A DNA stretch of 64,000 nucleotides from positions 5,828,001 through 5,892,000 of the forward strand of contig NZ_CP043761.1 of assembly GCF_008386395.1 (NCBI RefSeq). Direction: 5' to 3'. Source of the stretch: Paenibacillus sp. 37. GTDB taxonomy: Bacteria > Bacillota > Bacilli > Paenibacillales > Paenibacillaceae. Positions 1 through 64,000 of this stretch are shown in pieces (within the stretch, counting starts at the first letter, position 1; each line of letters starts with the position of its first letter). The position numbers and the translations under genes were made by a program. The notes under the pieces were generated by a model. The model did not search any database. It saw nothing but the letters and a program-made list of their open reading frames with translations, and was not told the origin of the DNA.

Positions 1-496
1 CTTCACTCCATTTTTGAAAACTTTTTCCCGTTACTTCTTCCAATGTTTTTCCATCCAACGAATATGGTGCTCCATCCATTGCTGCATTTGGGAAGGATGT
101 CCCCCCTATAACTTTGCCTTCACAAAGTATTATTGAAACTTTGGATTTACTATCGTCTAACGTTCCCAGAGGATGGTTTGTTACTGTAAAGCTATACACC
201 GATATTTCCATTCCGAAATACTGTTCGGGTTCTACTTTTTGAACCGCCCATGTCTGTCTATATGGTATCGTTTCCGTTATCCCGTAGAGTAGTTTGTCTT
301 TGCTTAGAGTGTATTTCTGAACTTGACCATCGTACGAAGAAATTTTATAACCTTTTGCCTTAACATATTCTGTCGCAGTCTTTTGATCACCTGTGATCGT
401 GAGTTCATCTGTACCCAACATCGTGACCTCGTTATTGCACCCAGCAATGATAAAAAAAACTAGCGCTAATACAATACGGATAGGTTTAAAATACAT
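1..496 (-). CDS. Putative lipoprotein, C-terminus cut by window edge (DUF4830-like)
   Basis: The reading frame starts at an ATG (494-496) preceded by a GGGGAGA ribosome-binding site and runs off the left edge, so only the first 165 codons are visible. The N-terminus is a lipoprotein signal peptide: a short basic start, a hydrophobic core and a lipobox ending IIAGC at about residue 20, so the protein should be lipid-anchored outside the membrane. The visible part near the edge (GGTSFPN, YSLDGKTLEEVTG) resembles the C-terminal region of DUF4830-type Bacillales lipoproteins; this is from memory and unconfirmed. No catalytic motif is visible. The next gene downstream of its promoter region is another small exported protein in the same orientation. 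Confidence 0.75.
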   Translation of the reverse strand, partial: MYFKPIRIVLALVFFIIAGCNNEVTMLGTDELTITGDQKTATEYVKAKGYKISSYDGQVQKYTLSKDKLLYGITETIPYRQTWAVQKVEPEQYFGMEISVYSFTVTNHPLGTLDDSKSKVSIILCEGKVIGGTSFPNAAMDGAPYSLDGKTLEEVTGKSFQKWSE

Positions 497-628
497 CAAG
501 TTCTCCCCCCGCAACGTGAAGTAGTTTATTCATTTTTTTGACGATTAGTTTATTAAAATGGTTTTACTATTCTGCCGTTACATTAACAAAAAAGCTGCCG
601 ACCCTTTTGATCAACTGCCGAATGGTGT

Positions 629-1033
629 TCATTTTATTGACGTTCCTCCAACATGAAACACACCAATTACAGTTTCACCATCCTTGTCATACAGTGGAAT
701 ATCCCACCCGTCTGGTGATCTGCTGTTCTGTATCGCAATAGCTTCTTCAGGTGTTTTTGGTTGCTCGCCATCCATGTCTTTTTTCAGCAGATATCCTTCT
801 GTACCATCCACACCAGTAGCCAGGATTAAATCAGGTTCCGTTTCTGGAGAAGTCGCATATGCGGCAGAACCATATGTCTGTCCATTCTTATTTTTCGGAT
901 AAAGAGAAGTGATGTGAATTTGATTCATCGCATTTTTAACGTTTGGATATTGGGATAACCCCGAACCACTCGATACACTAATCATTAAAGCCACAAAGAT
1001 CAATAGTATAACTCCATTAGAATACATCTTCAC
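629..1033 (-). CDS. Small exported or membrane-anchored protein of unknown function
   Basis: A 134-residue protein with a GTG start, chosen because GGGAGTG sits about 7 bases upstream; an ATG two codons later is an alternative. Residues 5-25 form one hydrophobic segment with no lipobox cysteine, so it is either secreted or held by an uncleaved anchor. The rest is polar, and its end (TPEEAIAIQN, IPLYDKDGETVIGVF) resembles the extracellular tail found in some Bacillales BlaR1/M56-type proteins. That suggests a stand-alone relative of such a domain, but the resemblance is remembered, not searched. No enzyme motif is seen. Confidence 0.65.
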   Translation of the reverse strand: MKMYSNGVILLIFVALMISVSSGSGLSQYPNVKNAMNQIHITSLYPKNKNGQTYGSAAYATSPETEPDLILATGVDGTEGYLLKKDMDGEQPKTPEEAIAIQNSRSPDGWDIPLYDKDGETVIGVFHVGGTSIK

Positions 1034-1221
1034 AACTGTTCACTCCCTTATACTTTTAGGCTCGCAGAAAATCTGATTAAAAGAAGTAGGCCTTCCATAT
1101 AATCGCATTTACATCCCATATTTAGAATAATATAACATAGATTCAAAGGAGTATTTGGAAGTTGAACGATAATCATCTAACCTGTCTAACTTTATTGCAG
1201 AACATCCCTCTTCGATAACAT

Positions 1222-1262
1222 AAAAAAACGGACACCGATCTGTGGAGATCAGCGTCCGTTTG
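1222..1262 (-). terminator. Rho-independent terminator of the 1290-1934 gene
   Basis: The inverted repeat ACGGAC(A/G)C ... GTCCGT closes a GATCT/AGATC stem and, read on the minus strand, is followed by a run of T. It lies 27 bases after the stop of the minus-strand oxidoreductase. Confidence 0.85.
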
Positions 1263-1289
1263 TATGTTCCATATAATAATTTAAAAGTG

Positions 1290-1934
1290 TTACTTCACTT
1301 CGCCGACAACGGTAAAGCGCTCGTTTTTGTGTTGTGGATTCTCGATCTCATCAACCAAAGCAATCGCATAGTCTGCATAGCTGATGTAGCTGTTGCCCTC
1401 GCTATTCACGAGAATAACATCGTTGCCTGCTTGATATTTGCCGGTGCGTACACCTTCTGGATTAAAGAATCCAGCCGGACTCAGGAATGTCCATTGAATA
1501 CCTGAAGATGCTTGCAGATCCTGCAAGTTTTGGCCTTGGTTCGTTGCAGTTGCTTTGTATGCATCAGGGAATCCTGGGGATTCAAAGAGACGCAATGTCT
1601 TGGACTCGTCTGTGAACAGGCTTCCTGCTCCACCTACAACGATCAGACGAGTGTTTGGTGCATCTTTCAGGATGTTGATCAACGCTTGTCCTACTTCCAC
1701 ATGCAGGTTTTCTTTACCCGCCAGTGCACCAAATGCATTTACAACCACATCGAAAGCTTTAACATCTTCAGCTGTAAGATCAAATACATCTTTCTCCAGC
1801 GTATTCAGGCTTTTATCTTCCAATTTGGATGCATTACGAACGATTGCCGTCACTTTATGCCCTCTGTCTGCTGCTTCTTTCAAAATCACACTTCCCGCTT
1901 TGCCTGTTGCACCAATGATTGCAATGTTCATCAT
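1290..1934 (-). CDS. NAD(P)-dependent oxidoreductase, atypical SDR (YwnB-like)
   Basis: A 214-residue protein with an N-terminal dinucleotide-binding glycine motif, GATGKAG (residues 8-14), after a first beta strand (MNIAIIGATG). This is the NAD(P)-binding SDR/NmrA-like fold used by B. subtilis YwnB and related putative NADH-flavin reductases. The classical YxxxK catalytic pair of short-chain dehydrogenases is not obvious, which fits the atypical branch. A GGAGAG ribosome-binding site precedes the ATG-ATG start. It is monocistronic, with its own terminator downstream. The substrate cannot be told from the sequence. Confidence 0.85.
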   Translation of the reverse strand: MMNIAIIGATGKAGSVILKEAADRGHKVTAIVRNASKLEDKSLNTLEKDVFDLTAEDVKAFDVVVNAFGALAGKENLHVEVGQALINILKDAPNTRLIVVGGAGSLFTDESKTLRLFESPGFPDAYKATATNQGQNLQDLQASSGIQWTFLSPAGFFNPEGVRTGKYQAGNDVILVNSEGNSYISYADYAIALVDEIENPQHKNERFTVVGEVK

Positions 1935-2036
1935 GATCTCTCCTTTAAATTATCGATATGGTTTATGTTTGAACTTTATATTGTAACTATAGTTGTTACA
2001 ATTATGTTTGTCAACCATGCAACTTTCAGTACACGC

Positions 2037-2090
2037 AAAAAAGCCCCTGATATCATGCCCGTGCAAAACGGATACAATTCAGAGGCTATC
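2037..2090 (-). terminator. Terminator of the erpA-like gene
   Basis: On the minus strand AGCCTCTGA pairs, with one G.U pair, to a TCAGGGGCT about 36 bases on, followed directly by TTTTTT. It is the first such structure downstream of the Fe-S carrier gene. Confidence 0.65.
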
Positions 2091-2156
2091 TATTAAAGGG
2101 ATTGCAAACTGCTTATTTCAAAACAAGATTGGGAAACCGCTGAACAACTCAGTTTC

Positions 2157-2513
2157 TTAACAATCTTTATCAGGTACACCCGCGTCTTCCTTCGTACGGA
2201 AAGAAGATCCACAGCCACAAGTCGCTACCGCGTTCGGATTATGGATGGTGAACCCACCCGTCATACCGGACTCTTCAAAATCAATTTCGAGACCATCCAG
2301 ATACTTCAGGTTTTCCTTCTCGACTACAACCTTCATGCTCTGAATATCCATATACAGGTCCTCATCGGACTCTTTATCGTCAAAGCCCATGGCGTACGAA
2401 AATCCGGTGCAACCGCCTGGTGCTACGCCAAGACGCAGGAACATACCAGGTGTCTCTTGCTGTGCAAGCATCTCTTTCAATCTGTCAGCAGCCGTTTCGC
2501 TGATGTTAATCAT
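2157..2513 (-). CDS. erpA: HesB/IscA family iron-sulfur cluster insertion protein (ErpA-like)
   Basis: At 118 residues this is the normal size for A-type Fe-S carriers. The three conserved cysteines are present: C35 in APGGCTG and the C-terminal CGCGSSF pair (C99, C101). These ligate a [2Fe-2S] or [4Fe-4S] cluster that is handed to apo-enzymes in the cytoplasm. The nearest Bacillus relative by layout is YutM, which lies in the same yut neighbourhood as the yutJ/yuzB/yutI genes found 2-4 kb away here. GGAGAG precedes the ATG. Residues after C101 form a short polar tail ending in cysteine. Confidence 0.9.
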   Translation of the reverse strand: MINISETAADRLKEMLAQQETPGMFLRLGVAPGGCTGFSYAMGFDDKESDEDLYMDIQSMKVVVEKENLKYLDGLEIDFEESGMTGGFTIHNPNAVATCGCGSSFRTKEDAGVPDKDC

Positions 2514-2546
2514 GCCAGGTCACTCTCCTTTTTCATATAAAATCAA

Positions 2547-2752
2547 TGTTCAAAAAGGGCGCTTTTCAATACCAAGAAGATGGGATGAAGATAGAAATGG
2601 AGTAGCGGAGCGTAGGCAAAACTACGTGAGCAACTACAATGTTTCCAAAGGAAACATACTTCGTAAGCCTCCCGCCTATTTCGGTGAATCCCATATTCGA
2701 CGCTGAGATGCCGCTATGCATCCCTCGTAATCAAAAGCGTACTTTTTGAACA
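2547..2752. repeat. 206-bp structured intergenic element with terminal inverted repeats
   Basis: The element is bounded by TGTTCAAAAAG at the left and its exact complement CTTTTTGAACA at the right, followed inward on both sides by CGCTTTT/AAAAGCG. Inside are a second long-range pairing (ATGGGAT with ATCCCAT), a perfect ATGTTTCC-AAA-GGAAACAT hairpin and a GATGC-CGCTAT-GCATC hairpin. It carries no convincing gene. It resembles an intergenic repeat I remember from Paenibacillus chromosomes, but no second copy occurs in this window. It occupies about a third of the 671-base gap between erpA and mqnE; the rest of the gap (2753-3184) shows only a small GACTGC/GCAGTC hairpin near 2978-2992. Confidence 0.6.
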
Positions 2753-3184
2753 ACCTTTCATTAACTCTTCTTTAAATTATACTCCACCCCGTCAAGGGTC
2801 TCAAGTCATGTTTGCCTCTTTCCGCGTTCCCCCTGTACTCCTTTTTCTTCCCAGTGTATTGAACCCCCGGGACACGAGGTTTATAATGAATAGGTGGTCG
2901 CACTGAAATGTCGTTATTTTGTCATGACTTATTCAGACGATGGTCATAATTGGAGTTGTAATTTTTTTCACATTTCGAGACTGCAACGCAGTCCCCAATG
3001 CATATATGAGTCAACAGACTCCATTTTTTGAAAAAATTTAGCTTTCATATGCAGCACGCGCTGCACCGGGTAAATAAGAGTTAGTCCAACTAAGAAGGCG
3101 GCAGTTGACCGCATCTTTTCTATGTAGTTCTGTATGCAGATCCTACACACAACTCAAATCCGGTTAAGAACAGGAGGAAATAAT

Positions 3185-4291
3185 ATGTCTACATTGGTAA
3201 CACCGTTCACAGACAAAAGAATGGCTGAAATCGTCGAGAAAGTGCAGAACGGCGTAAGGCTGAGCGTGGAAGACGGCGTATATCTGTATGAAACAGATGA
3301 TCTGCTGACTTTGGGCCAGCTGGCCAATGAGGCCAACCTGCGGAAGAATGGTAAGAAAGTATATTTCATCGAGAACATGAGTCTTTACTTTACGAACGTA
3401 TGCGAAGCCCACTGCGCTTTTTGTAATTTCCGCAAAGACCAGGGTGAAGAAGGCTCCTATACATTATCCGGTCAGGAAATGATCGATTATGTGGAACAGC
3501 ATATTCATCCGGGCGTACGTGAGTTCCATATCGTAGGCGGACATAACAACCATGTTCCTTTTCAATATTATGTCGATTCCCTGCGTGCTTTAAACGAGAA
3601 ATATCCGGATGTTACACTGAAAGCTTACACGGCAGCCGAGATTGATTTCTTCACCCGGATTAGCGGACTCAGCATCAGAGAAGTTCTGCAAGAGCTGCAA
3701 AAAGCAGGTCTGAAAACATTGACTGGTGGCGGCGCTGAGATTCTGTCGGATGAATATCGCAAAAAAATGCGTGTAGACAAAGCCAACGTGGACCGTTATC
3801 TTGAGGTGCACCGAACAGCTCATGAGCTGGGCATGCGTACACATACTACGATGTTGTATGGATCGATCGAATCCTATGAGGATCGCGTTAACCACATGGT
3901 GCAGATTCGTGAATTGCAAGACGAGACCAACGGATTTATGGTCTTTATCCCTCTTTCCATGCAGCCAAAAAGTAAAAACGCAAGCATTATGCGTCGTAAC
4001 TCGGCATATGAGGATCTCAAAACAATTGCGATCAGCCGTCTGATGCTGGATAACATCGATCATATCAAAGCATACTTCATTAACATCGGTCCACAGCTGA
4101 CTCAAGTCGCTCTTGGTTTCGGTGCTTCGGATGCACATGGTACGATCGTTCGGGAACGCATTAGTCATGCGGCAGGTGCACTCACACCTGAAGGCCTTAC
4201 ACGTAAAGAGCTTATATGGCTCATTAAGGGTGCAGGACGTATTCCGGTAGAACGTGATACGTTCTACAATGAAATTCAAGTGTACGAATAG
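3185..4291 (+). CDS. mqnE: Aminofutalosine synthase MqnE (radical SAM)
   Basis: A 368-residue radical SAM enzyme. The cluster motif CEAHCAFC gives cysteines 73, 77 and 80 (CxxxCxxC), preceded by the FIENMSLYFTN stretch typical of MqnE/CofH-like proteins. In the futalosine pathway MqnE joins 3-[(1-carboxyvinyl)oxy]benzoate to S-adenosylmethionine to give aminofutalosine, a menaquinone precursor. The start chosen is the ATG with AGGAGG seven bases upstream; an in-frame ATG 17 codons earlier has no ribosome-binding site. MqnC is its closest relative, but length and the N-terminal region fit MqnE better. No other mqn gene lies nearby, so the pathway must be scattered. Confidence 0.88.
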   Translation: MSTLVTPFTDKRMAEIVEKVQNGVRLSVEDGVYLYETDDLLTLGQLANEANLRKNGKKVYFIENMSLYFTNVCEAHCAFCNFRKDQGEEGSYTLSGQEMIDYVEQHIHPGVREFHIVGGHNNHVPFQYYVDSLRALNEKYPDVTLKAYTAAEIDFFTRISGLSIREVLQELQKAGLKTLTGGGAEILSDEYRKKMRVDKANVDRYLEVHRTAHELGMRTHTTMLYGSIESYEDRVNHMVQIRELQDETNGFMVFIPLSMQPKSKNASIMRRNSAYEDLKTIAISRLMLDNIDHIKAYFINIGPQLTQVALGFGASDAHGTIVRERISHAAGALTPEGLTRKELIWLIKGAGRIPVERDTFYNEIQVYE

Positions 4292-4440
4292 GATATAACT
4301 CCATCCACAACCAATATTGCACCAGCACCACTCCAGAACGCAGCTTTCATGATAGGGAGACGTTTGAATTCGAGTGGTGCAAACTGCTGAATAATATCTA
4401 CAATTTTCAATGTCTACTTTTCAATTATTCAAATCATAAC

Positions 4441-4474
4441 AAAAGGAGCAGCTATGTTATTGCATAGCTGCTCC
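4441..4474 (-). terminator. Perfect 12-bp hairpin, T-rich on the minus strand
   Basis: GGAGCAGCTATG and CATAGCTGCTCC form a perfect stem with a six-base loop. Read on the minus strand it is followed by TTTTGTT, so it would stop transcripts coming leftwards, whose nearest source is yuzB 1.1 kb away. Read on the plus strand there is no T run, and it then sits just upstream of the yutJ ribosome-binding site. Confidence 0.5.
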
Positions 4475-4525
4475 ACAGTTTACAGCCCCATTTCAGTGGG
4501 ACTGATGCAGAAAGGAAGCCGAGTC

Positions 4526-5587
4526 ATGAAAAATTTCGTCATTCTTGGAGGCGGCTATGGCGGCCTCACCATCATCAAGGAACTTCTGGAAGGTAAAATT
4601 CCATCCGATACACAAATTATTTTGGTGGACCGCAGCCCCTTTCAGGGATTAAAGACAGAATATTACGCACTCGCAGCAGGAACCGTATCTGATTATGACC
4701 TGCGTATCCAATTTCCAGTGAGCGATAAAGTCACTTACCGTTATGGAGAAGTTACCTCGATTGACCTGGAACAGCGTCAGATTGAATTTGAAGGCCAAGA
4801 CCCGCTTGAATACGACAAGCTTGTCATCGGACTTGGTTGTACAGACCGTTTCCACAACACACCAGGCGCAGAAGACTACAGCTGTACCATTCAAAGCTTT
4901 AGCAAAACACGCGAGACTTACCTGCGACTTAATGAAGTCAAAGCCTATGGCAATGTGCATATCGTAGGCGGTGGATTAAGTGGTGTCGAGATGGCAGCCG
5001 AACTTCGTGAGAGCAGACCCGATCTAAACATCAGTATTCTGGATCGTGGTGAACGTGTATTATCAGCCTTCCCGCAACGTCTGTCTGTGTATGTGCATGA
5101 ATGGTTCAACGAACATCAGGTAGAGACACGCGGGCATATCGCCATTTCACGTGTTGAACCTAATGCCATCTATAACCGGGATGAACAGATTCTAACGGAT
5201 GCTGTCGTGTGGACTGCAGGCATTCAGCCCGTAAAAGTGGTACAGGATCTGGACGTGACCAAAGACCCTCAAGGACGTGTCGTCCTGAATGAATACTACC
5301 AAATCCCGGAATATACCGATGTCTATGTGGTTGGTGACTGTGCCAGTGTACCTTATGCACCTAGCGGTCAAGCTGCGGAAGTACAGGGTGAGCAGATCGC
5401 CCATATTCAGCATGCCCTCTGGAAAGGCGAAAAGCCCAATCCACATCCACTCAAGCTTCGTGGCACACTCGGTGCACTCGGCAAGAAGTCTGGGTTTGGG
5501 CTGATGGGCAAAACGTCCATGATGGGACGTGTACCTCGTATTTTGAAAAGTGGTGTGCTCTGGATGTCCAAGCGTCATCTCGGTTAG
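4526..5587 (+). CDS. yutJ: NAD(P)/FAD-dependent oxidoreductase, NDH-2-like (YutJ)
   Basis: A 353-residue flavoprotein of the pyridine nucleotide-disulfide reductase/type II NADH dehydrogenase family. The N-terminal FAD-binding motif GGGYGG is at residues 8-13, the second dinucleotide motif is IVGGGLSGVE, and the C-terminal FAD motif is VYVVGDCAS. It lacks obvious transmembrane helices, as NDH-2 proteins do. The start is the ATG after AGGAAG; the longer frame from 4454 would run through the hairpin at 4445-4474. Gene order with yuzB and yutI matches the Bacillus yut region. It overlaps the convergent yuzB by 4 bases. Physiological electron acceptor is unknown; a quinone is likely by family. 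Confidence 0.88.
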   Translation: MKNFVILGGGYGGLTIIKELLEGKIPSDTQIILVDRSPFQGLKTEYYALAAGTVSDYDLRIQFPVSDKVTYRYGEVTSIDLEQRQIEFEGQDPLEYDKLVIGLGCTDRFHNTPGAEDYSCTIQSFSKTRETYLRLNEVKAYGNVHIVGGGLSGVEMAAELRESRPDLNISILDRGERVLSAFPQRLSVYVHEWFNEHQVETRGHIAISRVEPNAIYNRDEQILTDAVVWTAGIQPVKVVQDLDVTKDPQGRVVLNEYYQIPEYTDVYVVGDCASVPYAPSGQAAEVQGEQIAHIQHALWKGEKPNPHPLKLRGTLGALGKKSGFGLMGKTSMMGRVPRILKSGVLWMSKRHLG

Positions 5588-5838
5588 TCGAGATCGAGAT
5601 CGTCCCATGCATCGGCTTCGGCAACTTTGGCCAGAATGGCGTTATATAGATCTTCCACTTTGTCCGTGATGACAACTTCGCCATTTACCAGTGCAAATGG
5701 AGTCATAGAACATTGGCCGCAGTTGGTGAGGCAGCCATATTCAATCACGTCATAGTCTGGATTTTCTTCCAGTTGATCCATGACTTCATCTGTGCCAAAA
5801 TGCATATTATTGGCACAAAATTCAATAATCGGTCTCAT
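5584..5838 (-). CDS. yuzB: YuzB family protein (DUF1450)
   Basis: An 84-residue protein with cysteines at 8, 36, 40 and 43; the last three form a CxxxCxxC cluster. The pattern resembles thioredoxin-like ferredoxin folds, so it may bind an Fe-S cluster or metal, but this is inference. The sequence matches the YuzB/DUF1450 family in length and in the IEFCANN start. Its stop codon shares four bases with the stop of yutJ on the opposite strand (5584-5587), and no terminator separates them. It is divergent from yutI, with an 80-base intergenic region between the two starts. Confidence 0.9.
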   Translation of the reverse strand: MRPIIEFCANNMHFGTDEVMDQLEENPDYDVIEYGCLTNCGQCSMTPFALVNGEVVITDKVEDLYNAILAKVAEADAWDDLDLD

Positions 5839-5918
5839 TTAAGTTCACCTGCTTTGTTTGACCATTTTAATTTGTGGCCATTTGTAATATAATATAGGAA
5901 GGAAAGGAGTTGAACAAT

Positions 5919-6164
5919 ATGAGCGAAAACGCACAAAGCACCATGTATGATGAGGTATCTGATGTGCTTGATAAACTTCGTCCGTTCCTGCAGCGCGATG
6001 GCGGTGACGTGGAACTGGTCGACGTGGAGGACGGCATCATTAAGCTGAAACTGGTCGGTGCCTGCGGCAGTTGCCCAAGCTCCACCATTACCTTAAAAGC
6101 CGGGATTGAACGTGCCCTTCTCGAAGAAGTTGAGGGTGTACAAGAAGTCGTACAAGTATTCTAA
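5919..6164 (+). CDS. yutI: NifU-like Fe-S scaffold protein (YutI)
   Basis: An 81-residue protein that is essentially one NifU C-terminal (Nfu) domain. The CGSCPSS motif at residues 49-55 provides the two cluster-binding cysteines of the CxxC pair. Such proteins carry [4Fe-4S] clusters to targets in the cytoplasm. The ATG was chosen because AAGGAG lies nine bases upstream; a TTG three codons earlier is too close to it. Together with erpA at 2.2 kb and lipA at 47 kb it is part of Fe-S cluster delivery, although the genes are not one operon. Confidence 0.92.
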
Positions 6165-6189
6165 TCAATCCTTCACGAAATAAACCTCA

Positions 6190-6230
6190 AGAGCCTTTCG
6201 CTTCGCATGAAGCGGAGGGCTCTTTTTTTG
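6190..6230 (+). terminator. Terminator of yutI
   Basis: GAGCC-TTTCGCTTCG and CGAAGCGGA-GGGCTC form a strong stem followed by TTTTTTT, 26 bases after the yutI stop. Confidence 0.92.
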
Positions 6231-6302
6231 TGTGCATATGCAGAGAGTCCATGTTCACAGTCACCTTGACCCGTTTCCACGTACAATCCTTCAATTCACC
6301 TT

Positions 6303-7088
6303 TTAAGTATCCTCGCGCTGTATGGTTGGACGAATCGGATCAAGTCCTCCAGATACATCCATAATGTTACCTGTTATAAAATCGGAATGATCAAGGCACA
6401 GATACGTAATCACTCGTGCAATATCTTCACCGCTGCCTGGTCGCCCTCTTGGCGTTTCCTCATCGGTGATGCCTGCCATTTCATCAATCGTTTTCTCTTT
6501 GTTCGCACCACGAATGTCACCTGGACATACCATGTTAACCGTAATTCCATACGGAGCTTCTTCAACCGCTAGCGTCTTTGTAAAAGATACCAGACCCACC
6601 TTGGCAGCCGCATATACGGCGCGATGAGGCCAGGATCTCGCTTCTCCAGCGTGACTGAAGCCAAAATGGATAATGCGTCCCCATTGCTTGCGTCTCATCT
6701 CTGGCAATACACGCTGATCCAGTAACATCGGTCCCAACAGATTACCCTGCACAAGCATCTGGACCTCAGCTTCAGAATAATCCGCAAATAATCGTCGTTC
6801 ACGGACAAATGGACCCGCGTTATTCACCAAAATATCAATACTGCCCAGGTTGCCTTCCACCTGCTCAACCAATGAAGAGATATCTTCCACCTTGGATATA
6901 TCAGCCTGGATGGCAATGCACCGCACACCCTTGGCTATAATCTGAGCCTTTAAAGCCTCAGCTTCTATTCTGCTGTGTACATAGTTGAGGGCAATATGAC
7001 ACCCTTGATCTGCCAGACTGAGGGCCGTCATTTTACCAAGACCTTTGGCACTTCCCGTTATGAGGGCAACTTTTCCCTTCACGTTCAT
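6303..7088 (-). CDS. SDR family NAD(P)-dependent oxidoreductase (FabG-like)
   Basis: A 261-residue classical short-chain dehydrogenase. It has the cofactor motif TGSAKGLG (residues 11-18), the NNAG structural motif at 89-92, and the active-site Y159xxxK163 with a serine near 145. The C-terminal part (VCPGDIRG, DVSGGL) fits 3-oxoacyl-ACP reductase-type enzymes, but the substrate is unknown. The ATG at 7088 is preferred over the TTG at 7100 because GAGGGGG lies between the two. It is divergent from the DUF2167 gene, and no other fatty-acid gene is near. Confidence 0.85.
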   Translation of the reverse strand: MNVKGKVALITGSAKGLGKMTALSLADQGCHIALNYVHSRIEAEALKAQIIAKGVRCIAIQADISKVEDISSLVEQVEGNLGSIDILVNNAGPFVRERRLFADYSEAEVQMLVQGNLLGPMLLDQRVLPEMRRKQWGRIIHFGFSHAGEARSWPHRAVYAAAKVGLVSFTKTLAVEEAPYGITVNMVCPGDIRGANKEKTIDEMAGITDEETPRGRPGSGEDIARVITYLCLDHSDFITGNIMDVSGGLDPIRPTIQREDT

Positions 7089-7255
7089 CCCCCTCTTCAA
7101 AGAGCAGTCACTATCCAGTATAAAAGATTTATCGTCCTCCTACAACTCGCTTATCCACAAGGGATTATCCACCTTTAATTCCAGATATATCTTGATTGAA
7201 ATCGAGCACCTATGGTACTGTCGAGGATATAACCCGAAAGGACCTTTACATAAAT

Positions 7256-8254
7256 ATGATTAACAAAAGATGGATATCATTTCTTACATTTTTAATGTTG
7301 AGTTTATTCACAGTCTTTAGTGCCTTACAGGTATCAGCGGCCAGTGAGAGTGAGCAAGCGCCTGATGAGTACGATTGGATTATTGGACCAGCATCTGTCT
7401 CTATGGACGGTAAGGCCACCCTGGAGGTCCCTGAAAGCCATTCCTATCTTGATAAGGCCAATACCCAACGCTCGATACTTAACAGTGATGGGAAGCCTAA
7501 CGGGAATGAAATCGGAAGCCTAACCAGCAATAGTGAATTCGGCTCGTGGTATGTTGTGTTTGAATACGTGAAAACAGGTCATATTCATGATGACGATCAA
7601 AATTTGAGTGCCGAAGAACTGTTAAGCAGTTATATCCGAGGCACAGAAGAAGATAACAGAGAACTTGATCCTAAATATAGAACGTACATAACGGGGTGGG
7701 AAATCGAACCGGCATATGACAGTACCAAACATCAGTTGGTTTACTCCCTTGGTTTTAAGAATGCTGATCAGCAAGCCATGGTCAATTACAATGTAAAACT
7801 CCTGACACGCGAAGGGTACATCACAGCCATTCTGGTTACAGATACGGCCAACTTTCAACAGAGCCGCCAGACATTCGAGGAAACTGTCCTTAATCAACTT
7901 CACATCAATGCAGGATATACCTACGAGGAGTACAATGCTTCGACTGACAAAACATCCACCATAGGGCTCAACAGTCTTCTGATGGGCGGGATCGGGTACA
8001 CGGCTTCCCAGAAATTCAGTGCTCTTCTTTTGCTCAAAAAAGGATGGGCTTTGATCCTCGTTGTCGTCCTTGGGTTAATCGGTTGGATCAGATACAAGAT
8101 CAAAAGCTCACACGGAGAAGAAGAAACACTCTCTCCCTCCGAGAGAACGTACCTGCAGGAAGCAGATGAGCAGCAGTATGCTGATCAGAATGAATTATCC
8201 TACTACCGCCAATCTGGACATCCACCCAACGCGGAGAAACAAGATAAGCCCTAA
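7256..8254 (+). CDS. DUF2167 membrane-anchored protein
   Basis: A 332-residue protein with an N-terminal signal or anchor helix (about residues 8-28), a large extracytoplasmic domain and a single transmembrane helix near residues 265-285, then a short acidic/polar cytoplasmic tail. The domain carries the DUF2167 landmarks: W-x-x-GP near the start, WYVVFEYVKTG, H-DDD, and GWEIEPAYD. The function of DUF2167 is unknown. The ATG at 7256 follows AAAGGA by 13 bases, a long spacing. An upstream in-frame TTG at 7196 lacks a site. A strong bidirectional terminator separates it from metQ. Confidence 0.85.
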   Translation: MINKRWISFLTFLMLSLFTVFSALQVSAASESEQAPDEYDWIIGPASVSMDGKATLEVPESHSYLDKANTQRSILNSDGKPNGNEIGSLTSNSEFGSWYVVFEYVKTGHIHDDDQNLSAEELLSSYIRGTEEDNRELDPKYRTYITGWEIEPAYDSTKHQLVYSLGFKNADQQAMVNYNVKLLTREGYITAILVTDTANFQQSRQTFEETVLNQLHINAGYTYEEYNASTDKTSTIGLNSLLMGGIGYTASQKFSALLLLKKGWALILVVVLGLIGWIRYKIKSSHGEEETLSPSERTYLQEADEQQYADQNELSYYRQSGHPPNAEKQDKP

Positions 8255-8300
8255 CCCTTCCCTTATTAATCCCCACGTCAGCACAGATTAGGAAACATAA

Positions 8301-8341
8301 AATAAGCCGTATATCTCTTCAGAAGAGATATACGGCTTATT
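8301..8341. terminator. Bidirectional terminator between the DUF2167 gene and metQ
   Basis: A perfect 18-20 bp inverted repeat (AATAAGCCGTATATCTCTTC and its complement) around a tiny loop, with A-rich and T-rich flanks on both sides, lies between two convergent genes. Confidence 0.9.
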
Positions 8342-8377
8342 CTTAATAGCTTCACAACATATCATACATATCGTGAA

Positions 8378-9217
8378 TTATTCAGTTGCAGGTTCAACTG
8401 CACCTTTATAACGTTCTTTGATGAATGTTTTCACTTCTTCGGAGTGCAGAGCAGCAGCCAGTTTTTGGATTGCATCTGCATCCTTGTTGTCCTCACGGGA
8501 AACGAGGATGTTTGCGTATGGGTTACCTTGCAGATCTTCGATCAGCAAAGCATCATTCGCTGGATTCAGGTTTGCTTCAAGCGCATAGTTAGCGTTGATG
8601 AATACCAGATCCGCTTCATCCAATTGACGAGGCATCATGGCTGCATCCAGCTCGATAATATTCAGATTTTTCGGATTGGCTGTGATATCTTGAATCGTAG
8701 ATGTAATATTTGTGTTGTCTTTCAGCGTAATAATGCCTTCCTTCGCAAGCAACAACAGTGCACGTCCACCATTGGATGGGTCATTTGGAATGGCTACTTT
8801 TGCGCCGTCAGCCAATTCATCCAAAGACTTAATCTTCTTGGAGTATCCACCAAAAGGTTCAACATGAACAGGTGTTACAGTAACGAGGTTGAATCCACGT
8901 TCTTTATTCTCTGTGTCCAGATAAGGCTGGTGCTGGAAGAAGTTTGCATCCAATTTTTTATCAGCAAGTTGCTGGTTTGGTTGTACATAGTCATTGAACG
9001 TAACGACTTGTAAACGAATACCTTGTGCTTCCAGCTCAGGCTTGATGCTTTCCAGAATCTCTGCGTGTGGTGTAGGTGAAGCTCCAACTTTCAATTCAAC
9101 TGTACGTGGTGCCCCTGCTGAATTGTCTGCGCCGCTATCGGCGTCCTTGTTGTTTCCGCAAGCTGCGAGAACCACAATTAACATAAGACTAAGTAGAGCA
9201 AAAGACCATTTTTTCAT
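8378..9217 (-). CDS. metQ: Methionine ABC transporter substrate-binding lipoprotein MetQ
   Basis: A 279-residue NlpA/MetQ-family lipoprotein. The signal peptide ends in the lipobox VVLAAC, followed by a low-complexity linker rich in Asp, Asn and Gly. The mature domain begins with LKVGASPTPHAEIL, the hallmark of D/L-methionine-binding proteins. It is the membrane-tethered receptor that delivers methionine to MetNI. The ATG chosen follows AAGGGG; the longer frame upstream has no ribosome-binding site. It is the last gene of a SAM-riboswitch-controlled metN-metI-metQ operon, 75 bases after metI. Confidence 0.95.
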   Translation of the reverse strand: MKKWSFALLSLMLIVVLAACGNNKDADSGADNSAGAPRTVELKVGASPTPHAEILESIKPELEAQGIRLQVVTFNDYVQPNQQLADKKLDANFFQHQPYLDTENKERGFNLVTVTPVHVEPFGGYSKKIKSLDELADGAKVAIPNDPSNGGRALLLLAKEGIITLKDNTNITSTIQDITANPKNLNIIELDAAMMPRQLDEADLVFINANYALEANLNPANDALLIEDLQGNPYANILVSREDNKDADAIQKLAAALHSEEVKTFIKERYKGAVEPATE

Positions 9218-9292
9218 GTGTAAAACCCCTTCTCTAATCATTTTTTTCATGTGGCGTCCGCATGAATGCATATCCATCATGTTATCTATGTG

Positions 9293-9952
9293 TTATTTCC
9301 TGGTGAAAAATGTAACCAAGCGATCTCCGGCCATCTGGAGAATTTGCACAAGAATGATCATCGACACTACGGATATAATCATGATTTCATTTTGATAACG
9401 GAAATATCCATAGTTGATTGCCAGTGTTCCCAGACCTCCACCACCAACCATGCCCGCCATCGCCGTATAGGAGACAAGCGTAACGATGGTGATCGTTATA
9501 CCCGCAAGCAGTCCAGGCAGTGCCTCAGGCAGTAAGACCCGTCTTACAATCTGTCCGGTCGATGCGCCCATCGCCTGCGCAGCCTCAATGACACCCCGAT
9601 CAACTTCTCGCAACGTCGTCTCCACCAATCGAGCAAAGTAAGGAGCTGCTGAAATAACTAAAGGTGGTATAACACCTAACACTCCTGTAGCTGTACCGAC
9701 GAGTATACGAGTGAATGGAATAAGAGCAACAATCAATATGATAAATGGAACTGAGCGCAAAATATTCACAATCAAGGACAATATAATGTACACCGTCCGT
9801 GATTTGATCGAAGCAGATCGGGCTGTCATGAACAGCAGAACTCCGAGCGGTAAACCAAAGATTACGGTGAACAAGCCTGATACACCCAAAATTTGCAGCG
9901 TCTCAATAGAGGCTTTACCAACCTCTTCCCAACGTACGGTTGAAAAATCCAT
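9293..9952 (-). CDS. metI: Methionine ABC transporter permease MetI
   Basis: A 219-residue inner-membrane permease with about five transmembrane helices and the binding-protein-dependent transport signature (EAAQAMGAS near residues 130-140) that docks to the ATPase MetN. The family is methionine-specific by its MetQ and MetN neighbours. It starts at the base immediately following the metN stop codon, indicating translational coupling. The downstream metQ completes the importer. Confidence 0.94.
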   Translation of the reverse strand: MDFSTVRWEEVGKASIETLQILGVSGLFTVIFGLPLGVLLFMTARSASIKSRTVYIILSLIVNILRSVPFIILIVALIPFTRILVGTATGVLGVIPPLVISAAPYFARLVETTLREVDRGVIEAAQAMGASTGQIVRRVLLPEALPGLLAGITITIVTLVSYTAMAGMVGGGGLGTLAINYGYFRYQNEIMIISVVSMIILVQILQMAGDRLVTFFTRK

Positions 9953-10987
9953 CTAACGAAGCACCTCCACATCAAGTCCCTCTGCGGTTAATTCTGATAT
10001 CGTCCGATCAATCGCAATGGAATCACCCTCGAACCGAACGGTCAGCTGTCCATAAGGCACCTGTTTAATCGTAGAGATTGTACCCTGCAGGATGGCAAAA
10101 TCCACGCCTGTCTTACGTACCGTTCTCGACAAAATCGCTTCATACGTTTTGTTACCCAGAAAGGATATCTTCACAAGTTTGGAAGCAGCACCTGCCTGCA
10201 ATTCAATGCCTGCATTCGCCAGAGCGGTCTCTTCCAGAGCGAGTCCAGCTTCATGGTCACGCATCATGAAGTCCCGCGTAATCGCATGCTGCGGCTTCAG
10301 GAACACTTCGGTTACAGGTCCCTGTTCCACAATGCCACCTTGATGAATGACAGCTACCTTGTCACAGATGTTCTGAATGACATGCATCTCATGTGTGATC
10401 AGCACAATCGTAAGGTTGTACTTTTCATTAATGTCGAGCAATAACTTCAGGATTGAATTTGTCGTCTGCGGATCAAGTGCCGAAGTAGCCTCATCACAGA
10501 GAAGTACATTCGGATCACTTGCAAGTGCTCTCGCAATCCCTACACGTTGTTTCTGTCCACCCGATAATTGAGCTGGATATTTTTTGCTATGGTTCTCCAG
10601 GCCAACGAGATTGAGCATTTCCTTCACTTTGCGATCAATGGCATCCTTTGGTGTATTCACAAGCTTTAGCGGAAAAGCCACATTATCATATACCGTTGCC
10701 GAAGATAACAGATTAAAGTGTTGAAAAATCATCCCGATCTTGCGTCTCTGTTGCTGCAGTTCGGTTTTGCTCAGTTCAGTCAGGTTGATCCCATCAACCC
10801 ATACTTCACCCTCCGTAGGCCGTTCTAGCAAATTAATGCAGCGAATCAATGTACTTTTGCCCGCTCCAGAATGCCCAATCACGCCGTAGATTTCGCCCTT
10901 TTGGATGTTCAAATTCAGCTCGGATAACGCTGTTGTAGATTTTGCCCCTTTGCCGTACGTTTTCGTTAAACCTTTTAATTCAATCAA
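9953..10987 (-). CDS. metN: Methionine ABC transporter ATP-binding protein MetN
   Basis: A 344-residue ATPase. It has Walker A GHSGAGKST at residues 38-46, the signature LSGGQKQR, Walker B LLCDEATSALD, and a C-terminal NIL/ACT-like domain (from about residue 265) that senses intracellular methionine in MetN proteins. The start is taken as TTG (giving MIELKGLTKTYG) because AAGGGG is nine bases upstream and the family begins this way; a GTG eight codons earlier keeps the frame open. It is the first gene of the operon and sits behind a SAM riboswitch. Confidence 0.94.
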   Translation of the reverse strand: MIELKGLTKTYGKGAKSTTALSELNLNIQKGEIYGVIGHSGAGKSTLIRCINLLERPTEGEVWVDGINLTELSKTELQQQRRKIGMIFQHFNLLSSATVYDNVAFPLKLVNTPKDAIDRKVKEMLNLVGLENHSKKYPAQLSGGQKQRVGIARALASDPNVLLCDEATSALDPQTTNSILKLLLDINEKYNLTIVLITHEMHVIQNICDKVAVIHQGGIVEQGPVTEVFLKPQHAITRDFMMRDHEAGLALEETALANAGIELQAGAASKLVKISFLGNKTYEAILSRTVRKTGVDFAILQGTISTIKQVPYGQLTVRFEGDSIAIDRTISELTAEGLDVEVLR

Positions 10988-11058
10988 TCGCACTTGCCCC
11001 TTTCCAACCACCTACATGTATCTTTACCCGATCTAAAGGAAAACTCCCCTTAAAGTAC

Positions 11059-11255
11059 AAAAAAAGAGCCCTTTGCAGAAACAAAGAGGGCTCTTCACGT
11101 GAAAGAATATACCTTCTCATCTGCCAAAATCGTGCCTTGCACCATTTTGTAGGAATTAGCACCTAACATCTATAACGAATGATACATGTATCATGTCATT
11201 ACAAATCGGTTGCCGGGCTTCATCGGGCCTGTCCCTCCGCCGCTCTCGATAAGAA
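11059..11255 (-). promoter_or_regulatory. SAM (S-box) riboswitch with terminator, upstream of metN
   Basis: Read on the minus strand, the region starts TTCTTATCGAGAGCGGCGGA, continues GGGACAGGCCCGATGAAGCC, CGGCAACC, then GGTGCTAATTCC and ends GATGAGAA. These are the conserved blocks of the class I SAM aptamer, with P1 formed by TTCTTATC and GATGAGAA. It is followed by an intrinsic terminator (AAGAGCCCTCTTTG, its complement and a T run, 11059-11095). By family logic, SAM binding stabilises the terminator and shuts metNIQ off when methionine is plentiful. Confidence 0.96.
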
Positions 11256-11393
11256 ATATGTTATTGTAGGATTTTATAAGTTCATGTAGTTTATGCTTTA
11301 TAATGTGAATGTAACTTTTGAGAAATATCATTTCATTCTTCGTCATTGTAACACTCTAATTGAAACTCAGTATATTCCAAGTATTCCGATTTG

Positions 11394-12110
11394 TCAAAGG
11401 GAATTATTTCTTTTCCATATTTTGTTAATATAACGATAAGAGGCTGTTAACGTTTCACAGACCATATCGACGCCCTGACGCATTTCCTGCACATGCTGAT
11501 TCAAATCCTCCAATTTCACTTTACCTTGCAAGGTCTGGTGTAACTGCCACAGGTCATCATGCATTTCTGAGTTCATGTAGTGAATTTCCATATTACGTCG
11601 TTTGCGCAGCTTGCTCATCGGCTCACGATAAGAGTCCTTGATCTGTATTAATTGCAACGCAAGATCATGGTGCTCCCTCGCATAATCGAACTGCCTTAAC
11701 ACTGTAAAATAAGAAAAATGCGCTTTGGTATTTGAAGTATTCAACTGGAATATTTCATTTAGTACCGTACCCACTTTATCCAGGATGGCAAAGCAGCGGA
11801 TAAAGCCATCTTTGTAGAAATACACATACCGTGCATACTCTGCTTTTTCAGTCGCCGTCATATCATCCGTTGAGCCTGCAACGACCTTATTGCGAAAATG
11901 AGCAGCAGCGAAACAGCTTTGCTCTAGTTCATCCAGTGAGGAGATAAGTCCCTGAGTCCACACATACAGTTTCCGATAGTCATGCGTGGGATCATGGTCC
12001 ACATGCATTTGTCGTTGAAATAACTCAAGCGTATGCGCCATTGCGTCCATCGCTGCCTTCAATTTACCTTCGTTTATACGTGGCTTTTCCCCCAACAACG
12101 TTCGCAGCAT
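11394..12110 (-). CDS. Cthe_2314-family HEPN domain protein
   Basis: A 238-residue, mostly alpha-helical soluble protein. Near the C-terminus it contains RNMEIH (R172-x4-H177), matching the Rx4-6H motif of HEPN domains, many of which are RNases. The overall sequence resembles the Cthe_2314-like HEPN family. No nucleotidyltransferase (MNT) or antitoxin gene adjoins it, so it is probably not a toxin-antitoxin pair; its role is unknown. The ATG was chosen because GAGGAGG lies six bases upstream; the longer TTG frame overlaps that site. Confidence 0.75.
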   Translation of the reverse strand: MLRTLLGEKPRINEGKLKAAMDAMAHTLELFQRQMHVDHDPTHDYRKLYVWTQGLISSLDELEQSCFAAAHFRNKVVAGSTDDMTATEKAEYARYVYFYKDGFIRCFAILDKVGTVLNEIFQLNTSNTKAHFSYFTVLRQFDYAREHHDLALQLIQIKDSYREPMSKLRKRRNMEIHYMNSEMHDDLWQLHQTLQGKVKLEDLNQHVQEMRQGVDMVCETLTASYRYINKIWKRNNSL

Positions 12111-12225
12111 ATCTAACCTCCTCTTTTCCAAATCAACAAGAATTCATCACCGTAAACGTAACACATCATCCATTCCGTGTAATTGCTGCTTGCCATAGGT
12201 TGCCCTGATCCCCCTGACATCAAAC

Positions 12226-12270
12226 AAAGTCCACCTGTCCAATGATGTACATCACTGGATGGTGGACTTT
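12226..12270 (-). terminator. Terminator downstream of ctaA
   Basis: AAAGTCCACC(A/T)...TCCA pairs with TGGA...GGTGGACTTT over 15 bp; on the minus strand it ends in TTTGTTTG. It lies 46 bases after the ctaA stop. Confidence 0.8.
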
Positions 12271-12315
12271 CATATTTAGCCCAAGTACCTTTGGAAAAAA
12301 GAATGGATCTATATC

Positions 12316-13254
12316 TTAGAAACGATTAGCCGGGCGATGCAGCTTGTACACCAGGAAACTCATATACGTTAAAACTCCGAATAATATGGCGATATCCAGC
12401 ATATGAGCGAGAGCTACAAACATGTATACTTCCGGACGGTTCATTGTCACCATCATGAAAATACCAATGACTACTTGCATCAGGATGAGAACAACGGATA
12501 CCACGCCAAGGGTCCGCATTTCCTTGTTGTCCGGATGATTACGGTAAGCGAAGTGACCCAGAATTGCGATAACAATCACGAGCGACGCTGCTGCTGCACG
12601 GTGAGCAAAAGCAACCGCTACCCCACCCGAAAGCTCAGGAATAATCTGCCCGTTACAGAGCGGAAATCCGGAACATCCGCCAGCAGAATCCGTGTGACTC
12701 ACAAATGCACCCGTGTATACCACGAGATATGTGTAAATAGTGGAGAACCAGACCAGATTCCTGAATTTTTTACTAACCCGAGGGTATTTATTCAGGCGTT
12801 CCAATCCGCCATCTTTAGCCTCCTGCCTTATGCCCAGCGCCATCATTAGAGAACTGGCAAAAGCAATCAGTGCAAAACCAAAATGCAGTGCCATGACTGC
12901 TGAAGATTGGGAGAAGACGACGGCAAAAGCACCCATGATTCCCTGGACGATAACAAATACAAGAGTTAAGAAAGAAAACAATTGCAGGTCACGGCGTGAC
13001 TTGCCGAACTGCAGAAAAGCAACAAATGAGGCAATGGACAACAGTCCAGCCAGTGCACTTACAGCGCGGTGGGAATATTCAATGAGTGAAGCCACAGTAT
13101 GTGCCGGAACGAGTTTTCCGTTACATAAAGGCCATTCTGTTCCGCAGCCAAGGCCTGATTCCGTTTTGGTTACGATGCCTCCACCAAAAGTGGCCAGAAA
13201 CATGACAAGACAGGTTAATACGGTTAACCATTTAAACAAAGTTAAGTGTTTCAA
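12316..13254 (-). CDS. ctaA: Heme A synthase CtaA
   Basis: A 312-residue, eight-helix membrane protein that converts heme O to heme A for aa3-type cytochrome oxidase. It shows the duplicated four-helix architecture. Each half has a loop with a cysteine pair (GCGTEWPLC and GCSGFPLC) and conserved histidines for heme binding (EYSHR, ALHFG, FAHRA, LAHML). The start is a TTG after GGGTGAG. On the minus strand TATAAT lies about 90 bases upstream (near 13347). An odd palindrome TTTGTGACAAA at 13376-13386 could be a redox-regulator half site, a weak guess. Confidence 0.94.
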   Translation of the reverse strand: MKHLTLFKWLTVLTCLVMFLATFGGGIVTKTESGLGCGTEWPLCNGKLVPAHTVASLIEYSHRAVSALAGLLSIASFVAFLQFGKSRRDLQLFSFLTLVFVIVQGIMGAFAVVFSQSSAVMALHFGFALIAFASSLMMALGIRQEAKDGGLERLNKYPRVSKKFRNLVWFSTIYTYLVVYTGAFVSHTDSAGGCSGFPLCNGQIIPELSGGVAVAFAHRAAAASLVIVIAILGHFAYRNHPDNKEMRTLGVVSVVLILMQVVIGIFMMVTMNRPEVYMFVALAHMLDIAILFGVLTYMSFLVYKLHRPANRF

Positions 13255-13487
13255 ATTTTTCTCACCCGCTGTTGGTTTAAGATGGCGAAGAATATTCTCC
13301 GCTTGTTTCGGTACTTTGACACTTATTTCACAACTAAATTCATTATACCGGATAAAATGTTCATTGACGTCGCGCTTTGTGACAAAATGTTAACGTCTGG
13401 TGAAATAATGACCCGCAGGTCATTGGGGTTATGTTATTTGGGGGATAGCCAGTTGAATTGTGTCTTAAACAGAGTTCAGAACACACA

Positions 13488-13523
13488 AACGCCATTTCCC
13501 TATTTCAAGAGAAATGGCGTTTC
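13488..13523 (-). terminator. Hairpin downstream of the thioredoxin-like gene
   Basis: AAACGCCATTTC and GAAATGGCGTTT form a perfect 12-bp stem with a 12-base loop. Neither side has a strong T run; the minus-strand side (TTTGTGTG) is the better terminator candidate, for transcripts from 14141. Confidence 0.5.
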
Positions 13524-13602
13524 ATCTAGTATACCCTTTAACAACATGAACCTGTCATACATTTATATAAGTTCAATGAAAAATTTACACAATAACGGAG
13601 AG

Positions 13603-13752
13603 GACAGAAATAGCCTGAAGAAGCGAAGCTAAAAGCTTTCTGAAAGAAAGCTGCATCGAAAGCATATGCTTCGCCTTTATCCCCGGATTTCCCCCTAATA
13701 AAAGGGATCAAAGAAATCTGGGGATAACAGCGATCAAAAGGTTATTCTGTCA
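13603..13752 (+). repeat. Structured dispersed repeat, copy A
   Basis: The outer stem is ACAGA-A-ATAGCC with GGTTAT-TCTGT. Inside are a hairpin GCGAAGC...GCTTCGC enlarged by an extra AAAGCTTTC/GAAAGCT stem, and a second hairpin TTATCCCC...GGGGATAA. Then comes the conserved ACAGCGATC. The same architecture occurs at 32903-33043 and, on the other strand, at 51983-52095. It fills most of the gap between the ctaA promoter region and the thioredoxin-like gene and contains no gene. Confidence 0.75.
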
Positions 13753-13796
13753 TCGGAGTGCCTGTGTGAATATTCATCATTTGAACTTATATAACA

Positions 13797-14141
13797 TTAT
13801 TTATGGATCGTGTTGTACACCTCAACTGCGCGATCCAGGAACTGCTCGATCTCTTCTCTTGACTTGCGCAGCTTGTTCACATACCGTACGAGTTCGCGGC
13901 CATCTGTATACGCCACAAAGCTTGGAATGCCAAGAATATTCTGCTCTTCACTAACGGTTCCAACCTGATCCACGTCGACCTCAATCAAAGTCAGTTCACG
14001 TGCATATTTCTCTTCAACCTCAGGCATAAACGGATCGATGTATTTGCAGTCACCGCACCAGTCTGCCTTGAATACGGCAATCGTCAAACGTGGGGATTGG
14101 ATGGCTACATCAAAAGCCGGTTTGGAAGTAATCTGTTCCAT
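13797..14141 (-). CDS. Thioredoxin family protein (WCGDC)
   Basis: A 114-residue single-domain thioredoxin fold. The active site is WCGDC (C29, C32) after FKADW, and the cis-proline loop is GIPSF near residue 70. There is no signal peptide, so it acts in the cytoplasm. The GD between the cysteines differs from the usual GP of thioredoxin, so it is a thioredoxin-like reductase of unknown partner rather than the main TrxA. AAAGGGAG precedes the ATG. It is divergent from the DUF2515 gene. Confidence 0.88.
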   Translation of the reverse strand: MEQITSKPAFDVAIQSPRLTIAVFKADWCGDCKYIDPFMPEVEEKYARELTLIEVDVDQVGTVSEEQNILGIPSFVAYTDGRELVRYVNKLRKSREEIEQFLDRAVEVYNTIHK

Positions 14142-14283
14142 TCAGTTCATCTCCCTTTCTGTACCTTGTCTTACCCTAAGTGAAGCAAATTGGCGAGTGG
14201 AAGTCAAATAATCAGCGCATACTTAGAATAAACCACATGGTCTGTGAATTTAAACCCAGAACATCATGAAAGGATGTCACATC

Positions 14284-15570
14284 ATGACTTCCACCAGAAC
14301 CGATTCTTCCAGCGAACAACATCACGGGTCCCTCCTGCAGATGGTCCGTTCCATTCCGGGTGCTGCCCGGGAAATCTGGCGTGGCAAACAGGCTGCATGG
14401 CAAGCGTCAGCACAGCTTCGTCACCCATTGCGTGACATCGAGTGGGATACCGATACGGCAGCTGCCCTACAGTCTGAGGTGGAGCGTCTGTTACCTGCCA
14501 GCAGCAAGTCTTTTGCACGTACGGACCAGGTTCAAAGCGCACTCGTCTGCGAAGAAGATTGCATCATCCTGGAAGAGATTAAGACACTGACCCAGGAACA
14601 TAATCGGAGTAATATCACCCGCACGGCAGCTTATCTGGAATGTTATGAGCAATACCCTGAACTCCATTGGGCACTGCTGGCCCATATGGTCTCTCGCAAC
14701 GGCGGATATCACATGACAGATCTTCAGAGTGACTTAATGCATAATCTACAGAATCAGAGCGATCGCGAGTATATGTATCGGCTGCTGGAGCGGTGCAATG
14801 CACTCATTTTCCAGGATGCCTATCCCCAGCTACTGCTGTATATGAACAGTCGCCGGATCGGACGAAGCTGTTTCCATCTCTTGTCACACTTTCACGTATC
14901 GGCGTTTATGACGCCGTTTTGGGAACGCTTTTGGCTGGAACGATGCAGTTCACTGCTAAGTGTGGCATTAATTATTAATGAGCAGAACTATATCGAGAGC
15001 CGGGTGGTGCAGCATCCTTATTTTCAAAAAGAAGTACTTTCGAAACCCGCATTCCATCTGCATAATCTGGCGGGTCTGAATCATATCGTCTTTCCTCTTG
15101 GACGGGGAACAGGACTCGCAGGACGCGTCATTGAACATTTTGGAAAGTTGGATGAGCGGATCATGTTTGGTAAAGGCCTATATGCCTTGTTGTTTGGCGT
15201 GGAGCAAGTACACTCACAAGTGTTGGAGTTCGCACGTTTGGTTCCCCATCGTGGCTCGCGCGCTGAATATTGGCCTGGTCTGTTTACCAATCGTGAAGAC
15301 GAGGCGGGTGAACATACATTATACGCTCAGGCGTTACTGGATGAGGAATGGCTTCCAGAAGGGCAACGATTATATAGTCCGGAACTGCTCTCCGTATGGG
15401 GTGACACGCCTTATGAACCGATCACCAGACAGGACTGGCTTCAGACTCGGGATAGTCTCGGTTATCTGACGGCACCTCGCCGCCCATGGCTGTTTGAGAT
15501 GAGTCACGAACACCGGTATGGCATGCTGAAAACAGCACTGGCTCATGATGCCAAAGCCATCACACACTAA
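14284..15570 (+). CDS. DUF2515 family protein (YppC-like)
   Basis: A 428-residue soluble protein with the DUF2515 core: NITRTAAYLECY, WALLAHMVSRNGGYHMTDL (about residues 130-160), and a conserved C-terminal half. B. subtilis YppC is the remembered relative; no biochemical role is known to me. The ATG at 14284 was chosen over the one at 14266 because AAAGGA lies between them at proper spacing. It stands alone between the thioredoxin-like gene and the convergent flippase gene. Confidence 0.8.
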   Translation: MTSTRTDSSSEQHHGSLLQMVRSIPGAAREIWRGKQAAWQASAQLRHPLRDIEWDTDTAAALQSEVERLLPASSKSFARTDQVQSALVCEEDCIILEEIKTLTQEHNRSNITRTAAYLECYEQYPELHWALLAHMVSRNGGYHMTDLQSDLMHNLQNQSDREYMYRLLERCNALIFQDAYPQLLLYMNSRRIGRSCFHLLSHFHVSAFMTPFWERFWLERCSSLLSVALIINEQNYIESRVVQHPYFQKEVLSKPAFHLHNLAGLNHIVFPLGRGTGLAGRVIEHFGKLDERIMFGKGLYALLFGVEQVHSQVLEFARLVPHRGSRAEYWPGLFTNREDEAGEHTLYAQALLDEEWLPEGQRLYSPELLSVWGDTPYEPITRQDWLQTRDSLGYLTAPRRPWLFEMSHEHRYGMLKTALAHDAKAITH

Positions 15571-15685
15571 TGCTAAAGGTCATATAGAGCAGTCAAAGAC
15601 GGATGATGGGAATACCTTTATACACTGCTATCCTTGCTTGCTGGGCTAATGTGGAGTTCAGTTGCTCAGCTCGCCTTAACTATAC

Positions 15686-15722
15686 AAAAAGCCCTGTCCG
15701 CTTCAATAGCAGACAGAGCTTG
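15686..15722 (-). terminator. Terminator of the flippase operon
   Basis: On the minus strand AAGCTCTGTC pairs with GACAGGGCTT (one G.U) followed by TTTTTG, about 50 bases after the stop of the 15772-17400 gene. Confidence 0.75.
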
Positions 15723-15771
15723 TATCCTATTTTCATAAAATATTTATGCTTGAATAATGCACTTTGTATTT

Positions 15772-17400
15772 TTAACCTCTTTGCCCGGCTCCACGTTGAA
15801 GACGCATAAGTGGACGGAGAATTTTTTGCAGAATACGGGGGTAACTGCCCAGCTCGTCCTTGCGCAGTACACGCAGCACAACCATGAGAATCAGATACAC
15901 CACCACCACAAGCACACCAACCACAAGGCAGGTAAACAAGAAGGATACACGCGCTGGCAGGAACAGTCCAAAGATCGTATTCCCAATCCAGTTCGTTGCA
16001 AATCCTACACCTGCTGCAAGCAACACTGTAATGATAAACCCTTTCCAACGATCTCCCATGATGGAGAAATCAACGATTTTGCGAAGGACCCGCAGATTCA
16101 GGTACGTGATGACCAGGAAACAAAGGGCCGTTGCAATGATAATGCCGTAAATGCCAAAGATCGGCGCCAGAATCAGACTTGCGATCAGTTTGATCACAAC
16201 ACCTGCTGCGACACTGATCATAGTAATTCGTGGTTTCCCTACCCCGAGTAAAATGGAGTTGGTGGTCATCATCGTAATCTGGAAAATAGTACCGAATGTT
16301 AACAAGGCAATGATCGGCGTTCCATCCAGATTGGTAAACAGCAATCCGTTGACCGAATATGCTGCCGCACAAAGCGCAATGACAATCGGCATACCTGTCA
16401 GAATCGAAATGCGCAACGCAAGTGTCACCTGACTCTTCAGATGCGCTTCATCCTTGCGGGCAAATGCTGCTGAAATGACAGGCACCAACGATTGACTTAA
16501 AGCGATAGCCAGAATCGGAGGAATACCCGCAATACTTTGGGCTTTCGCACCCAGAATCGCAAGTACACCAGTCGCTTCTTCGAGTCCAATCTGGCCACTA
16601 AGCAGTGGTACCACAAGGGATGAATCGATGAAGTTAATGGCTGGAACCGCAAGTGAGGACAGCACAATTGGAATAGACAGCTTGAAGATATCACTGTAGA
16701 TACCTCTCATCGGTAACTGCTCTGCACGTTCGTAATTCAATTGGGCCGCACGGTCGCTACGACGCAGCTTCAAGGTGAAGTACAGCATGACACCGAAGGC
16801 ACCCACACTTCCTAATACCCCGCCAAATGAAGCACCTGCAGCAATCGTCTGGTCATCATAATTCCATTGCAGCATGACATAAGCCACGATAATGGCTGTA
16901 CCTACACGGGCGAACTGTTCAACAATCTGTGAAATACCACCCGCTGTCATGTTGCCGCGTCCCTGGAAATATCCACGCATCATCGCAATGGCCGGGAACA
17001 GCAGCAAGGCTGGAGCCAAGGCGCGAATGGCGCTGACCGATGCCGGTACTTTGGAGACATACGTGGCATAATAAGGTGCAGCGAACCACAATAAAGCAGA
17101 CATGACTACCCCCGCGACAGCCGCAAAGATCAGGGCTGCACGGTAGATCTGTTGGGCTTCACTCGCGCGTCCGAGCGCATAGCGTTCCGATACCATTTTA
17201 CTAAGTGTACTCGGTATGCCCGCCGTTGCTACAGTTAACAGCATTAAATATACCGTATTGGAGATCGTAAACGATGCGTTACCGACATCTCCAAGGATAT
17301 GCTCCAGCGGCACCCGTTGAACCAATCCGAGTACTCTCGCGATTAGCGCAGCTGCTGCCAGAATAAGCGTACCCCTAATGAATGTTTCTTTCTTAGACAA
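15772..17400 (-). CDS. Polysaccharide/lipid II flippase, SpoVB/YtgP (MurJ-like) family
   Basis: A 542-residue polytopic protein with about 14 transmembrane helices of the MOP (MATE/PST) superfamily. The N-terminus (GTLILAAAALIARVLGLV) and charged loops fit the SpoVB/YtgP group, which flips undecaprenyl-linked peptidoglycan or polysaccharide precursors. Which member it is cannot be settled by eye: YtgP serves vegetative walls, SpoVB the spore cortex. The start is the TTG with GAAGGGG seven bases upstream; an ATG 11 codons earlier lacks a site. It follows the DUF456 and HAD genes in the same direction and likely shares their transcript. Confidence 0.85.
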   Translation of the reverse strand: MSKKETFIRGTLILAAAALIARVLGLVQRVPLEHILGDVGNASFTISNTVYLMLLTVATAGIPSTLSKMVSERYALGRASEAQQIYRAALIFAAVAGVVMSALLWFAAPYYATYVSKVPASVSAIRALAPALLLFPAIAMMRGYFQGRGNMTAGGISQIVEQFARVGTAIIVAYVMLQWNYDDQTIAAGASFGGVLGSVGAFGVMLYFTLKLRRSDRAAQLNYERAEQLPMRGIYSDIFKLSIPIVLSSLAVPAINFIDSSLVVPLLSGQIGLEEATGVLAILGAKAQSIAGIPPILAIALSQSLVPVISAAFARKDEAHLKSQVTLALRISILTGMPIVIALCAAAYSVNGLLFTNLDGTPIIALLTFGTIFQITMMTTNSILLGVGKPRITMISVAAGVVIKLIASLILAPIFGIYGIIIATALCFLVITYLNLRVLRKIVDFSIMGDRWKGFIITVLLAAGVGFATNWIGNTIFGLFLPARVSFLFTCLVVGVLVVVVYLILMVVLRVLRKDELGSYPRILQKILRPLMRLQRGAGQRG

Positions 17401-17461
17401 ACGAATTCCCCTTCTTTCCTCCACACCGGACATGCATCCCGTTGAAGCTAATCCTGAACGT

Positions 17462-17953
17462 TTAGGCGAATCTTACCACCCAGATAATAAAGAGAACAAT
17501 CATGACGATTTGCAAAATAATTTTCATCACGGTACTCGTAAATAACCCCACGACCGAACCAAATCCAACTTTTGACGCTTTGGAAGGTGAAGACCCTCCG
17601 ATCAGTTCCCCGATAAAAGCACCGATAAATGGTCCCAATACCAGTCCGAATGCCGGAATGACAAATGGGCCAATGATAACACCAATGGTACTCAGCGTGG
17701 TCGATAACTTGGAGCCACCGAACTTTTTCACACCCCATGCGCTGACGACATAATCAGCCACAAACAACACAACAACAATCAGAATCTGAATGATCCAGAA
17801 CCACACACCAAACGGATCAAAGCTGAAGAACCAGCCGTAGACCAGAAACGCGAAGAAAATCGCTACAGCACCAGGCAGTATGGGATATACTGTTCCAGCC
17901 ATCCCCACTGCAAACAGCAGCACAATTAAAATCCAGGCAATGGTTGCGAGCAA
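17462..17953 (-). CDS. DUF456 membrane protein
   Basis: A 163-residue, very hydrophobic protein with four to five transmembrane helices and Gly-rich turns (GAFIGELIGG), matching the DUF456 family of unknown function. The start is a TTG directly after GGGGGAG, three bases from the HAD gene's stop, so the two are translationally coupled. It ends about 60 bases before the flippase start. Confidence 0.85.
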   Translation of the reverse strand: MLATIAWILIVLLFAVGMAGTVYPILPGAVAIFFAFLVYGWFFSFDPFGVWFWIIQILIVVVLFVADYVVSAWGVKKFGGSKLSTTLSTIGVIIGPFVIPAFGLVLGPFIGAFIGELIGGSSPSKASKVGFGSVVGLFTSTVMKIILQIVMIVLFIIWVVRFA

Positions 17954-17956
17954 AGG

Positions 17957-18706
17957 TTACTCCCCCTTCAAAATATGTTCACGAATCACTTCGACGATGC
18001 CGTCTTCATTGTTACTCGCTACGATCAGATCAGCCGCTTCCTTCACCTGCTCTTGCGCATTGCCCATGGCTACACCAAGACCCACGGCCTCAATGACAGC
18101 CAGATCATTCAGACTATCTCCGACAGCAACAACTTCGGACATCTCGATGCCCAGCAGCTTGCAGACTTCGGCTACACCACTTGCTTTGGATACGCCAGCA
18201 GGGTTGATCTCAATATTAACGGGTGAGGAATTTGTCATTTGCAGACCACCCATTTGTTGCAGTTCCATCATAATCTGGTGACGAACTTCATCCACTTCGG
18301 TATTAAAGCCGAATTTCAGCCATTCCAGACCTTCAATATTGTCCGTCCAGCGATCACGGTTGAACAGCTCTTCCACGGAGTATGCCCAGTACCAGCTGTT
18401 ATATTTCTCACCGATCTCCTGCATTCTGCGAATCAATACCGGGTCCATCAGATGACGCATATGCAGATCATGCGGAGCTTTCCAGACCTCACTACCGTTA
18501 ACGGTAACCATTGGTGTCTCCAGTCCAAGTTGAACCGCATAAGGCATCGCGTGGAATACGGCTCTTCCCGTTGAAAGGCACACATGTACACCCCGACGAA
18601 TGGCAATCTGAATCCACTTGGCGGTCTCCTGTGTAATTTCATGATTATCGTTAAGCAATGTTCCATCCATATCCAATGCAAGCAATTTGTATTTCAGTTC
18701 ACTCAT
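17957..18706 (-). CDS. Cof-type HAD-IIB family hydrolase
   Basis: A 249-residue cytoplasmic phosphatase. HAD motif I is DMDGTLL (residues 12-18, with the two catalytic aspartates), motif II is the LSTGR stretch, and motif IV is VGDSLNDLAV near residue 197. The type IIB cap lies between motifs II and III. Such enzymes hydrolyse sugar phosphates or flavin/pyridoxal phosphates; the substrate is not evident. AGGAGG precedes the ATG. The 357-base gap upstream (18707-19063) holds the terminator of the tetR gene and no gene. Confidence 0.88.
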   Translation of the reverse strand: MSELKYKLLALDMDGTLLNDNHEITQETAKWIQIAIRRGVHVCLSTGRAVFHAMPYAVQLGLETPMVTVNGSEVWKAPHDLHMRHLMDPVLIRRMQEIGEKYNSWYWAYSVEELFNRDRWTDNIEGLEWLKFGFNTEVDEVRHQIMMELQQMGGLQMTNSSPVNIEINPAGVSKASGVAEVCKLLGIEMSEVVAVGDSLNDLAVIEAVGLGVAMGNAQEQVKEAADLIVASNNEDGIVEVIREHILKGE

Positions 18707-18975
18707 ACAGTAGTTCCTCCTAGGTTGTCTCTCTATTTCTCCCTAATTTTAAACATTCTTTCACAACAAGATCGCCCGGCATCCGTAAAAACGGACGCTC
18801 CGGACGTCACAGCTAACGACATTTTACCACAGATCATCTATATGCAACAAAGAACCCACTCACGATTGAACCTTCTTACTATATACAAGTGGTGTCTGTT
18901 CCAAGCTATGCACACCATCCCTCCCCTTTTATTCGGAGTTATCCATACTTTTTTTGTATCGTATACATTCTTAAA

Positions 18976-19012
18976 CCAAAAAGGTCCACCCCATTCAGGA
19001 TGAACCTCTTTT
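18976..19012 (-). terminator. Terminator of the tetR gene
   Basis: On the minus strand AGAGGTTCATCC pairs imperfectly with GGTGGACCTTTTT, ending in a T run, about 50 bases after the stop. Confidence 0.7.
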
Positions 19013-19063
19013 AACCGCTTCTAGTTTAACCTTATTACTCCGCACAGCCATGATGAAATCTAA

Positions 19064-19747
19064 TCATGCTCTGTCTGGCTTGTTTGCTGCAAACAAGGAT
19101 TGGGACATCAGATCCATTGTTTGTTTGTATATGGTATGGGCTGCTTTTACATCGCCGAGGAAGCCACCCATATACAGATGGATTACACCATGCAGTGATG
19201 CCCATATCGTACTTACAAGAGTCCCGGTATCTTCCTGGTCCGAAATCTGTCCTTGCTGCTGGGCGGTGCTGATTAGAATTAGCAAACGGCGTATGGCAGT
19301 CATCGTTCCCTGCATACTCTCTGCATCCGGCTTAAACTCGGCAAAAGCTCCTCCAAACATCAGCTTGTAGTAACTGGTATAATCCTGTGCGAACTGCCAG
19401 AAGGCTTCGCCCAAATCCAGCAAATGCTGCATGAGATCAGAGGACGGCGGCACTTCTTCAAAACGCTTCGCCAGCAATTTGCAACCCTCCAGATACAACT
19501 GCTGGGCAAGACCTTCTTTATTAACAAACAAACTGTAAATGATCTTGGTAGAGCAGCCCATCTTTTGCGATACTCTGCGTACAGTAACAGCCTCCGGCCC
19601 TTCTTCCTGCAAAATGGCTGCTGCCGCATCAACCACAAGCTTTCGGAGATTATCCGTATTTTGCCGACGAGCTTCCTGATATGTTTTTAATGCCCGCCCC
19701 GTGGATGGCGAAGGTTTGTCTTCGTCACTGATAAGGATCACCTTCAT
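19064..19747 (-). CDS. TetR/AcrR family transcriptional regulator
   Basis: A 227-residue repressor. An N-terminal TetR DNA-binding domain covers about residues 33-80, with the recognition helix region VRRVSQKMGCSTKIIYSLFVNKEGL. The C-terminal ligand domain is of the WHG-type (WASLHGVIHLYMGG). It is divergent from the beta-propeller gene, its likely target. A strong sigma-A promoter drives it, and a palindrome lies just downstream of the predicted transcription start, suggesting autorepression. The ribosome-binding site is weak and the start therefore less certain. Confidence 0.9.
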   Translation of the reverse strand: MKVILISDEDKPSPSTGRALKTYQEARRQNTDNLRKLVVDAAAAILQEEGPEAVTVRRVSQKMGCSTKIIYSLFVNKEGLAQQLYLEGCKLLAKRFEEVPPSSDLMQHLLDLGEAFWQFAQDYTSYYKLMFGGAFAEFKPDAESMQGTMTAIRRLLILISTAQQQGQISDQEDTGTLVSTIWASLHGVIHLYMGGFLGDVKAAHTIYKQTMDLMSQSLFAANKPDRA

Positions 19748-19768
19748 TTAGTTATCACGTTTCTGACC

Positions 19769-19783
19769 GGAAACGAAGTTTCC
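19769..19783. promoter_or_regulatory. Palindromic operator candidate for the TetR regulator
   Basis: GGAAACGAAGTTTCC is a perfect 6-3-6 palindrome, overlapping a second one (CGTTTC-N6-GAAACG). It sits between the tetR promoter and its start codon. Confidence 0.5.
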
Positions 19784-19797
19784 GACTTCTAACAGGC

Positions 19798-19826
19798 ATT
19801 CTAACCATTCGTAGAAAGATTGTCAA
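19798..19826 (-). promoter_or_regulatory. Sigma-A promoter of the tetR gene
   Basis: On the minus strand, TTGACA (19821-19826), a 17-base spacer and TAGAAT (19798-19803): a near-consensus vegetative promoter. Confidence 0.75.
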
Positions 19827-19853
19827 TGAAGCTATCACGTTGAAAAAAAAGGT

Positions 19854-19883
19854 TTGACACCAGCACAACTTTTTGGTTACGAT
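19854..19883 (+). promoter_or_regulatory. Candidate promoter of the beta-propeller gene
   Basis: TTGACA (19854-19859), 18-base spacer, TACGAT (19878-19883). The leader to the start codon is about 140 bases and contains the inverted pair TGTTACC/GGTAACA some 49 bases apart. Confidence 0.5.
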
Positions 19884-20031
19884 GATTCCTGTTAGAAACA
19901 GTGTTACCAAAAATGTTTTATGCCAATTTTTAATTGGTATTTTTTCCGGACAATCGGTAACATCGTTTCTTTGAGAAAACATCGTATTCAAAGTGTAGAT
20001 TGCCCCGCAAACAATATTAGGAGGATTACTA

Positions 20032-21165
20032 ATGTCAACAGAACAAAAACAACGCAAACGATCCACTGGTCAACAAATTCGTAGATGGAGCCTGACCCTG
20101 CTAGGGGTAATTGTGCTGGGAGTCATTGTATTCCTGCTAATGCCCGCCCCGGTAGAACCCGCGGTTTGGTCTGCACCTGCTGCTCCTTCTTTTGAGAAGG
20201 AGGGTCCCTGGAAAGAAAACAACAAACTTAGCTCCGCTGAACTGGTTACAGACCTCGCGAAATTCCCGGAATTTATCACTTTTGATAAAAAAGGGCGACT
20301 GTATGCGGGTGACTCCGACGGCAAAATTTACAGAGTAACCTTTGACGCCGAGGACAAGGCACAGCCAGCAGAGGTATTCGCCGATACCCACGGAACACCT
20401 AATGGACTAAAATTTGATGCTGCCGGTAATTTGATTGTGGCAGATATTCAGAAAGGGCTGCTGTCCATTGACCCGATCGGAAATATCGAAGTATTAACCA
20501 ATGAAGTAGATGGAGGGCCGATCTACCTTGCGAACGAACTGGACATTGCTCAAGACGGAACGATATATTTCTCCGATACCTCTAACTATGGCAAGGTCAT
20601 GTTCAAAGAAATCGCCGAGAATAAACCGCATGGACGATTGTTGAAATATGATCCTCTGACCAAGCAAACAACTGTACTGCTTAAGGATTTGTATTTTGCC
20701 AATGGGGTCGTACTGTCTGCCGAAGAAGACTTCGTGCTAGTCGCAGAATCGTATCATTATCAGTTGACCCGGTACTGGTTAAAAGGCCCCAAACAAGGCA
20801 CCTCTGATATTTTCGCGGAGAATCTGGCTGGATTTCCGGACAATATCACCCGTGACGCACAGGGACACTTCTGGGTAGGGGTATTCACAACCCGTCTGTC
20901 TTTTGCCGATTACATGCATAGTCATCCTTGGTTAGCAGCGACGATGTCCAAAGTTCCACAGTCCTTGTTAAATGGAGCCAGTGCCCCGGTGAAACACGGA
21001 CTTGTTGCAGAATATGGACCAGAAGGAGAGCTTATTAGTAGTTGGCATGATCCGGAAGGAACATTGTATGGCATCACCACGGCCGTAAGCCAAGGGAAAT
21101 ATTTATATCTCGGAACCGCACCGGGAGGAAGCCAAGGGGTTCATCGGGTGCCTTTGAAACCGTAA
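20032..21165 (+). CDS. Strictosidine synthase/SMP-30-like six-bladed beta-propeller, membrane-anchored
   Basis: A 377-residue protein with a basic N-terminus, one transmembrane helix (about residues 20-40) and an extracytoplasmic beta-propeller. The stretch GRLLKYDP...LYFANGVVLS...RYWLKGPKQGT...GFPDNI matches the conserved region of strictosidine-synthase-like/APMAP proteins, which are calcium-dependent lactonases or esterases. A hydrolase acting on a lactone or organophosphate-like ester is therefore a reasonable guess, not shown. AGGAGG precedes the ATG. It is divergently paired with a TetR regulator. Confidence 0.82.
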   Translation: MSTEQKQRKRSTGQQIRRWSLTLLGVIVLGVIVFLLMPAPVEPAVWSAPAAPSFEKEGPWKENNKLSSAELVTDLAKFPEFITFDKKGRLYAGDSDGKIYRVTFDAEDKAQPAEVFADTHGTPNGLKFDAAGNLIVADIQKGLLSIDPIGNIEVLTNEVDGGPIYLANELDIAQDGTIYFSDTSNYGKVMFKEIAENKPHGRLLKYDPLTKQTTVLLKDLYFANGVVLSAEEDFVLVAESYHYQLTRYWLKGPKQGTSDIFAENLAGFPDNITRDAQGHFWVGVFTTRLSFADYMHSHPWLAATMSKVPQSLLNGASAPVKHGLVAEYGPEGELISSWHDPEGTLYGITTAVSQGKYLYLGTAPGGSQGVHRVPLKP

Positions 21166-21205
21166 GGATTGTTATATTCCTCTACCTCATTCCACCTTTA
21201 GGCAT

Positions 21206-21251
21206 CTCAATAGCAGCTCACTCCAGCAGGAGGGGCTTCTATTGAATTTTT
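21206..21251 (+). terminator. Terminator of the beta-propeller gene
   Basis: TCAATAG...AGCTC pairs with GGGCT...CTATTGA, followed by ATTTTTC, 40 bases after the stop. Confidence 0.7.
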
Positions 21252-21269
21252 CTTCGTTTACAATCCAAT

Positions 21270-21300
21270 CAAAAAAACCGCCTGCAAAGCAGGCGGCTAA
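21270..21300 (-). terminator. Terminator of the Mn transporter operon
   Basis: On the minus strand GCCGCCTGC-TTT-GCAGGCGGT is followed by TTTTTTT, 14 bases after the mntD stop. Confidence 0.92.
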
Positions 21301-21313
21301 CAATCTCTATGAA

Positions 21314-22186
21314 TTAACGTGCCGCGAATTTGCGACGAGCGTAACGGAATACGATGCCATGTTTCGGTGACAACAGCAGTGCAAGAACAAACAAAATTCC
21401 AGCAACAGCTACCATGCAGCCCGCGATGGAAGCATCCAGGGCATATGCCATGATGTAACCTCCAACCGAGGATGCTGCTCCGATCAGGACGGCATACAGA
21501 ATCATTTTGCCCAGACGATCTGTGAGCAGGTAAGCCGTTGCCGCAGGTACAATCAGCATACCCACCACGAGAATCGAACCAACACTTTCAAATGAAGCTA
21601 CGGACGTCATCGAAACGAGTCCCATGAGCAGATAGTGGAACAGCACTACTGGAATGCCGCAGGCTGCAGCCAGCGCCGGATCGAAGGCACATAGCTTAAA
21701 CTGTTTGTAGAACAGCCCAATGACGACAAGGATGACCAGCAAAGTAATACCCAGCATCCAGACCGCCCTCGGCCCGACATCCGTACCTCCAAGGGTTAGT
21801 GTATCCCACTGTACATAAGCGATCTCACCGAACAAAACACAGTCCAGATCCAGATCAATATGCTGGGCATTCAGACTAATCAGAATGACACCTACTGCGA
21901 AGAGTGCAGTAAACACAATTCCGATTGAGGCATCAGACGAGAGTCCTCCCGCCTGCAAACTCTGTATGAAGAACACCGTCAGTAGTCCAAACACCGTTGC
22001 ACCAAGTAGCATCCACAAGGAATCCCTGGAACCACTCCACAGGAAAGCAATCGCAATGCCGGGGAGAACCGCATGGCTAATCGCATCACCGACCAGAGCC
22101 ATTCGCCGCAGAATCAAAAAACAACCGAGGATGGCGCAGGCGGAAGATACCAATACGGCCGTCAAGATAATCCAAAACGTTGCCAT
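21314..22186 (-). CDS. mntD: Metal ABC transporter permease, MntD-like
   Basis: A 290-residue ABC-3 family permease with about eight transmembrane helices, homologous to the preceding gene product and forming the second half of a heterodimeric channel. The conserved GDAISHAVLPGIA stretch (about residues 33-45) and GMLIVPAATAYLLTD fit manganese/zinc permeases of the TroD/MntD group. Its ATG shares one base with the stop codon of mntC (22186). It is the last gene of the four-gene operon. Confidence 0.88.
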   Translation of the reverse strand: MATFWIILTAVLVSSACAILGCFLILRRMALVGDAISHAVLPGIAIAFLWSGSRDSLWMLLGATVFGLLTVFFIQSLQAGGLSSDASIGIVFTALFAVGVILISLNAQHIDLDLDCVLFGEIAYVQWDTLTLGGTDVGPRAVWMLGITLLVILVVIGLFYKQFKLCAFDPALAAACGIPVVLFHYLLMGLVSMTSVASFESVGSILVVGMLIVPAATAYLLTDRLGKMILYAVLIGAASSVGGYIMAYALDASIAGCMVAVAGILFVLALLLSPKHGIVFRYARRKFAAR

Positions 22187-23145
22187 TACATCTCCCCCCG
22201 TTCCTGCTGATTTCGCTGTATGGCGAGAGTCTGAAGTGTAGCCCGCTCTTCACGCATATACGCCGACTTTGCCTGAATACTGCGCAACCGTCGAGCTAAT
22301 AATCCACGACGCGGAGCCAGCAAGGCTGATCCAGCAAACAATGCCGTAGCCGCAAGAACGGTTACAGGTCCTGTTGGCAGATTAGGTACAAGCGTACTGA
22401 AGATGGTGCCTGTTGCACCGCTCAATGCACCAAATATGCCTGCCAACACCACCATCAGTGCAAGTGAGTCGGTCCAGCAACGTGCCGCTGCTGCTGGAGT
22501 TACCAGCAAGGCTGCAACAAGCACCACACCAACGGCCTGAATCCCGGCAACCACCGCGATTACCGTTAAGAGCAAAATGAGCTGCTCCAACATCGCAACT
22601 GGCAGTCCCATACCACGTGCAAATCCCGGGTCAAAACTCACCAGTTTGAATTCCTTGAACCAGGCAAGACATGCAATCAGTAATACTAGACATACGCCTC
22701 CCATAACATACACATCCGTCATGACCATGGATGCCGCCTGCCCAAACAAATATTTATCAAGTCCGCTTTGGCTTCCACTCGCCCCATGCTGGATGCGCGT
22801 CAGCATCACTACACCAACCCCGAAAAAGACGGTAAGCACAATTCCCATCGCCGCATCCTGCTTGATTCGGGAGTAGCGTGTAATCCACGAGATTCCGAAG
22901 GTAGCGACAATGCCAGCCACCAGAGCACCGAACAGGAATAATCCGACCGACTTCGTTTCCGTCAACATAAATGCAATACAGATCCCAGGCAGAGCAGCAT
23001 GAGCAAGGGTGTCCCCCATCAGGCTCTGTTTACGAAGAAAGGTGAAGGAGCCAATAATTCCGCTACTGAATCCTAACAACAGACAGCCGAGCAATATCCA
23101 ACGTGTATTGGGGTCAGATAAGATGGCAACGATCCAGTTCCACAT
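22186..23145 (-). CDS. mntC: Metal ABC transporter permease, MntC-like
   Basis: A 319-residue ABC-3 permease with about eight helices. GDTLAHAALPGICIAF (about residues 38-53) is the equivalent of the motif in mntD, and LLVTPAAAARCWTD is the second family landmark. The C-terminal tail beyond the last helix is long and charged (about 50 residues), as in MntC/TroC-type partners. It starts three bases after the mntB stop. Confidence 0.88.
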   Translation of the reverse strand: MWNWIVAILSDPNTRWILLGCLLLGFSSGIIGSFTFLRKQSLMGDTLAHAALPGICIAFMLTETKSVGLFLFGALVAGIVATFGISWITRYSRIKQDAAMGIVLTVFFGVGVVMLTRIQHGASGSQSGLDKYLFGQAASMVMTDVYVMGGVCLVLLIACLAWFKEFKLVSFDPGFARGMGLPVAMLEQLILLLTVIAVVAGIQAVGVVLVAALLVTPAAAARCWTDSLALMVVLAGIFGALSGATGTIFSTLVPNLPTGPVTVLAATALFAGSALLAPRRGLLARRLRSIQAKSAYMREERATLQTLAIQRNQQERGEM

Positions 23146-23148
23146 GCA

Positions 23149-23970
23149 CTACACCTGGCCTTTCTCCGTCCGGCTTCCGATCATCGCAATCCGGCCTCCG
23201 TACGTCTCTTGCAGTGTATCCGGTACAAATACTTCACTTGTTGGTCCACCTGCCACCAGTCGTCCATTGAGCAGTAGCACATGGTCGAAGTATTCCTCGA
23301 CTGTCGCCAGATCATGGTGAACAACCAGTACCGTCTTGCCTTGTTTCTTCAACTGTTCCAAAAGCGAAATGATCGCTTTCTCTGTGGTGGCATCCACACC
23401 TGCAAATGGCTCATCCATGAAATACAGATCTGCGTCTTGCACGAGTGCCCGTGCCAGAAAGACACGTTGCTGCTGTCCACCGGACAGCTGACTGATCTGG
23501 CGGTACTTGTAATCGCCCATGCCGACTTGCTCCAGGCAGTGTGCCGCCAGGTCCCGCTCCTTTTTCCCCGGACGACGGAACCAGCCCAGATGACCATACC
23601 GTCCCATCATCACCACATCAAGTGCATGCGTTGGAAAATCCCAGTCCACCGATTCCCGTTGTGGCACATAACCGATGCGGCGACGTTGTTCCCGGTACGA
23701 TTGTCCGAAGATCCGTACCTCTCCATGCATCTTCGGTACTAGTCCCAGAACGGCTTTGATCAGTGTTGATTTCCCTGCGCCATTTGGGCCAAGAATACCG
23801 ATGAGCTGTCCTTCCGGGATATCGAAGGATACGCTGCTAAGCACCGGCTTTTTGTGATAGGCAACGGCCAGATCCCTCACACTAAGAGGAGCCGACGTAG
23901 GCTGCGTTCCCTGCAAGTGACTATTGTTCAGTTTCGTAGGAGTTTGTTCCAATAAAGTTGTATCTTCCAT
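23149..23970 (-). CDS. mntB: Metal ABC transporter ATP-binding protein, MntB-like
   Basis: A 273-residue ATPase with Walker A GPNGAGKST (about residues 60-68), signature LSGGQQQR and Walker B LYFMDEPFAGVD, energising import of Mn(II) (or Fe/Zn) through MntCD. About 25 N-terminal residues precede the usual domain start and are polar; GAGGAG upstream of the ATG supports this longer form. It follows mntA by 31 bases. Confidence 0.9.
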   Translation of the reverse strand: MEDTTLLEQTPTKLNNSHLQGTQPTSAPLSVRDLAVAYHKKPVLSSVSFDIPEGQLIGILGPNGAGKSTLIKAVLGLVPKMHGEVRIFGQSYREQRRRIGYVPQRESVDWDFPTHALDVVMMGRYGHLGWFRRPGKKERDLAAHCLEQVGMGDYKYRQISQLSGGQQQRVFLARALVQDADLYFMDEPFAGVDATTEKAIISLLEQLKKQGKTVLVVHHDLATVEEYFDHVLLLNGRLVAGGPTSEVFVPDTLQETYGGRIAMIGSRTEKGQV

Positions 23971-24001
23971 AATCCTGTAACTCCTCTCTTCATGTGATTC
24001 A

Positions 24002-24946
24002 TTATTTCAGAGCTTCTACAATCGTCTCAACATTGTGGCGAATCATACCGATGTATGTGCCTTCTTCCGTTCCCTCAGCTCCCATGGCATCCGAGAACAG
24101 TTCTCCACCAATGGTGACCGTATGTCCTTTTTGAGCTGCTCCGGCAATGATGGCTTCCATCGCTTTTGCAGGCACACTCGATTCAACAAATACGGCTTTG
24201 ATATGGTTATCTACGAGATAATCCCTCAGTTCGCTAACATCTTTTGCACCGTATTCGGCTGCTGTACTGATGCCCTGAAGCCCCATCACTTTCATGCCAT
24301 AAGCCTGACCGAAATATCCAAATGCATCATGCGCCGTAACCAATACCCGGCTTGCTTCCGGAATCTCCAGAATCTTCTCACGTACCTCGGCATCCAGATC
24401 TTTGAGCTTCGCCAGGTATGCCTCTGCCTGAGCCTTGTATTCTTCCGCATGATCCGGGTCCGCCTCCACGAGCGTATCGCGTACGGCTTCTGCCGCATGC
24501 ATCCAGTGGCTGACGTTAAACCAGACGTGTGGGTCATATTCGGTGCCGCCTGTATCTTTGCCTGAGTGTAACTCCTCGATTGGAATAGTCTCTGTAACAG
24601 CAGTAACCAGCTTGCTTGATGACATTTTCTCCAAAATGTCTGTCATTTTGCCTTCGAGATGCAGTCCATTATAGAAAATAACTTTTGCTTGTTCCAACTT
24701 GCGAATATCACCTTGGGATGCCTTGTACAAGTGAGGGTCAACGCCCGGGCCCATGAGCCCGGTAACATCAACATATGCCCCGCCTACCTCACGTGCTACG
24801 TCAGCGATCATTCCCGTTGTAGCGGTTACTTGTAGCTTGCCACCACTGCTCGTCTCTGCATCACTGGAACATGCCGTAAGTATAACAACCAGAACCAGAG
24901 CGGCTAGCGTAATGAACCCCCTCTGAATACTCCTCATTTTCACCAT
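24002..24946 (-). CDS. mntA: Metal ABC transporter substrate-binding lipoprotein, MntA-like
   Basis: A cluster 9 (TroA/PsaA/MntA) binding protein of about 314 residues. The lipobox is VVILTAC. Metal-ligand regions include DPHLYK, DPHVWF, VESSVP and LFSDAMG. There is no His-rich loop as in ZnuA, which favours manganese or iron over zinc. The start is uncertain: ATG (24946), or TTG two codons earlier with AAGGGGA eight bases upstream. First gene of mntABCD. Upstream on the minus strand, TTGATT-N16-TACAAC and a TTGTACAA palindrome (near 25005) are possible promoter and operator, weakly supported. Confidence 0.9.
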   Translation of the reverse strand: MVKMRSIQRGFITLAALVLVVILTACSSDAETSSGGKLQVTATTGMIADVAREVGGAYVDVTGLMGPGVDPHLYKASQGDIRKLEQAKVIFYNGLHLEGKMTDILEKMSSSKLVTAVTETIPIEELHSGKDTGGTEYDPHVWFNVSHWMHAAEAVRDTLVEADPDHAEEYKAQAEAYLAKLKDLDAEVREKILEIPEASRVLVTAHDAFGYFGQAYGMKVMGLQGISTAAEYGAKDVSELRDYLVDNHIKAVFVESSVPAKAMEAIIAGAAQKGHTVTIGGELFSDAMGAEGTEEGTYIGMIRHNVETIVEALK

Positions 24947-25069
24947 TAACAATTCAACCGTCCCCTTCCCTCTCCTAAAATACTTGTCTACATCTAATTT
25001 TGTTGTACAAGGTATTAAATTTTAATCAAGGCTAATAATGTTTCCCTTGTGCAAATTTTATCCGAAGCC

Positions 25070-25104
25070 AAAAAAAAAGGCAAGGGATTATTTCCCCTGC
25101 CTGT
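25070..25104 (-). terminator. Terminator of the first PBP gene
   Basis: On the minus strand AGGCAGGGG and CCCTTGCCT close a short loop, followed by a long T run, about 90 bases after the stop at 25195. Confidence 0.85.
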
Positions 25105-25194
25105 CCAAATATACATTTAATTCACTTCATGAACCTTTTGGTTACGATGTTAAAAGAGCTAATTCACACGATATTCTTTGCGATATTCTTTGCA

Positions 25195-27171
25195 TTACTC
25201 TTTGTCTTTCCCTTCGTCTTTCTTACCTTTCGGCGTTCCATCGAGACCATACACTTCATCATATGCATCGAAAATTTTCCGTGCTATCGGTGAAGCACTG
25301 ACTGACCCGAATCCACCTTCTGGTACAACAACAGCGACAGCAAGCTTCGGATTATCTCGTGGTGCAAAGGCAATAAATACACCATTCTCTTTTTTGTTAG
25401 GTCCGGTCCCCTGTTCTGATGTTCCTGTTTTCCGGGCATAATCGTAAGGGAAACCGTCAAATGAACTTACTTTGGTAACCATTCCTTTATGAACTTCATT
25501 CCAGTGCGCATCGGCAAAATCAACTTCATTGAGCACCTTAGGTTTGATCTCTTTCACCACATTGCCGTCCGCATCACGGATTTCCTTCACCAGATGTGGT
25601 TCCATCCGTTTGCCCTTATTGGCAAGCATGGTCGTGTATTGGGCGAGTTGCATCGTGGTGTACTTGGCTTGCTGTCCAAACGAGGCAAATGCCAAACGTG
25701 TTAGAGCTGATTCGTCTTTATTAGTATATTCTAGCCTACCCAGAAATTCATTAGGCAGATCTACACCAGTGGACACACCCAAGCCAAATTCCTGCATGTG
25801 TTTGTGCCAGACATCGATGCCTTTCTCTGAGCCATAATTACGTAACAAACGTTTACCCACCATATCAATCATGAAGGCATTGGAGGATTTCTCAATCGCT
25901 CTTCTCGCCGTAATAGAACCATTATAAGCAGAATGCGAGTTCTTCACTTGTCGTCCGTCTTTCCCCAAAACCGCATATCCCTGATCGTGATAGGTCTCTC
26001 CTGCTGTAAATAATCCCTCTTTTAATCCAATAAGCACACTTAGCGGCTTGATTACCGATCCAAGAAGTACAACGGATTCCGCCCGACTAGGCTTGTCATC
26101 ATTCGGTGGGAACGACTCGGTGGTTCCGTTCCGGAACACATATTTGATTTTGTCATAATCCCAATCGTTCGGATCATAATCCGGCATACTTGCCATGGCT
26201 ACCACATTTCCTGTATCCACTTCCATGGCTACTGCGTATCCTGTAATTGCCTTGGGCAGCCTGCGCAATTCGTCCGTTATCGCCTCTTGTGCGGCCATCT
26301 GAATTTCCTTGTTAATGGTGGAAACCAGACTGTAGCCTTTCTCCGGTGGTGTTTGTAACATCGTTCCATCTGGCAGATTACGTGCGTCAATATCAATGGA
26401 CTGGTAGCCGCTTCGTCCACGAAGTTCCTCCTGGTATTGGAGCTCCAATCCATCGAAGCCAACCTTCTCTTCTTCATGGTACACAAGACCAGGATCACGC
26501 TGAGTACTTGCCCCCTCGCGGATGGCCTTATATTTGGCAATGGAATCTGGTGCTCGCTTGAACTCTCTTGTGTAACCCACAACCTGAACGGCTACACCAT
26601 CCGGGTCATATTTTCTTATGTTTTCTTCCAGCACCATAACCCCTGGATAATCTGCTTTTTTCTCCATGAAAAAGGCAATTTCTTTGGTCGACAGATCCGA
26701 CTTCACAAGCCTCGGCACATACCCGAACGTTTTCTGGTAATCCAGATCCAATCGTTTGATGATCTCTTCCGCGTCCGGCTGCTCTTTGTCCCCTGGATTA
26801 AACTGCTTAAACACAGCCGCCAGATCATGAGCCAGTTCCTCTGCTTCCTGTCTACGTTCATCATTCCGATAATCCTCATACAACAACACATAGAGGGACT
26901 GTACAGGTTCGGAATAAGCGAGCGCGACTTCCCCTGTCGCATCATAGATGGGACCACGAACAGGTGCGAGTGGAATGTCTTTGGTATTACGACTCGTTTC
27001 CATATACGTCAGCTCAGGACCCTCCACAAACTGCACAAAAGCTAATCTGAAAATAAGGATACTGAATATGACAAATGCCGCGAAAAAAAACAGATTCAGC
27101 CTTGCGGTGGAAGGCTTGTTGACGGGTGTATCTTCCTCAGTCATGGGTTTCTTCCTCAATCGGTTAAACAT
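25195..27171 (-). CDS. Class B penicillin-binding protein (transpeptidase), copy 1
   Basis: A 658-residue monofunctional PBP: one N-terminal transmembrane helix (about 27-48), a PBP dimerisation domain, then a transpeptidase domain. Active-site motifs are SVIK (S372-K375), SSN (429-431) and KTG (581-583), all intact. It cross-links peptidoglycan outside the membrane. GAGAGG precedes the ATG. The neighbouring gene at 27538 encodes a close paralogue over the whole length. The 366-base gap between them holds a terminator and GAACGCGTTC (27224-27233), part of a cre-like TGTGAACGCGTTCA. The family resembles PbpA/PbpH-type rod-shape or sporulation PBPs; which one is not clear. Confidence 0.9.
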   Translation of the reverse strand: MFNRLRKKPMTEEDTPVNKPSTARLNLFFFAAFVIFSILIFRLAFVQFVEGPELTYMETSRNTKDIPLAPVRGPIYDATGEVALAYSEPVQSLYVLLYEDYRNDERRQEAEELAHDLAAVFKQFNPGDKEQPDAEEIIKRLDLDYQKTFGYVPRLVKSDLSTKEIAFFMEKKADYPGVMVLEENIRKYDPDGVAVQVVGYTREFKRAPDSIAKYKAIREGASTQRDPGLVYHEEEKVGFDGLELQYQEELRGRSGYQSIDIDARNLPDGTMLQTPPEKGYSLVSTINKEIQMAAQEAITDELRRLPKAITGYAVAMEVDTGNVVAMASMPDYDPNDWDYDKIKYVFRNGTTESFPPNDDKPSRAESVVLLGSVIKPLSVLIGLKEGLFTAGETYHDQGYAVLGKDGRQVKNSHSAYNGSITARRAIEKSSNAFMIDMVGKRLLRNYGSEKGIDVWHKHMQEFGLGVSTGVDLPNEFLGRLEYTNKDESALTRLAFASFGQQAKYTTMQLAQYTTMLANKGKRMEPHLVKEIRDADGNVVKEIKPKVLNEVDFADAHWNEVHKGMVTKVSSFDGFPYDYARKTGTSEQGTGPNKKENGVFIAFAPRDNPKLAVAVVVPEGGFGSVSASPIARKIFDAYDEVYGLDGTPKGKKDEGKDKE

Positions 27172-27221
27172 ATTTTAAGCCTCTCCCGTTCCTCTATAAA
27201 AATAAAATATTTAATCCGTAT

Positions 27222-27235
27222 TGTGAACGCGTTCA
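27222..27235. promoter_or_regulatory. cre-like palindrome upstream of PBP copy 1
   Basis: TGTGAACGCGTTCA matches the CcpA/LacI-type cre pattern with two mismatches and contains the perfect palindrome GAACGCGTTC. It lies about 55 bases upstream of the start codon of the 25195-27171 gene. Confidence 0.35.
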
Positions 27236-27490
27236 ATTCCCTATTTAATCCTATCTCATACAAGTCTACCAAAGGTTAGCTGTCACGTCTTTCAATATTT
27301 GGTTACATTTTCGTAAACAGAACCGTTACACTACCCCATCTACCGATTCCAATGTAAACACTGACATATCAACGTTATCCCGTTCTCCGGATCACGTTAC
27401 CCTTCCCTTATATAAACGTGGTACAGCTCATATGGTTACATATTAATGCAACTAATTAGTTCACTCTTACGATCATTTTCCACGTAAAAC

Positions 27491-27520
27491 AAAAAAGAGG
27501 ACCCACGAAGGGTCCCCTCT
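27491..27520 (-). terminator. Terminator of PBP copy 2
   Basis: On the minus strand AGAGGGGACCC-TTCG-TGGGTCCTCT is followed by TTTTTTG, 18 bases after the stop. Confidence 0.93.
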
Positions 27521-27537
27521 GTAACCAATGCCTCACA

Positions 27538-29574
27538 TTACTGTGTGCCTGATTCCGAATCTGAATCTTTATTTTTGTCTTTCTTCGGTACACCGTCGAG
27601 ACCAAATTCCTCGTCATAGGCATCGAAGATCGCACGTGCAACCGGAGCCGCACTGCTCGATCCAAAGCCCCCTTCGGGGATAACCACAGCGACAGCAAGC
27701 TTTGGATTATTACGTGGTGCATAGGCGATAAATACACCATTATCCACCAGTTTACCGCCTACTACCTGTGTCGATGTCCCTGTTTTTCTGGCAAAGTCAT
27801 AAGGGAATCCGCTAAATGCAGATACCTCGGTTGCCATACCTCGTTGTACTTCATTCCAGTAGGCATCGTTAAACTCTACCGTGCTCAGTACCTTCGGTTT
27901 TACTTTCTCGACTACGTTGCCTTCCGAATCCCGGAACTCTCTAACCAGTTGTGGCTCCATCCGCTTTCCTTTGTTCGCCAGCATTGTCGTGTACTGTGCT
28001 AACTGCATGGTTGTGTATTTTCCCTGCTGTCCAAAGGAACCATACACGAGACGAGTCAACGAACTTTCCGTGTCGTTCATGTAATCCCGTATACCCAGGA
28101 ATTCATTCGGCAGATCAACCCCTGTAGATACTCCAAGGCCGAACTGCTTCATGTATTCATCCCATTTGTCAATTCCGGTCGCACCATATTTTGAGTACAT
28201 CTTCTTCCCAATCTCATCAATCATGAATACGTTCGAGGAATGACGAATCGCATCACGAGGATACATTGCACCATACACATGCCCGGATGAGTTCTGAACT
28301 CTACGATTGTCCCCACCAAAGGTCGTTGAACCTCTATCCGAATAAACTGTATTGGTAGTGAAGAAACCTTCTTTTAAACCGATCAAGACACTAAGCGGTT
28401 TGATGGTGGAACCGAGTAGCACGATCGATTCAGCTCGCTTTTTAGAGTCATCGGGAGGGAATGAACGAATCGTACCATTTTGATACACATATTTGATATC
28501 ATCATACTGATCATTTGTGATACTGCCTGTTCTCCAGATGTTGGTATCATAATCTGGCATACTGGCAGCAGATACGATTTTCCCGGTATCCACTTCCATC
28601 GCAACTGCAAATCCGGTCTTGGCATTCGGATGTAATCGACCGGAAACCTGATTCCGATGAAGCCAACTCAACTGATCCAGAATGGCCTGTTCTGTTTTCA
28701 CCTGAACGTTTTTGTTAATGCTGGAAATCAGGTCGTACCCTTTCTGCGGCGGGGTAGAACCAGCCACACCTTCAGGCAAGTTACGCAAATCAACATCAAC
28801 GGATGTATATCCGCTTTTGCCCCGGAGAGCATCCTGATATTGCAGTTCCAGTCCATCAAAGCCTACAAACTCATTTTCCGTATACACCAGGCCCGGATCC
28901 GTTTGCGTTTTATTGGCCTCGTCCACCTCTTTGTATTTGTTCAAGGACTTCGAACTTCTGAACTTCTTCAGATAACCGATGGTCTGAACAGCTACCGTAT
29001 CCGGATCGTAGAATCGCACACTCTCCTCGACGATCTGAATACCTTTGAACTCGTCCTTGTGCTGTAGGAAATAAGCAACTTCTTCCTCGGACAGATCACT
29101 CTTGATCAGACGAGGCATAAAACCGTTCGCTTTGCGGGAGTTCAAGTCCATCTCTTCAATAATTTGTTCCACCGTAAGTGACTCTGAATCCTTCAGCTTG
29201 TACTGTTCAAACACATCATGCAACCGGGTTGCAATATCCTGCACTTCCCCTATGTTAGGACTCGGTTTCCCCTCAACATCTCCATAGTTTTTATAAAGCG
29301 TCAAGTAGAGAGACTGAATGGGCTTGGAGTAAGCCAACTTCACCTCACCTGTGGAATCATAAATCGTGCCTCTCACAGGAGGAAGTGGTACATCCTTGGT
29401 AATGTTACTTGCTTCTTCCTGACTAAGCTCAGGCCCTTCGACAAATTGTAAAAAGGCCAAGCGTACAATAATAACGCTAAAAATAACAAAGGAAGCGAAG
29501 AAAAATACGTTCATTCGGTAACTGAAGCGCCGTTTGTCCGTAAGTTCATCCTTCTCATTGGAATGCTTTTTCAT
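27538..29574 (-). CDS. Class B penicillin-binding protein (transpeptidase), copy 2
   Basis: A 678-residue paralogue of the adjacent PBP, with the same order: one transmembrane helix, a dimerisation region, then a transpeptidase domain with STIK, SSN and KTG motifs intact. It differs by short insertions (for example after the FxxRLPxx-equivalent region and near SWLHRNQVSG) and a longer polar C-terminus. The ATG with GAGG eight bases upstream is chosen; upstream in-frame ATGs lack sites. It has its own terminator, so the two copies can be expressed separately. It likely arose by tandem duplication. Confidence 0.9.
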   Translation of the reverse strand: MKKHSNEKDELTDKRRFSYRMNVFFFASFVIFSVIIVRLAFLQFVEGPELSQEEASNITKDVPLPPVRGTIYDSTGEVKLAYSKPIQSLYLTLYKNYGDVEGKPSPNIGEVQDIATRLHDVFEQYKLKDSESLTVEQIIEEMDLNSRKANGFMPRLIKSDLSEEEVAYFLQHKDEFKGIQIVEESVRFYDPDTVAVQTIGYLKKFRSSKSLNKYKEVDEANKTQTDPGLVYTENEFVGFDGLELQYQDALRGKSGYTSVDVDLRNLPEGVAGSTPPQKGYDLISSINKNVQVKTEQAILDQLSWLHRNQVSGRLHPNAKTGFAVAMEVDTGKIVSAASMPDYDTNIWRTGSITNDQYDDIKYVYQNGTIRSFPPDDSKKRAESIVLLGSTIKPLSVLIGLKEGFFTTNTVYSDRGSTTFGGDNRRVQNSSGHVYGAMYPRDAIRHSSNVFMIDEIGKKMYSKYGATGIDKWDEYMKQFGLGVSTGVDLPNEFLGIRDYMNDTESSLTRLVYGSFGQQGKYTTMQLAQYTTMLANKGKRMEPQLVREFRDSEGNVVEKVKPKVLSTVEFNDAYWNEVQRGMATEVSAFSGFPYDFARKTGTSTQVVGGKLVDNGVFIAYAPRNNPKLAVAVVIPEGGFGSSSAAPVARAIFDAYDEEFGLDGVPKKDKNKDSDSESGTQ

Positions 29575-29679
29575 CCATCCTACCTCTTTCATGACTTGAT
29601 GCATACCGCTCAATCTGATTCTTCGCGGCATGATAACCTGGCAACGTCGTCATATTCCGGACCCATGTCCGTTGTATTG

Positions 29680-30825
29680 CTAAGCTGATTGATCCTTTAG
29701 ATGGGTGTCGGCAAAATTCGGAGGATTAAACCAGTCTCCACTGATCGCCCATGTCGGGTCAAGCGGAACCCAGCTCTCGGAATCACTCAAATACACCTCA
29801 TTCCACGCATGTGGACCGTACCCTCCTTGGCCGTTATAACCAAGCCCTGTAACCACTTTGACTTCAAGTCCTTGTGAACGGGCCATCACGGCATAAAGAC
29901 GGGCATAATCAATACATACGCCTTTGCGTGTATCAAATGTATTCTGTGGATTTTGTTCATGCCATATGCCCTTTTGCTCATAGTCATCCACTTTACCATA
30001 GTCATACTGAATACGTGAACCTACCCAGTCATATAGCGCTTTTGCTTTGACTTCATCTGTCGATTGGCCTTTGACAATCTCACTGGCTGCAGATTCAATA
30101 TCCGTCGGAATATTGTGGTCGATGACTTCATATTTGCGTTGCAGGATGCCGCCCAGTTCCTTCTGCACAGCCTGCGTGAATACGGGTAGCTTGTCCTTAA
30201 TGAACGTGCCGGACAAAGGTTCGATAACCGATTTGGCCCCTTGCATATAGATCGGAGATGCTTCCACATAACGGCTGAACATGCTCCCAGGGTAAAGGCT
30301 GACAATCATGAACAAAACTGCGATGACAATCATTCCACGGACGGAGCCTATGATCGTGCCAATGAATGCACCCGTCAACCGACTAAACATACCTTTGGGC
30401 GCACTTTCCTCGGCTGACCTCTGCCTGCTGCTAAAAATAACTGAAGAGAGAAACCCGAGAATCAGTCGGATGAGTCCATAGCTAAGTACAAATAATACAG
30501 CGAACCGCATCAGCGGAAAATCTGCAATCGCCGTAACCAACGTATAATACATCTGTTCCCACCGGTTCAACTCACGGTTAGGCATGGCTGAAGCATACTC
30601 AGACAGCCACTGCTGTACATATGGCGCAAGCCACAACGTTAAACCGATCGACAACAGAATACCAATGACCGCCATAATGCCATCCATCAGGAACCCAAAG
30701 AGTCTGCCTGCTGAACGCGAAGCCCCTCTGGACCACCCCTGCAATAATGAAGCAGCCACAATCAGCAACAGCATAATCGTGATGCCATTCAATTCCTTCA
30801 GGCTGTCCAGCCAATTCTGCAGCAC
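29680..30825 (-). CDS. Membrane protein with C-terminal transglutaminase-like domain
   Basis: A 381-residue fusion. The first 180 residues contain four to five transmembrane helices in a CvpA-like arrangement. Residues about 260-370 form an extracytoplasmic transglutaminase-like (papain-fold) domain with the triad C304 (RKGVCIDYA), H339 (GPHAWNEV) and D356 (PLDPTW). Such domains act as cysteine proteases or cross-linking enzymes. Placement just upstream of two PBPs, in the same direction, suggests a cell-envelope role, but this is only context. It follows the small membrane protein gene by 18 bases, so the two probably form one operon. Confidence 0.85.
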   Translation of the reverse strand: MLQNWLDSLKELNGITIMLLLIVAASLLQGWSRGASRSAGRLFGFLMDGIMAVIGILLSIGLTLWLAPYVQQWLSEYASAMPNRELNRWEQMYYTLVTAIADFPLMRFAVLFVLSYGLIRLILGFLSSVIFSSRQRSAEESAPKGMFSRLTGAFIGTIIGSVRGMIVIAVLFMIVSLYPGSMFSRYVEASPIYMQGAKSVIEPLSGTFIKDKLPVFTQAVQKELGGILQRKYEVIDHNIPTDIESAASEIVKGQSTDEVKAKALYDWVGSRIQYDYGKVDDYEQKGIWHEQNPQNTFDTRKGVCIDYARLYAVMARSQGLEVKVVTGLGYNGQGGYGPHAWNEVYLSDSESWVPLDPTWAISGDWFNPPNFADTHLKDQSA

Positions 30826-30843
30826 GTACCGATTCCCCCTTTA

Positions 30844-31299
30844 CTACGATGCTGGTGCTGTTTTGTTCTCCTGTGCCTGTTCGACAAACGTACGTATAGT
30901 TTCATTGTCGAGTTTCCATTCGCCAAGTGAAATTCCGCGGAAGGTCACATCAACTTTATCCGATTGAGTTCTACCCTTAATCTCCACATTGGGACTTGTG
31001 ATGGTGAACGCTCCATCCTGTCCTTTGACGTATTTCGCTTTGGAAGCCTCCTTGAGCATCATGCTGGTTGCTTCCTTCTTCAATGTGTCCATCGTGCTGG
31101 ATTGTACGTCTGTCACTGTCTGTTTGATCTGATCAATGGAGATGCCGCTGTATATCAGTAGAGCCGCAATAATGATGATGGCAATCGCCCATTTCAATAC
31201 GGTTTTGACCACATTCAGAACAAAGAACAATATGATCAATGCAACCACGATCACCAGCCAGTTCTGCATCACAAACTCTTTGATTACTTCTATGTTCAT
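30844..31299 (-). CDS. Small membrane protein of unknown function
   Basis: A 151-residue protein, not recognised. Two hydrophobic segments (about residues 12-32 and 36-56) form a hairpin anchor, followed by a polar domain of about 90 residues rich in Lys, Thr and Asp. The ATG was chosen because GGAAGGTG lies five bases upstream; a longer frame from 31335 has no site. It is the first gene before the transglutaminase-like protein and may be its partner. Confidence 0.75.
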   Translation of the reverse strand: MNIEVIKEFVMQNWLVIVVALIILFFVLNVVKTVLKWAIAIIIIAALLIYSGISIDQIKQTVTDVQSSTMDTLKKEATSMMLKEASKAKYVKGQDGAFTITSPNVEIKGRTQSDKVDVTFRGISLGEWKLDNETIRTFVEQAQENKTAPAS

Positions 31300-31408
31300 G
31301 ACTACACCTTCCGTATTAGAATTCATTCGTAACACTCCCGAATATTATACATGATTTCCGAAGCTGCTGTCAGCTAAGCCCTCCCCCTTAAAAATAAACG
31401 GTCTAAGT

Positions 31409-31457
31409 TCGTCCCGCCGGGCGTACAAGTAGTACCATGAGGTTCTGCCGGGCGAAC
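31409..31457 (+). other. Structured leader-like hairpin upstream of the MFS gene
   Basis: GTTCG-T-CCCG pairs with CGGG-CGAAC around an inner GTAC-AAGTA-GTAC hairpin, and CCGGGCG occurs twice. It lies 60-108 bases before the GTG start of the transporter. It does not match a riboswitch I know. Confidence 0.4.
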
Positions 31458-31516
31458 GGGGAACACGTTCAAGACCTGTAGTTTGAACATGCATCGCTTA
31501 ACAAGGAGGGGCTTAT

Positions 31517-32692
31517 GTGAAAACGGCCATCTGGCTATACCTGTTTTTGTTCCTTGCCGTATTTGATTTGCACGCCCAGTATCCCATTCTGACCCCTTTT
31601 GCCATCTCGCTGGGAGCCGCCCCTACTTTCATTGGCTGGATGATGGGTATCTATTCCTTAACGCATCTTCCTGGCAATCTGATTGCTGGAACACAAATCG
31701 ATAAACATGGCAGTCGCCGCTACATTGTATTCAGTCTGCTCGGTGCAGGATTCATCCTGCTCCTGCAAGCCTATGTCCAAACACCATGGCAACTGCTTGC
31801 TCTGCGTTCCATCAGTGGGTTTGTACTGGCCTTCCTGTCTCCTGCATGTCTCGCCCTGCTTGCACAGTTATCCAGTGATCCGGTGAAACAGGGGAAGTAT
31901 ATGTCGGGTCACGGGGTAGTGCATACACTCGCGTCTGTGGTATCACCAGCAGCCGGTGCGATCATTGTGGGTTCCATGGGATTCTCTGCTACCTTCTCAG
32001 GCTTGGGTTACTTGCTCATTCTTACAGGTGTGATTGCTTTCATGACGATGCCCCGTGGCATCGTCAAGCAGCATGAGAGAGTGACTGAACCTGCCAAACC
32101 TGACGTTTCACCAGCAGATGCCACAAGTGCATTCCTGCCGGTGTCCTGGCGATACTTTGCCTTGCCTCTGGTGATTGCCTGTGCCCAAGGAATTCTCTTC
32201 TTCGAATTACCCCTGCGGGGCGGAGGACAATCGTCCATCATGTCTACCGGACTGCTGTTCTCTATAATCAGTATTGGGGCACTCTTCACCCTCAGCATGT
32301 TATTTCTCAACCGGTATTCCCCCAAACTGCGTCTGGTTGCGGGCGTGCTGTTAATGTCCTTGTCTTTTTTTGTGATGGCAGCCATTCCACAAGTTCCCTT
32401 GTCCACTGTATTATTTGTACTTGGGATGTCCAAAGGCATCATCTTTCCAGCTATGGCAACCCTATTTATCCGGCTGAGCGGAGGAAGCAAGTTGGGCCGC
32501 ATTTTCTCGCTGCAATCCATTGCCACCTCCATCGGCTCTTTCATCGGCCCCATCACAGCCGGGCAACTTCGTGTCGGGTTGTCACCCTATTTCATCGCGT
32601 TTCTTTTGTTAATGATTGGTATGCTACTGCTTCCATACTATACATCCAGACGCGAAGCATCCCTCACCGATCCCAAAAGTATATTAAATTAG
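31517..32692 (+). CDS. Major facilitator superfamily transporter
   Basis: A 391-residue protein with about 12 transmembrane helices. The loop between helices 2 and 3 has the MFS motif A region (GTQIDKHGSRR, about residues 58-68). The first helix region resembles drug:H+ antiporter-1 types. The substrate is unknown. The start is GTG, with AGGAGGGG upstream, in a sequence where ATG at -2 is out of frame. It is divergent from the membrane protein gene, and the 217-base gap carries the hairpin at 31409-31457. Confidence 0.85.
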   Translation: MKTAIWLYLFLFLAVFDLHAQYPILTPFAISLGAAPTFIGWMMGIYSLTHLPGNLIAGTQIDKHGSRRYIVFSLLGAGFILLLQAYVQTPWQLLALRSISGFVLAFLSPACLALLAQLSSDPVKQGKYMSGHGVVHTLASVVSPAAGAIIVGSMGFSATFSGLGYLLILTGVIAFMTMPRGIVKQHERVTEPAKPDVSPADATSAFLPVSWRYFALPLVIACAQGILFFELPLRGGGQSSIMSTGLLFSIISIGALFTLSMLFLNRYSPKLRLVAGVLLMSLSFFVMAAIPQVPLSTVLFVLGMSKGIIFPAMATLFIRLSGGSKLGRIFSLQSIATSIGSFIGPITAGQLRVGLSPYFIAFLLLMIGMLLLPYYTSRREASLTDPKSILN

Positions 32693-32902
32693 GCCTGTAT
32701 CAAGCTCTTCTTCCCTACCGTTATGACAGCAATTAGGCCTGTATTTTCATTAGCTTTGCATCATTCCCCCATTTACAGCTAAACTATATAAAATGGACTA
32801 ACGTTTTACACACACGAACGGAGCGGCCTAGTGATCCTCAGCGCCGTCTTTAAGATTTCATCTTTTTCTTTAAAGCATCATTAGGTATGGACGATCATTG
32901 GA

Positions 32903-33043
32903 AGTAGTGAAGGGGACGGAATCGATTTTGAAGAAGCGGTAGCGTTCGCCTTTGTCTCCATATTTCAACCTTTAAAAAATTAATCAGAAATTTGGAGACA
33001 ACAGCGATCGAAGGAACGATCCGTAACCGTAACGGCCACTACT
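32903..33043 (+). repeat. Structured dispersed repeat, copy B
   Basis: The terminal AGTAGTG pairs with CACTACT. The next helix is ACGG-A-ATCG with CGAT-CCGT, then a small GCG/CGC hairpin, then a stem TTGTCTCC...GGAGACAA, then ACAGCGATC. It shares sequence and fold with copies A and C. It lies in the 521-base gap between the MFS and Toprim genes; the rest of that gap shows no gene. Confidence 0.8.
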
Positions 33044-33213
33044 GATCAGAATTAATTCCTGATGTATGTGAAAAAGAATTTAGAAATCAAAGGTGCTCCT
33101 GTCGCGTGGTGAACAGTGTAAAGAAAGGAGTCCATTTTATATAATCAGTCGATTTTCGCTGCAACATTTCCCGGGGAATGTCGACATAAGCTCTCGAACA
33201 AGAGGTGAATATC

Positions 33214-33561
33214 ATGCCTATTCATGTCATTGTGGAAGGTAAGAATGATCGAAGCAAACTGAAACGTTTGGTTGGACCCGAAATCAACATTCTATGTACG
33301 TTTGGAACGCTTAATTCACTTAAGCTGGAGACATTGCGCAAACAAGTCGGATATGATGAAGTTTATTTATTTATGGATAATGACAGTTCCGGCAAAAAAA
33401 TTAGAGGTGTGCTTCGGGATGCTTTCCCGGATGCAGTACAGATGTATACACGACGAGGATATGCGGGTGTGGAAGGAACACCTGATGAGTATATCATTGC
33501 CCAGCTGGAGAAAGCCGGGTTAGAGACATACATCCAATACCCTGAACATCCTTCCTATTAA
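33214..33561 (+). CDS. Stand-alone Toprim domain protein (YusF-like)
   Basis: A 115-residue protein made of a single Toprim domain: the catalytic glutamate in VEGKND (residues 6-11) and the DxD-type MDNDSSGKK motif near residues 50-58, which bind Mg(II) in primases, topoisomerases and OLD nucleases. The size and motif spacing resemble B. subtilis YusF. Its role may be in RNA or DNA processing but is unproven. The ATG after AGAGGTGAATATC is preferred to the in-frame GTG inside that ribosome-binding site. Confidence 0.82.
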   Translation: MPIHVIVEGKNDRSKLKRLVGPEINILCTFGTLNSLKLETLRKQVGYDEVYLFMDNDSSGKKIRGVLRDAFPDAVQMYTRRGYAGVEGTPDEYIIAQLEKAGLETYIQYPEHPSY

Positions 33562-33572
33562 AATGAAATACC

Positions 33573-33616
33573 AAAAGGCTGCCTTTGGGTTGATATCCAA
33601 CCTGAAGGCAGCCTTT
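33573..33616. terminator. Bidirectional terminator between Toprim and SCO genes
   Basis: AAAAGGCTGCCTT(T)GGGTT and its complement AACCTGAAGGCAGCCTTTT form a long stem with A/T-rich ends between convergent genes. Confidence 0.92.
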
Positions 33617-33636
33617 TCAGTATGATGATCAGATGA

Positions 33637-34248
33637 TTATTCCTTGATCAGATTGCGAATATCCTCGGCAATGACAGCAGGCACAACGTCCTCTGTATTA
33701 AATGCGTTATATACCTTGCGCAGCTGGTTATTCTGATCCACCAGACCAATCATGTTCATATGGGCAAAATCATCCTTACTCTCCCCATCGATTAGGATCT
33801 GGAATGAATCCCTGGCCAACTGTTTGGTTTTGTCCATATCCCCTCGCAAGAAGTACCATCCGGAATAATCCGCGTGGAAGCGGTCCGCAAACGTCTTAAT
33901 CTTCTCTCTTGTATCGACTTTCGGGTCGAATGAAATGGATACAAATGAGACATCTTTACCGAAGGTGTCGTCCTCTTTCAACAGATCCTGCACCTGAGAT
34001 AACGTAAACGTCGTAATCGGGCAGACATCCGGACAACTGGTGAAATAAAAGTAGAACAATCGGACTTTCCCTTGAGTATCCTCCAGTGATACCGTACTGC
34101 CATCTACATTTTCCATGGAAAAGGATTGGATTTCACGAATCTCGGGTAATTTTTCCTTACTGGCAAATACGGTGCCCCACATTAGATACACAGCCATTAT
34201 CAGTGCGAGCCCGAGCAGTATCCATGTCCATTTGTACTTTTTCAGCAT
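33637..34248 (-). CDS. SCO1/SenC family copper-binding thioredoxin-like protein
   Basis: A 203-residue protein anchored by one N-terminal helix (about residues 7-27), with the SCO copper site CPDVC (C72, C76) and H163 (FAHMNM). SCO proteins deliver copper to the CuA centre of cytochrome c oxidase outside the membrane, which fits the presence of ctaA at 12.3 kb. The ATG after GACGAGG is preferred to the ORF start 26 codons upstream. No operon partner is adjacent. The 436-base gap upstream (34249-34684) holds the yfhP promoter and no gene. Confidence 0.9.
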   Translation of the reverse strand: MLKKYKWTWILLGLALIMAVYLMWGTVFASKEKLPEIREIQSFSMENVDGSTVSLEDTQGKVRLFYFYFTSCPDVCPITTFTLSQVQDLLKEDDTFGKDVSFVSISFDPKVDTREKIKTFADRFHADYSGWYFLRGDMDKTKQLARDSFQILIDGESKDDFAHMNMIGLVDQNNQLRKVYNAFNTEDVVPAVIAEDIRNLIKE

Positions 34249-34585
34249 CTTCCTCGTCCCTTCTGTATCTTCTCTTATGAATACGCATACATATGTGAAC
34301 CGAAAATCACGTTTGTTTCGCTTCATCCATCTACTGTGACATATGTATTCAAAGAAACCTACTTATTATGAGATTCTATATTATTGTAACGGTTAAAAGG
34401 AACAATGCCCATAAATTATTTTAGTGTTGTATATCATTCGAATAGTATCGTAAGTTCTCTGGCGCTTTTTCTCACTGTATCCGATATAAAGTTTATCATA
34501 GGAACTGCCAAAATAGTTTGACAAACTACGTACATTTATTGGGTATGTCACAGGAAATTGTCATAACTTTGAAATTAGGGATGTT

Positions 34586-34613
34586 TTGCATCCTGACAGA
34601 CGGATATTATACA
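34586..34613 (+). promoter_or_regulatory. Candidate promoter of the YfhP-like gene
   Basis: TTGCAT (34586-34591), 16-base spacer, TATACA (34608-34613), about 70 bases before the start codon. Confidence 0.5.
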
Positions 34614-34684
34614 CTATATATGGGTATCACCTAGATAGAGAAGTAATATGCCTTAGAACGATACACCACACAAAGGAGACGTTT

Positions 34685-35665
34685 ATGGATACCTCTACAC
34701 ATTTTGTCATGGGGATTGGTTTAGCCGGTCTGGCTTATGTCGACCCTGTTGTCGCGGCTAGTCCCATGCTTGCAGCTGCGGTAATGGTTGGCACGATCGC
34801 CGGTTCCCAGGCCCCTGACATCGATACTGCGTTACGTCTCAAAAGCAATTCGCTTTACATTCGGAATCATCGGGGCTTGTCACACTCTCTGCCATTTCTC
34901 CTGTTATGGGTTTTGCTCATCACAGGCGTCATTGCACTGATATTCCCTGGTGTCCCTATTGGACACGTTGCCACCTGGACAGCTGTGGCCGTAGGCTTTC
35001 ACGTATTCACCGATCTGTTCAACACCTATGGAACCCAAGCCGCCCGGCCTTTCACGGAACGCTGGATCGCCTGGAACATCATTCATATTTTTGATCCGTT
35101 TCTATTCACTACACATGTCATAGCTATCTTGTTATGGGCCTTTGATCTGATCGCCCCTGCACCACTCTTCGTTACGTTGTATAGTTTGACCGGTTTATAT
35201 TATATATGGCGAACGATTGCTCGTGCACAAGCAGTCAGAAAAGTTAGACGTCTCGACAACAGCCCAGAGCAGGCAAGATACATCGTCATTCCAACGATAT
35301 CCTGGAACCGCTGGCATGTGGTTAAACGAGTTGAGGACGGCAGTTATGTGATCGGTAAAATGGATGGTTCTAATCTGGTATGGAGTCTGCACGCCTCGTC
35401 TTCTACTCATGCGGCCGTTGCTGCTTCACGCAAATCACCGGAAGTCAGTGCCTTCCTCTATTTCACCTCCTATGCGGTGGCAGAGGTTGAAGAACTGCCT
35501 GCCGGTTACAAGGTCCGTTGGGCAGATGTACGTTATCGACACCGAAAACAATATCCATTTGTCGCTGTAATTGTGATGGATCGGAATTTTGAGACGATTG
35601 ATACGTATGTAGGCTGGTTAAGCGATGAGAAAATGGATAAAAAACTTTTATCTGCACGCCCTTGA
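34685..35665 (+). CDS. YfhP/YdjM family membrane metal-dependent hydrolase
   Basis: A 326-residue protein of the DUF457 (LexA-binding, inner membrane-associated putative hydrolase) type. The N-terminal half has four to five transmembrane helices carrying conserved polar residues: THFVMG at the start, SQAPDID, HRGLSHS and HVFTDLFNTYG, the likely metal ligands. The C-terminal 130 residues are soluble. B. subtilis YfhP has the same layout. Function is not established. AAAGGAG precedes the ATG at 34685; the longer frame back to 34586 would overlap the promoter. Confidence 0.82.
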   Translation: MDTSTHFVMGIGLAGLAYVDPVVAASPMLAAAVMVGTIAGSQAPDIDTALRLKSNSLYIRNHRGLSHSLPFLLLWVLLITGVIALIFPGVPIGHVATWTAVAVGFHVFTDLFNTYGTQAARPFTERWIAWNIIHIFDPFLFTTHVIAILLWAFDLIAPAPLFVTLYSLTGLYYIWRTIARAQAVRKVRRLDNSPEQARYIVIPTISWNRWHVVKRVEDGSYVIGKMDGSNLVWSLHASSSTHAAVAASRKSPEVSAFLYFTSYAVAEVEELPAGYKVRWADVRYRHRKQYPFVAVIVMDRNFETIDTYVGWLSDEKMDKKLLSARP

Positions 35666-35713
35666 CGAAGTGAGCATGGCAAGGCACAATCAGACATAGG
35701 AACTGATACGCGA

Positions 35714-35747
35714 GAAAGCCCGGAGCGTTTCCGCTCCGGGCTTTCTG
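35714..35747. terminator. Bidirectional terminator between the YfhP-like and SASP genes
   Basis: GAAAGCCCGGAGCG-TTTC-CGCTCCGGGCTTTC: a perfect 14-bp stem between convergent genes. Confidence 0.93.
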
Positions 35748-35781
35748 TTTATCCTGTTTTGTTGCTGTTGGTTAAAATAAA

Positions 35782-36000
35782 TTATTTGCCAGACCCAGCC
35801 AGAGACTGCTCAGCGATTTGTACCAGACGTTTGGTGATATATCCACCCAAAGATCCTGTTTCACGGGAAGTGTAGTTACCATAGTAACCGTCTTGTGGGA
35901 TAGTTACACCCAGTTCCTGTGCAGCCTCGATTTTCAATTGTTGCAGTGCTGAATTTGCCTGAGGTACCACCAAGTTGTTAGAACGAGATCCTTGAGCCAT
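35782..36000 (-). CDS. Alpha/beta-type small acid-soluble spore protein, copy 1
   Basis: A 72-residue SASP. The GPR protease site region is KIEAAQELGV (about residues 23-32), and the second conserved block is GYYGNYTSRETGSLGGYITKRLV. These proteins coat DNA in the dormant spore, protect it and are degraded at germination. It is nearly identical to the SASP at 39223-39456 from residue 4 onward. GGGAG precedes the ATG, and a sigma-G-type promoter lies 55-85 bases upstream. Confidence 0.96.
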   Translation of the reverse strand: MAQGSRSNNLVVPQANSALQQLKIEAAQELGVTIPQDGYYGNYTSRETGSLGGYITKRLVQIAEQSLAGSGK

Positions 36001-36054
36001 ATTTATAATCTCCCTTCAATCTGTGTCTGTAATGTAATTGCAAGCTTGCAAGAT

Positions 36055-36084
36055 TATTATGGCTCGTAGGCTACAGGTTATACG
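36055..36084 (-). promoter_or_regulatory. Sigma-G-type promoter of SASP copy 1
   Basis: On the minus strand CGTATA, 17-base spacer, CATAATA (one mismatch to the -10 consensus CATACTA). The position fits a forespore-expressed ssp gene. Confidence 0.65.
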
Positions 36085-36120
36085 GAGTTTTACTAAATTT
36101 GTAGATGGAGGTTTTTCCCA

Positions 36121-36321
36121 ATGAGTAAAGGCTTGTCTTTATGGTTCGCATTCTCTTCGATTATTTTGTTAACGGTTTCTGCAATTATGATCTCCTACTC
36201 CGGTTGGTTTGCTGCACTACTGTTTGTCCTGTCCATTGCCAACATTGGCTGGGGATTTGTGATTCGCGCCAAAAAAGAACGTCAGGAAGTTCGCTCGGCT
36301 GCTTCAGAGCCCACTTCTTGA
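36121..36321 (+). CDS. Small two-helix membrane protein (possibly DUF5325/YlaF-like)
   Basis: A 66-residue protein with two hydrophobic segments (about residues 5-25 and 28-48) and a basic tail starting RAKKER. It resembles DUF5325 (YlaF) proteins in size and layout, an uncertain assignment. GGAGG precedes the ATG. A perfect hairpin follows the gene, supporting that it is real. It is divergent from the first SASP gene. Confidence 0.65.
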   Translation: MSKGLSLWFAFSSIILLTVSAIMISYSGWFAALLFVLSIANIGWGFVIRAKKERQEVRSAASEPTS

Positions 36322-36355
36322 GCAGGTCATTTGATAGTTCAATAATGAACGCACA

Positions 36356-36392
36356 AATAAAGAGGAGTCCTTCAATAGGGCTCCTCTTTATT
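36356..36392. terminator. Bidirectional terminator between the small membrane protein and trpS
   Basis: AATAAAGAGGAG and CTCCTCTTTATT pair perfectly around a 13-base loop between convergent genes. Confidence 0.88.
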
Positions 36393-36435
36393 CATGTTAA
36401 CTATTCATTGCGTGAAATGATTATATTGTTCAGGA

Positions 36436-37428
36436 CTAATGTTTACGTCTCGGGACAAATCCCATACGTTCTTTCACTGCATCCAACGTTTGAGCTGCAA
36501 CTTCTTCTGCACGGCGGGCTGACGTATCCAGAACATCCGCCAATTCGCCAGACTCGCGAATCTCATTATAACGTTGTTGCAGGGGTTCAATAACAGACAC
36601 AACCACTTCAGCCAGTTCTTTTTTGAACGGACCGTACATCTTGCCTTCATAACGCTCAGCTACTTCTTTAAGCGTCATACCTGCACATTCAGCGTAGATA
36701 CTCATCAGATTGCTGACTTCCGGTTTGTTTGCCGGATCATATACGACTTCACGTCCCGAATCTGTAGTGGCTCGACTGATTTTTTTGCGAATCACATCTG
36801 GCGGATCCAGCAGGGCAATATAACTGCCAGCGTTAGGGTTACTTTTGCTCATTTTCGAAGAGGCATCATCAAGTGACATTACCCGTGCACCTACCTGTGG
36901 GATATACGGATCTGGAATGGTGAAGTACTCCCCATAACGGTGGTTAAAACGTCCTGCCAGATCACGTGTCAGTTCCAGATGTTGCTTCTGATCCTCACCT
37001 ACGGGTACAAGGTCAGCATTGTATAACAAAATATCAGCCGCCATTAATGATGGATACACAAACAGTCCAGCACCAACGGAATCTTTACCGGATGATTTAT
37101 CCTTAAACTGAGTCATGCGTTCAAGCTCACCCATGGAGGTCAGCGTTGTCATCAACCAGCCCAATTCCGCGTGCTGCGGTACATGGGACTGCAGAAATAC
37201 GTTAGATTTCGACGGATCAATACCTGCTGCAATAAACAGTGCAGCTACTGCTTCCGACTGTTCGCGCAATGCTGCTGGCTCCTGAGCCACGGTGACGGCA
37301 TGAAGATCAACCACCATGAAATGACATTGATAGTCATGCTGAAGTTTCACAAAATTTTTGATTGCACCAATATAATTACCTAATGTGAGCTTGCCGCTCG
37401 GTTGAATACCTGAAAGTACTGTTTTCAT
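36436..37428 (-). CDS. trpS: Tryptophan--tRNA ligase TrpS
   Basis: A 330-residue class I aminoacyl-tRNA synthetase that charges tRNA-Trp in the cytoplasm. The N-terminal SGIQPSGKLTLGNYIGA holds the HIGH-equivalent, and KMSKS (in SSKMSKSNPN) is near residue 195. The ATG after GGGAGGCG is used; the longer frame upstream runs into the leader RNA. Expression is controlled by a tryptophan-specific T-box leader (37486-37798). Confidence 0.96.
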   Translation of the reverse strand: MKTVLSGIQPSGKLTLGNYIGAIKNFVKLQHDYQCHFMVVDLHAVTVAQEPAALREQSEAVAALFIAAGIDPSKSNVFLQSHVPQHAELGWLMTTLTSMGELERMTQFKDKSSGKDSVGAGLFVYPSLMAADILLYNADLVPVGEDQKQHLELTRDLAGRFNHRYGEYFTIPDPYIPQVGARVMSLDDASSKMSKSNPNAGSYIALLDPPDVIRKKISRATTDSGREVVYDPANKPEVSNLMSIYAECAGMTLKEVAERYEGKMYGPFKKELAEVVVSVIEPLQQRYNEIRESGELADVLDTSARRAEEVAAQTLDAVKERMGFVPRRKH

Positions 37429-37485
37429 TACACATAACGCCTCCCTGATTGTATATAAAAAAACTCCTGCCATTCTCTGCGAACG

Positions 37486-37798
37486 CAAAAAGGCCCCACA
37501 TCCGCAAGGGACGTGAGACCGTGGTGCCACCCTTATTCGCTTTTCTTCTATTGCTCCTGACTCTGAATCAAGTCAAGCCGAAGAAATGCCTTCATTGTTC
37601 CGTAACGTGGATTAAACGGCAGACTCTAGTGGGGCAAGCCCATCTCCGGCTTAACCTGTTCAAACCTACACTCAAGGGTCCATTCGGTACAGAGCTCACA
37701 CCGGTTCACATCAACCACCGGCTTTCTGAAGAGGATTCTCTTGGCCTACTTATCCCTGTCATCGATTTCATGTCATTCAATTCTAATAAATGCTTTCA
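37486..37798 (-). promoter_or_regulatory. T-box leader of trpS, specifier UGG
   Basis: On the minus strand the leader contains the T-box sequence AGGGTGGCACCACGG (37521-37535 region), whose UGGC can pair with the GCCA end of uncharged tRNA-Trp. It is followed by a terminator (37486-37520) ending TTTTT. In stem I the motif GAATGGAC places TGG (37680-37682) as the specifier codon for tryptophan. Uncharged tRNA-Trp would stabilise the antiterminator and switch trpS on. Confidence 0.94.
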
Positions 37799-37804
37799 GA
37801 GTTC

Positions 37805-37834
37805 CATCTTAATGCGCACAGGCGCGAATGTCAA
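37805..37834 (-). promoter_or_regulatory. Sigma-A promoter of the trpS T-box transcript
   Basis: On the minus strand TTGACA (37829-37834), 17-base spacer, TAAGAT (37805-37810), just upstream of the T-box leader. Confidence 0.85.
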
Positions 37835-38016
37835 AATGAGTTGAACTTTTTTACCCGAGACATCAAAATCTGTTATGATGGAATTGCTTATCCTGTTGTC
37901 TGCTTCACACGAAATAGCGCAGGAAATAGCTGGCATGTACACAACGACACGCCTGCAGCAGTAGCTTCATCATAACTGCTTGCAGACAGATTTCAAGTGG
38001 GAAAAGGAGCATCGAT

Positions 38017-38991
38017 ATGAAACAAGTGACCAAAGGCCAATGGAATGGTTACGACACGTATATCCTACATAGCCGTGAATTGGAAATCACCCTGCTGCCG
38101 CGTCTTGGAAATAATATTATTTCTATTCGTGATTTAGTGCAGGACAGAGATGTCGTTCGCCGTCCGGATGAAGACGATCTTGCCTTTTATCTGCAGAAGC
38201 CGTACCATTTTGGCGTTCCTCTCCTGATACCACCAGGGCGCATTCATCGTGGACAATTCGAATATGAAGGCGTTCATTACCAGTTCGATCAGAACACGGC
38301 GAATGACAACCATATTCACGGTCTCCACCGTACCCAATCCTGGTGTGTCAGTGACATTGAGGAAGATGAAGACGGCTGTGCAATTACGACTGAATTACTG
38401 ACCGAAAATGAAGAGCATTGGATGGCTCAATTCCCGATTCCCCTGAAACTTGAGATGACGTTCAGTCTGCAAAACGCTGTATTTAGCCAGCGTCTGCGAG
38501 TCACCAATCTGAGCTCAACACCTGCTCCTTTTGGGATGGGATATCATACATGGTTTTTGTTAGACGGCAAACCTGCCGACTGGACACTGCAACTGCCTGT
38601 TTCCGGAATATACGGACAGAATGAAGAACAATTACCGACAGGTGAACTGGAATCTCTGGGTGAATGGTCTGCTCTGAACGAAGGCATCAATTTGCAGGGA
38701 CGTAACTGGGATACCCTGTTGAAAGCTACCGAAGCTGAACCGGCTACGGCTTACTTACACAGGCAAGATGGATATACATTGAAATATTCAGCAGATGAAG
38801 CATTTTTCAAACATTGGGTTCTCTTTACCAAAGGTGAATCCGATCAGTTTTTGTGCATTGAACCGTACACTTGGCTACCAGATGCACCTAATTTGGCTTT
38901 CTCGGATGAACAAACCGGGTTGATTCGCTTGGAACCGGAACAGCCTGTTGAGTTATTTACACGTATTGAGGTTATACCTCCTACAGACTAA
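38017..38991 (+). CDS. Aldose 1-epimerase family protein
   Basis: A 324-residue cytoplasmic beta-sandwich of the galactose mutarotase superfamily. Candidate catalytic residues are in HIHGLHR (histidines near residue 97), GMGYHTWF and the C-terminal CIEPYTWLPDAPN, where the glutamate is the expected base. It would interconvert alpha and beta anomers of a sugar; the sugar is unknown because no catabolic genes adjoin it. AAAGGAG precedes the ATG. Confidence 0.85.
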   Translation: MKQVTKGQWNGYDTYILHSRELEITLLPRLGNNIISIRDLVQDRDVVRRPDEDDLAFYLQKPYHFGVPLLIPPGRIHRGQFEYEGVHYQFDQNTANDNHIHGLHRTQSWCVSDIEEDEDGCAITTELLTENEEHWMAQFPIPLKLEMTFSLQNAVFSQRLRVTNLSSTPAPFGMGYHTWFLLDGKPADWTLQLPVSGIYGQNEEQLPTGELESLGEWSALNEGINLQGRNWDTLLKATEAEPATAYLHRQDGYTLKYSADEAFFKHWVLFTKGESDQFLCIEPYTWLPDAPNLAFSDEQTGLIRLEPEQPVELFTRIEVIPPTD

Positions 38992-39011
38992 GCGAGCTGA
39001 TCATCCTCTAT

Positions 39012-39072
39012 TTTGCTTTTACGCATATCAACCTATATTTTGCTTTTACGCATATCAACCTATATTTTGATA
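39012..39072 (+). repeat. 27-bp tandem duplication
   Basis: The unit beginning ATTTTGCTTTTACGCATATC occurs twice in tandem, followed by a partial third start (ATTTTGATATC). It lies between the epimerase stop and its terminator. Confidence 0.85.
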
Positions 39073-39086
39073 TCCAAATACAACTT

Positions 39087-39113
39087 GCCGACCGCATTGG
39101 GTCGGCTTTTTTA
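39087..39113 (+). terminator. Terminator of the epimerase gene
   Basis: GCCGACC-GCAT-TGGGTCGGC is followed by TTTTTT. Confidence 0.88.
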
Positions 39114-39162
39114 TGTGTCCTGTGCACTGATAGTTATCCATATTTTCCCTTACGCCATATCA

Positions 39163-39192
39163 TGTATATTTCCGTATTCTCTAACCATACTA
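39163..39192 (+). promoter_or_regulatory. Sigma-G promoter of SASP copy 2
   Basis: TGTATA (39163-39168), 17-base spacer, CATACTA (39186-39192): the -10 is a perfect sigma-G consensus and the -35 has one mismatch. The start codon is 30 bases downstream, behind AAGGAGGTG. Confidence 0.85.
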
Positions 39193-39222
39193 ACATCACC
39201 AACCCATAAGGAGGTGACACAT

Positions 39223-39456
39223 ATGTACGGAGGTCAAAACCAAGGTAGCGGTAGCCGCTCCAACAACCTGGTCGTTCCCCAAGCAACTGCAGCATTGCAA
39301 CAATTGAAAATGGAAGCTGCACAAGAGCTGGGTGTAACTATTCCACAAGATGGTTACTACGGTAACTATACTTCCCGTGAGACAGGTTCTCTGGGTGGAT
39401 ACATCACTAAACGTCTGGTGCAAATCGCTGAGCAGCAATTATCGGGTCGTTCGTAA
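39223..39456 (+). CDS. Alpha/beta-type small acid-soluble spore protein, copy 2
   Basis: A 77-residue SASP, nearly identical to copy 1 from SRSNNLVVPQA onward, with both conserved blocks. The N-terminus (MYGGQNQGSG) differs. The GPR cleavage region is KMEAAQELGV. AAGGAGGTGACAC precedes the ATG at 39223; an upstream open frame back to 39013 has no site. Forespore expression is indicated by its sigma-G promoter. Confidence 0.96.
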   Translation: MYGGQNQGSGSRSNNLVVPQATAALQQLKMEAAQELGVTIPQDGYYGNYTSRETGSLGGYITKRLVQIAEQQLSGRS

Positions 39457-39487
39457 GCTCGTAATTATTGCTTAAGCAAACAGAATC

Positions 39488-39520
39488 CAAAAGCGGCCTT
39501 CTTCGGAAGTGCCGCTTTCT
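39488..39520. terminator. Bidirectional terminator after SASP copy 2
   Basis: AAAGCGGC-CTTC-TTCG-GAAG-TGCCGCTTT between convergent genes. Confidence 0.85.
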
Positions 39521-39533
39521 CTTGTGCAACGAA

Positions 39534-39944
39534 TTATGAGGTCGACTCCATATCTGAATCCTTGTATGTATTGGTTCTAGGGTAACGAATCATGAGGCTC
39601 GCCATATTGTAATTAGACTCCATCGTTGCATCTACCAAAATCATACCTTGTCTTACTGTGAAGTCGTATGATATCTCGCCATGCGTCCAATTGCGTTTGA
39701 ATTTCAACGTCTCCAGTGCCATTGCCCGGAAAGAAGTTCTCTGGGTTTGGTTTAGCCCCCCTTCCTCCACATCCATCTGCCCATCTCGTCCAGCTATCGG
39801 ATTATGTCGAATACCGAATTTCCCAATTACGTTGTTTCGTATTTGCACAAAAACCACCCCTGAATCTAACCCTGATAACTCATGATCAAGTTCTTTGAAC
39901 ACCAGATCCAACTGTCTCGCTAATGAAAGCTCATCAATTTTCAT
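39534..39944 (-). CDS. Conserved-looking soluble protein of unknown function
   Basis: A 136-residue protein, not recognised. It is predicted soluble, with an alternating beta-rich middle (GVVFVQIRNNVIGKFGIRH, then TFSYD-like and GMILVDATM) and a polar tail. There is no signal peptide or membrane helix. AGGAGAG lies upstream of the ATG. It has the coding character of its neighbours and is bounded by a terminator on the 3' side. The 278-base gap upstream (39945-40222) holds only the pepF terminator. Confidence 0.7.
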   Translation of the reverse strand: MKIDELSLARQLDLVFKELDHELSGLDSGVVFVQIRNNVIGKFGIRHNPIAGRDGQMDVEEGGLNQTQRTSFRAMALETLKFKRNWTHGEISYDFTVRQGMILVDATMESNYNMASLMIRYPRTNTYKDSDMESTS

Positions 39945-40155
39945 ATTAACACTCTCCTTATATGCTTATAGTCCTATACATCAAGGACTTACGACTCATT
40001 ATATGACATCATATGTGATCATTCAACAAATAACGGCAAAGTTGGGTATTTCTAACTATGATTTGCACAATTAATTGCCATTCCACTCCCTTAAACTGAG
40101 CTTTTTCTTTCATTTGCGACAAAATATTTAAACCTTAAAAATTAGGATCGCGAAC

Positions 40156-40205
40156 AAAAAGAGGCTGCAATCCCGTGTCTGTTAACAGGGGATTGCAGCC
40201 TCTTT
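40156..40205 (-). terminator. Terminator of pepF
   Basis: On the minus strand GAAAGAGGCTGCAATCCC pairs perfectly with GGGATTGCAGCCTCTTT and ends TTTTTG, 18 bases after the pepF stop. Confidence 0.94.
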
Positions 40206-40222
40206 CATATATATTCAACCTA

Positions 40223-42019
40223 TTATTTGGTCGCCGTCATCTGTAGAAACTGCTCAATATCGGCAATAACCAAGTCCGCAGCATTTTGCCAGAATTCCGG
40301 TTGTGTCAGGTCCGTACCTAGATGTTTTTGGGCAAGTTCTTCGACCGTCATACGCCCTGTATCCCGCAGCAAATCATCATATTTATCTGCAAATGCTGTA
40401 CCTTCCTGCTGCGCTCTTGCATAGATTCCCGCACTGAACATATACCCAAACGTGTATGGGAAATTATAGAATGGCACACCAGTCAGATAGAAATGCAGTT
40501 TGGATGCCCAGAAATGAGGATGATCTGATGCAAGTGCACCACAGAACGCTTCCTGCTGAGCATCCACCATTAATTTGGATAGTTCATCCGCGTTAACCAG
40601 ACCTTTTTTGCGTTGTTCATAGAAACGATTCTCAAACAGGAACCGGGCATGGATATTCATAAAGAAAGCCACACTTCGCTGTATCTTATCTTCCAACAAC
40701 GCCAGCTTCTCTTGCTCATCTGTTGCCGCCTGCACCAAGGCATCTGCTACAATCAATTCAGCAAACGTGGAGGCTGTCTCAGCCACATTCATCGCGTAAC
40801 GTTGATTCAACGCAGGCAACTCTTCCATAATGTGTTGATGATATCCATGACCAAGTTCATGCGCAAGAGTGGACACATTAGATGGTGTCCCGGAGAAGGT
40901 CATGAAAATTCGGGTTGCTTTGCTAAGTGGCAAAGACGTACAGAATCCGCCTGGACGTTTGCCAGGACGGTCTTCTGCTTCGATCCAGCGTTTCTCAAAA
41001 GCCATCTCTGCAAACGAGGAAAGTTTAGGACTGAACTTGGCAAACTGTTCAACAATATTGATGGCTGCCTCATCGTAAGTGATTTTGCCGCTTGATTGGC
41101 CTACAGGTGCATCCACGTCGCTCCAGCTGAGCTTGTCTACCCCCAGCAGTTCTGCCTTGCGCTCCAGATATTGAACAAGTGCAGGTTTGGCCCCATTAAT
41201 CACATCCCACATCGTATCCAGTGTCTGACGTGACATCCGGTTGATGGCCAGAGGTTCTTTGAGGATATCATCCCAGCCACGTTTCTCGTATAACTTCAGA
41301 CGGAATCCCGCGAGGTGATTCAGCGTGTCAGCGCAGAAATCTTCGACATCAGTCCAAGCCTGCTCCCAGTTTGCGAATACCGTCTCGCGTACATTCCGAT
41401 CACTATCGCTCAGCTTGTTGGCAGCCTGTCCTGCGGAGAGCATCACCGTTTCCCCATCTTGCTCAAATGGAATGTTCACCTTGCTGACAATCGTGTTATA
41501 GAATTTGCCCCAACCATGATAACCATCCACACCCAGATCCAGAGCAAGACCTTCCAGTTCCGGCGACAACTTCTCACGTGCCAGCGTGCGACTCTCGTTC
41601 AGTACAAATGCCAGCGGCTGAATATCTTCCCGAGCAATCCAAGCGTCCCACACCGAATCTGATGTCTGACTGAGTGTATTATCGAACTTCGATTTGCTGC
41701 CGTTCAGCATCGCTGCAATAGAACTGATGGCGCCTTGAAGTTGCGTTGCCTTTTTGTCCTTCTGGTTTTGCGATGAGAGACAGGATACAAACGCAGAACC
41801 TTCCGATATGCGGATATAACAGCTTTGCAGCAGTTCCAAAATCGGATCAAATGCTGCCGTCTCTTCTATTGAAGTCGGTGCAGGTGTTTCGTTCAACAGA
41901 TGTTGCAGTTTACGTACATCCTCTTCCAGTTCAATAAGATACGCAGCGAATGATTCGGAGGAAGAACCTCCACTAAAAATGGACTCCAGGTCCCATACGG
42001 GGTGTAATGGCGTTTTCAT
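40223..42019 (-). CDS. M3 family oligoendopeptidase (PepF-like)
   Basis: A 598-residue, mostly helical cytoplasmic zinc peptidase. The zinc motif is HELGHGYHQ (HExxH type, written H-E-L-G-H) near residue 385, with the downstream glutamate in ETASTFAEL. The family hydrolyses short peptides; B. subtilis homologues include YjbG/PepF, and one member affects sporulation signalling peptides when overexpressed. AGAGAGAGGTG precedes the ATG. Confidence 0.92.
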   Translation of the reverse strand: MKTPLHPVWDLESIFSGGSSSESFAAYLIELEEDVRKLQHLLNETPAPTSIEETAAFDPILELLQSCYIRISEGSAFVSCLSSQNQKDKKATQLQGAISSIAAMLNGSKSKFDNTLSQTSDSVWDAWIAREDIQPLAFVLNESRTLAREKLSPELEGLALDLGVDGYHGWGKFYNTIVSKVNIPFEQDGETVMLSAGQAANKLSDSDRNVRETVFANWEQAWTDVEDFCADTLNHLAGFRLKLYEKRGWDDILKEPLAINRMSRQTLDTMWDVINGAKPALVQYLERKAELLGVDKLSWSDVDAPVGQSSGKITYDEAAINIVEQFAKFSPKLSSFAEMAFEKRWIEAEDRPGKRPGGFCTSLPLSKATRIFMTFSGTPSNVSTLAHELGHGYHQHIMEELPALNQRYAMNVAETASTFAELIVADALVQAATDEQEKLALLEDKIQRSVAFFMNIHARFLFENRFYEQRKKGLVNADELSKLMVDAQQEAFCGALASDHPHFWASKLHFYLTGVPFYNFPYTFGYMFSAGIYARAQQEGTAFADKYDDLLRDTGRMTVEELAQKHLGTDLTQPEFWQNAADLVIADIEQFLQMTATK

Positions 42020-42137
42020 TTAATAAGGCACCTCTCTCTATAAATTGGATGGTTAGGATTGAATTAAAAACTGGTTTTATGCGTGTCATATCTCTATACT
42101 AGAGAAATACTTATAGTAACTTTCAGGAGGTAATTGT

Positions 42138-42308
42138 ATGAAACCTTTACAAGTATCGGCTGATACAGCCGTCAAATTAGCAGAATCCTTAGGCGTACCT
42201 TTGGAGCACCTGATGCACATGCCCCAACATATCCTGATGCAGAAGATTGCGGAACTTGCCAAACAAGAAGCCTCCAAACCTTCCGAACCAGAAGGCGAAC
42301 AAGAATGA
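42138..42308 (+). CDS. yycC: YycC family small protein
   Basis: A 56-residue protein. The sequence MKPLQVSADTAVKLAESLGV, then HLMHMPQHIL and KIAELAK, matches the YycC family of small Bacillales proteins of unknown role. AGGAGG lies seven bases before the ATG. Its TGA overlaps the ATG of the next gene (ATGA, 42305-42308), so the two are translationally coupled. An acidic tail (SEPEGEQE) ends the protein. Confidence 0.85.
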   Translation: MKPLQVSADTAVKLAESLGVPLEHLMHMPQHILMQKIAELAKQEASKPSEPEGEQE

Positions 42309-42538
42309 TTCCGTTTGAGAACAGCTGGCCTTACGATATTGTGATGGGAGACATCTATGTACAGCAATGTCCCTACTGTCATGCAAGCAACGTGCTGCTC
42401 CCCCTCAAACCCAAAGAGCTTGTGCTCATTCGCGAAGGCAAAAAGAAATTACTCGTCTTTCCCTGCTGTAATACAAGCATGACCGTCATCGACAACGACA
42501 GTGATTATTTGTTATCCAGCCGTCCTGTCCGTAACTAA
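42305..42538 (+). CDS. Small Cys-rich protein of unknown function, coupled to yycC
   Basis: A 77-residue soluble protein with CPYC (residues 22-25) and a later CC pair (about residues 54-55), a plausible zinc-binding arrangement. It is not recognised further. The ATG overlaps the yycC stop, so it depends on yycC translation. A hairpin (42552-42585) follows 14 bases after the stop. Confidence 0.75.
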   Translation: MIPFENSWPYDIVMGDIYVQQCPYCHASNVLLPLKPKELVLIREGKKKLLVFPCCNTSMTVIDNDSDYLLSSRPVRN

Positions 42539-42549
42539 TGTAGATCAAC

Positions 42550-43281
42550 CTAGAGGGGGCTGCGCTTCGCAGCCTCTTTGTCTGTTTCCAGCATCTCTTC
42601 AGGGAGTTCCAATTTACTTGAAATCATCTGCTCACGCAGCACGGCCCACTGTTCCCTTGAAGCACGAATCATGGCCGCATCTGTGATCCGCTTGTCATGA
42701 ATGACCTTACTAAACCATTGCACTGCTTCATTAAACCGTCCTACCCTGCGGTTCAATTCCCCGAGCAAATACAACAGTTTGGCTTCATTGCCACCCGTTC
42801 CTTCACGTTCGAACACCTTCACATAGGCTTCAAGGCTAAATTCAAGGAAACGATGTTCCTGTGTATGGTCCTCCATATAACGATACAACCAAGCTATATG
42901 ATGCAACAGACCAGCGACGACACGATCTTTCTCCTGGATAACCTGTGCGCACAGCAAGGCAAGCTTGTACGTAGCCAGCGCCTGTTCCAGTGTTCGTGCT
43001 CCGCTATAATCACGTTTAACCCAGCGGTTACCGATCTGTTCCTTAAAAGCCTTGCGCTGAGCATCATTTAAATGCTCCGTTGCGTTCTCCGTCGTGGCAA
43101 ACCCGCACTGCGGACAGATGCGAACCACATAAAAATCTGGATTCTCCAGCTTGTAGTACGCACAAAAATCCGAATCCGTCCGGTAGGGCCTTTTCAAACT
43201 TGGTCTTACCCGTGAGGTCTCATACTCGGTTTCGCAATAATGACAGGTCACTTTCACCTTATACAGCGGCTCTAATTCCAA
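42550..43281 (-). CDS. DUF2225 family protein
   Basis: A 243-residue soluble protein. The N-terminus has two CxxC pairs (CHYC, then CPQC near residues 56-59) that likely bind zinc. The remaining two thirds is helical with TPR-like repeats (LLYLLGELNRRVGRFNEAVQWFSKVI), matching DUF2225. Function is unknown. The start is a TTG; a nearby ATG is in another frame. The final codons overlap the terminator of the yycC pair. Confidence 0.85.
   Translation of the reverse strand: MELEPLYKVKVTCHYCETEYETSRVRPSLKRPYRTDSDFCAYYKLENPDFYVVRICPQCGFATTENATEHLNDAQRKAFKEQIGNRWVKRDYSGARTLEQALATYKLALLCAQVIQEKDRVVAGLLHHIAWLYRYMEDHTQEHRFLEFSLEAYVKVFEREGTGGNEAKLLYLLGELNRRVGRFNEAVQWFSKVIHDKRITDAAMIRASREQWAVLREQMISSKLELPEEMLETDKEAAKRSPL
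42552..42585. terminator. Terminator after the yycC pair
   Basis: GAGGGGGCTGCG and CGCAGCC-TCTTTG pair around a small loop. It lies inside the last codons of the convergent DUF2225 gene. Confidence 0.65.
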
Positions 43282-43318
43282 TCTCTTCCATCCCTCTCCC
43301 GTACGCTTATATTCGGAT

Positions 43319-43696
43319 CTACGGTGTATTTACAAAATGATGTGCAGGCCCGGATAAACGCTGCAGGATAAACGAATGCAAGGGCTCCTCCACACCAATC
43401 TGTGTTAAGGCTTGATCCATACATGCAAGCCAAGCCTCAGCCCGTTCAACCGTCACTTCAAAATGCATATGACGCGCACGCATCATTGGATGTCCAAATG
43501 CCTCGGAAAACAGCCCTGGTCCTCCAAAAAACTGAGACAAAAACATATACTGCTTGTCGATGACCGGCTGAATATCTTCCGGGAAAAGCGGAGCCAGCTG
43601 CTCATTCTGCTGAACGATCGGATAGAAAGCCTCGACCAGTGCGCGAACACCTTTCTCACCGCCAAGATTGTCATAAATACTTAAACTTGGATTCAT
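43319..43696 (-). CDS. Truncated hemoglobin, group II (YjbI-like)
   Basis: A 125-residue 2-over-2 globin. The N-terminal YDNLGGEKGVRALVEAFY places Tyr25 at the B10 position, RARHMHFE gives the proximal His76, and W89 fits the G8 tryptophan of group II. These proteins bind O2 or NO in the cytoplasm. The ATG behind AGGGGAATC is used, not the longer frame to 43786. Confidence 0.9.
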   Translation of the reverse strand: MNPSLSIYDNLGGEKGVRALVEAFYPIVQQNEQLAPLFPEDIQPVIDKQYMFLSQFFGGPGLFSEAFGHPMMRARHMHFEVTVERAEAWLACMDQALTQIGVEEPLHSFILQRLSGPAHHFVNTP

Positions 43697-43896
43697 TCGT
43701 CTGATTCCCCTTTCTGATGTCGAATTTTGCCATATATTACACGTTACGTGAACATTGTGAAAACAGTAACAATATCCAGGCCCCAAAAGCCTTTATCTCC
43801 ATTCTATCAAAAAAAACCAAAAAGTCCTATATAACATGAAATCATCAGGACATGTAACCTGCCATCTGTATATAGGACCTTATTCAAAACGTATCA

Positions 43897-43929
43897 CAAA
43901 AAAAGCGCCAACCGCTTGGGTTGGCGCAC
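43897..43929 (-). terminator. Terminator of the 31-residue gene
   Basis: On the minus strand GCGCCAACCC-AAGC-GGTTGGCGC is followed by TTTTTTTG, 12 bases after the small gene's stop. Confidence 0.9.
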
Positions 43930-43940
43930 TAGATATTTCA

Positions 43941-44036
43941 TTAATAACTCCGCCAGTCCTCTTCCTCAGAGCGTACCAGCGAGGCACGTATCACATATAC
44001 AAAAGCACAGACCAGGATTCCGGTGACAAGACTCAT
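43941..44036 (-). CDS. 31-residue single-helix membrane peptide
   Basis: An ATG with GGAGTG at good spacing opens a 31-codon frame: about 16 hydrophobic residues (LVTGILVCAFVYVI), then a charged tail (RSEEEDWRSY). A strong terminator begins 12 bases after the TAA. That combination of site, frame and terminator supports a real gene in the 561-base gap between the globin gene and ylbJ. No function is recognised. The tail is acidic and cytoplasmic if the N-terminus is outside. Confidence 0.6.
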   Translation of the reverse strand: MSLVTGILVCAFVYVIRASLVRSEEEDWRSY

Positions 44037-44257
44037 GATCATCACTCCATCCGAATTGAATTCCACCTTGGAGACAATTAGGTGACGTTCAGGCGTTTTT
44101 CTCATTTTAGCACACATTAATCAAAAACACAGCCACTTTTGCAAGCGCTTTCTACGTATAATTTTGTACTGTTTGTCCACTTTTTTTCATATATTGATGG
44201 CAATAACACCACAGACTTCCGCACACCGACCATTCCAAATATAAAGGAGAAGAATTC

Positions 44258-45511
44258 ATGGCTGCTTCACAACGACTCACCCATGTCCTGGTCACACTCG
44301 CTCTCCTGATCCTTTGTGTGTTAATGGTCTTGTATCCAGCGGAAACCTGGCATGCAGGTGTACGCGGACTGTCCATCTGGTGGGACGTATTGTTTCCCTC
44401 CCTTTTTCCTTTTTTGGTGCTGTCCGAGCTGCTGCTCGGCTTTGGCATTGTTCATTTTCTGGGCACATTGCTGAATCCACTGATGCGTCCATTGTTTCGT
44501 GTTCCCGGAAGCGGTGGTTTTGTATTTGCCGTGAGCTGTGCATCCGGTTATCCTACAGGAGCGAAACTGACCGCCCAGTTATGGGAACAAAAGCTGGTTA
44601 CCCGGGAAGAAGGAGAACGGCTCGTTGCCTTCACTACATCATCCGATCCGATCTTCATGATTGGAGCCGTATCGGTTGGGTTCTTCCATAATGTCGCCAT
44701 TGCTCCAGTATTGGTTGCGAGCCATTACGCTGCAGCTTTTCTGGTAGGTATGCTCATGCGTTTTCACGGGGGTACAGCAAAAGGCTCACACCCAGACAGT
44801 TCTTCTGGATCTCCATCGGAGGGGATACCTAGAAACAGACTGGTCCGGGCCATCTATGCGATGCATGAAGCAAGAAAAGCTGACGGACGGGCATTCGGTG
44901 AACTGCTGCGCCAGGCAGTCTCCTCATCCCTTCGCCTTATTATTATCGTAGGAGGGCTGGTTGTATTCTTCTCGGTCATGATGGAGCTGCTTGTCCAGAC
45001 CGGTTGGCTTGGCGGATTATACGGCATAACCGAACAATTGTTACGACATAGCGGACTGCCTCCATCCTTATCTCCTAGCTTGGTTGGTGGACTGTTTGAA
45101 GTCACGCTGGGGAACAAAGAGGCTGGGAGTGCCGGGGCATCCATCCCACTCGTCTATAAAGTAGCAGCAGCAGCCTTTGTTCTCTCCTGGGGCGGATTAT
45201 CCGTCCATGCACAGATTATGAGCGTTCTTAGCAACACACCCATGAGATACGGTCCCTTTCTATTTGCCAGAGCGATTCATGCGCTAATCGCACCTGTGCT
45301 GGTCCTGCTATTGTGGACACCCATGATGGGGCGTTCCTCTTCACCCGTTCTCATGGAGCCCGGTTTCATCCCATCGTTATCAACGTATACACCGGACTGG
45401 GGACTGATTCTCTTATCCGGAATGATTGTTTTTGTTAGCCTCATCGTGTTGTTGTTATTCCTTGCGATATTAAGTTCCATTCTCAAGCCAAGACGACATG
45501 CCAAAAAATAA
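44258..45511 (+). CDS. ylbJ: Sporulation integral membrane protein YlbJ
   Basis: A 417-residue protein with eight to ten transmembrane helices and the nucleoside-recognition/Gate-type segment (FAVSCASGYPTGAKL near residue 90). YlbJ is expressed in the mother cell under sigma-E in B. subtilis and is needed for heat-resistant spores. AAAGGAG precedes the ATG. A CATATATT about 65 bases upstream could be a sigma-E -10 region, but I see no matching -35. Confidence 0.92.
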   Translation: MAASQRLTHVLVTLALLILCVLMVLYPAETWHAGVRGLSIWWDVLFPSLFPFLVLSELLLGFGIVHFLGTLLNPLMRPLFRVPGSGGFVFAVSCASGYPTGAKLTAQLWEQKLVTREEGERLVAFTTSSDPIFMIGAVSVGFFHNVAIAPVLVASHYAAAFLVGMLMRFHGGTAKGSHPDSSSGSPSEGIPRNRLVRAIYAMHEARKADGRAFGELLRQAVSSSLRLIIIVGGLVVFFSVMMELLVQTGWLGGLYGITEQLLRHSGLPPSLSPSLVGGLFEVTLGNKEAGSAGASIPLVYKVAAAAFVLSWGGLSVHAQIMSVLSNTPMRYGPFLFARAIHALIAPVLVLLLWTPMMGRSSSPVLMEPGFIPSLSTYTPDWGLILLSGMIVFVSLIVLLLFLAILSSILKPRRHAKK

Positions 45512-45615
45512 GTCAACGATTCATCTATATTTAACGGAATATGCGCCCAAACGTTGTGTTCTTCCGCGGAATTGATTATCATCGGTAGTATAATGACCAC
45601 AAAGGAGCTTTCATC

Positions 45616-46419
45616 TTGAGATATTATGTTCAAGACCGCGGAGACCAGTTATCGATTGATCTCAGTCAGCAGTTTCATGCGCTGGCGAAGGAAGAAGGGT
45701 TCAAGCTGGATGCAGAATCGCCGGAGATTGTTATCTCCATCGGGGGCGATGGTACGATGCTGCAGGCATTTCACAATTTCATCGACCGTATTCCGGATAT
45801 TGCTTTTGTTGGGGTTCATACAGGCCATCTCGGCTTTTACGCCGATTGGAAGAAGGAAGAATTACGGGAGTTAGTCAGGCTGATGAGTGGCAAAGGAGAT
45901 CCGGAGCGTCTCAAACCACGCATTGTACAATACCCGCTATTGGAGCTTGAGATCCGGAAAAAGTCGGGGAATTCCTCTTACATCGCCCTTAATGAATTTA
46001 CGTTAAAAGGTGTAGACGGTACCGTCGTGGCCCAGGTCGATATTAACGATGTGACATTTGAGATGTTCCGTGGGGATGGAATCTGTGTATCCACGCCATC
46101 AGGCAGCACGGCATACAACAAGGCCCTTGGCGGTGCCATGGTTCATCCAACCATCGAGGCCATTCAGATTGCTGAGATTGCATCGATTAATAACCGGGTC
46201 TATCGGACACTTGGTTCACCGGTTATTTTGCCCAAGCATCATCATTGTGATATTTTCTCCCGCAAGGATCAGCGGTTATTGATGACGATTGATCATGTAA
46301 ATGTGATGGTGGAGGATCTGATCTCCGTCCGTTGTCAGGTATCCAGTCATAAGGTCAGTTTCGCACGTTTCCGCCCTTACCCATTCTGGAACCGGGTTCG
46401 CACGGCATTTCTTGACTAA
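45616..46419 (+). CDS. nadK: NAD kinase
   Basis: A 267-residue cytoplasmic enzyme that phosphorylates NAD to NADP. The GGDGT motif (residues 43-47, catalytic Asp45), NEFTLKG, and STPSGSTAYN (about residues 155-164) are diagnostic. The start is a TTG with AAAGGAG upstream; no ATG fits the frame. It is followed by a bidirectional terminator shared with yutD. Confidence 0.95.
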   Translation: MRYYVQDRGDQLSIDLSQQFHALAKEEGFKLDAESPEIVISIGGDGTMLQAFHNFIDRIPDIAFVGVHTGHLGFYADWKKEELRELVRLMSGKGDPERLKPRIVQYPLLELEIRKKSGNSSYIALNEFTLKGVDGTVVAQVDINDVTFEMFRGDGICVSTPSGSTAYNKALGGAMVHPTIEAIQIAEIASINNRVYRTLGSPVILPKHHHCDIFSRKDQRLLMTIDHVNVMVEDLISVRCQVSSHKVSFARFRPYPFWNRVRTAFLD

Positions 46420-46430
46420 AATAACACACC

Positions 46431-46462
46431 AAAAAAGCGGTCCTTCTCAGGAACCGCTTTTT
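46431..46462. terminator. Bidirectional terminator between nadK and yutD
   Basis: AAAAAGCGGT-CCT...AGG-AACCGCTTTTT. It overlaps the last yutD codons. Confidence 0.9.
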
Positions 46463-46881
46463 GCTTTGGCTTGAGGTTGATCTTTGCTCTTCTGAAGCAC
46501 AAAGTACGCACAGCCAAAGTTACAATATTCATTGATATAATCCACCATACTGGCGATTGTGGAATCCTTCGTCGCTTTTGGATGGTTGTCACGGTAAAAA
46601 CCTTTTAACCTTAACTGGCTATAACCCCAGTCTCCGATAATATAATCATAACGCTCCAGCACTTCACTGTAACGATCACGGAAAACCTCTGGATTCCAGC
46701 CTTCTTTGTGGTTCTGGACGATTTCATAATTTTTTCCACCGATCTGTACAATGACCGGTTCTTTGGGCTTTTCTTCAACTGACTCAACAACCGATTCCTG
46801 AACCGGCTCCTGGATCTGTTCCTGAAGTTGCTCCTGAATCTGTTCTGTGTTTTTTTCTTCTTCCAATCCGGTATCCTCCAT
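46447..46881 (-). CDS. yutD: YutD family protein (DUF1027)
   Basis: A 144-residue soluble protein. The first 45 residues are low-complexity, Glu/Gln-rich with a repeating QEQ/QEP pattern, and are probably disordered. The conserved YutD domain follows (YEIVQNHKEGWN, then DYIIGDWGYSQLRLKGFY). The family role is unknown. The ATG overlaps the lipA stop (TGATG), so the genes are coupled; a GTG one codon earlier is an alternative. lipA-yutD adjacency is also found in Bacillus. Confidence 0.9.
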   Translation of the reverse strand: MEDTGLEEEKNTEQIQEQLQEQIQEPVQESVVESVEEKPKEPVIVQIGGKNYEIVQNHKEGWNPEVFRDRYSEVLERYDYIIGDWGYSQLRLKGFYRDNHPKATKDSTIASMVDYINEYCNFGCAYFVLQKSKDQPQAKAKSGS

Positions 46882-47780
46882 CACGCGTGTGTTGCCGCCT
46901 GTTCAGCATGTTTGGTAGCCGATTTCACCTGTTCATGCGCATGGTAGGAGCTGCGTACCATCGGGCCAGATTCGACGTGGCTGAACCCACGTTTTAATCC
47001 CTCCTGTTTCAATGCAGCGAACTCCTCTGGCGGATAATACTTTTCAACATACAGATGTTTCTCCGAAGGCTGCAAATATTGACCTATCGTCATAATATCA
47101 CAGCTCACCGCACGAAGATCATCCATTGTTGATAAAATTTCATTATATTCCTCACCTACACCAAGCATAATGCTTGATTTCGTAGGGATGTTAGGTTGCA
47201 TTTCTTTGGCACGAGCAAGCAATTCCAGTGAACGTTTATATTTCGCCTTGGCACGCACTTTGTCTGACAACCGCTCAACCGTCTCAATATTGTGATTCAG
47301 AATGTCCGGTTTGGCATCCATTACAATCTGCAAAGATTCCCGATCGCCCAGAAAATCTGGAATGAGTACTTCAACGCTGCACAATGGCAACCGTCGCCGT
47401 ACGGCCTTCACCGTCTCTGCAAAGATCGTAGCTCCCCCGTCTTTCAGGTCATCACGGGCTACACTTGTAATTACGCAGTGTTGCAGATTCATCTGCTCTG
47501 CTGCTTCCGCCACACGTTCTGGTTCCTGCAGATCAAGCTCCGTTGGCAAGCCTGTATTCACCGCGCAAAAACGGCATGCCCTTGTGCAAATATCGCCCAA
47601 AATCATAAAAGTGGCCGTTCGATTGGCCCAGCATTCATAAATATTCGGACACCGCGCTTCCTCACATACCGTATGCAGCGTTTTGGAACGCATCATCGTT
47701 TTCATTTCCTGATAGTTATCGCCGGTTGTCAATTTGATCCGAATCCAATCCGGCTTCGGTTCTTTAACACGTTTAGCCAA
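46881..47780 (-). CDS. lipA: Lipoyl synthase LipA
   Basis: A 299-residue radical SAM enzyme that inserts two sulfurs into octanoyl groups on lipoyl domains. The auxiliary cluster cysteines are C39, C44 and C50 ([12 protein letters not shown]), and the SAM cluster cysteines are C65, C69 and C72 (CTRACRFC). The C-terminal RSSYHA holds the conserved serine. It depends on Fe-S delivery, for which erpA and yutI occur in the same window. Divergent from lytH. Confidence 0.97.
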
Positions 47781-47826
47781 TGCATAAACCTTCTTTCTAC
47801 TGAAGTTAGGCTGTTGCTCGGAACAT

Positions 47827-47835
47827 ATTATACCA
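47827..47835 (-). promoter_or_regulatory. Extended -10 promoter of lipA
   Basis: On the minus strand TGGTATAAT (extended -10), about 50 bases upstream of the lipA start codon; no good -35 is visible. Confidence 0.5.
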
Positions 47836-48020
47836 TGAAAGCGCTGGAAAAACCCCCATTTGTCACATCTTGTGCATTCATGCTCGATATGGACAATTTG
47901 TATAATTGGATTCCCCCCAAGAGCTTACATGGATAAAATGAGAACTTTTGAAGAACGCTAACCTTTAGCTTGGTTCATCGGGTACCTTGTATTATTCTAA
48001 TGGAAAGGGGCTGCTTCCCA

Positions 48021-49091
48021 GTGCAACAACGCTTGACCTTCAGGCACACGTACCGCTTTTGGATCAAAACATTACTTGCAGGTACTCTGCTTCTCCCATT
48101 CTTGCCTGTTGAAGTTTACAGTGAACCCGCCCAGGCCACTCCCAAATCACAGGCTGCCGAGTTAAAACCCGCAGAAATTTTCGCTGCACGTCGCCATTTA
48201 TATGAAACCATCGGTCAGATGACCCAGATTCCCTGGTACAGGCTTGCTGCCATTGATCAGTATGAACGGACGATTACTCGTGCACATCCAAAGGATCGCA
48301 AGCATCCGGAGCGGCTTACGGGTATCTTCATGACCCCTCCGGCCTGGAGAGGATGGCTAAATCCCGATGAGACGGATCAACATCCGGAATCCATTCTTTT
48401 TTTCAAAGGATATGGACGTGATGGTTCAGGAGACGGTATAGCGGATGCCAACAATGATCAGGATGTGCTGTACAGCATGGCTTCTGTTATTCAGGGTTAC
48501 GGGAACAAACAAGAGGACTTCAACATTGCCTTGTGGGAATATTATCACAACTCCCGTGCTGTGCAACGGATACAGCAATTCGCGAAGTTATATGAGCATT
48601 TTGACAATCTGGATCTATTCGGACATGCCTTTCCGGTCCCGCTCGGAACCAACTACTCCTATCGCAGTACCTGGGGGACAAAAAGAAGCTGGGGCGGTTA
48701 TCGCATTCATGAGGGAACAGATATTTTCGCTCCGCATGGCCTGCCTGTGCGCAGTACCTGTTACGGGGTCGTGGAAATCAAAGGCTGGAATCCGTTTGGT
48801 GGCTGGCGCATCGGAATTCGGGATTTGAACAATCATTATCACTATTACGCTCATCTTTCGGGTTTTGACAAAAGTGCACGCATCGGTGAAGTGGTAATCC
48901 CCGGTCAGGTTGTAGGTTGGGTTGGCAGTTCGGGTTACGGGAAACCTGGGACACAGGGCAAATTCCCTCCGCATCTGCACTATGGGATCTACCGGGACAG
49001 CGGACTGCACGAATGGTCGTTTGATCCTTATCCACAGCTGAAACATTGGGAACAGGATGAACGCAAACAAAAGAGCAAGAAAAGCAAGTGA
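48021..49091 (+). CDS. lytH: M23 family metallopeptidase, LytH-like
   Basis: A 356-residue secreted or membrane-anchored peptidase. A basic N-terminus and a hydrophobic segment (about residues 12-32) are followed by a long linker domain, then a LytM/M23 domain with zinc ligands H230-x3-D234 (HEGTD) and HLH (318-320). B. subtilis LytH (YunA), next to lipA/yutD/yunB, removes peptides from spore cortex peptidoglycan. The same neighbourhood here supports that role. The start is the GTG with AAAGGGG upstream. Confidence 0.88.
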   Translation: MQQRLTFRHTYRFWIKTLLAGTLLLPFLPVEVYSEPAQATPKSQAAELKPAEIFAARRHLYETIGQMTQIPWYRLAAIDQYERTITRAHPKDRKHPERLTGIFMTPPAWRGWLNPDETDQHPESILFFKGYGRDGSGDGIADANNDQDVLYSMASVIQGYGNKQEDFNIALWEYYHNSRAVQRIQQFAKLYEHFDNLDLFGHAFPVPLGTNYSYRSTWGTKRSWGGYRIHEGTDIFAPHGLPVRSTCYGVVEIKGWNPFGGWRIGIRDLNNHYHYYAHLSGFDKSARIGEVVIPGQVVGWVGSSGYGKPGTQGKFPPHLHYGIYRDSGLHEWSFDPYPQLKHWEQDERKQKSKKSK

Positions 49092-49118
49092 GACGAGGAT
49101 ATGCACGATCAGCAAAGC

Positions 49119-49154
49119 GAAAAAGGGACCTCTTTAATTGAGGCCCCTTTCTTT
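49119..49154. terminator. Bidirectional terminator between lytH and yunB
   Basis: AAAGGG-A-CCTC ... GAGG-C-CCCTTT with T-rich ends, 28 bases after the lytH stop. Confidence 0.85.
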
Positions 49155-49179
49155 GCTTTACAATTCTAATTTGTGTGTA

Positions 49180-50058
49180 TCATGGGTGCGCGTCCTTATT
49201 GAGCTGCAATCCCCCATTCACATCAGGCAGATCATCCGGCTCAATTTCAAGTTCATTCCCTTGCAAAGGGTCTGACGGCGTCTGTTGCTGGTTCTGGCTA
49301 GGGGGATTCGTAGTTACTCCATTACCGCTTGATACACCTGTATGACCTGATGGCAGCGCAATAGCTGGGGCATTACTGCCGTTACTACCCACTGGCTTGC
49401 CCTGATTATCGTAATAATACATTGGCACATCTCCGACAACCAAAAGGTAGGAAATCGGGATTTCCGTATCGACCGTTTCGGGTTCCATGTCGAAGGGCAC
49501 CACGACCGCGACCTCAGCAATAATGTGAATGTACACTTCCACCAAAATCATGTTAATACCCGCATTCTGTTGACGGGTGTTCAGATCCACTTTGACAGCA
49601 CCTTGGGGCTCAATACGAACCGGTATACTCGGGCCAAATGAAGCCAACACCGGACTGCCGAGCGCCTGACCCAGTGGGATTTTTTCTTTTAACATGTGTA
49701 CATTTTGCAGCGTGGATTGCACAATATTCATCGTACTTGCGGTGATCCGCATATGCTCATTGTAGTTCAGCATGAAACCGGACACCTTCCCGGCGGTATC
49801 CGTCTTCCAGTCAATCAGTCCTTCGTTGGTTTTGCCATCAGCAACCTGTGCTGTAATCGCCTTGTTGATCGCTTCGGTCGCAATCTGCTTCACTCTGATC
49901 TTGGCCAAGTGCATGATGGGGGGCTTCATCTTTTTATCCACATAAGCAAAGCCCTGCATCAAACAAAACGCAGTGACCAATAAAATGATCAACCACATTT
50001 TGCGCTTGCCGCTTGGCGGCTTACGGCGTCTCCGGCTTCGCCATTTTCTTCTCATCAT
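49180..50058 (-). CDS. yunB: Sporulation protein YunB
   Basis: A 292-residue protein with an Arg-rich N-terminus (residues 3-20), one transmembrane helix (about 22-38) and an extracytoplasmic domain. The conserved YunB region includes KQIATEAIN, MNIVQSTLQN, IPLGQALGSP and IPVRIEPQG. In B. subtilis yunB is a sigma-E gene whose loss mildly affects sporulation. The last 70 residues are a Pro/Gln/Asn-rich tail absent from the core family, perhaps disordered. GGGGAGGG precedes the ATG. Confidence 0.9.
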   Translation of the reverse strand: MMRRKWRSRRRRKPPSGKRKMWLIILLVTAFCLMQGFAYVDKKMKPPIMHLAKIRVKQIATEAINKAITAQVADGKTNEGLIDWKTDTAGKVSGFMLNYNEHMRITASTMNIVQSTLQNVHMLKEKIPLGQALGSPVLASFGPSIPVRIEPQGAVKVDLNTRQQNAGINMILVEVYIHIIAEVAVVVPFDMEPETVDTEIPISYLLVVGDVPMYYYDNQGKPVGSNGSNAPAIALPSGHTGVSSGNGVTTNPPSQNQQQTPSDPLQGNELEIEPDDLPDVNGGLQLNKDAHP

Positions 50059-50184
50059 CGAAGTGTCCCTCCCCTACGGGATGAGCTATAGGCTATATGT
50101 TAACCTTATGCACCGTTGTCCCAAAAAAGAAGGACAGTACGTGTACACTCTATAGAAAGTAACAACAACATAATAAACAGAGAT

Positions 50185-50228
50185 AAAAAACCTTTCGCCC
50201 GCAGATTACTCTGCAAGACGAAAGGCTT
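50185..50228 (-). terminator. Terminator of tal
   Basis: On the minus strand CCTTTCG...GCAGA pairs with TCTGC...CGAAAGG followed by TTTTTTATC. Confidence 0.85.
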
Positions 50229-50268
50229 TATGTTCAGACCACCCAAAGATTCAGGCATGTCTATCCTT

Positions 50269-50913
50269 TTATTTCGGAACAGATTCCCAGTCTTTCAGGA
50301 AACGTTCAATCCCGCTGTCCGTCAGTGGGTGTTTCCAAAGTGTCGGCAGAAGCGAACCCGGAATGGTGGCAATATGCGCACCGGAAAGGGCTGCATCCTC
50401 TACATGTTTGATATTGCGAATGCTTGCTGCGATAATCTCGGAAGGCAGATCATACATGTCCAGAATAAGACGCAGATCACGAATCAATTTCATACCATCC
50501 ACAGCAATATCATCCAAGCGACCAACGAATGGACTGATGTAGGTTGCACCGGCTTTCGCCGCCATCAGGCCCTGTGCTGCGGAGAAAATCAGCGTAACAT
50601 TGGTTTTGATCCCTTTTTGCGTCAACTCATGACAAGCATACAGCCCATCTTCGGTCATCGGCAATTTAATGACTACATTCGGTGCCCATTCTGCAATTTC
50701 ATAAGCTTCCTTCAACATATCCTCGGCTTTGAGACCGATGACTTCAGCACTGACCGGGCCTTTAACAACGCCACAGATCTCCTGAATGACTTCTTTAAAT
50801 ACGCGACCTTCTTTGGCAATCAAAGACGGGTTAGTCGTGACTCCATCCACCAGACCCAGACGTTCGATCCGTTTGATTTCTTCCACATTCCCTGTATCCA
50901 AGAAAAATTTCAT
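50269..50913 (-). CDS. tal: Transaldolase, short type (Tal/FSA family)
   Basis: A 214-residue TIM-barrel enzyme of the small transaldolase family. The Schiff-base lysine is K83 (VIKLPMT), and [13 protein letters not shown] (24-36) and TNVTLIFS are family landmarks. It moves dihydroxyacetone units between sugar phosphates in the non-oxidative pentose phosphate branch; some close relatives are fructose-6-phosphate aldolases. It follows gnd by 86 bases in the same direction. Confidence 0.94.
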
Positions 50914-50999
50914 GATATGTTCCCTCCACTTGATGAATTCGAAAACACGATATAAGTCATTACCCGATTCTCATCATATGTTAACAGTTATATATAAAA

Positions 51000-51893
51000 T
51001 TAATTTTTCTCTACAGCGTGACCGCCAAATTCATTACGCAATGCTGCTACCACTTTACCTGTGAATGTGTCTGTCTCCAGGGAACGATAACGCATCAGCA
51101 AGGACAACGCGATAACCGGTGTAGCGGTTTGAAGGTCAAATGCCGTTTCTACTGTCCAGCGTCCTTCGCCGGAAGAGTGCATTACACCTTTAATCTCATC
51201 GAGGTTTGCATCTTTGGAGAAGGCACGTTCTGTCAGCTCCATCAACCAAGAGCGGATAACGGAACCGTTGTTCCATACGCGAGCCACTTGTTCGAAGTCG
51301 AAATCAAATCCACTTTTCTCCAATACGTCAAAACCTTCACCAATGGATGCCATCATACCGTACTCGATACCATTGTGAACCATTTTGAGGAAGTGACCGC
51401 TGCCCGCTTTACCAGCATACAGGTAGCCATTCTCTACGGAAGTATCTTTGAATGCCGGTTCAACGATTGCCCAAGCCTCCGGGTCCCCACCGATCATATA
51501 ACATGCTCCATTACGTGCGCCTTCCATACCGCCAGATGTACCTGCATCCATGTAGTGAATGCCTTTGGTTTTCATCTCTTCATAGCGACGGATGGATTCT
51601 TTGTAGTGGGAGTTACCCGCTTCAATGATGATGTCGCCTTTGGACAACAACGGGCTGACTTCAGCCAATACAGCATCTACTACGTTGTGGGGAACCATGA
51701 TCCACAATACACGTGGGGATTCGAGCGAAGCCACCATCTCAGCGTAAGAAGACACGCCTTCAGCGCCGTATTCTTTCATTTCATTTACTGCTTCAGCGTT
51801 CAGGTCAAAAGCAACTACTTCGTGTTTGTGGTCAATCAAGTTTCTACCTAGGTTCAATCCCATTTTTCCTAATCCGACGAGTCCAAGTTTCAT
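51000..51893 (-). CDS. gnd: 6-phosphogluconate dehydrogenase, decarboxylating, short form
   Basis: A 297-residue protein: an N-terminal Rossmann domain with GLGKMG (residues 7-12), the substrate motif GTSGGMEGAR (about 118-127), and the catalytic lysine in KMVHNGIEYGMM. The short form (about 300 residues against 470 for the classical Gnd) corresponds to YqeC-type enzymes, usually NAD-preferring. It oxidises 6-phosphogluconate to ribulose 5-phosphate. AGGAGG precedes the ATG. It lies between zwf and tal, separated from zwf by a small ORF, a terminator-like hairpin and structured repeat copy C. Confidence 0.93.
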   Translation of the reverse strand: MKLGLVGLGKMGLNLGRNLIDHKHEVVAFDLNAEAVNEMKEYGAEGVSSYAEMVASLESPRVLWIMVPHNVVDAVLAEVSPLLSKGDIIIEAGNSHYKESIRRYEEMKTKGIHYMDAGTSGGMEGARNGACYMIGGDPEAWAIVEPAFKDTSVENGYLYAGKAGSGHFLKMVHNGIEYGMMASIGEGFDVLEKSGFDFDFEQVARVWNNGSVIRSWLMELTERAFSKDANLDEIKGVMHSSGEGRWTVETAFDLQTATPVIALSLLMRYRSLETDTFTGKVVAALRNEFGGHAVEKN

Positions 51894-51982
51894 TTTAAAA
51901 TCCTCCTGTTATGAACAATGTTTAAATTGCATTTGCGTTCAAATATTAATTAAGGTTTGCGTTATGCAGCAACCGTTCCGGT

Positions 51983-52095
51983 GATGGATCGTTCTTATGA
52001 TCGCTGTTGTATCCAAATTTTTTTTAACTATTTTTCTTATAGTTAAAATTCGGATACAAAGGCGAACGCTTCGCTTCTTCAGAATCGATTCCATC
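51983..52095 (-). repeat. Structured dispersed repeat, copy C
   Basis: On the minus strand GATGG-A-ATCG pairs with CGAT-CCATC. Inside are hairpin GCGAA/TTCGC and stem TTGTATCC...GGATACAA, then ACAGCGATC. Its sequence is closest to copy B. It lies in the 552-base stretch between gnd and zwf. Confidence 0.8.
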
Positions 52096-52162
52096 CCCTA
52101 CACTACGGCACTACACCAAAAGTTAATTAATTTGAACACCTCTATATTAAAAAATTTCCACT

Positions 52163-52189
52163 GCCCTCCGGCAAACATAACCGGAAGGG
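52163..52189 (-). terminator. Terminator-like hairpin between zwf and gnd
   Basis: On the minus strand CCCTTCCGG pairs with CCGGAGGG; AATTTTTTAA follows about eight bases later. It begins one base after the stop of the 52191-52400 ORF. Confidence 0.6.
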
Positions 52190-52190
52190 C

Positions 52191-52400
52191 TTATGCAAAA
52201 TTGGAACGGTATAATTCATAAAAAATGAGATCTGTATACATCATAAAAGCTACTTCATCTATATCAGCATTTTGCATCATTTCGATCAACTCGCTTCCGA
52301 ATACAAGTTCTAGAAGACGAAAAGAACCATTTCGTTTCATATCCTGTTTACTTGAAAGACGGTCTTTGGATTTGTGCAAAATGTTCATTGGTAAACACAA
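52191..52400 (-). CDS. Possible small protein between zwf and gnd
   Basis: A 69-codon frame, or about 49 codons if the internal ATG (after ACAGGAT) is used. It is not recognised. The C-terminal part has alternating hydrophobic and acidic residues (LELVFGSELIEMMQNADIDE), and a terminator-like hairpin begins directly after its stop, which favours a real gene. Against it, no start has a well-spaced ribosome-binding site. It may also be a decayed fragment. Confidence 0.35.
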   Translation of the reverse strand: MCLPMNILHKSKDRLSSKQDMKRNGSFRLLELVFGSELIEMMQNADIDEVAFMMYTDLIFYELYRSNFA

Positions 52401-52445
52401 TGGATTGCACTGTTGTGTTCTCAGATGATTACTCTGTTGTTACAC

Positions 52446-53900
52446 TTACCACCAACGGTAGCCATCTGCAGCTGTCAGGCGATCTGCTGACTCTGGTCCA
52501 TGCGAACCTGCACTGTACGTATCCAGTGGCACGTTGCCCACTTCGAATGCTTCCTGAATCGGTTGAACCCACTGCCATGCCAGCTCCACTTCGTTCCAGT
52601 GAGCGAAGAAGGTGGAATCACCACGCATAGCGTCAAAGATCAGATTCTCGTACGCTTCAGGGATGTTACGTTTACCTGAGTTGAAGGTCATATGCATCGG
52701 CTCCACTTCACCATGGTTCAATGGATTCTTCGCATTTAATTGAAGGGAAATACTTTCTCCCGGACCAATTTCAATCGTAAGCAGGTTAGGTTCCGTTGTA
52801 TTTTCGGATTCATGCCCCGTTTTCAGTGGAGCCTTGAACTCAACAACGATTCGAGTGGATTTCTCAGCCAGGCGTTTACCTGTACGGATATAAAATGGAA
52901 CCTCACTCCAGAACGGATCATCGATCCACAGTCTTGCGGCAACATAGGTCTCATTCTGCGATCCGGCAGGGATGCCAGGCTCGTCCAGATATCCAACAAC
53001 CGAAGTGCCTTGCAGCTCACCTGCGGCATATTGCGCACGAACGACTTCAGAAGCGACGTTTTCTTTCGTCAAAGGACGAAGTGCTTCAGCAATTTTTTGC
53101 TTTTTGAATTGAATTTCTTCCGGTGTGCAACGTTTTGGCAAATGCAAACCAATCATCATCAGCAACTGAAGCATATGGTTTTGGAACATGTCACGAAGCG
53201 CACCACTTTGGTCGTAATACGCCGCACGTTCTTCAACACCCACCGTCTCACTTGCCGTAATCTGAACATTGGCAATATAACGGTTAGACCACAACGCTTG
53301 AATTACCGGATTTGCATAGGTGAGCGTCTCAATATTTTGAACCATTGGTTTACCAAGGAAATGGTCAATACGGTAAATCTCTTCTTCCGCAAACGTATTG
53401 CTCAGTTTTTCGTTCAGATCACGAGCGGATTGCAGGTCGTGTCCGAAAGGTTTTTCGATAATCAGTTTCTTCCAGCCTTTGGTGTTACCCAGGCCACTTT
53501 CTTGTATGTTTAATGCGATTGGCTCAAAGAATTCCGGTGCCACCGACATGTAGAACATGCGGTTTTCGGGAATGTTAAGCTCTTGTTCACGCTGTTGAAC
53601 CAGTTCCAACAGTTTGGTGTAATCTTCAAGCTTCGTATTATTTAAAGAACAATAACGGAAAGCTCCAATGAAATCCCGAACCTGAGATGCTTCTTCCGGC
53701 GTCTGACGTGAGAATTCATGCAGTGACTTTTCAACATTCGCCTGAAAGTCCGTATCCGACAATTCACGTCGTCCCAAACCGATAACGGAGAAGGATTCCG
53801 GCATTTTCTCATCCATGTACAAGTTATATAATGCAGGGTAAATCTTGCGTTTGGCTAAATCGCCTGTTGCCCCGAACAGGACAAATGTCATTGCATCCAT
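52446..53900 (-). CDS. zwf: Glucose-6-phosphate 1-dehydrogenase
   Basis: A 484-residue enzyme making 6-phosphogluconolactone and NADPH, the entry to the pentose phosphate pathway. The cofactor motif is GATGDLAKRK (residues 10-19). The active-site RIDHFLGK (about residues 178-185) contains the catalytic histidine region, and IIEKPFG precedes it. AGGAGG precedes the ATG. It is followed on the same strand by gnd and tal but probably has its own transcript. Divergent from the HxlR gene across a 415-base region with no gene. Confidence 0.96.
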   Translation of the reverse strand: MDAMTFVLFGATGDLAKRKIYPALYNLYMDEKMPESFSVIGLGRRELSDTDFQANVEKSLHEFSRQTPEEASQVRDFIGAFRYCSLNNTKLEDYTKLLELVQQREQELNIPENRMFYMSVAPEFFEPIALNIQESGLGNTKGWKKLIIEKPFGHDLQSARDLNEKLSNTFAEEEIYRIDHFLGKPMVQNIETLTYANPVIQALWSNRYIANVQITASETVGVEERAAYYDQSGALRDMFQNHMLQLLMMIGLHLPKRCTPEEIQFKKQKIAEALRPLTKENVASEVVRAQYAAGELQGTSVVGYLDEPGIPAGSQNETYVAARLWIDDPFWSEVPFYIRTGKRLAEKSTRIVVEFKAPLKTGHESENTTEPNLLTIEIGPGESISLQLNAKNPLNHGEVEPMHMTFNSGKRNIPEAYENLIFDAMRGDSTFFAHWNEVELAWQWVQPIQEAFEVGNVPLDTYSAGSHGPESADRLTAADGYRWW

Positions 53901-54220
53901 TGGAGTGCCTCCTGTGATCTGTGCAGTATAGTATATGATGTTGCAAAATGTTCAAATCCAAGCATGACAAAAGACGGAATAAGTGGGTGTGTTCCCCGCC
54001 TTGCCTCCGTTTATATAACACACCTGAATTTAACCATGGAACATTCCTTCTCTCCACAACCTGTATTTAGGTTATAAATTGTAACCTTTTGAATTAACGT
54101 TACCCATATTACACCTGTCGTCACAATTCGTCAATAATCGTGTCTAACCTGTGAACTCCAGTGTTTATAGGGTTTTTATTTGATGATAACGCTTTATGTG
54201 GTAAGATTAAGAACAATTGG

Positions 54221-54240
54221 TATGTGACATTTTACACATA
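54221..54240. promoter_or_regulatory. Inverted repeat between zwf and the HxlR gene
   Basis: TATGTG-N8-CACATA lies just upstream of the HxlR promoter. It could be an operator; the regulator is unknown. Confidence 0.35.
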
Positions 54241-54247
54241 TGGCCTG

Positions 54248-54275
54248 TGGACAAGTAGGTTACAATAAGTATACT
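54248..54275 (+). promoter_or_regulatory. Candidate promoter of the HxlR gene
   Basis: TGGACA (54248-54253), 16-base spacer, TATACT (54270-54275), 40 bases before the start codon. Confidence 0.55.
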
Positions 54276-54315
54276 AATGATATTACAAGCAATACTAAAC
54301 CGAAGGAGCACAATC

Positions 54316-54636
54316 ATGAGCGATGATGAGAATGCCAAGCAAATATGCACAAAAGTGGAACAATCTTATCAGATCATTGGCCGAAAATGGGTAGCCCTCA
54401 TAATCCATGCGTTGATGGAGGAACCCAAGCGCTTCAGTGAGATTCACGCTTATATCCCTGACTTGAGTAAACGCGTGTTAAATGAGCGAATGAAGGAATT
54501 GGAAGAAGAAGGACTCGTGGTTCGCCATGTGGTCACGGAACGTCCAGTTCGGACTGAATATATGTTGTCACGAAAAGGTACGGAACTGGGGAGAGCGCTA
54601 AGCGCCGTGGAACGTTGGGCTGATAAGTGGCTGTAA
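54316..54636 (+). CDS. HxlR family winged-helix regulator
   Basis: A 106-residue DNA-binding protein. The HxlR core covers residues 12-100: IIGRKWVALIIHALMEEPKRF, then LSKRVLNERMKELEEEGLV as recognition helix and wing. A single N-terminal cysteine (C11) is where redox-sensing members such as HypR carry their switch cysteine, so thiol-stress sensing is possible but unproven. GAAGGAG precedes the ATG at 54316. The divergent gene zwf supplies NADPH, which would fit an oxidative-stress link; this is inference. Confidence 0.9.
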   Translation: MSDDENAKQICTKVEQSYQIIGRKWVALIIHALMEEPKRFSEIHAYIPDLSKRVLNERMKELEEEGLVVRHVVTERPVRTEYMLSRKGTELGRALSAVERWADKWL

Positions 54637-54688
54637 TATTTTGAGGAATCATTATGGTTTATTTATTTAGCTTAAAGGTAACGCCGAT

Positions 54689-54750
54689 AATCCCGGAGGT
54701 GGAGTATCGCATTTAGCAAATGGCTAGTGCAATCCGCATCCGGGATTTAT
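54689..54750 (+). terminator. Terminator-like hairpin after the HxlR gene
   Basis: AATCCCGGA pairs with TCCGGGATT with an imperfect inner stem; TTATTTACTT follows. Between this and 54916 nothing else is seen. Confidence 0.55.
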
Positions 54751-54916
54751 TTACTTCAAACAGTGAATACTAATTGTATACAAAGACGTAATAACGCTAT
54801 TATTTTGCAAACCAAATGACTATGGAGATTATTATCTCGAAGCGATTGCGAGTTAAATGGATGGAAAAACCGGGTGTATTGATTTTTTAGTGGTGTAGGT
54901 GTTATAGACCTGGAAC

Positions 54917-54959
54917 AAAAAAAGATGCCAATTCTCACTTATGTGAGGGGCATCTTTTT
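54917..54959 (-). terminator. Terminator of the Gfo/Idh gene
   Basis: On the minus strand AAAAAGATGCC and GGCATCTTTTTTT pair around a CTCAC-TTA(T)-GTGAG inner hairpin, 12 bases after the stop. Confidence 0.9.
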
Positions 54960-54970
54960 CACGTATAATA

Positions 54971-56128
54971 CTACGAATCCAACTTACTCCCGAGTGTAAT
55001 ACTCGAATCCTCGAAGTTGTCCACCGTCGTCTTTTTTTCATAAAAGTGTACGGCATGTTGCATAATTCCTTCTCTTGTGTAAAACGCGTCTTTCGCCCCT
55101 AGTGGAAAAACAACCTTTTCTCTCGTACTTGCCGACTTATAGATACCCACAATCAGTTCAAGCGTATTCCGACCACTTTGGCCATCCACCAGAAGGGGAG
55201 ATCCTGTCTCAATAGCATTTAACACATTCTCCACTTGCCCAGCGTGACCGACATGAGTAACATCCGGCAATTCGTCAGCGAGCTTCTGAATCTGTTGTTC
55301 CAACTCTCCATTGGATTCCGGAAATCCGTTATTCCGCGCGGTAGAAGCAACCACTTTCCAAGGTGCAGATACCCGGGCTTCTTTGCCCTGAAAAATTAAC
55401 TGTTGCTCCTCTCCGTGATGTATGACGGAACTGGTAATCATGCCAAGCGCCCCTTCCTGGAAGCGAAGCATCGCCATGGATATATCCTCAACTTCGGCAT
55501 TATCATGAGCCGTATTTGCCATCATCGCCTGTAATTCCACTGGAGGTCCCATCATCCAAAGCATAGCATCAATATGATGCACCGCATGATTAAGGGTACA
55601 ACCTCCGCCTTCTTTTTCCCATGTCCCGCGCCACCACAGATCATAATAATTGTGGCCCCGCCACCAGAACGAATCAACCTGCACATGTACAATAGGCCCC
55701 ATCCGTTTACTGTCCAGCACACCTTTTAACTTCATCATCGGTGTCGTAAATCGATTCTGTGCTACTACAGATAGTAACTTGCCACTTTCTTGCGCTGCTC
55801 TCAACATCAGATCCGCTTCCTCCAGGGAAGATGCCATCGGTTTTTCGACCAACACATGCGCACCTGCTTGCATGAAATCACACGCAATTGGAGCATGCGT
55901 ATATGGTGGCGTACAGACGGATACCAGATCAATATTTTGGGCAAGTAGCTCTGTGTAATCCGTAAAGGCTTGTGCACCTTCCAATCCATATTCATTAATT
56001 CGCTTCTGTGCTTTTTCCACGTAGATATCGACCACAGCAACAATCTGACATCGCTCTGGAAATGCTAAGTATGCTGAGATATGCGCTCCACTAATTGCAC
56101 CTACTCCAATAATCGCCACTCTTAACAT
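54971..56128 (-). CDS. Gfo/Idh/MocA family oxidoreductase
   Basis: A 385-residue NAD(P)-dependent sugar or cyclitol dehydrogenase. The N-terminal GVGAISGAH (about residues 7-15) binds the cofactor. EKPMA (near residue 93) is the family lysine motif, and HAVHHIDAMLW supplies the usual catalytic histidine (near 179). Substrate is unknown. The ATG after GGGAGG is used. It is divergent from an AraC regulator that probably controls it. Confidence 0.9.
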   Translation of the reverse strand: MLRVAIIGVGAISGAHISAYLAFPERCQIVAVVDIYVEKAQKRINEYGLEGAQAFTDYTELLAQNIDLVSVCTPPYTHAPIACDFMQAGAHVLVEKPMASSLEEADLMLRAAQESGKLLSVVAQNRFTTPMMKLKGVLDSKRMGPIVHVQVDSFWWRGHNYYDLWWRGTWEKEGGGCTLNHAVHHIDAMLWMMGPPVELQAMMANTAHDNAEVEDISMAMLRFQEGALGMITSSVIHHGEEQQLIFQGKEARVSAPWKVVASTARNNGFPESNGELEQQIQKLADELPDVTHVGHAGQVENVLNAIETGSPLLVDGQSGRNTLELIVGIYKSASTREKVVFPLGAKDAFYTREGIMQHAVHFYEKKTTVDNFEDSSITLGSKLDS

Positions 56129-56235
56129 CGTTACAACCTCCCTTGTTTCCTTCACAATACACAATAATAAAGCGCTTTTATGCGTTCATCTTGTGGTAAA
56201 ATATAACTATCTTGTGCATGATAAGGGAGGCATTC

Positions 56236-57111
56236 ATGATGTCCATCTTCCTGGGAGAACAATTTAAGCTGGTCTGTCGCCGTACATCCAACACTACGTT
56301 TCGCGAAGTGTTCCATGCTCACTCGCAGCTGGAGATAACCTATATTCACGAAGGATACGGGCAGTTGATAACCGAAGGTCAGGTTTTCTCCCTTGAACGC
56401 GGTATGCTCATGATTTTTCGACCTTTTCAATTGCACCACTTCCAGATTCAAGTATCCAGTCAGCAGCCTTTCATCAGAAACGTGCTTATGTTTGAGCTTG
56501 AAATATTAAAGACATATTGGTCGCATTTTATGACGACTCACCGTTTCATACATGACCTGCTGGGAGAGCACTCTCCGATTCACCCGATCCGACTTCCTGC
56601 CACTTCCCCACTCATTCAACGAATGGAACAATTCGATAAGACCTATCCAGAACTACTACCTCATGAAGCAGTGGAGGATACTTGCCTCTTTATACTTGAT
56701 TCACTTACGCAACTACGTTACTTATGGAAAGATGTTGTCATTCAGGATCTAAAGGCACATTCCGTATCCAGTTCAGTAATGCTTCATCCTCATGCCGAAG
56801 CCATCATGCAGTGGATTGAACAGCATTACCAGGAGCCTTTTCGTTTGGAGGATATCGCAGAGACACTTCATCTATCCCCCTATCATCTATCTCATGTATT
56901 CAAAAAAGCGACTGGCACCACCATTATTGCTTATGCTCAAGCCACCCGCATTCGTCATGCCTGTGTGCTGCTCACCCGTTCCTCCCTTTCCGTTCCCGAA
57001 ATCGGTCACCGTGTCGGTATGACAAGCCCCTCCTACTTTTGCAAAGTATTCCGTACTACCACAGGCTCTACACCACATCAATATCGGCTGAAGGTGCAGG
57101 GGAGGAAGTAA
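56236..57111 (+). CDS. AraC family transcriptional regulator with cupin domain
   Basis: A 291-residue regulator. The N-terminal cupin sensor covers about residues 15-100 (FHAHSQLEITYIHEGYGQL). The C-terminal pair of helix-turn-helix motifs covers about residues 190-288 (RLEDIAETLHLSPYHLSHVFKKATG and VPEIGHRVGMTSPSYFCKVFRTTTG). AGGGAGG precedes the ATG. It is divergent from the Gfo/Idh gene, so it likely responds to that enzyme's sugar substrate. Confidence 0.92.
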   Translation: MMSIFLGEQFKLVCRRTSNTTFREVFHAHSQLEITYIHEGYGQLITEGQVFSLERGMLMIFRPFQLHHFQIQVSSQQPFIRNVLMFELEILKTYWSHFMTTHRFIHDLLGEHSPIHPIRLPATSPLIQRMEQFDKTYPELLPHEAVEDTCLFILDSLTQLRYLWKDVVIQDLKAHSVSSSVMLHPHAEAIMQWIEQHYQEPFRLEDIAETLHLSPYHLSHVFKKATGTTIIAYAQATRIRHACVLLTRSSLSVPEIGHRVGMTSPSYFCKVFRTTTGSTPHQYRLKVQGRK

Positions 57112-57127
57112 TGGATCACCACATAAA

Positions 57128-57165
57128 GAAAGAAGCGAAAGAATTCACTTCTCCGCTTCTTCTCG
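57128..57165. terminator. Hairpin between the AraC and DUF3600 genes
   Basis: AAGAAGCG and CGCTTCTT pair around a 16-base loop between convergent genes. Confidence 0.5.
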
Positions 57166-57185
57166 TACAAACCGTTTTACTTGCT

Positions 57186-57935
57186 TCACCGTACATCAAG
57201 CCCCAACTTCTCCAAATACGGAATAAGTCGCTCTCTTAATTGCCTCAAATCATCCTTCTGTTCCACTGACAAGCGTTCATCATGAATACTTCCATCCTTA
57301 TCCACCACCATCAGCTCATACTCCTTCATTTGTTCATACACAGATTTGAACTCGGTATACTCCTCTTTAGATAACATCTCCTCCGCTCGCGCCAACTGCT
57401 CCGTCCAGAATTGTTGCTCATTCATAGGATCCTTTTGTGAAGCGGTACTCACAGCTTCCAGCTTCTCGAAAAACGGTTCCAGCTCAGCTACAAGAAGGTT
57501 ATATTGTTCCTGCTCCACTGTACCCCACTGCTCTGGATGCATTTTTCCCTGAGAATCAGCATACTTCACGGCCATTTGCCCCATTTTCTTCAGCAGGTCC
57601 ATGTATTGAACAAATTCTTCTTCACTGAAATGCGTCTTGGCCGTCTGCAGCTTTGCTTCCAACCTCATATAATCCTCAGCTGTTCCCCCCATAGCAGTGA
57701 TATTTTCCTGTGAACCATATATTCCGTCTGCAAGATAGGTGTACCCTGCGTAGGCTCCGGTGGGAATAATGAGTACAACAGCCAATAGCCCAGTGACCAG
57801 CCATCTTTTTCGATTTCTTCTAATGTGAATATCACTTCGAATACCATCCAACATTTTATGTTTAATTCCCGCAGGAACAGACCACTCTTTAGTCTCTTCC
57901 TGGTAGGCTGTTCGCAACTCTTCATCGAGTCTCAT
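57186..57935 (-). CDS. Anti-sigma-factor-like membrane protein (DUF3600)
   Basis: A 249-residue protein: about 42 cytoplasmic residues, one transmembrane helix (about 43-65) and an extracytoplasmic, mostly helical, acidic domain. The DUF3600 family is found next to ECF sigma factors. Its first 14 bases overlap the end of the sigma gene, so it is co-translated and is the likely membrane anti-sigma factor. AGGTGGAGG precedes the ATG. No ZAS-type zinc motif is seen in the cytoplasmic part. Confidence 0.85.
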   Translation of the reverse strand: MRLDEELRTAYQEETKEWSVPAGIKHKMLDGIRSDIHIRRNRKRWLVTGLLAVVLIIPTGAYAGYTYLADGIYGSQENITAMGGTAEDYMRLEAKLQTAKTHFSEEEFVQYMDLLKKMGQMAVKYADSQGKMHPEQWGTVEQEQYNLLVAELEPFFEKLEAVSTASQKDPMNEQQFWTEQLARAEEMLSKEEYTEFKSVYEQMKEYELMVVDKDGSIHDERLSVEQKDDLRQLRERLIPYLEKLGLDVR

Positions 57936-58509
57936 GCAAATCCTCCACCTTTCCCCGCAACCTTGGATTCATCTTCTCTTTTTGTCTCAACTTCGCCAGC
58001 GCCGCATGTATGCGCGATTTCACGGTTCCAAGTGGAATCTCCAATATGCCAGCAATCTCCTCTTGCGTGTATTCGTTCAAATAATGAAGTGTAACCACCT
58101 GCTGCAGCTTGTACGGCAAACGACGCACCTGTTCCAGCAGAGGACGATTTGCCAATTTGTTGACCAGATCAGTGGAAAAATCATATTCCATACCAACGTC
58201 AGATTTCTCGAGCCGCTTGCCAAACCGAAACTGCATCAATCTTTTGCGTCGATAACTCTGAACCTGTCGCATCGTCACCCCCATCAACCAGGGACGAAAA
58301 GCACGCTCCGCATCATATCGCGCCAATGATCGATACGCCTGAATGTAAATCTCCTGTACCACATCCTCCGCGTCAGACTTGTCCTTGATGAGAAATCGCA
58401 CAGTGTGATATATCCTCGTCACTGTTTTCTCATATAATTCTCCATATGCTTCTTCATGCCCCGCCCGTATTAACGTTACAAGTTCTATGTACTCATCTTG
58501 CTCACTCAT
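57922..58509 (-). CDS. ECF RNA polymerase sigma factor
   Basis: A 195-residue sigma-70 family ECF factor. Region 2 is about residues 22-90 (DAEDVVQEIYIQAYRSLARYD), and region 4 is about 125-180 (LPYKLQQVVTLHYLNEYTQEEIAGILEIPLGTVKSRIHAAL). It would direct transcription of an envelope- or stress-related regulon when released by the overlapping DUF3600 protein. GGAGGAGG precedes the ATG. An autoregulated promoter could not be identified in the 855-base gene-poor stretch upstream. Confidence 0.93.
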   Translation of the reverse strand: MSEQDEYIELVTLIRAGHEEAYGELYEKTVTRIYHTVRFLIKDKSDAEDVVQEIYIQAYRSLARYDAERAFRPWLMGVTMRQVQSYRRKRLMQFRFGKRLEKSDVGMEYDFSTDLVNKLANRPLLEQVRRLPYKLQQVVTLHYLNEYTQEEIAGILEIPLGTVKSRIHAALAKLRQKEKMNPRLRGKVEDLHETR

Positions 58510-58672
58510 TATCCATCCCCCTCCTCCTTACACTATATATTGGCATGCCAGCATCATATCGTTCGATTTATTTATTGAATGAGTAGGTACGGCTGAATCT
58601 GATACAAAAATGTCCTCTGGTGTTTATCATGATATAATATACCTAATTTTGATATAATTGGAGGTTCTGCAT

Positions 58673-58759
58673 CTGAGTTATAAGATCCCCTTTGGTCTTT
58701 TACTATTATCTATATCGATCATCAGATTGGTAATCGCCAGAACAAACCTTGAGCCCTAG
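58673..58759 (+). CDS. Possible 28-residue hydrophobic peptide with CTG start
   Basis: GGAGG lies eight bases before a CTG that opens 28 codons ending in TAG. The product would have a hydrophobic core (PFGLLLLSISIIRLVIA). Two GATATAAT boxes 20 bases apart lie upstream. The rare start codon makes this weak; it is listed because spacing to the ribosome-binding site is ideal. Confidence 0.25.
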   Translation: MSYKIPFGLLLLSISIIRLVIARTNLEP

Positions 58760-58862
58760 ACCACGGTATACAGACTTATTGGGATCTTGGTTATCTTATC
58801 ATCTCTTTTTCTTTCGAAAGCGGATATAAGGGAGTAACTTAGCAGGGGTGGTCACTACTGTA

Positions 58863-58997
58863 ATGAAACTTTTCAGCAAATTGTACTCAGAATATCTCCT
58901 GATTCCACGACCTCTACGTTTGTTGTTTTTGTGGGGGTGGATTGTTTTGTTTTATATTGCTGGTGCCAAACTCAGATGGTTCTACTTCCTACAATAA
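58863..58997 (+). CDS. 44-residue basic hydrophobic peptide
   Basis: An ATG opens 44 codons. The peptide has a basic amphipathic start, a hydrophobic stretch (RLLFLWGWIVLFYIAGA) and an aromatic/basic end, giving one membrane span. GGGGTGG lies 11 bases upstream, a rather long spacing. A long hairpin terminator follows (59028-59084). It is not recognised. Size and composition recall type I toxins or small membrane regulators, without further support. Confidence 0.45.
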   Translation: MKLFSKLYSEYLLIPRPLRLLFLWGWIVLFYIAGAKLRWFYFLQ

Positions 58998-59027
58998 ACT
59001 GATTTTAAAGAAATCTGATCCCCTGGG

Positions 59028-59084
59028 ACATCAAAAAGAGCTGAGTCGTCATTATGACATCTCGGCTCTTCTTTGATGCTCATC
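59028..59084. terminator. Long hairpin after the 44-residue ORF
   Basis: CATCAAA-AAGAGC(T)GAG pairs with CTC(G)GCTCTT-CTTTGATG around a TCGTCATTATGACAT loop that itself can fold. It is nearly symmetrical, so it may act in both directions. Confidence 0.75.
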
Positions 59085-59211
59085 CTATTCCTTGCAGATA
59101 AAGATATAGGTAATCAACTCGAGCTCGCTCATACGTTCATTTTTGAGACAAACTTTATTTGATATTCAGAAATCACTTGATCACCGCTCCTGAATTGTTC
59201 TACCTGTTCAA

Positions 59212-59246
59212 GTCTTGCCATTAAGTTGGCAAGGCTTTTTTCTCTT
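59212..59246 (+). terminator. Terminator in the gene-poor stretch upstream of dedA
   Basis: AGTCTTGCCA-TTAAGT-TGGCAAGGCT is followed by TTTTTTC. No gene is seen between it and the previous hairpin, so it may end a short RNA. Confidence 0.8.
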
Positions 59247-59276
59247 AAACGTAAGTTATTTGGCCTTGCTTATGTA

Positions 59277-59298
59277 TTCTTTAGATTTTCTTCAGAAT
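59277..59298 (+). promoter_or_regulatory. Tandem 11-bp direct repeat upstream of dedA
   Basis: TTCTTTAGATT is followed directly by TTCTTCAGAAT. OmpR-family regulators bind direct repeats at one-turn spacing, and such a regulator is encoded in this cluster, so this is a candidate operator, 67 bases before the dedA start. Confidence 0.4.
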
Positions 59299-59364
59299 TA
59301 TGCTCATTAATTCCTTAGTTTTTTTCATTAAGATTGCTATATCGACAAGAGAGGAGGCAAAACA

Positions 59365-59868
59365 ATGATCAGTAATACGATCTTAGAGCTACTACATCAG
59401 TATGGATATCTGATTTTTTATTTTGCCTTCTCATTAGGGCCTTTCGGAATTCCAATTCCAAATGAAATCACGATTATCAGCGGTGCCATTTTGAGCCACA
59501 CAGGAGTTATCAATTCATGGATCACATATTTCTGTATTTTATCAGGACTATTAACGGCCATTACCTTTGCCTATTTTGCAGGGAAGTTATTTGGAACCAA
59601 GATAAAACACAGATTTCAACATCATAAACACTTCGTCAAGGCTGAACTCATCCTGAATAAGAGTGGCAATTGGGCGATGTGCATCGGTTTGTTCATTCCA
59701 ATCGTGCGGTATGTTCTCCCTTTGGTCATTGGGCTGAGCGGCGTCCAGTATAGAAAATTTGCTATTATCTCCTATTCCAGTGCTTTGTTATGGACCCTAA
59801 CGTATTTTACAGCGGGAACTTACTTCGGCGGCCCCATATTATCGACGCTTCATTTATTACATTTCTAA
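59365..59868 (+). CDS. DedA family membrane protein
   Basis: A 167-residue protein with four to five transmembrane helices, including two re-entrant-type segments. The DedA/VTT landmarks are GPFGIPIPNEITIISGA (about residues 25-41) and FIPIVRYVLPLVIGLSG (about 109-125), the latter with the conserved arginine. DedA proteins include undecaprenyl-phosphate and phosphatidylethanolamine flippases. At 167 residues it is shorter than most members (about 200). AGAGGAGG precedes the ATG. It is first of five same-strand genes: dedA, methyltransferase, response regulator, kinase, methyltransferase. Confidence 0.88.
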   Translation: MISNTILELLHQYGYLIFYFAFSLGPFGIPIPNEITIISGAILSHTGVINSWITYFCILSGLLTAITFAYFAGKLFGTKIKHRFQHHKHFVKAELILNKSGNWAMCIGLFIPIVRYVLPLVIGLSGVQYRKFAIISYSSALLWTLTYFTAGTYFGGPILSTLHLLHF

Positions 59869-59909
59869 CTGGTTTGGATAACATAACATCACATTATGGA
59901 GGAACCCCT

Positions 59910-60476
59910 ATGAATTCCAATGAACCTGTTTTATTTTTGAAAAGCTTTCTGCAAAGCCCTAAACATGTCGGCAGTATCATACCCAGTTCCCGGTTTCTCG
60001 CCAGCAAAATGGTGAAGCAAGCCTCTTGGCTAGAGGCAAAAGCAGTCGCCGAGCTTGGATCGGGTACAGGTCCTATCACTCGCTATATTCATCAACAAGT
60101 ACAGGATTCCACCAAAGTCCTATTGTTTGAGATGAACGAAACGATGAGGAATACTCTTAAGACGGCATACCCGGAGTTCTCTTGTTATCCAGACGCCGCT
60201 CGATTGGTAGAATCTATGAATCAAGAGGGCGTTCAGCAACTCGATTACATTTTTAGCGGGTTGCCCTTCTTCAACTTTGAGCCTGAATTAAGAAATACGT
60301 TGGTAGGGCAGATCCATAAGGCACTAAAACCCGGAGGATTATTCATCGCCTTTCAATATTCACTTCAAATGAAAAAATTATTATCCGAACACTTTATCAT
60401 CGAAAAAATAGAATTAGTGCCTTTGAATATCCCACCTGCGTTCGTTTATGTCTGTCGCAAAAAGGAAACAATTTAA
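59910..60476 (+). CDS. Phospholipid N-methyltransferase-like SAM-dependent methyltransferase, copy 1
   Basis: A 188-residue class I methyltransferase. An N-terminal segment (FLKSFLQSPKHVGSIIPSS, about residues 9-27) is typical of PmtA-type phospholipid methyltransferases, which bind the membrane with this amphipathic region. SAM motif I is ELGSGTG (48-54), and motif IV is SGLPFFNF (116-123), where rRNA dimethyltransferases have N-(L/I)-P-(Y/F). The likely substrate is phosphatidylethanolamine; rRNA is the alternative reading. GGAGG precedes the ATG. A paralogue lies after the kinase gene. Confidence 0.75.
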   Translation: MNSNEPVLFLKSFLQSPKHVGSIIPSSRFLASKMVKQASWLEAKAVAELGSGTGPITRYIHQQVQDSTKVLLFEMNETMRNTLKTAYPEFSCYPDAARLVESMNQEGVQQLDYIFSGLPFFNFEPELRNTLVGQIHKALKPGGLFIAFQYSLQMKKLLSEHFIIEKIELVPLNIPPAFVYVCRKKETI

Positions 60477-60533
60477 ACATTCCTGGCTATCGTTTACACT
60501 GATGTTATCCTAATTTTTAAGGAGTGTTGAATC

Positions 60534-61214
60534 ATGAGTACCATTCTTGTTGTTGATGATGAACCCGATATCCGTGATGTCATTCATGTCTATTTACGTA
60601 ACGAAGGATATCAGGTCATTGAAGCAGCCAATGGTGAAGAAGCGCTAAATATTATCAATACAACATCGGTCCAACTCGTTATTCTGGATGTTATGATGCC
60701 CATTATGGATGGAATCAAAGCCTGCTTCAAAATAAGAGAAGTATCACCCACTCCCATTATTATGTTATCCGCCAAGGAAGAAGACATTGATAAAATCACG
60801 GGCCTGACTACCGGGGCCGACGATTACATGGTCAAACCGTTTAATCCGTTAGAATTACTGGCTCGCGTTAAGGCTCAGCTCCGACGTCAAACACTCATTG
60901 GCAAAGCTGAATTTGATTCACTTATCCTGATTAAAGACCTTGTCGTTGATACGAGTAAACATTCTGTTAAGCTCAAAGATAATGACATTTCACTTACACC
61001 ACTGGAGTTTTCCATTCTGGTGCTGCTCGCCAGCCATTCTGGACAAGTATTTAGCTCCGAGAAAATTTACGAAACCGTATGGAAAGAACCTTACGGGTAT
61101 TCGGATAATACGGTGATGGTTCATATTCGTAACCTGCGAGAGAAATTGGAAGTAAATCCGCGCGAACCTCAGTACATTAAAACGGTATGGGGAGTGGGAT
61201 ATAAAATTGATTAA
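60534..61214 (+). CDS. OmpR/PhoB family response regulator
   Basis: A 226-residue two-domain regulator. The receiver domain has the acidic pair D8/D9, phosphoacceptor D52 (VILDVMMP), S79 and K101 (VKPF). The C-terminal winged helix covers about residues 130-225 (LTPLEFSILVLLASHSGQVFSSEKIYETVW...NTVMVHIRNLREKLE). By sequence it looks VanR-like. It overlaps the kinase gene by 8 bases and is probably cognate to it. AAGGAG precedes the ATG. Confidence 0.94.
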   Translation: MSTILVVDDEPDIRDVIHVYLRNEGYQVIEAANGEEALNIINTTSVQLVILDVMMPIMDGIKACFKIREVSPTPIIMLSAKEEDIDKITGLTTGADDYMVKPFNPLELLARVKAQLRRQTLIGKAEFDSLILIKDLVVDTSKHSVKLKDNDISLTPLEFSILVLLASHSGQVFSSEKIYETVWKEPYGYSDNTVMVHIRNLREKLEVNPREPQYIKTVWGVGYKID

Positions 61215-62307
61215 ACCATTACCACATTTTAAAAAAAAGATACAGATTAACATCCTATATCAAATGTTGATCAGTTTATTGATTTCATTTGTTGGCTCTG
61301 TGGGTGTAAATAATATGTTGATCATAGCTGCCGCAGAAATTAGTGAAAGATTTAATTGGCCTTCACTTCTTCACATTTTTCCTTATGTTTTAACACCAAT
61401 CTTCATCGTAATTTTCACGTTATTTTTTTTGTTTTCCACACGAAAAATTGTGAGAGATCTCATTACATTAGAGAAAGGGCTTCAATTCATATCCGAAGGA
61501 AATCTGAATTACAGGGTGCCCGTTAATCGACAAGATGAACTTGGGCGAGTCGCTTCCAACATCAATCACATGACAGAACAGTTAAAGCAACAGATTGCTA
61601 AAGAACGTGAATTGGAGCAATCCAAGATGGACATGATCACTGGCCTCTCACATGACCTGCGTACACCGCTTACCAGCATAATTGGTTATATTGAGCTTCT
61701 CAAATCAGAATCATTTCAAGACAAAGCAGAGTATGATCGTTTTATCCAGAACACCCATAACAAAGCAACGCATTTAAAGAAGCTGCTTGATGATTTATTT
61801 GAATACACACGTCTTAACGCAGTGAATACCCAATTGGATTTGAAAAAGGTTGACCTACGTCAGCTATTGGATCAATTGTTGTTTGAATTCGAACCTTTAG
61901 CTCAGGAACATGGGATTCGTATTGAAAAAAAACTCGGTGAGGCTCCGATTATGGTCTCTCTGGATAGTGATAAGATTGCACGAGCCATCGACAATCTCCT
62001 CATGAATGCACTGAAGTATTCCTTTAAACCGGGCACAATTCATGTTCGAATGAGTGTGCAGCCTAATCACGTTACCATTGAAGTAGAGAATAAAGGCATG
62101 CCTCTAACGATAGAACAAAAGAACAGACTGTTTGATCGCTTTTATAAGGTGGATTATTCGAGGAATAGCGAAGGCATTCAATCAGGATCTGGTCTGGGAC
62201 TTTCTATTGCGAGAAACATTGCGGAGTTACATCAGGGGACTCTAACACTAGAACATACGCGTAACGTATTTATATTCCAACTAAGCTTGCTTTCTAACAC
62301 CCAGTGA
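61207..62307 (+). CDS. Sensor histidine kinase (VanS-like)
   Basis: A 366-residue membrane kinase. Transmembrane helices lie at about 17-43 and 57-77 with only a short external loop of about 15 residues, so it may sense within the membrane or through a partner. HAMP follows (about 78-130), then the H box SHDLRTP (phospho-His149), an N box (NLLMNALKYS near 268) and G boxes ending GSGLGLSIARNIAE. The start is a TTG inside the last codons of the response regulator gene. DedA and two methyltransferases flank the pair. Confidence 0.93.
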   Translation: MIKPLPHFKKKIQINILYQMLISLLISFVGSVGVNNMLIIAAAEISERFNWPSLLHIFPYVLTPIFIVIFTLFFLFSTRKIVRDLITLEKGLQFISEGNLNYRVPVNRQDELGRVASNINHMTEQLKQQIAKERELEQSKMDMITGLSHDLRTPLTSIIGYIELLKSESFQDKAEYDRFIQNTHNKATHLKKLLDDLFEYTRLNAVNTQLDLKKVDLRQLLDQLLFEFEPLAQEHGIRIEKKLGEAPIMVSLDSDKIARAIDNLLMNALKYSFKPGTIHVRMSVQPNHVTIEVENKGMPLTIEQKNRLFDRFYKVDYSRNSEGIQSGSGLGLSIARNIAELHQGTLTLEHTRNVFIFQLSLLSNTQ

Positions 62308-62341
62308 AACATCAATAGCATTGATAATGGAGGAAACCGCA

Positions 62342-62920
62342 ATGAAAACATCCGAACCACTCCTTTTTCTGCAAGGATTCCTGAAGAACCCCAAACGAGT
62401 AGGCAGTGTCCTCCCCAGTTCCAAATTTCTAGCCTGTAAAATCGTCCAGTCTGTACCATGGGATGAGGTTAGAACCATCGCTGAACTGGGGCCAGGAACA
62501 GGAGCCATCACACGTCTCATGAGAGCACAATTACCGAAATCGGCAACCGTGTTTTTATTTGAAAGGGACCCCAAAATGAGAAGTAATCTGAAGAACACAT
62601 ATCCTGAATTCATGTTCCATTCGAATGCATCTTATCTATCAAAAAGGATCAATCAAGAACATGTTCATCAGTTGGATAGCATCATTTGCGGACTGCCCTT
62701 TTTTAATTTTTCCAGAGAAATGAGACAAAACATCCTGTCACAGATCCATACAGCGCTCCGACCTGGAGGCACATTAGTTTTATACCAGTACTCTCTTCAT
62801 ATGAGGAAACACTTAGCTGAGTTATTTGAGATGGAGAAAATTCAATTTGTGCCTTTCAACTTTCCTCCTGTTTTTGTGTATGTTTGTCGTAAAAGACAAG
62901 ATGAAGGACACACTCTATAA
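62342..62920 (+). CDS. Phospholipid N-methyltransferase-like SAM-dependent methyltransferase, copy 2
   Basis: A 192-residue paralogue of the 59910-60476 product with the same layout: FLQGFLKNPKRVGSVLPSS at the N-terminus, ELGPGTG (48-54), CGLPFFNF (116-123) and a C-terminal FVYVCRK ending. The two differ at many positions, so the duplication is not recent. GGAGG precedes the ATG. The gene ends 4 bases from the stop of the convergent SDR gene. Confidence 0.75.
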   Translation: MKTSEPLLFLQGFLKNPKRVGSVLPSSKFLACKIVQSVPWDEVRTIAELGPGTGAITRLMRAQLPKSATVFLFERDPKMRSNLKNTYPEFMFHSNASYLSKRINQEHVHQLDSIICGLPFFNFSREMRQNILSQIHTALRPGGTLVLYQYSLHMRKHLAELFEMEKIQFVPFNFPPVFVYVCRKRQDEGHTL

Positions 62921-62942
62921 ATGTTTAATGTCCTGTCTTGTC
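62895..62942. terminator. Inverted repeat spanning the ends of two convergent genes
   Basis: GACAAGA-N2-AGGACA pairs with TGTCCT-N1-TCTTGTC across a 17-base loop. It lies partly within both coding ends, and no T run is visible. Confidence 0.4.
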
Positions 62943-63707
62943 CTGTGAGGATCTAATCATGCGGGTCATCATCTTGCGCGGCAACAACCGCGGCATAAAC
63001 GCGATGAATCGGTTTCGAGCACCAGGCATAATTAACGTCTTGCCACGTAAGAAGCCTTGATACCCTTCTTCAGCCACCTGTCCCGCTTCCATGATTGGGC
63101 CCTGCAACATCTTCGAGACACCCATACCCGAACGATCAACAAATCCGGTAGATGTCAGACCTGGACACAGTGCCGTTACCGTAACGCCCGTTCCGTTTAC
63201 TTCATTCTCCAAAGCCTCAGTGAACGATAGCACGTATGCCTTTGTTGCATAATATACCGACATCATCGGTCCAGGGAAAAAACCTACCAACGAAGCCACA
63301 TTCATCACACCGCCGTGTCCACGTTGTATCATATCCGGCAAGAATAGCTTGGTCATGACGGTTAAAGCCTTGATATTCACGTCAATCATATTAACTTCTT
63401 GTTCCAGTTCCGTTTCCATAAACATCCCGAACAGACCGAAACCTGCTTTGTTGACAAGATAGTCAACAACAATCCCCTTTTCCTTCAGCTCATGATAAAT
63501 TTCCTGTGGTACCCCTGGTGCCGCAACATCTTTGGCAATAACCGTCGCCTGAATGCCATACTTTTTCTGATACTCCTGAGCTAGATCCTGTATTTTACCC
63601 TCGCTTCGTGCTACCAGCACAATATGATGTCCACCTTTGGCAAACCGATCTGCTAACTCTTTACCAATCCCACCCGATACCCCTGTGATTAGAACTGTCT
63701 TTCTCAT
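62925..63707 (-). CDS. SDR family NAD(P)-dependent oxidoreductase with NKAG variant
   Basis: A 260-residue short-chain dehydrogenase of the DltE/YqjQ-like type. The cofactor motif is TGVSGGIG (8-15), and the active site is S139, Y152xxxK156. The usual NNAG motif reads NKAG (86-89), a substitution at a structurally important position. The C-terminus is long and basic with a run of Met and Arg (PRLLPRKMMTRMIRSS). The substrate is unknown. It lies upstream of, and in the same direction as... nothing visible on this strand to the left; the partial TetR gene to its right may regulate it. Confidence 0.87.
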   Translation of the reverse strand: MRKTVLITGVSGGIGKELADRFAKGGHHIVLVARSEGKIQDLAQEYQKKYGIQATVIAKDVAAPGVPQEIYHELKEKGIVVDYLVNKAGFGLFGMFMETELEQEVNMIDVNIKALTVMTKLFLPDMIQRGHGGVMNVASLVGFFPGPMMSVYYATKAYVLSFTEALENEVNGTGVTVTALCPGLTSTGFVDRSGMGVSKMLQGPIMEAGQVAEEGYQGFLRGKTLIMPGARNRFIAFMPRLLPRKMMTRMIRSSQDKTGH

Positions 63708-63793
63708 ATCGTTACCTGCCTCTCTTTTCTATAAAATATGTTTCATCTGGAACATTAATTAGAATGGACGTTCTATAATGGTGAAAAAATAGA

Positions 63794-64000
63794 CTACTTC
63801 AGTATGAGATCCATAGATAGTGTCGATATACGAAGAAGTTTTTCCTTTGTCGTTGAAGTCTTGGCCATCACCCTTAGCCCAACCCCTACATTATGCAGAT
63901 ATTCCGCCAATACCTCGGCGTTGTACTCCGTTGTGAATTCATCTTCTTGCTGTCCCCACACCATAATGTCCTTGATTAGTTTCTCCGTATTTGCAAACAT
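63794..64000 (-). CDS. TetR/AcrR family regulator, C-terminal part only (cut by window edge)
   Basis: The frame is open to the right edge; the ATG at the last three bases is probably internal. The 68 visible residues (KLIKDIMVWGQQEDEF, then AEYLHNVGVGLRVMAKT) resemble the C-terminal ligand-binding domain of TetR regulators, in which a tail of this kind closes the domain. It probably regulates the adjacent SDR gene, which lies 86 bases downstream in the same direction. Confidence 0.65.
   Translation of the reverse strand: MFANTEKLIKDIMVWGQQEDEFTTEYNAEVLAEYLHNVGVGLRVMAKTSTTKEKLLRISTLSMDLILK

Follow-up and report, generated by a model that had tools for sequence, protein, structure and literature searches.

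Probable IS630-type MITEs with a conserved, strand-specific folded core in Paenibacillus and related genera

We analysed a stretch of 64,000 nucleotides of the Paenibacillus sp. 37 chromosome (contig NZ_CP043761.1, positions 5,828,001 to 5,892,000), hereafter called the window, in which an original prediction made from the letters alone had placed three copies (A, B and C) of a dispersed element with covarying secondary structure. Copy C lies between zwf (glucose-6-phosphate dehydrogenase, 52446-53900, -) and a gnd-type gene (phosphogluconate dehydrogenase, 51000-51893, -), both on the strand of copy C. Copy B is flanked by an ORF with sub-threshold MFS transporter matches and an ORF with a sub-threshold ribonuclease M5 match, and copy A adjoins an ORF with a sub-threshold thioredoxin-like match, the two dehydrogenases being the only neighbour genes of the three copies that pass cut-offs. 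The window also holds a T-box leader (37504-37771, -) and a SAM riboswitch (11114-11255, -), each an ordinary member of its known family. The parts of the three copies are as follows.

13564..13591 (+): left tip of copy A (terminal inverted repeat), TATATAAGTTCAATG... then TTTACACA, resembling the terminal inverted repeat pattern of the family
13585..13768 (+): structured core of copy A, long variant (R1 match, 133.5 bits, E-value 4.3e-31)
13630..13669 (+): extra hairpin module of ~40 nt inside the core of copy A, the same module that varies in number at site S7
13763..13793 (+): right tip of copy A, TGTGTGAATATTCATCATTTGAACTTATATA; the whole insertion is absent here in genome G049
32785..32811 (+): left tip of copy B, TATATAAAATGGACTAACGTTTTACAC, absent at the empty sites L149, L150 and L152-L155
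32897..33042 (+): structured core of copy B (R1 match, 140.7 bits, E-value 6e-33)
32936..32943 (+): mini-hairpin GC-GGTA-GC of copy B (GNNA loop), assigned by sequence and the family loop rule
32952..32959 (+): 5' side of the inner stem of copy B, TTGTCTCC, pairing with 32994-33001
32994..33001 (+): 3' side of the inner stem of copy B, GGAGACAA, assigned by folding and covariation
33116..33143 (+): right tip of copy B, GTGTAAAGAAAGGAGTCCATTTTATATA, assigned by sequence and the alignment of copy-B sites
51966..52113 (-): structured core of copy C (R1 match, 149.4 bits, E-value 3.6e-35)
52116..52137 (-): candidate remnant of an inverted-repeat arm of copy C, GTTCAAATTAATTAACTTTTGG, diverged and weaker than in A and B

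The predicted coordinates of all three copies were right or off by a few bases, and the shared blocks, the bulged A and the outer helices are present as described. The inner stem reads TTATCCCC/GGGGATAA, TTGTCTCC/GGAGACAA and TTGTATCC/GGATACAA in copies A, B and C, with 3 of 8 pairs differing on both sides. Each of the three stretches folds better than 200 of 200 dinucleotide shuffles (z of -7.95, -4.43 and -5.80). The helices are indeed common to all three; the description was incomplete in that the extra module of copy A is absent from B and C. B and C are intergenic as proposed, lying between ORFs that match gene families, whereas copy A overlaps the end of a mechanical ORF (13246-13632, 128 aa).

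A nucleotide search of the same genome using copy C as a query returned 43 places. Along the lines suggested with the original prediction, we then used a covariance model (R1, 147 positions) built from 31 aligned copies of this genome (alignment A3). R1 matched 150 of the 150 candidates scored in the 7.6-Mb genome (weakest E-value 4.6e-5), and what had been taken for a three-copy element is present in at least 150 copies, with two more 3' halves with tips, in L300 and L301, coming on top of these. The 150 comprise 97 short and 53 long copies, the latter carrying the additional ~40-nt module in those inspected. Using stricter filters, R1 matched 119 of 148 genomes of the same bacterial family, representing 13 of its 19 genera. 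Eleven genomes, one per genus and picked because they matched, contained 5 to 136 matches each, and 15 further genomes from 9 genera, picked likewise, contained 2 to 72. In a sample of the phylum 5 of 299 genomes matched, all five from the same family, and the 20 non-matching genomes among those listed lie outside it. The guess that such sequences may be common in Paenibacillus was borne out by a pattern scan of named genomes (a pattern narrower than R1), which found at least 120 stretches, the 80 loci listed being all from Paenibacillus. Taken together, the searches of the genome, the family and the phylum rule out an element confined to three copies or to one species. Against plasmid records, copy B gave 3 matches, all from Paenibacillus and without an annotated feature beneath; a search of phage records using copy C gave no match.

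To compare occupied and unoccupied sites, we searched the copy-B region in 60 genomes of the same genus and read 30 loci, of which 19 (including that of the window) were filled (L127-L145), 3 partly deleted (L146-L148) and 6 empty (L149, L150, L152-L155), L151 retaining tip fragments only and L156 having diverged too far. The sequence at filled sites is TATATAAAATGGACT...AGTCCATTTTATATA. We aligned 11 polymorphic sites, namely that of copy B, sites located by synteny in nine relatives, and sites of a further region compared across six species including our own. A clean TA duplication, with one TA when empty and two when filled, was found at 3 of the 11: at C1:5893.5 kb of the genome under study (GAC-TA-GGA when empty, GAC-TA-[element]-TA-GGA when filled), at S1, filled in G038 alone among six species (ATC-TA-[element]-TA-GCATC, against ATC-TA-GCATC in G000 and G131 and TTGCATC in the others), and at S3 (CCGCTC-TA-TTTAAAATTC in G467 and G139). 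S4 fits a TA duplication with neighbouring changes, the sites of copies A and B have an extra TA, and S2, S5, S6, S7 and G131 28180 are not clean. Of 148 AAGTTGAACTAA-like tips, 107 are preceded by T at position -5 and 108 by A at position -4.

Orthologous sites are polymorphic for the presence of the element, which implies both insertion and loss. Copy C looks old, because a core occurs at the matching distance from the copy-B site and on the matching strand in 9 of 9 relatives (by R1 positions, without alignment). At S7 the ~40-nt module numbers 0, 1 or 2 depending on the species, and at the copy-B site two species have it and the others are without it; within the core it occupies one of two positions (window 13630-13669; L021; L160; S7). 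Comparing L127-L134 with L135-L142, the tips, the core and the site are the same and the sequence between them differs: either other arms have taken their place or the arms are no longer recognisably similar, and the core has been retained. In L163 (1501-1630), a copy has lost its main hairpin between two GCG repeats, and L162 and L166 are tip-only remnants, so that loss proceeds stepwise through hairpin deletion.

Some IS630-family elements in other Paenibacillus species end in the same sequence as the tips (TATAAGTTGAACTAA). We found 94 matches to TATATAAGTTGAACTAA (at most 2 mismatches) in the genome under study versus 7 for the reversed control, 70 of them at most 120 bp away from a core among the 150 and the other 24 farther off. 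A search for an autonomous element covered 23 of these 24, with ORFs listed for part of them, and showed coincidental matches, half copies or remnants. In L300, a wider tip pair was discarded as a chance pair around an ordinary gene. Tip-like sequence was present at 174 of 300 ends versus 8 of 300 control windows, and the 54 copies with both tips measure 179-254 bp and contain no transposase gene. Aligning the arms for inverted repeats gave clear tips in type 2 copies and few in type 1. In other genera a AAGTTGAAC-like tip was weakly enriched (21 of 90 ends versus 25 of 360 control windows), and the link between tip and core is seen mainly within one genus.

IS630 elements duplicate TA. A search for IS630 DDE_3 gave 0 matches in the genome under study and found it in 20 of 75 Paenibacillus genomes; with no match of its own, this genome would therefore have received the mobiliser from relatives or had it in the past. 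Among 30 IS630 loci, five carry a TATAAGTTGAACTAA-like tip (at most 2 mismatches) at both ends, ~1.17 kb apart: L228 and L247, which share a genome, and L233, L248 and L249, making 4 genomes in all. The remaining 25 have a single tip, different tips or no tip. L248 begins with CTATATAAGTTGAACTAAAGA, the tip of several copies of the genome under study (e.g. L163); DDE_3 was confirmed in its enclosed ORF, and its transposase lies in two overlapping frames of 192 and 207 codons. Movement presumably depends on an IS630 transposase.

For the fold, RNAalifold run on the 31 copies of A3 gave 35 pairs, of which 21 had double changes. Counted on 56 matches from other genera (alignment A4), 31 of these 35 pairs had double changes, and running RNAalifold on A4 improved the structure to 37 pairs. 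It is made up of an outer helix, a symmetric GNA/GNA internal loop, a long helix carrying a bulged A, a small hairpin (GC-GNA-GC) and a main stem, with TCGC/GCGA at the base followed by a CTTT/AACA loop and 14 pairs. On the 56 matches, pairing holds in 96.8% of cells, and double changes are seen in 36 of 37 pairs. The statistical check of covariation that the original prediction had proposed was done with shuffle and slide controls: covariation was 0.635 on A4 versus 0.204 in shuffles and at most 0.123 when the structure was slid, 0 of 500 shuffles reached any of five measures, and slid versions were only 33-48% paired. The A4 alignment was fitted to R1, which favours the structure, yet R1 comes from one genome and the A4 rows from other genera. 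The 56 rows include a weak and partial match on the antisense strand (L107 1548-1633), which was kept except in the G.U count. R1 itself paired GCGA with TCGC instead of forming the small hairpin, and the choice between the two rests on few varying pairs (A-U for G-C in 5 of 49 cells, columns 45-54; small-hairpin stems GC/GC 37, AC/GT 4 and GC/GT 1).

The GNA/GNA internal loop is conserved in other genera (left side 48 of 56, right side 49 of 56), and the GNA hairpin and the CTTT/AACA loop also persist; these conserved unpaired loops argue against plain palindrome copying. The change of letters under kept pairing had been ascribed to selection on structure or to templated copying of it. Covariation in the 56 other-genus matches supports selection, and paired positions varying independently were not found; templated copying also plays some part, because core segments seem to be exchanged between copies. 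No named RNA family had been recognised in the element, and Rfam agrees: at the gathering score no family matches the element in the window, copy B at E-values up to 10 gave merely unrelated weak matches, and 20 loci at E-values up to 0.1 gave RNase P and one weak microRNA match, none at the core.

Among 2012 pair cells of A4 we counted 71 G.U and 13 A.C. Because G.U outnumbers A.C, it is the sense strand that folds, as RNA or single-stranded DNA, rather than a symmetric cruciform. GNA/GNA internal loops are also a known DNA motif. The small-hairpin loops, called without demanding G..A, were GNA or GNNA in 41 of 42 called from other genera (56 rows, 50 parsed), in 76 of 87 from short copies of the genome under study (97 copies, 93 parsed; the other 11 being AAA 9, ATA 1 and AAG 1) and in 49 of 57 from other species of the genus (73 sequences, many orthologous to each other, 67 parsed; the rest being AAA 5, ATAT 2 and AGA 1). 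GNRA accounts for 2 of 10, 2 of 4 and 1 of 6 GNNA loops in the other genera, this genome and the genus, respectively, and in other genera the third place is a pyrimidine in 8 of 10 GNNA loops, unlike the RNA GNRA rule. GNA or GNNA loops closed by two or more G-C pairs are reported to characterise exceptionally stable mini-hairpin DNA (PMC4686876). The loop rule leans to DNA without proving it. In their entirety, copies B and C form folds both as DNA (z of -3.2 and -5.4) and as RNA; an isolated 17-nt piece folded as DNA gave the hairpin GCGAA/TTCGC instead of the mini-hairpin.

We assessed orientation relative to replication from a dnaA-like ORF at C1:1 (recognised by eye), taking the half-way point as the terminus. 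Of the 150 copies, 115 run with replication (p=4e-11), neighbouring copies being non-independent, which makes this and the other orientation p values optimistic. In eight Paenibacillus genomes 57 of 69 listed top matches run with replication (origins assumed, many of the matches orthologous to copies of the genome under study). No such bias shows on eight chromosomes from other genera, where 40 of 76 listed matches run with replication (origins unchecked; G075 14/17, G013 8/10, G066 5/9, G088 6/17, G126 4/11, G004 1/6, G050 1/4 and G040 1/2). Using a rough gene caller, 12 of 150 copies overlap a called ORF, and the 148 copies classified by gene context comprise 82 sense and 22 antisense copies in tandem pairs, 22 between convergent and 22 between divergent genes. 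In a joint model replication has an effect given gene direction (p=1e-4) and gene direction has one given replication (p=0.003). Copies run with replication in 17 of 22 divergent pairs, 11 of 22 convergent pairs and 9 of 15 head-on tandem pairs. The tolerance of G.U but not A.C, the GNA/GNNA loops and an orientation linked to replication and genes (in Paenibacillus only) agree with one strand folding, be it RNA or single-stranded DNA.

We consider it probable that the three stretches of the window are the cores of non-autonomous IS630-type MITEs with a conserved, strand-specific fold. The element is ~180-360 bp long. Copies insert at TA and duplicate it, and share their tips with some IS630-family elements of other Paenibacillus species. 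They would be moved by an IS630 transposase acting in trans whenever the cell also harbours an IS630 element of this kind; after insertion the sense strand alone would fold, and selection would keep that fold. Between moves, copies would be altered by apparent exchange of hairpin segments, gain or loss of the ~40-nt module and deletion of hairpins. The fold itself is apparently needed for something, being kept though its letters changed.

As for what it is needed for, we tentatively prefer, at somewhat less than even chances, that the fold acts as single-stranded DNA on the exposed lagging-strand template, helping the element itself to move or persist. Nearly as likely is a role at the RNA level, in transcripts, and our lean to DNA is only slight. 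The core would then be a structured RNA in the gene gaps of operons and in untranslated regions, affecting decay, processing or protein binding, with the transposon as its vehicle, a reading to which we assign a little over one chance in three. It draws on the excess of sense over antisense copies in tandem pairs, on the effect of gene direction once replication is accounted for, on the tolerance of G.U and on the replication bias going unseen in other genera. In B. cereus, about half of the bcr repeats are reported to occur in mRNA (84 of 165 and 62 of 155), and bcr3 to correlate with decay rate (PMC3446304). Against an RNA role, 22 of 148 copies lie between divergent genes and 17 of these still run with replication, the loops of other genera obey the DNA mini-hairpin rule, and at least 150 copies beside varied genes suit no single regulatory target.

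That the pairing has no function, and reflects only gene conversion and quasi-palindrome correction acting between the copies of a selfish repeat, appears improbable. Such processes would account for orthologues at the copy-B site that share tips and core and differ between them, for loop and module types that are mixed among species, and for a module number of 0 to 2 at S7; palindrome correction would remove mismatched loops, yet GNA/GNA, the GNA hairpin and CTTT/AACA persist, and a five-fold excess of G.U over A.C means that one strand is favoured. It seems very unlikely that the element is a single-stranded DNA recombination site like those of integrons (attC) or IS200/IS605, mobilised by an HUH or tyrosine enzyme: a strand-specific fold and a replication-linked orientation would be expected of such systems, but the element shows TA duplication and IS630-like inverted tips, which to our knowledge are not IS200/IS605 features. 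IS608 and ISDra2 are reported to target the lagging-strand template (PMC6006769). The element forms strong hairpins a short way downstream of stop codons (median of 86 bases from the upstream co-directional gene, by the rough gene caller), but a terminator or attenuator is the least credible reading of all, since AACAGCGATC, and no T run, comes after the 3' arm of the main stem and termination does not require asymmetric conserved loops.

Returning to the preferred single-stranded DNA mechanism, a more specific version, to which we give a little under one chance in three, is that a transposon lineage carries a complex folded single-stranded DNA domain (GNA/GNNA mini-hairpins plus a GNA/GNA internal loop) that was retained as the family's genera diverged because it works when exposed on the lagging-strand template, for example by recruiting the transposase or a replication protein. 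If so, it would be a natural, high-copy, DNA-aptamer-like structured DNA, and selection on a DNA fold would be legible from covariation. Gene-less transposons are not known to need more than their tips; here the middle of the element is the part that is kept, its pairs compensated across genera in all but one case. A fold serving the element would be a new requirement for IS630-type transposition, and one serving the host would mean that a single structured nucleic acid has been spread in many copies through a family of bacteria. Given the strand bias and the loop rule, whether it works as DNA or RNA can be tested directly in culturable soil bacteria.

We found no description of the element in the literature searched, largely without subscription papers and supplements. 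Structured bacterial MITEs as such are already known, and so is the kind to which this one belongs, the IS630-type MITE; judged by the searchable literature, what seems to be new is the element family, its spread over one bacterial family and its compensatorily maintained interior. It resembles IS630-Tc1-mariner MITEs in having no gene, a TA duplication, the inverted tips of some IS630 elements and many dispersed intergenic copies. MITE interiors are usually free to change, whereas here the interior is a complex covarying fold with loops conserved across genera. ERIC, BOX and REP/BIME are high-copy structured intergenic repeats of other hosts, and HEARO and OMEGA RNAs and IS605 elements are cases of structured nucleic acid inside a gene-less mobile element, from which ours differs in lacking an Rfam match, in having its core at the centre rather than at an end, and in its TA duplication. 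REP hairpins, at 20-40 bp, are far smaller (PMC3733652). The bcr1-bcr18 repeats of the Bacillus cereus group, set beside the element by description only, are also dispersed and in part of conserved structure; they measure 100-400 bp, with up to 130 copies of bcr1 and with bcr1-bcr3 MITE-like (PMC6542083, PMC3446304). They belong to another host group, and their mobility is tied to a TTTAT motif, as against TA and IS630 tips. The mobile/repeat sequence candidates (MRSC) of a 50-genome ncRNA survey are likewise covarying, present in many copies per genome and possibly relevant as DNA; among them our comparison covers MRSC-65-2 only, which differs in being a single long stem with UYCCGG repeats (PMC11109978).

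Just left of the window, at C1:5824262-5824947 (L208 16262-16947), three copies lie in tandem on the same strand, 117-135 bases apart, and syntenic stretches of relatives carry one or two copies where this genome has three. A similar pair occurs in another species (G107:C2:68220 and 68490). In L089, from another genus, the 3' half of a core is followed, from ~1644 in the sense direction, by a near repeat of itself. The 136 matches in G072, a genome of another genus, nearly equal the number in the genome under study, and its copies in L078 and L105 share an outer arm of their own, GCCGGAGAGGCACGG; this copy number and private arm suggest an independent burst.
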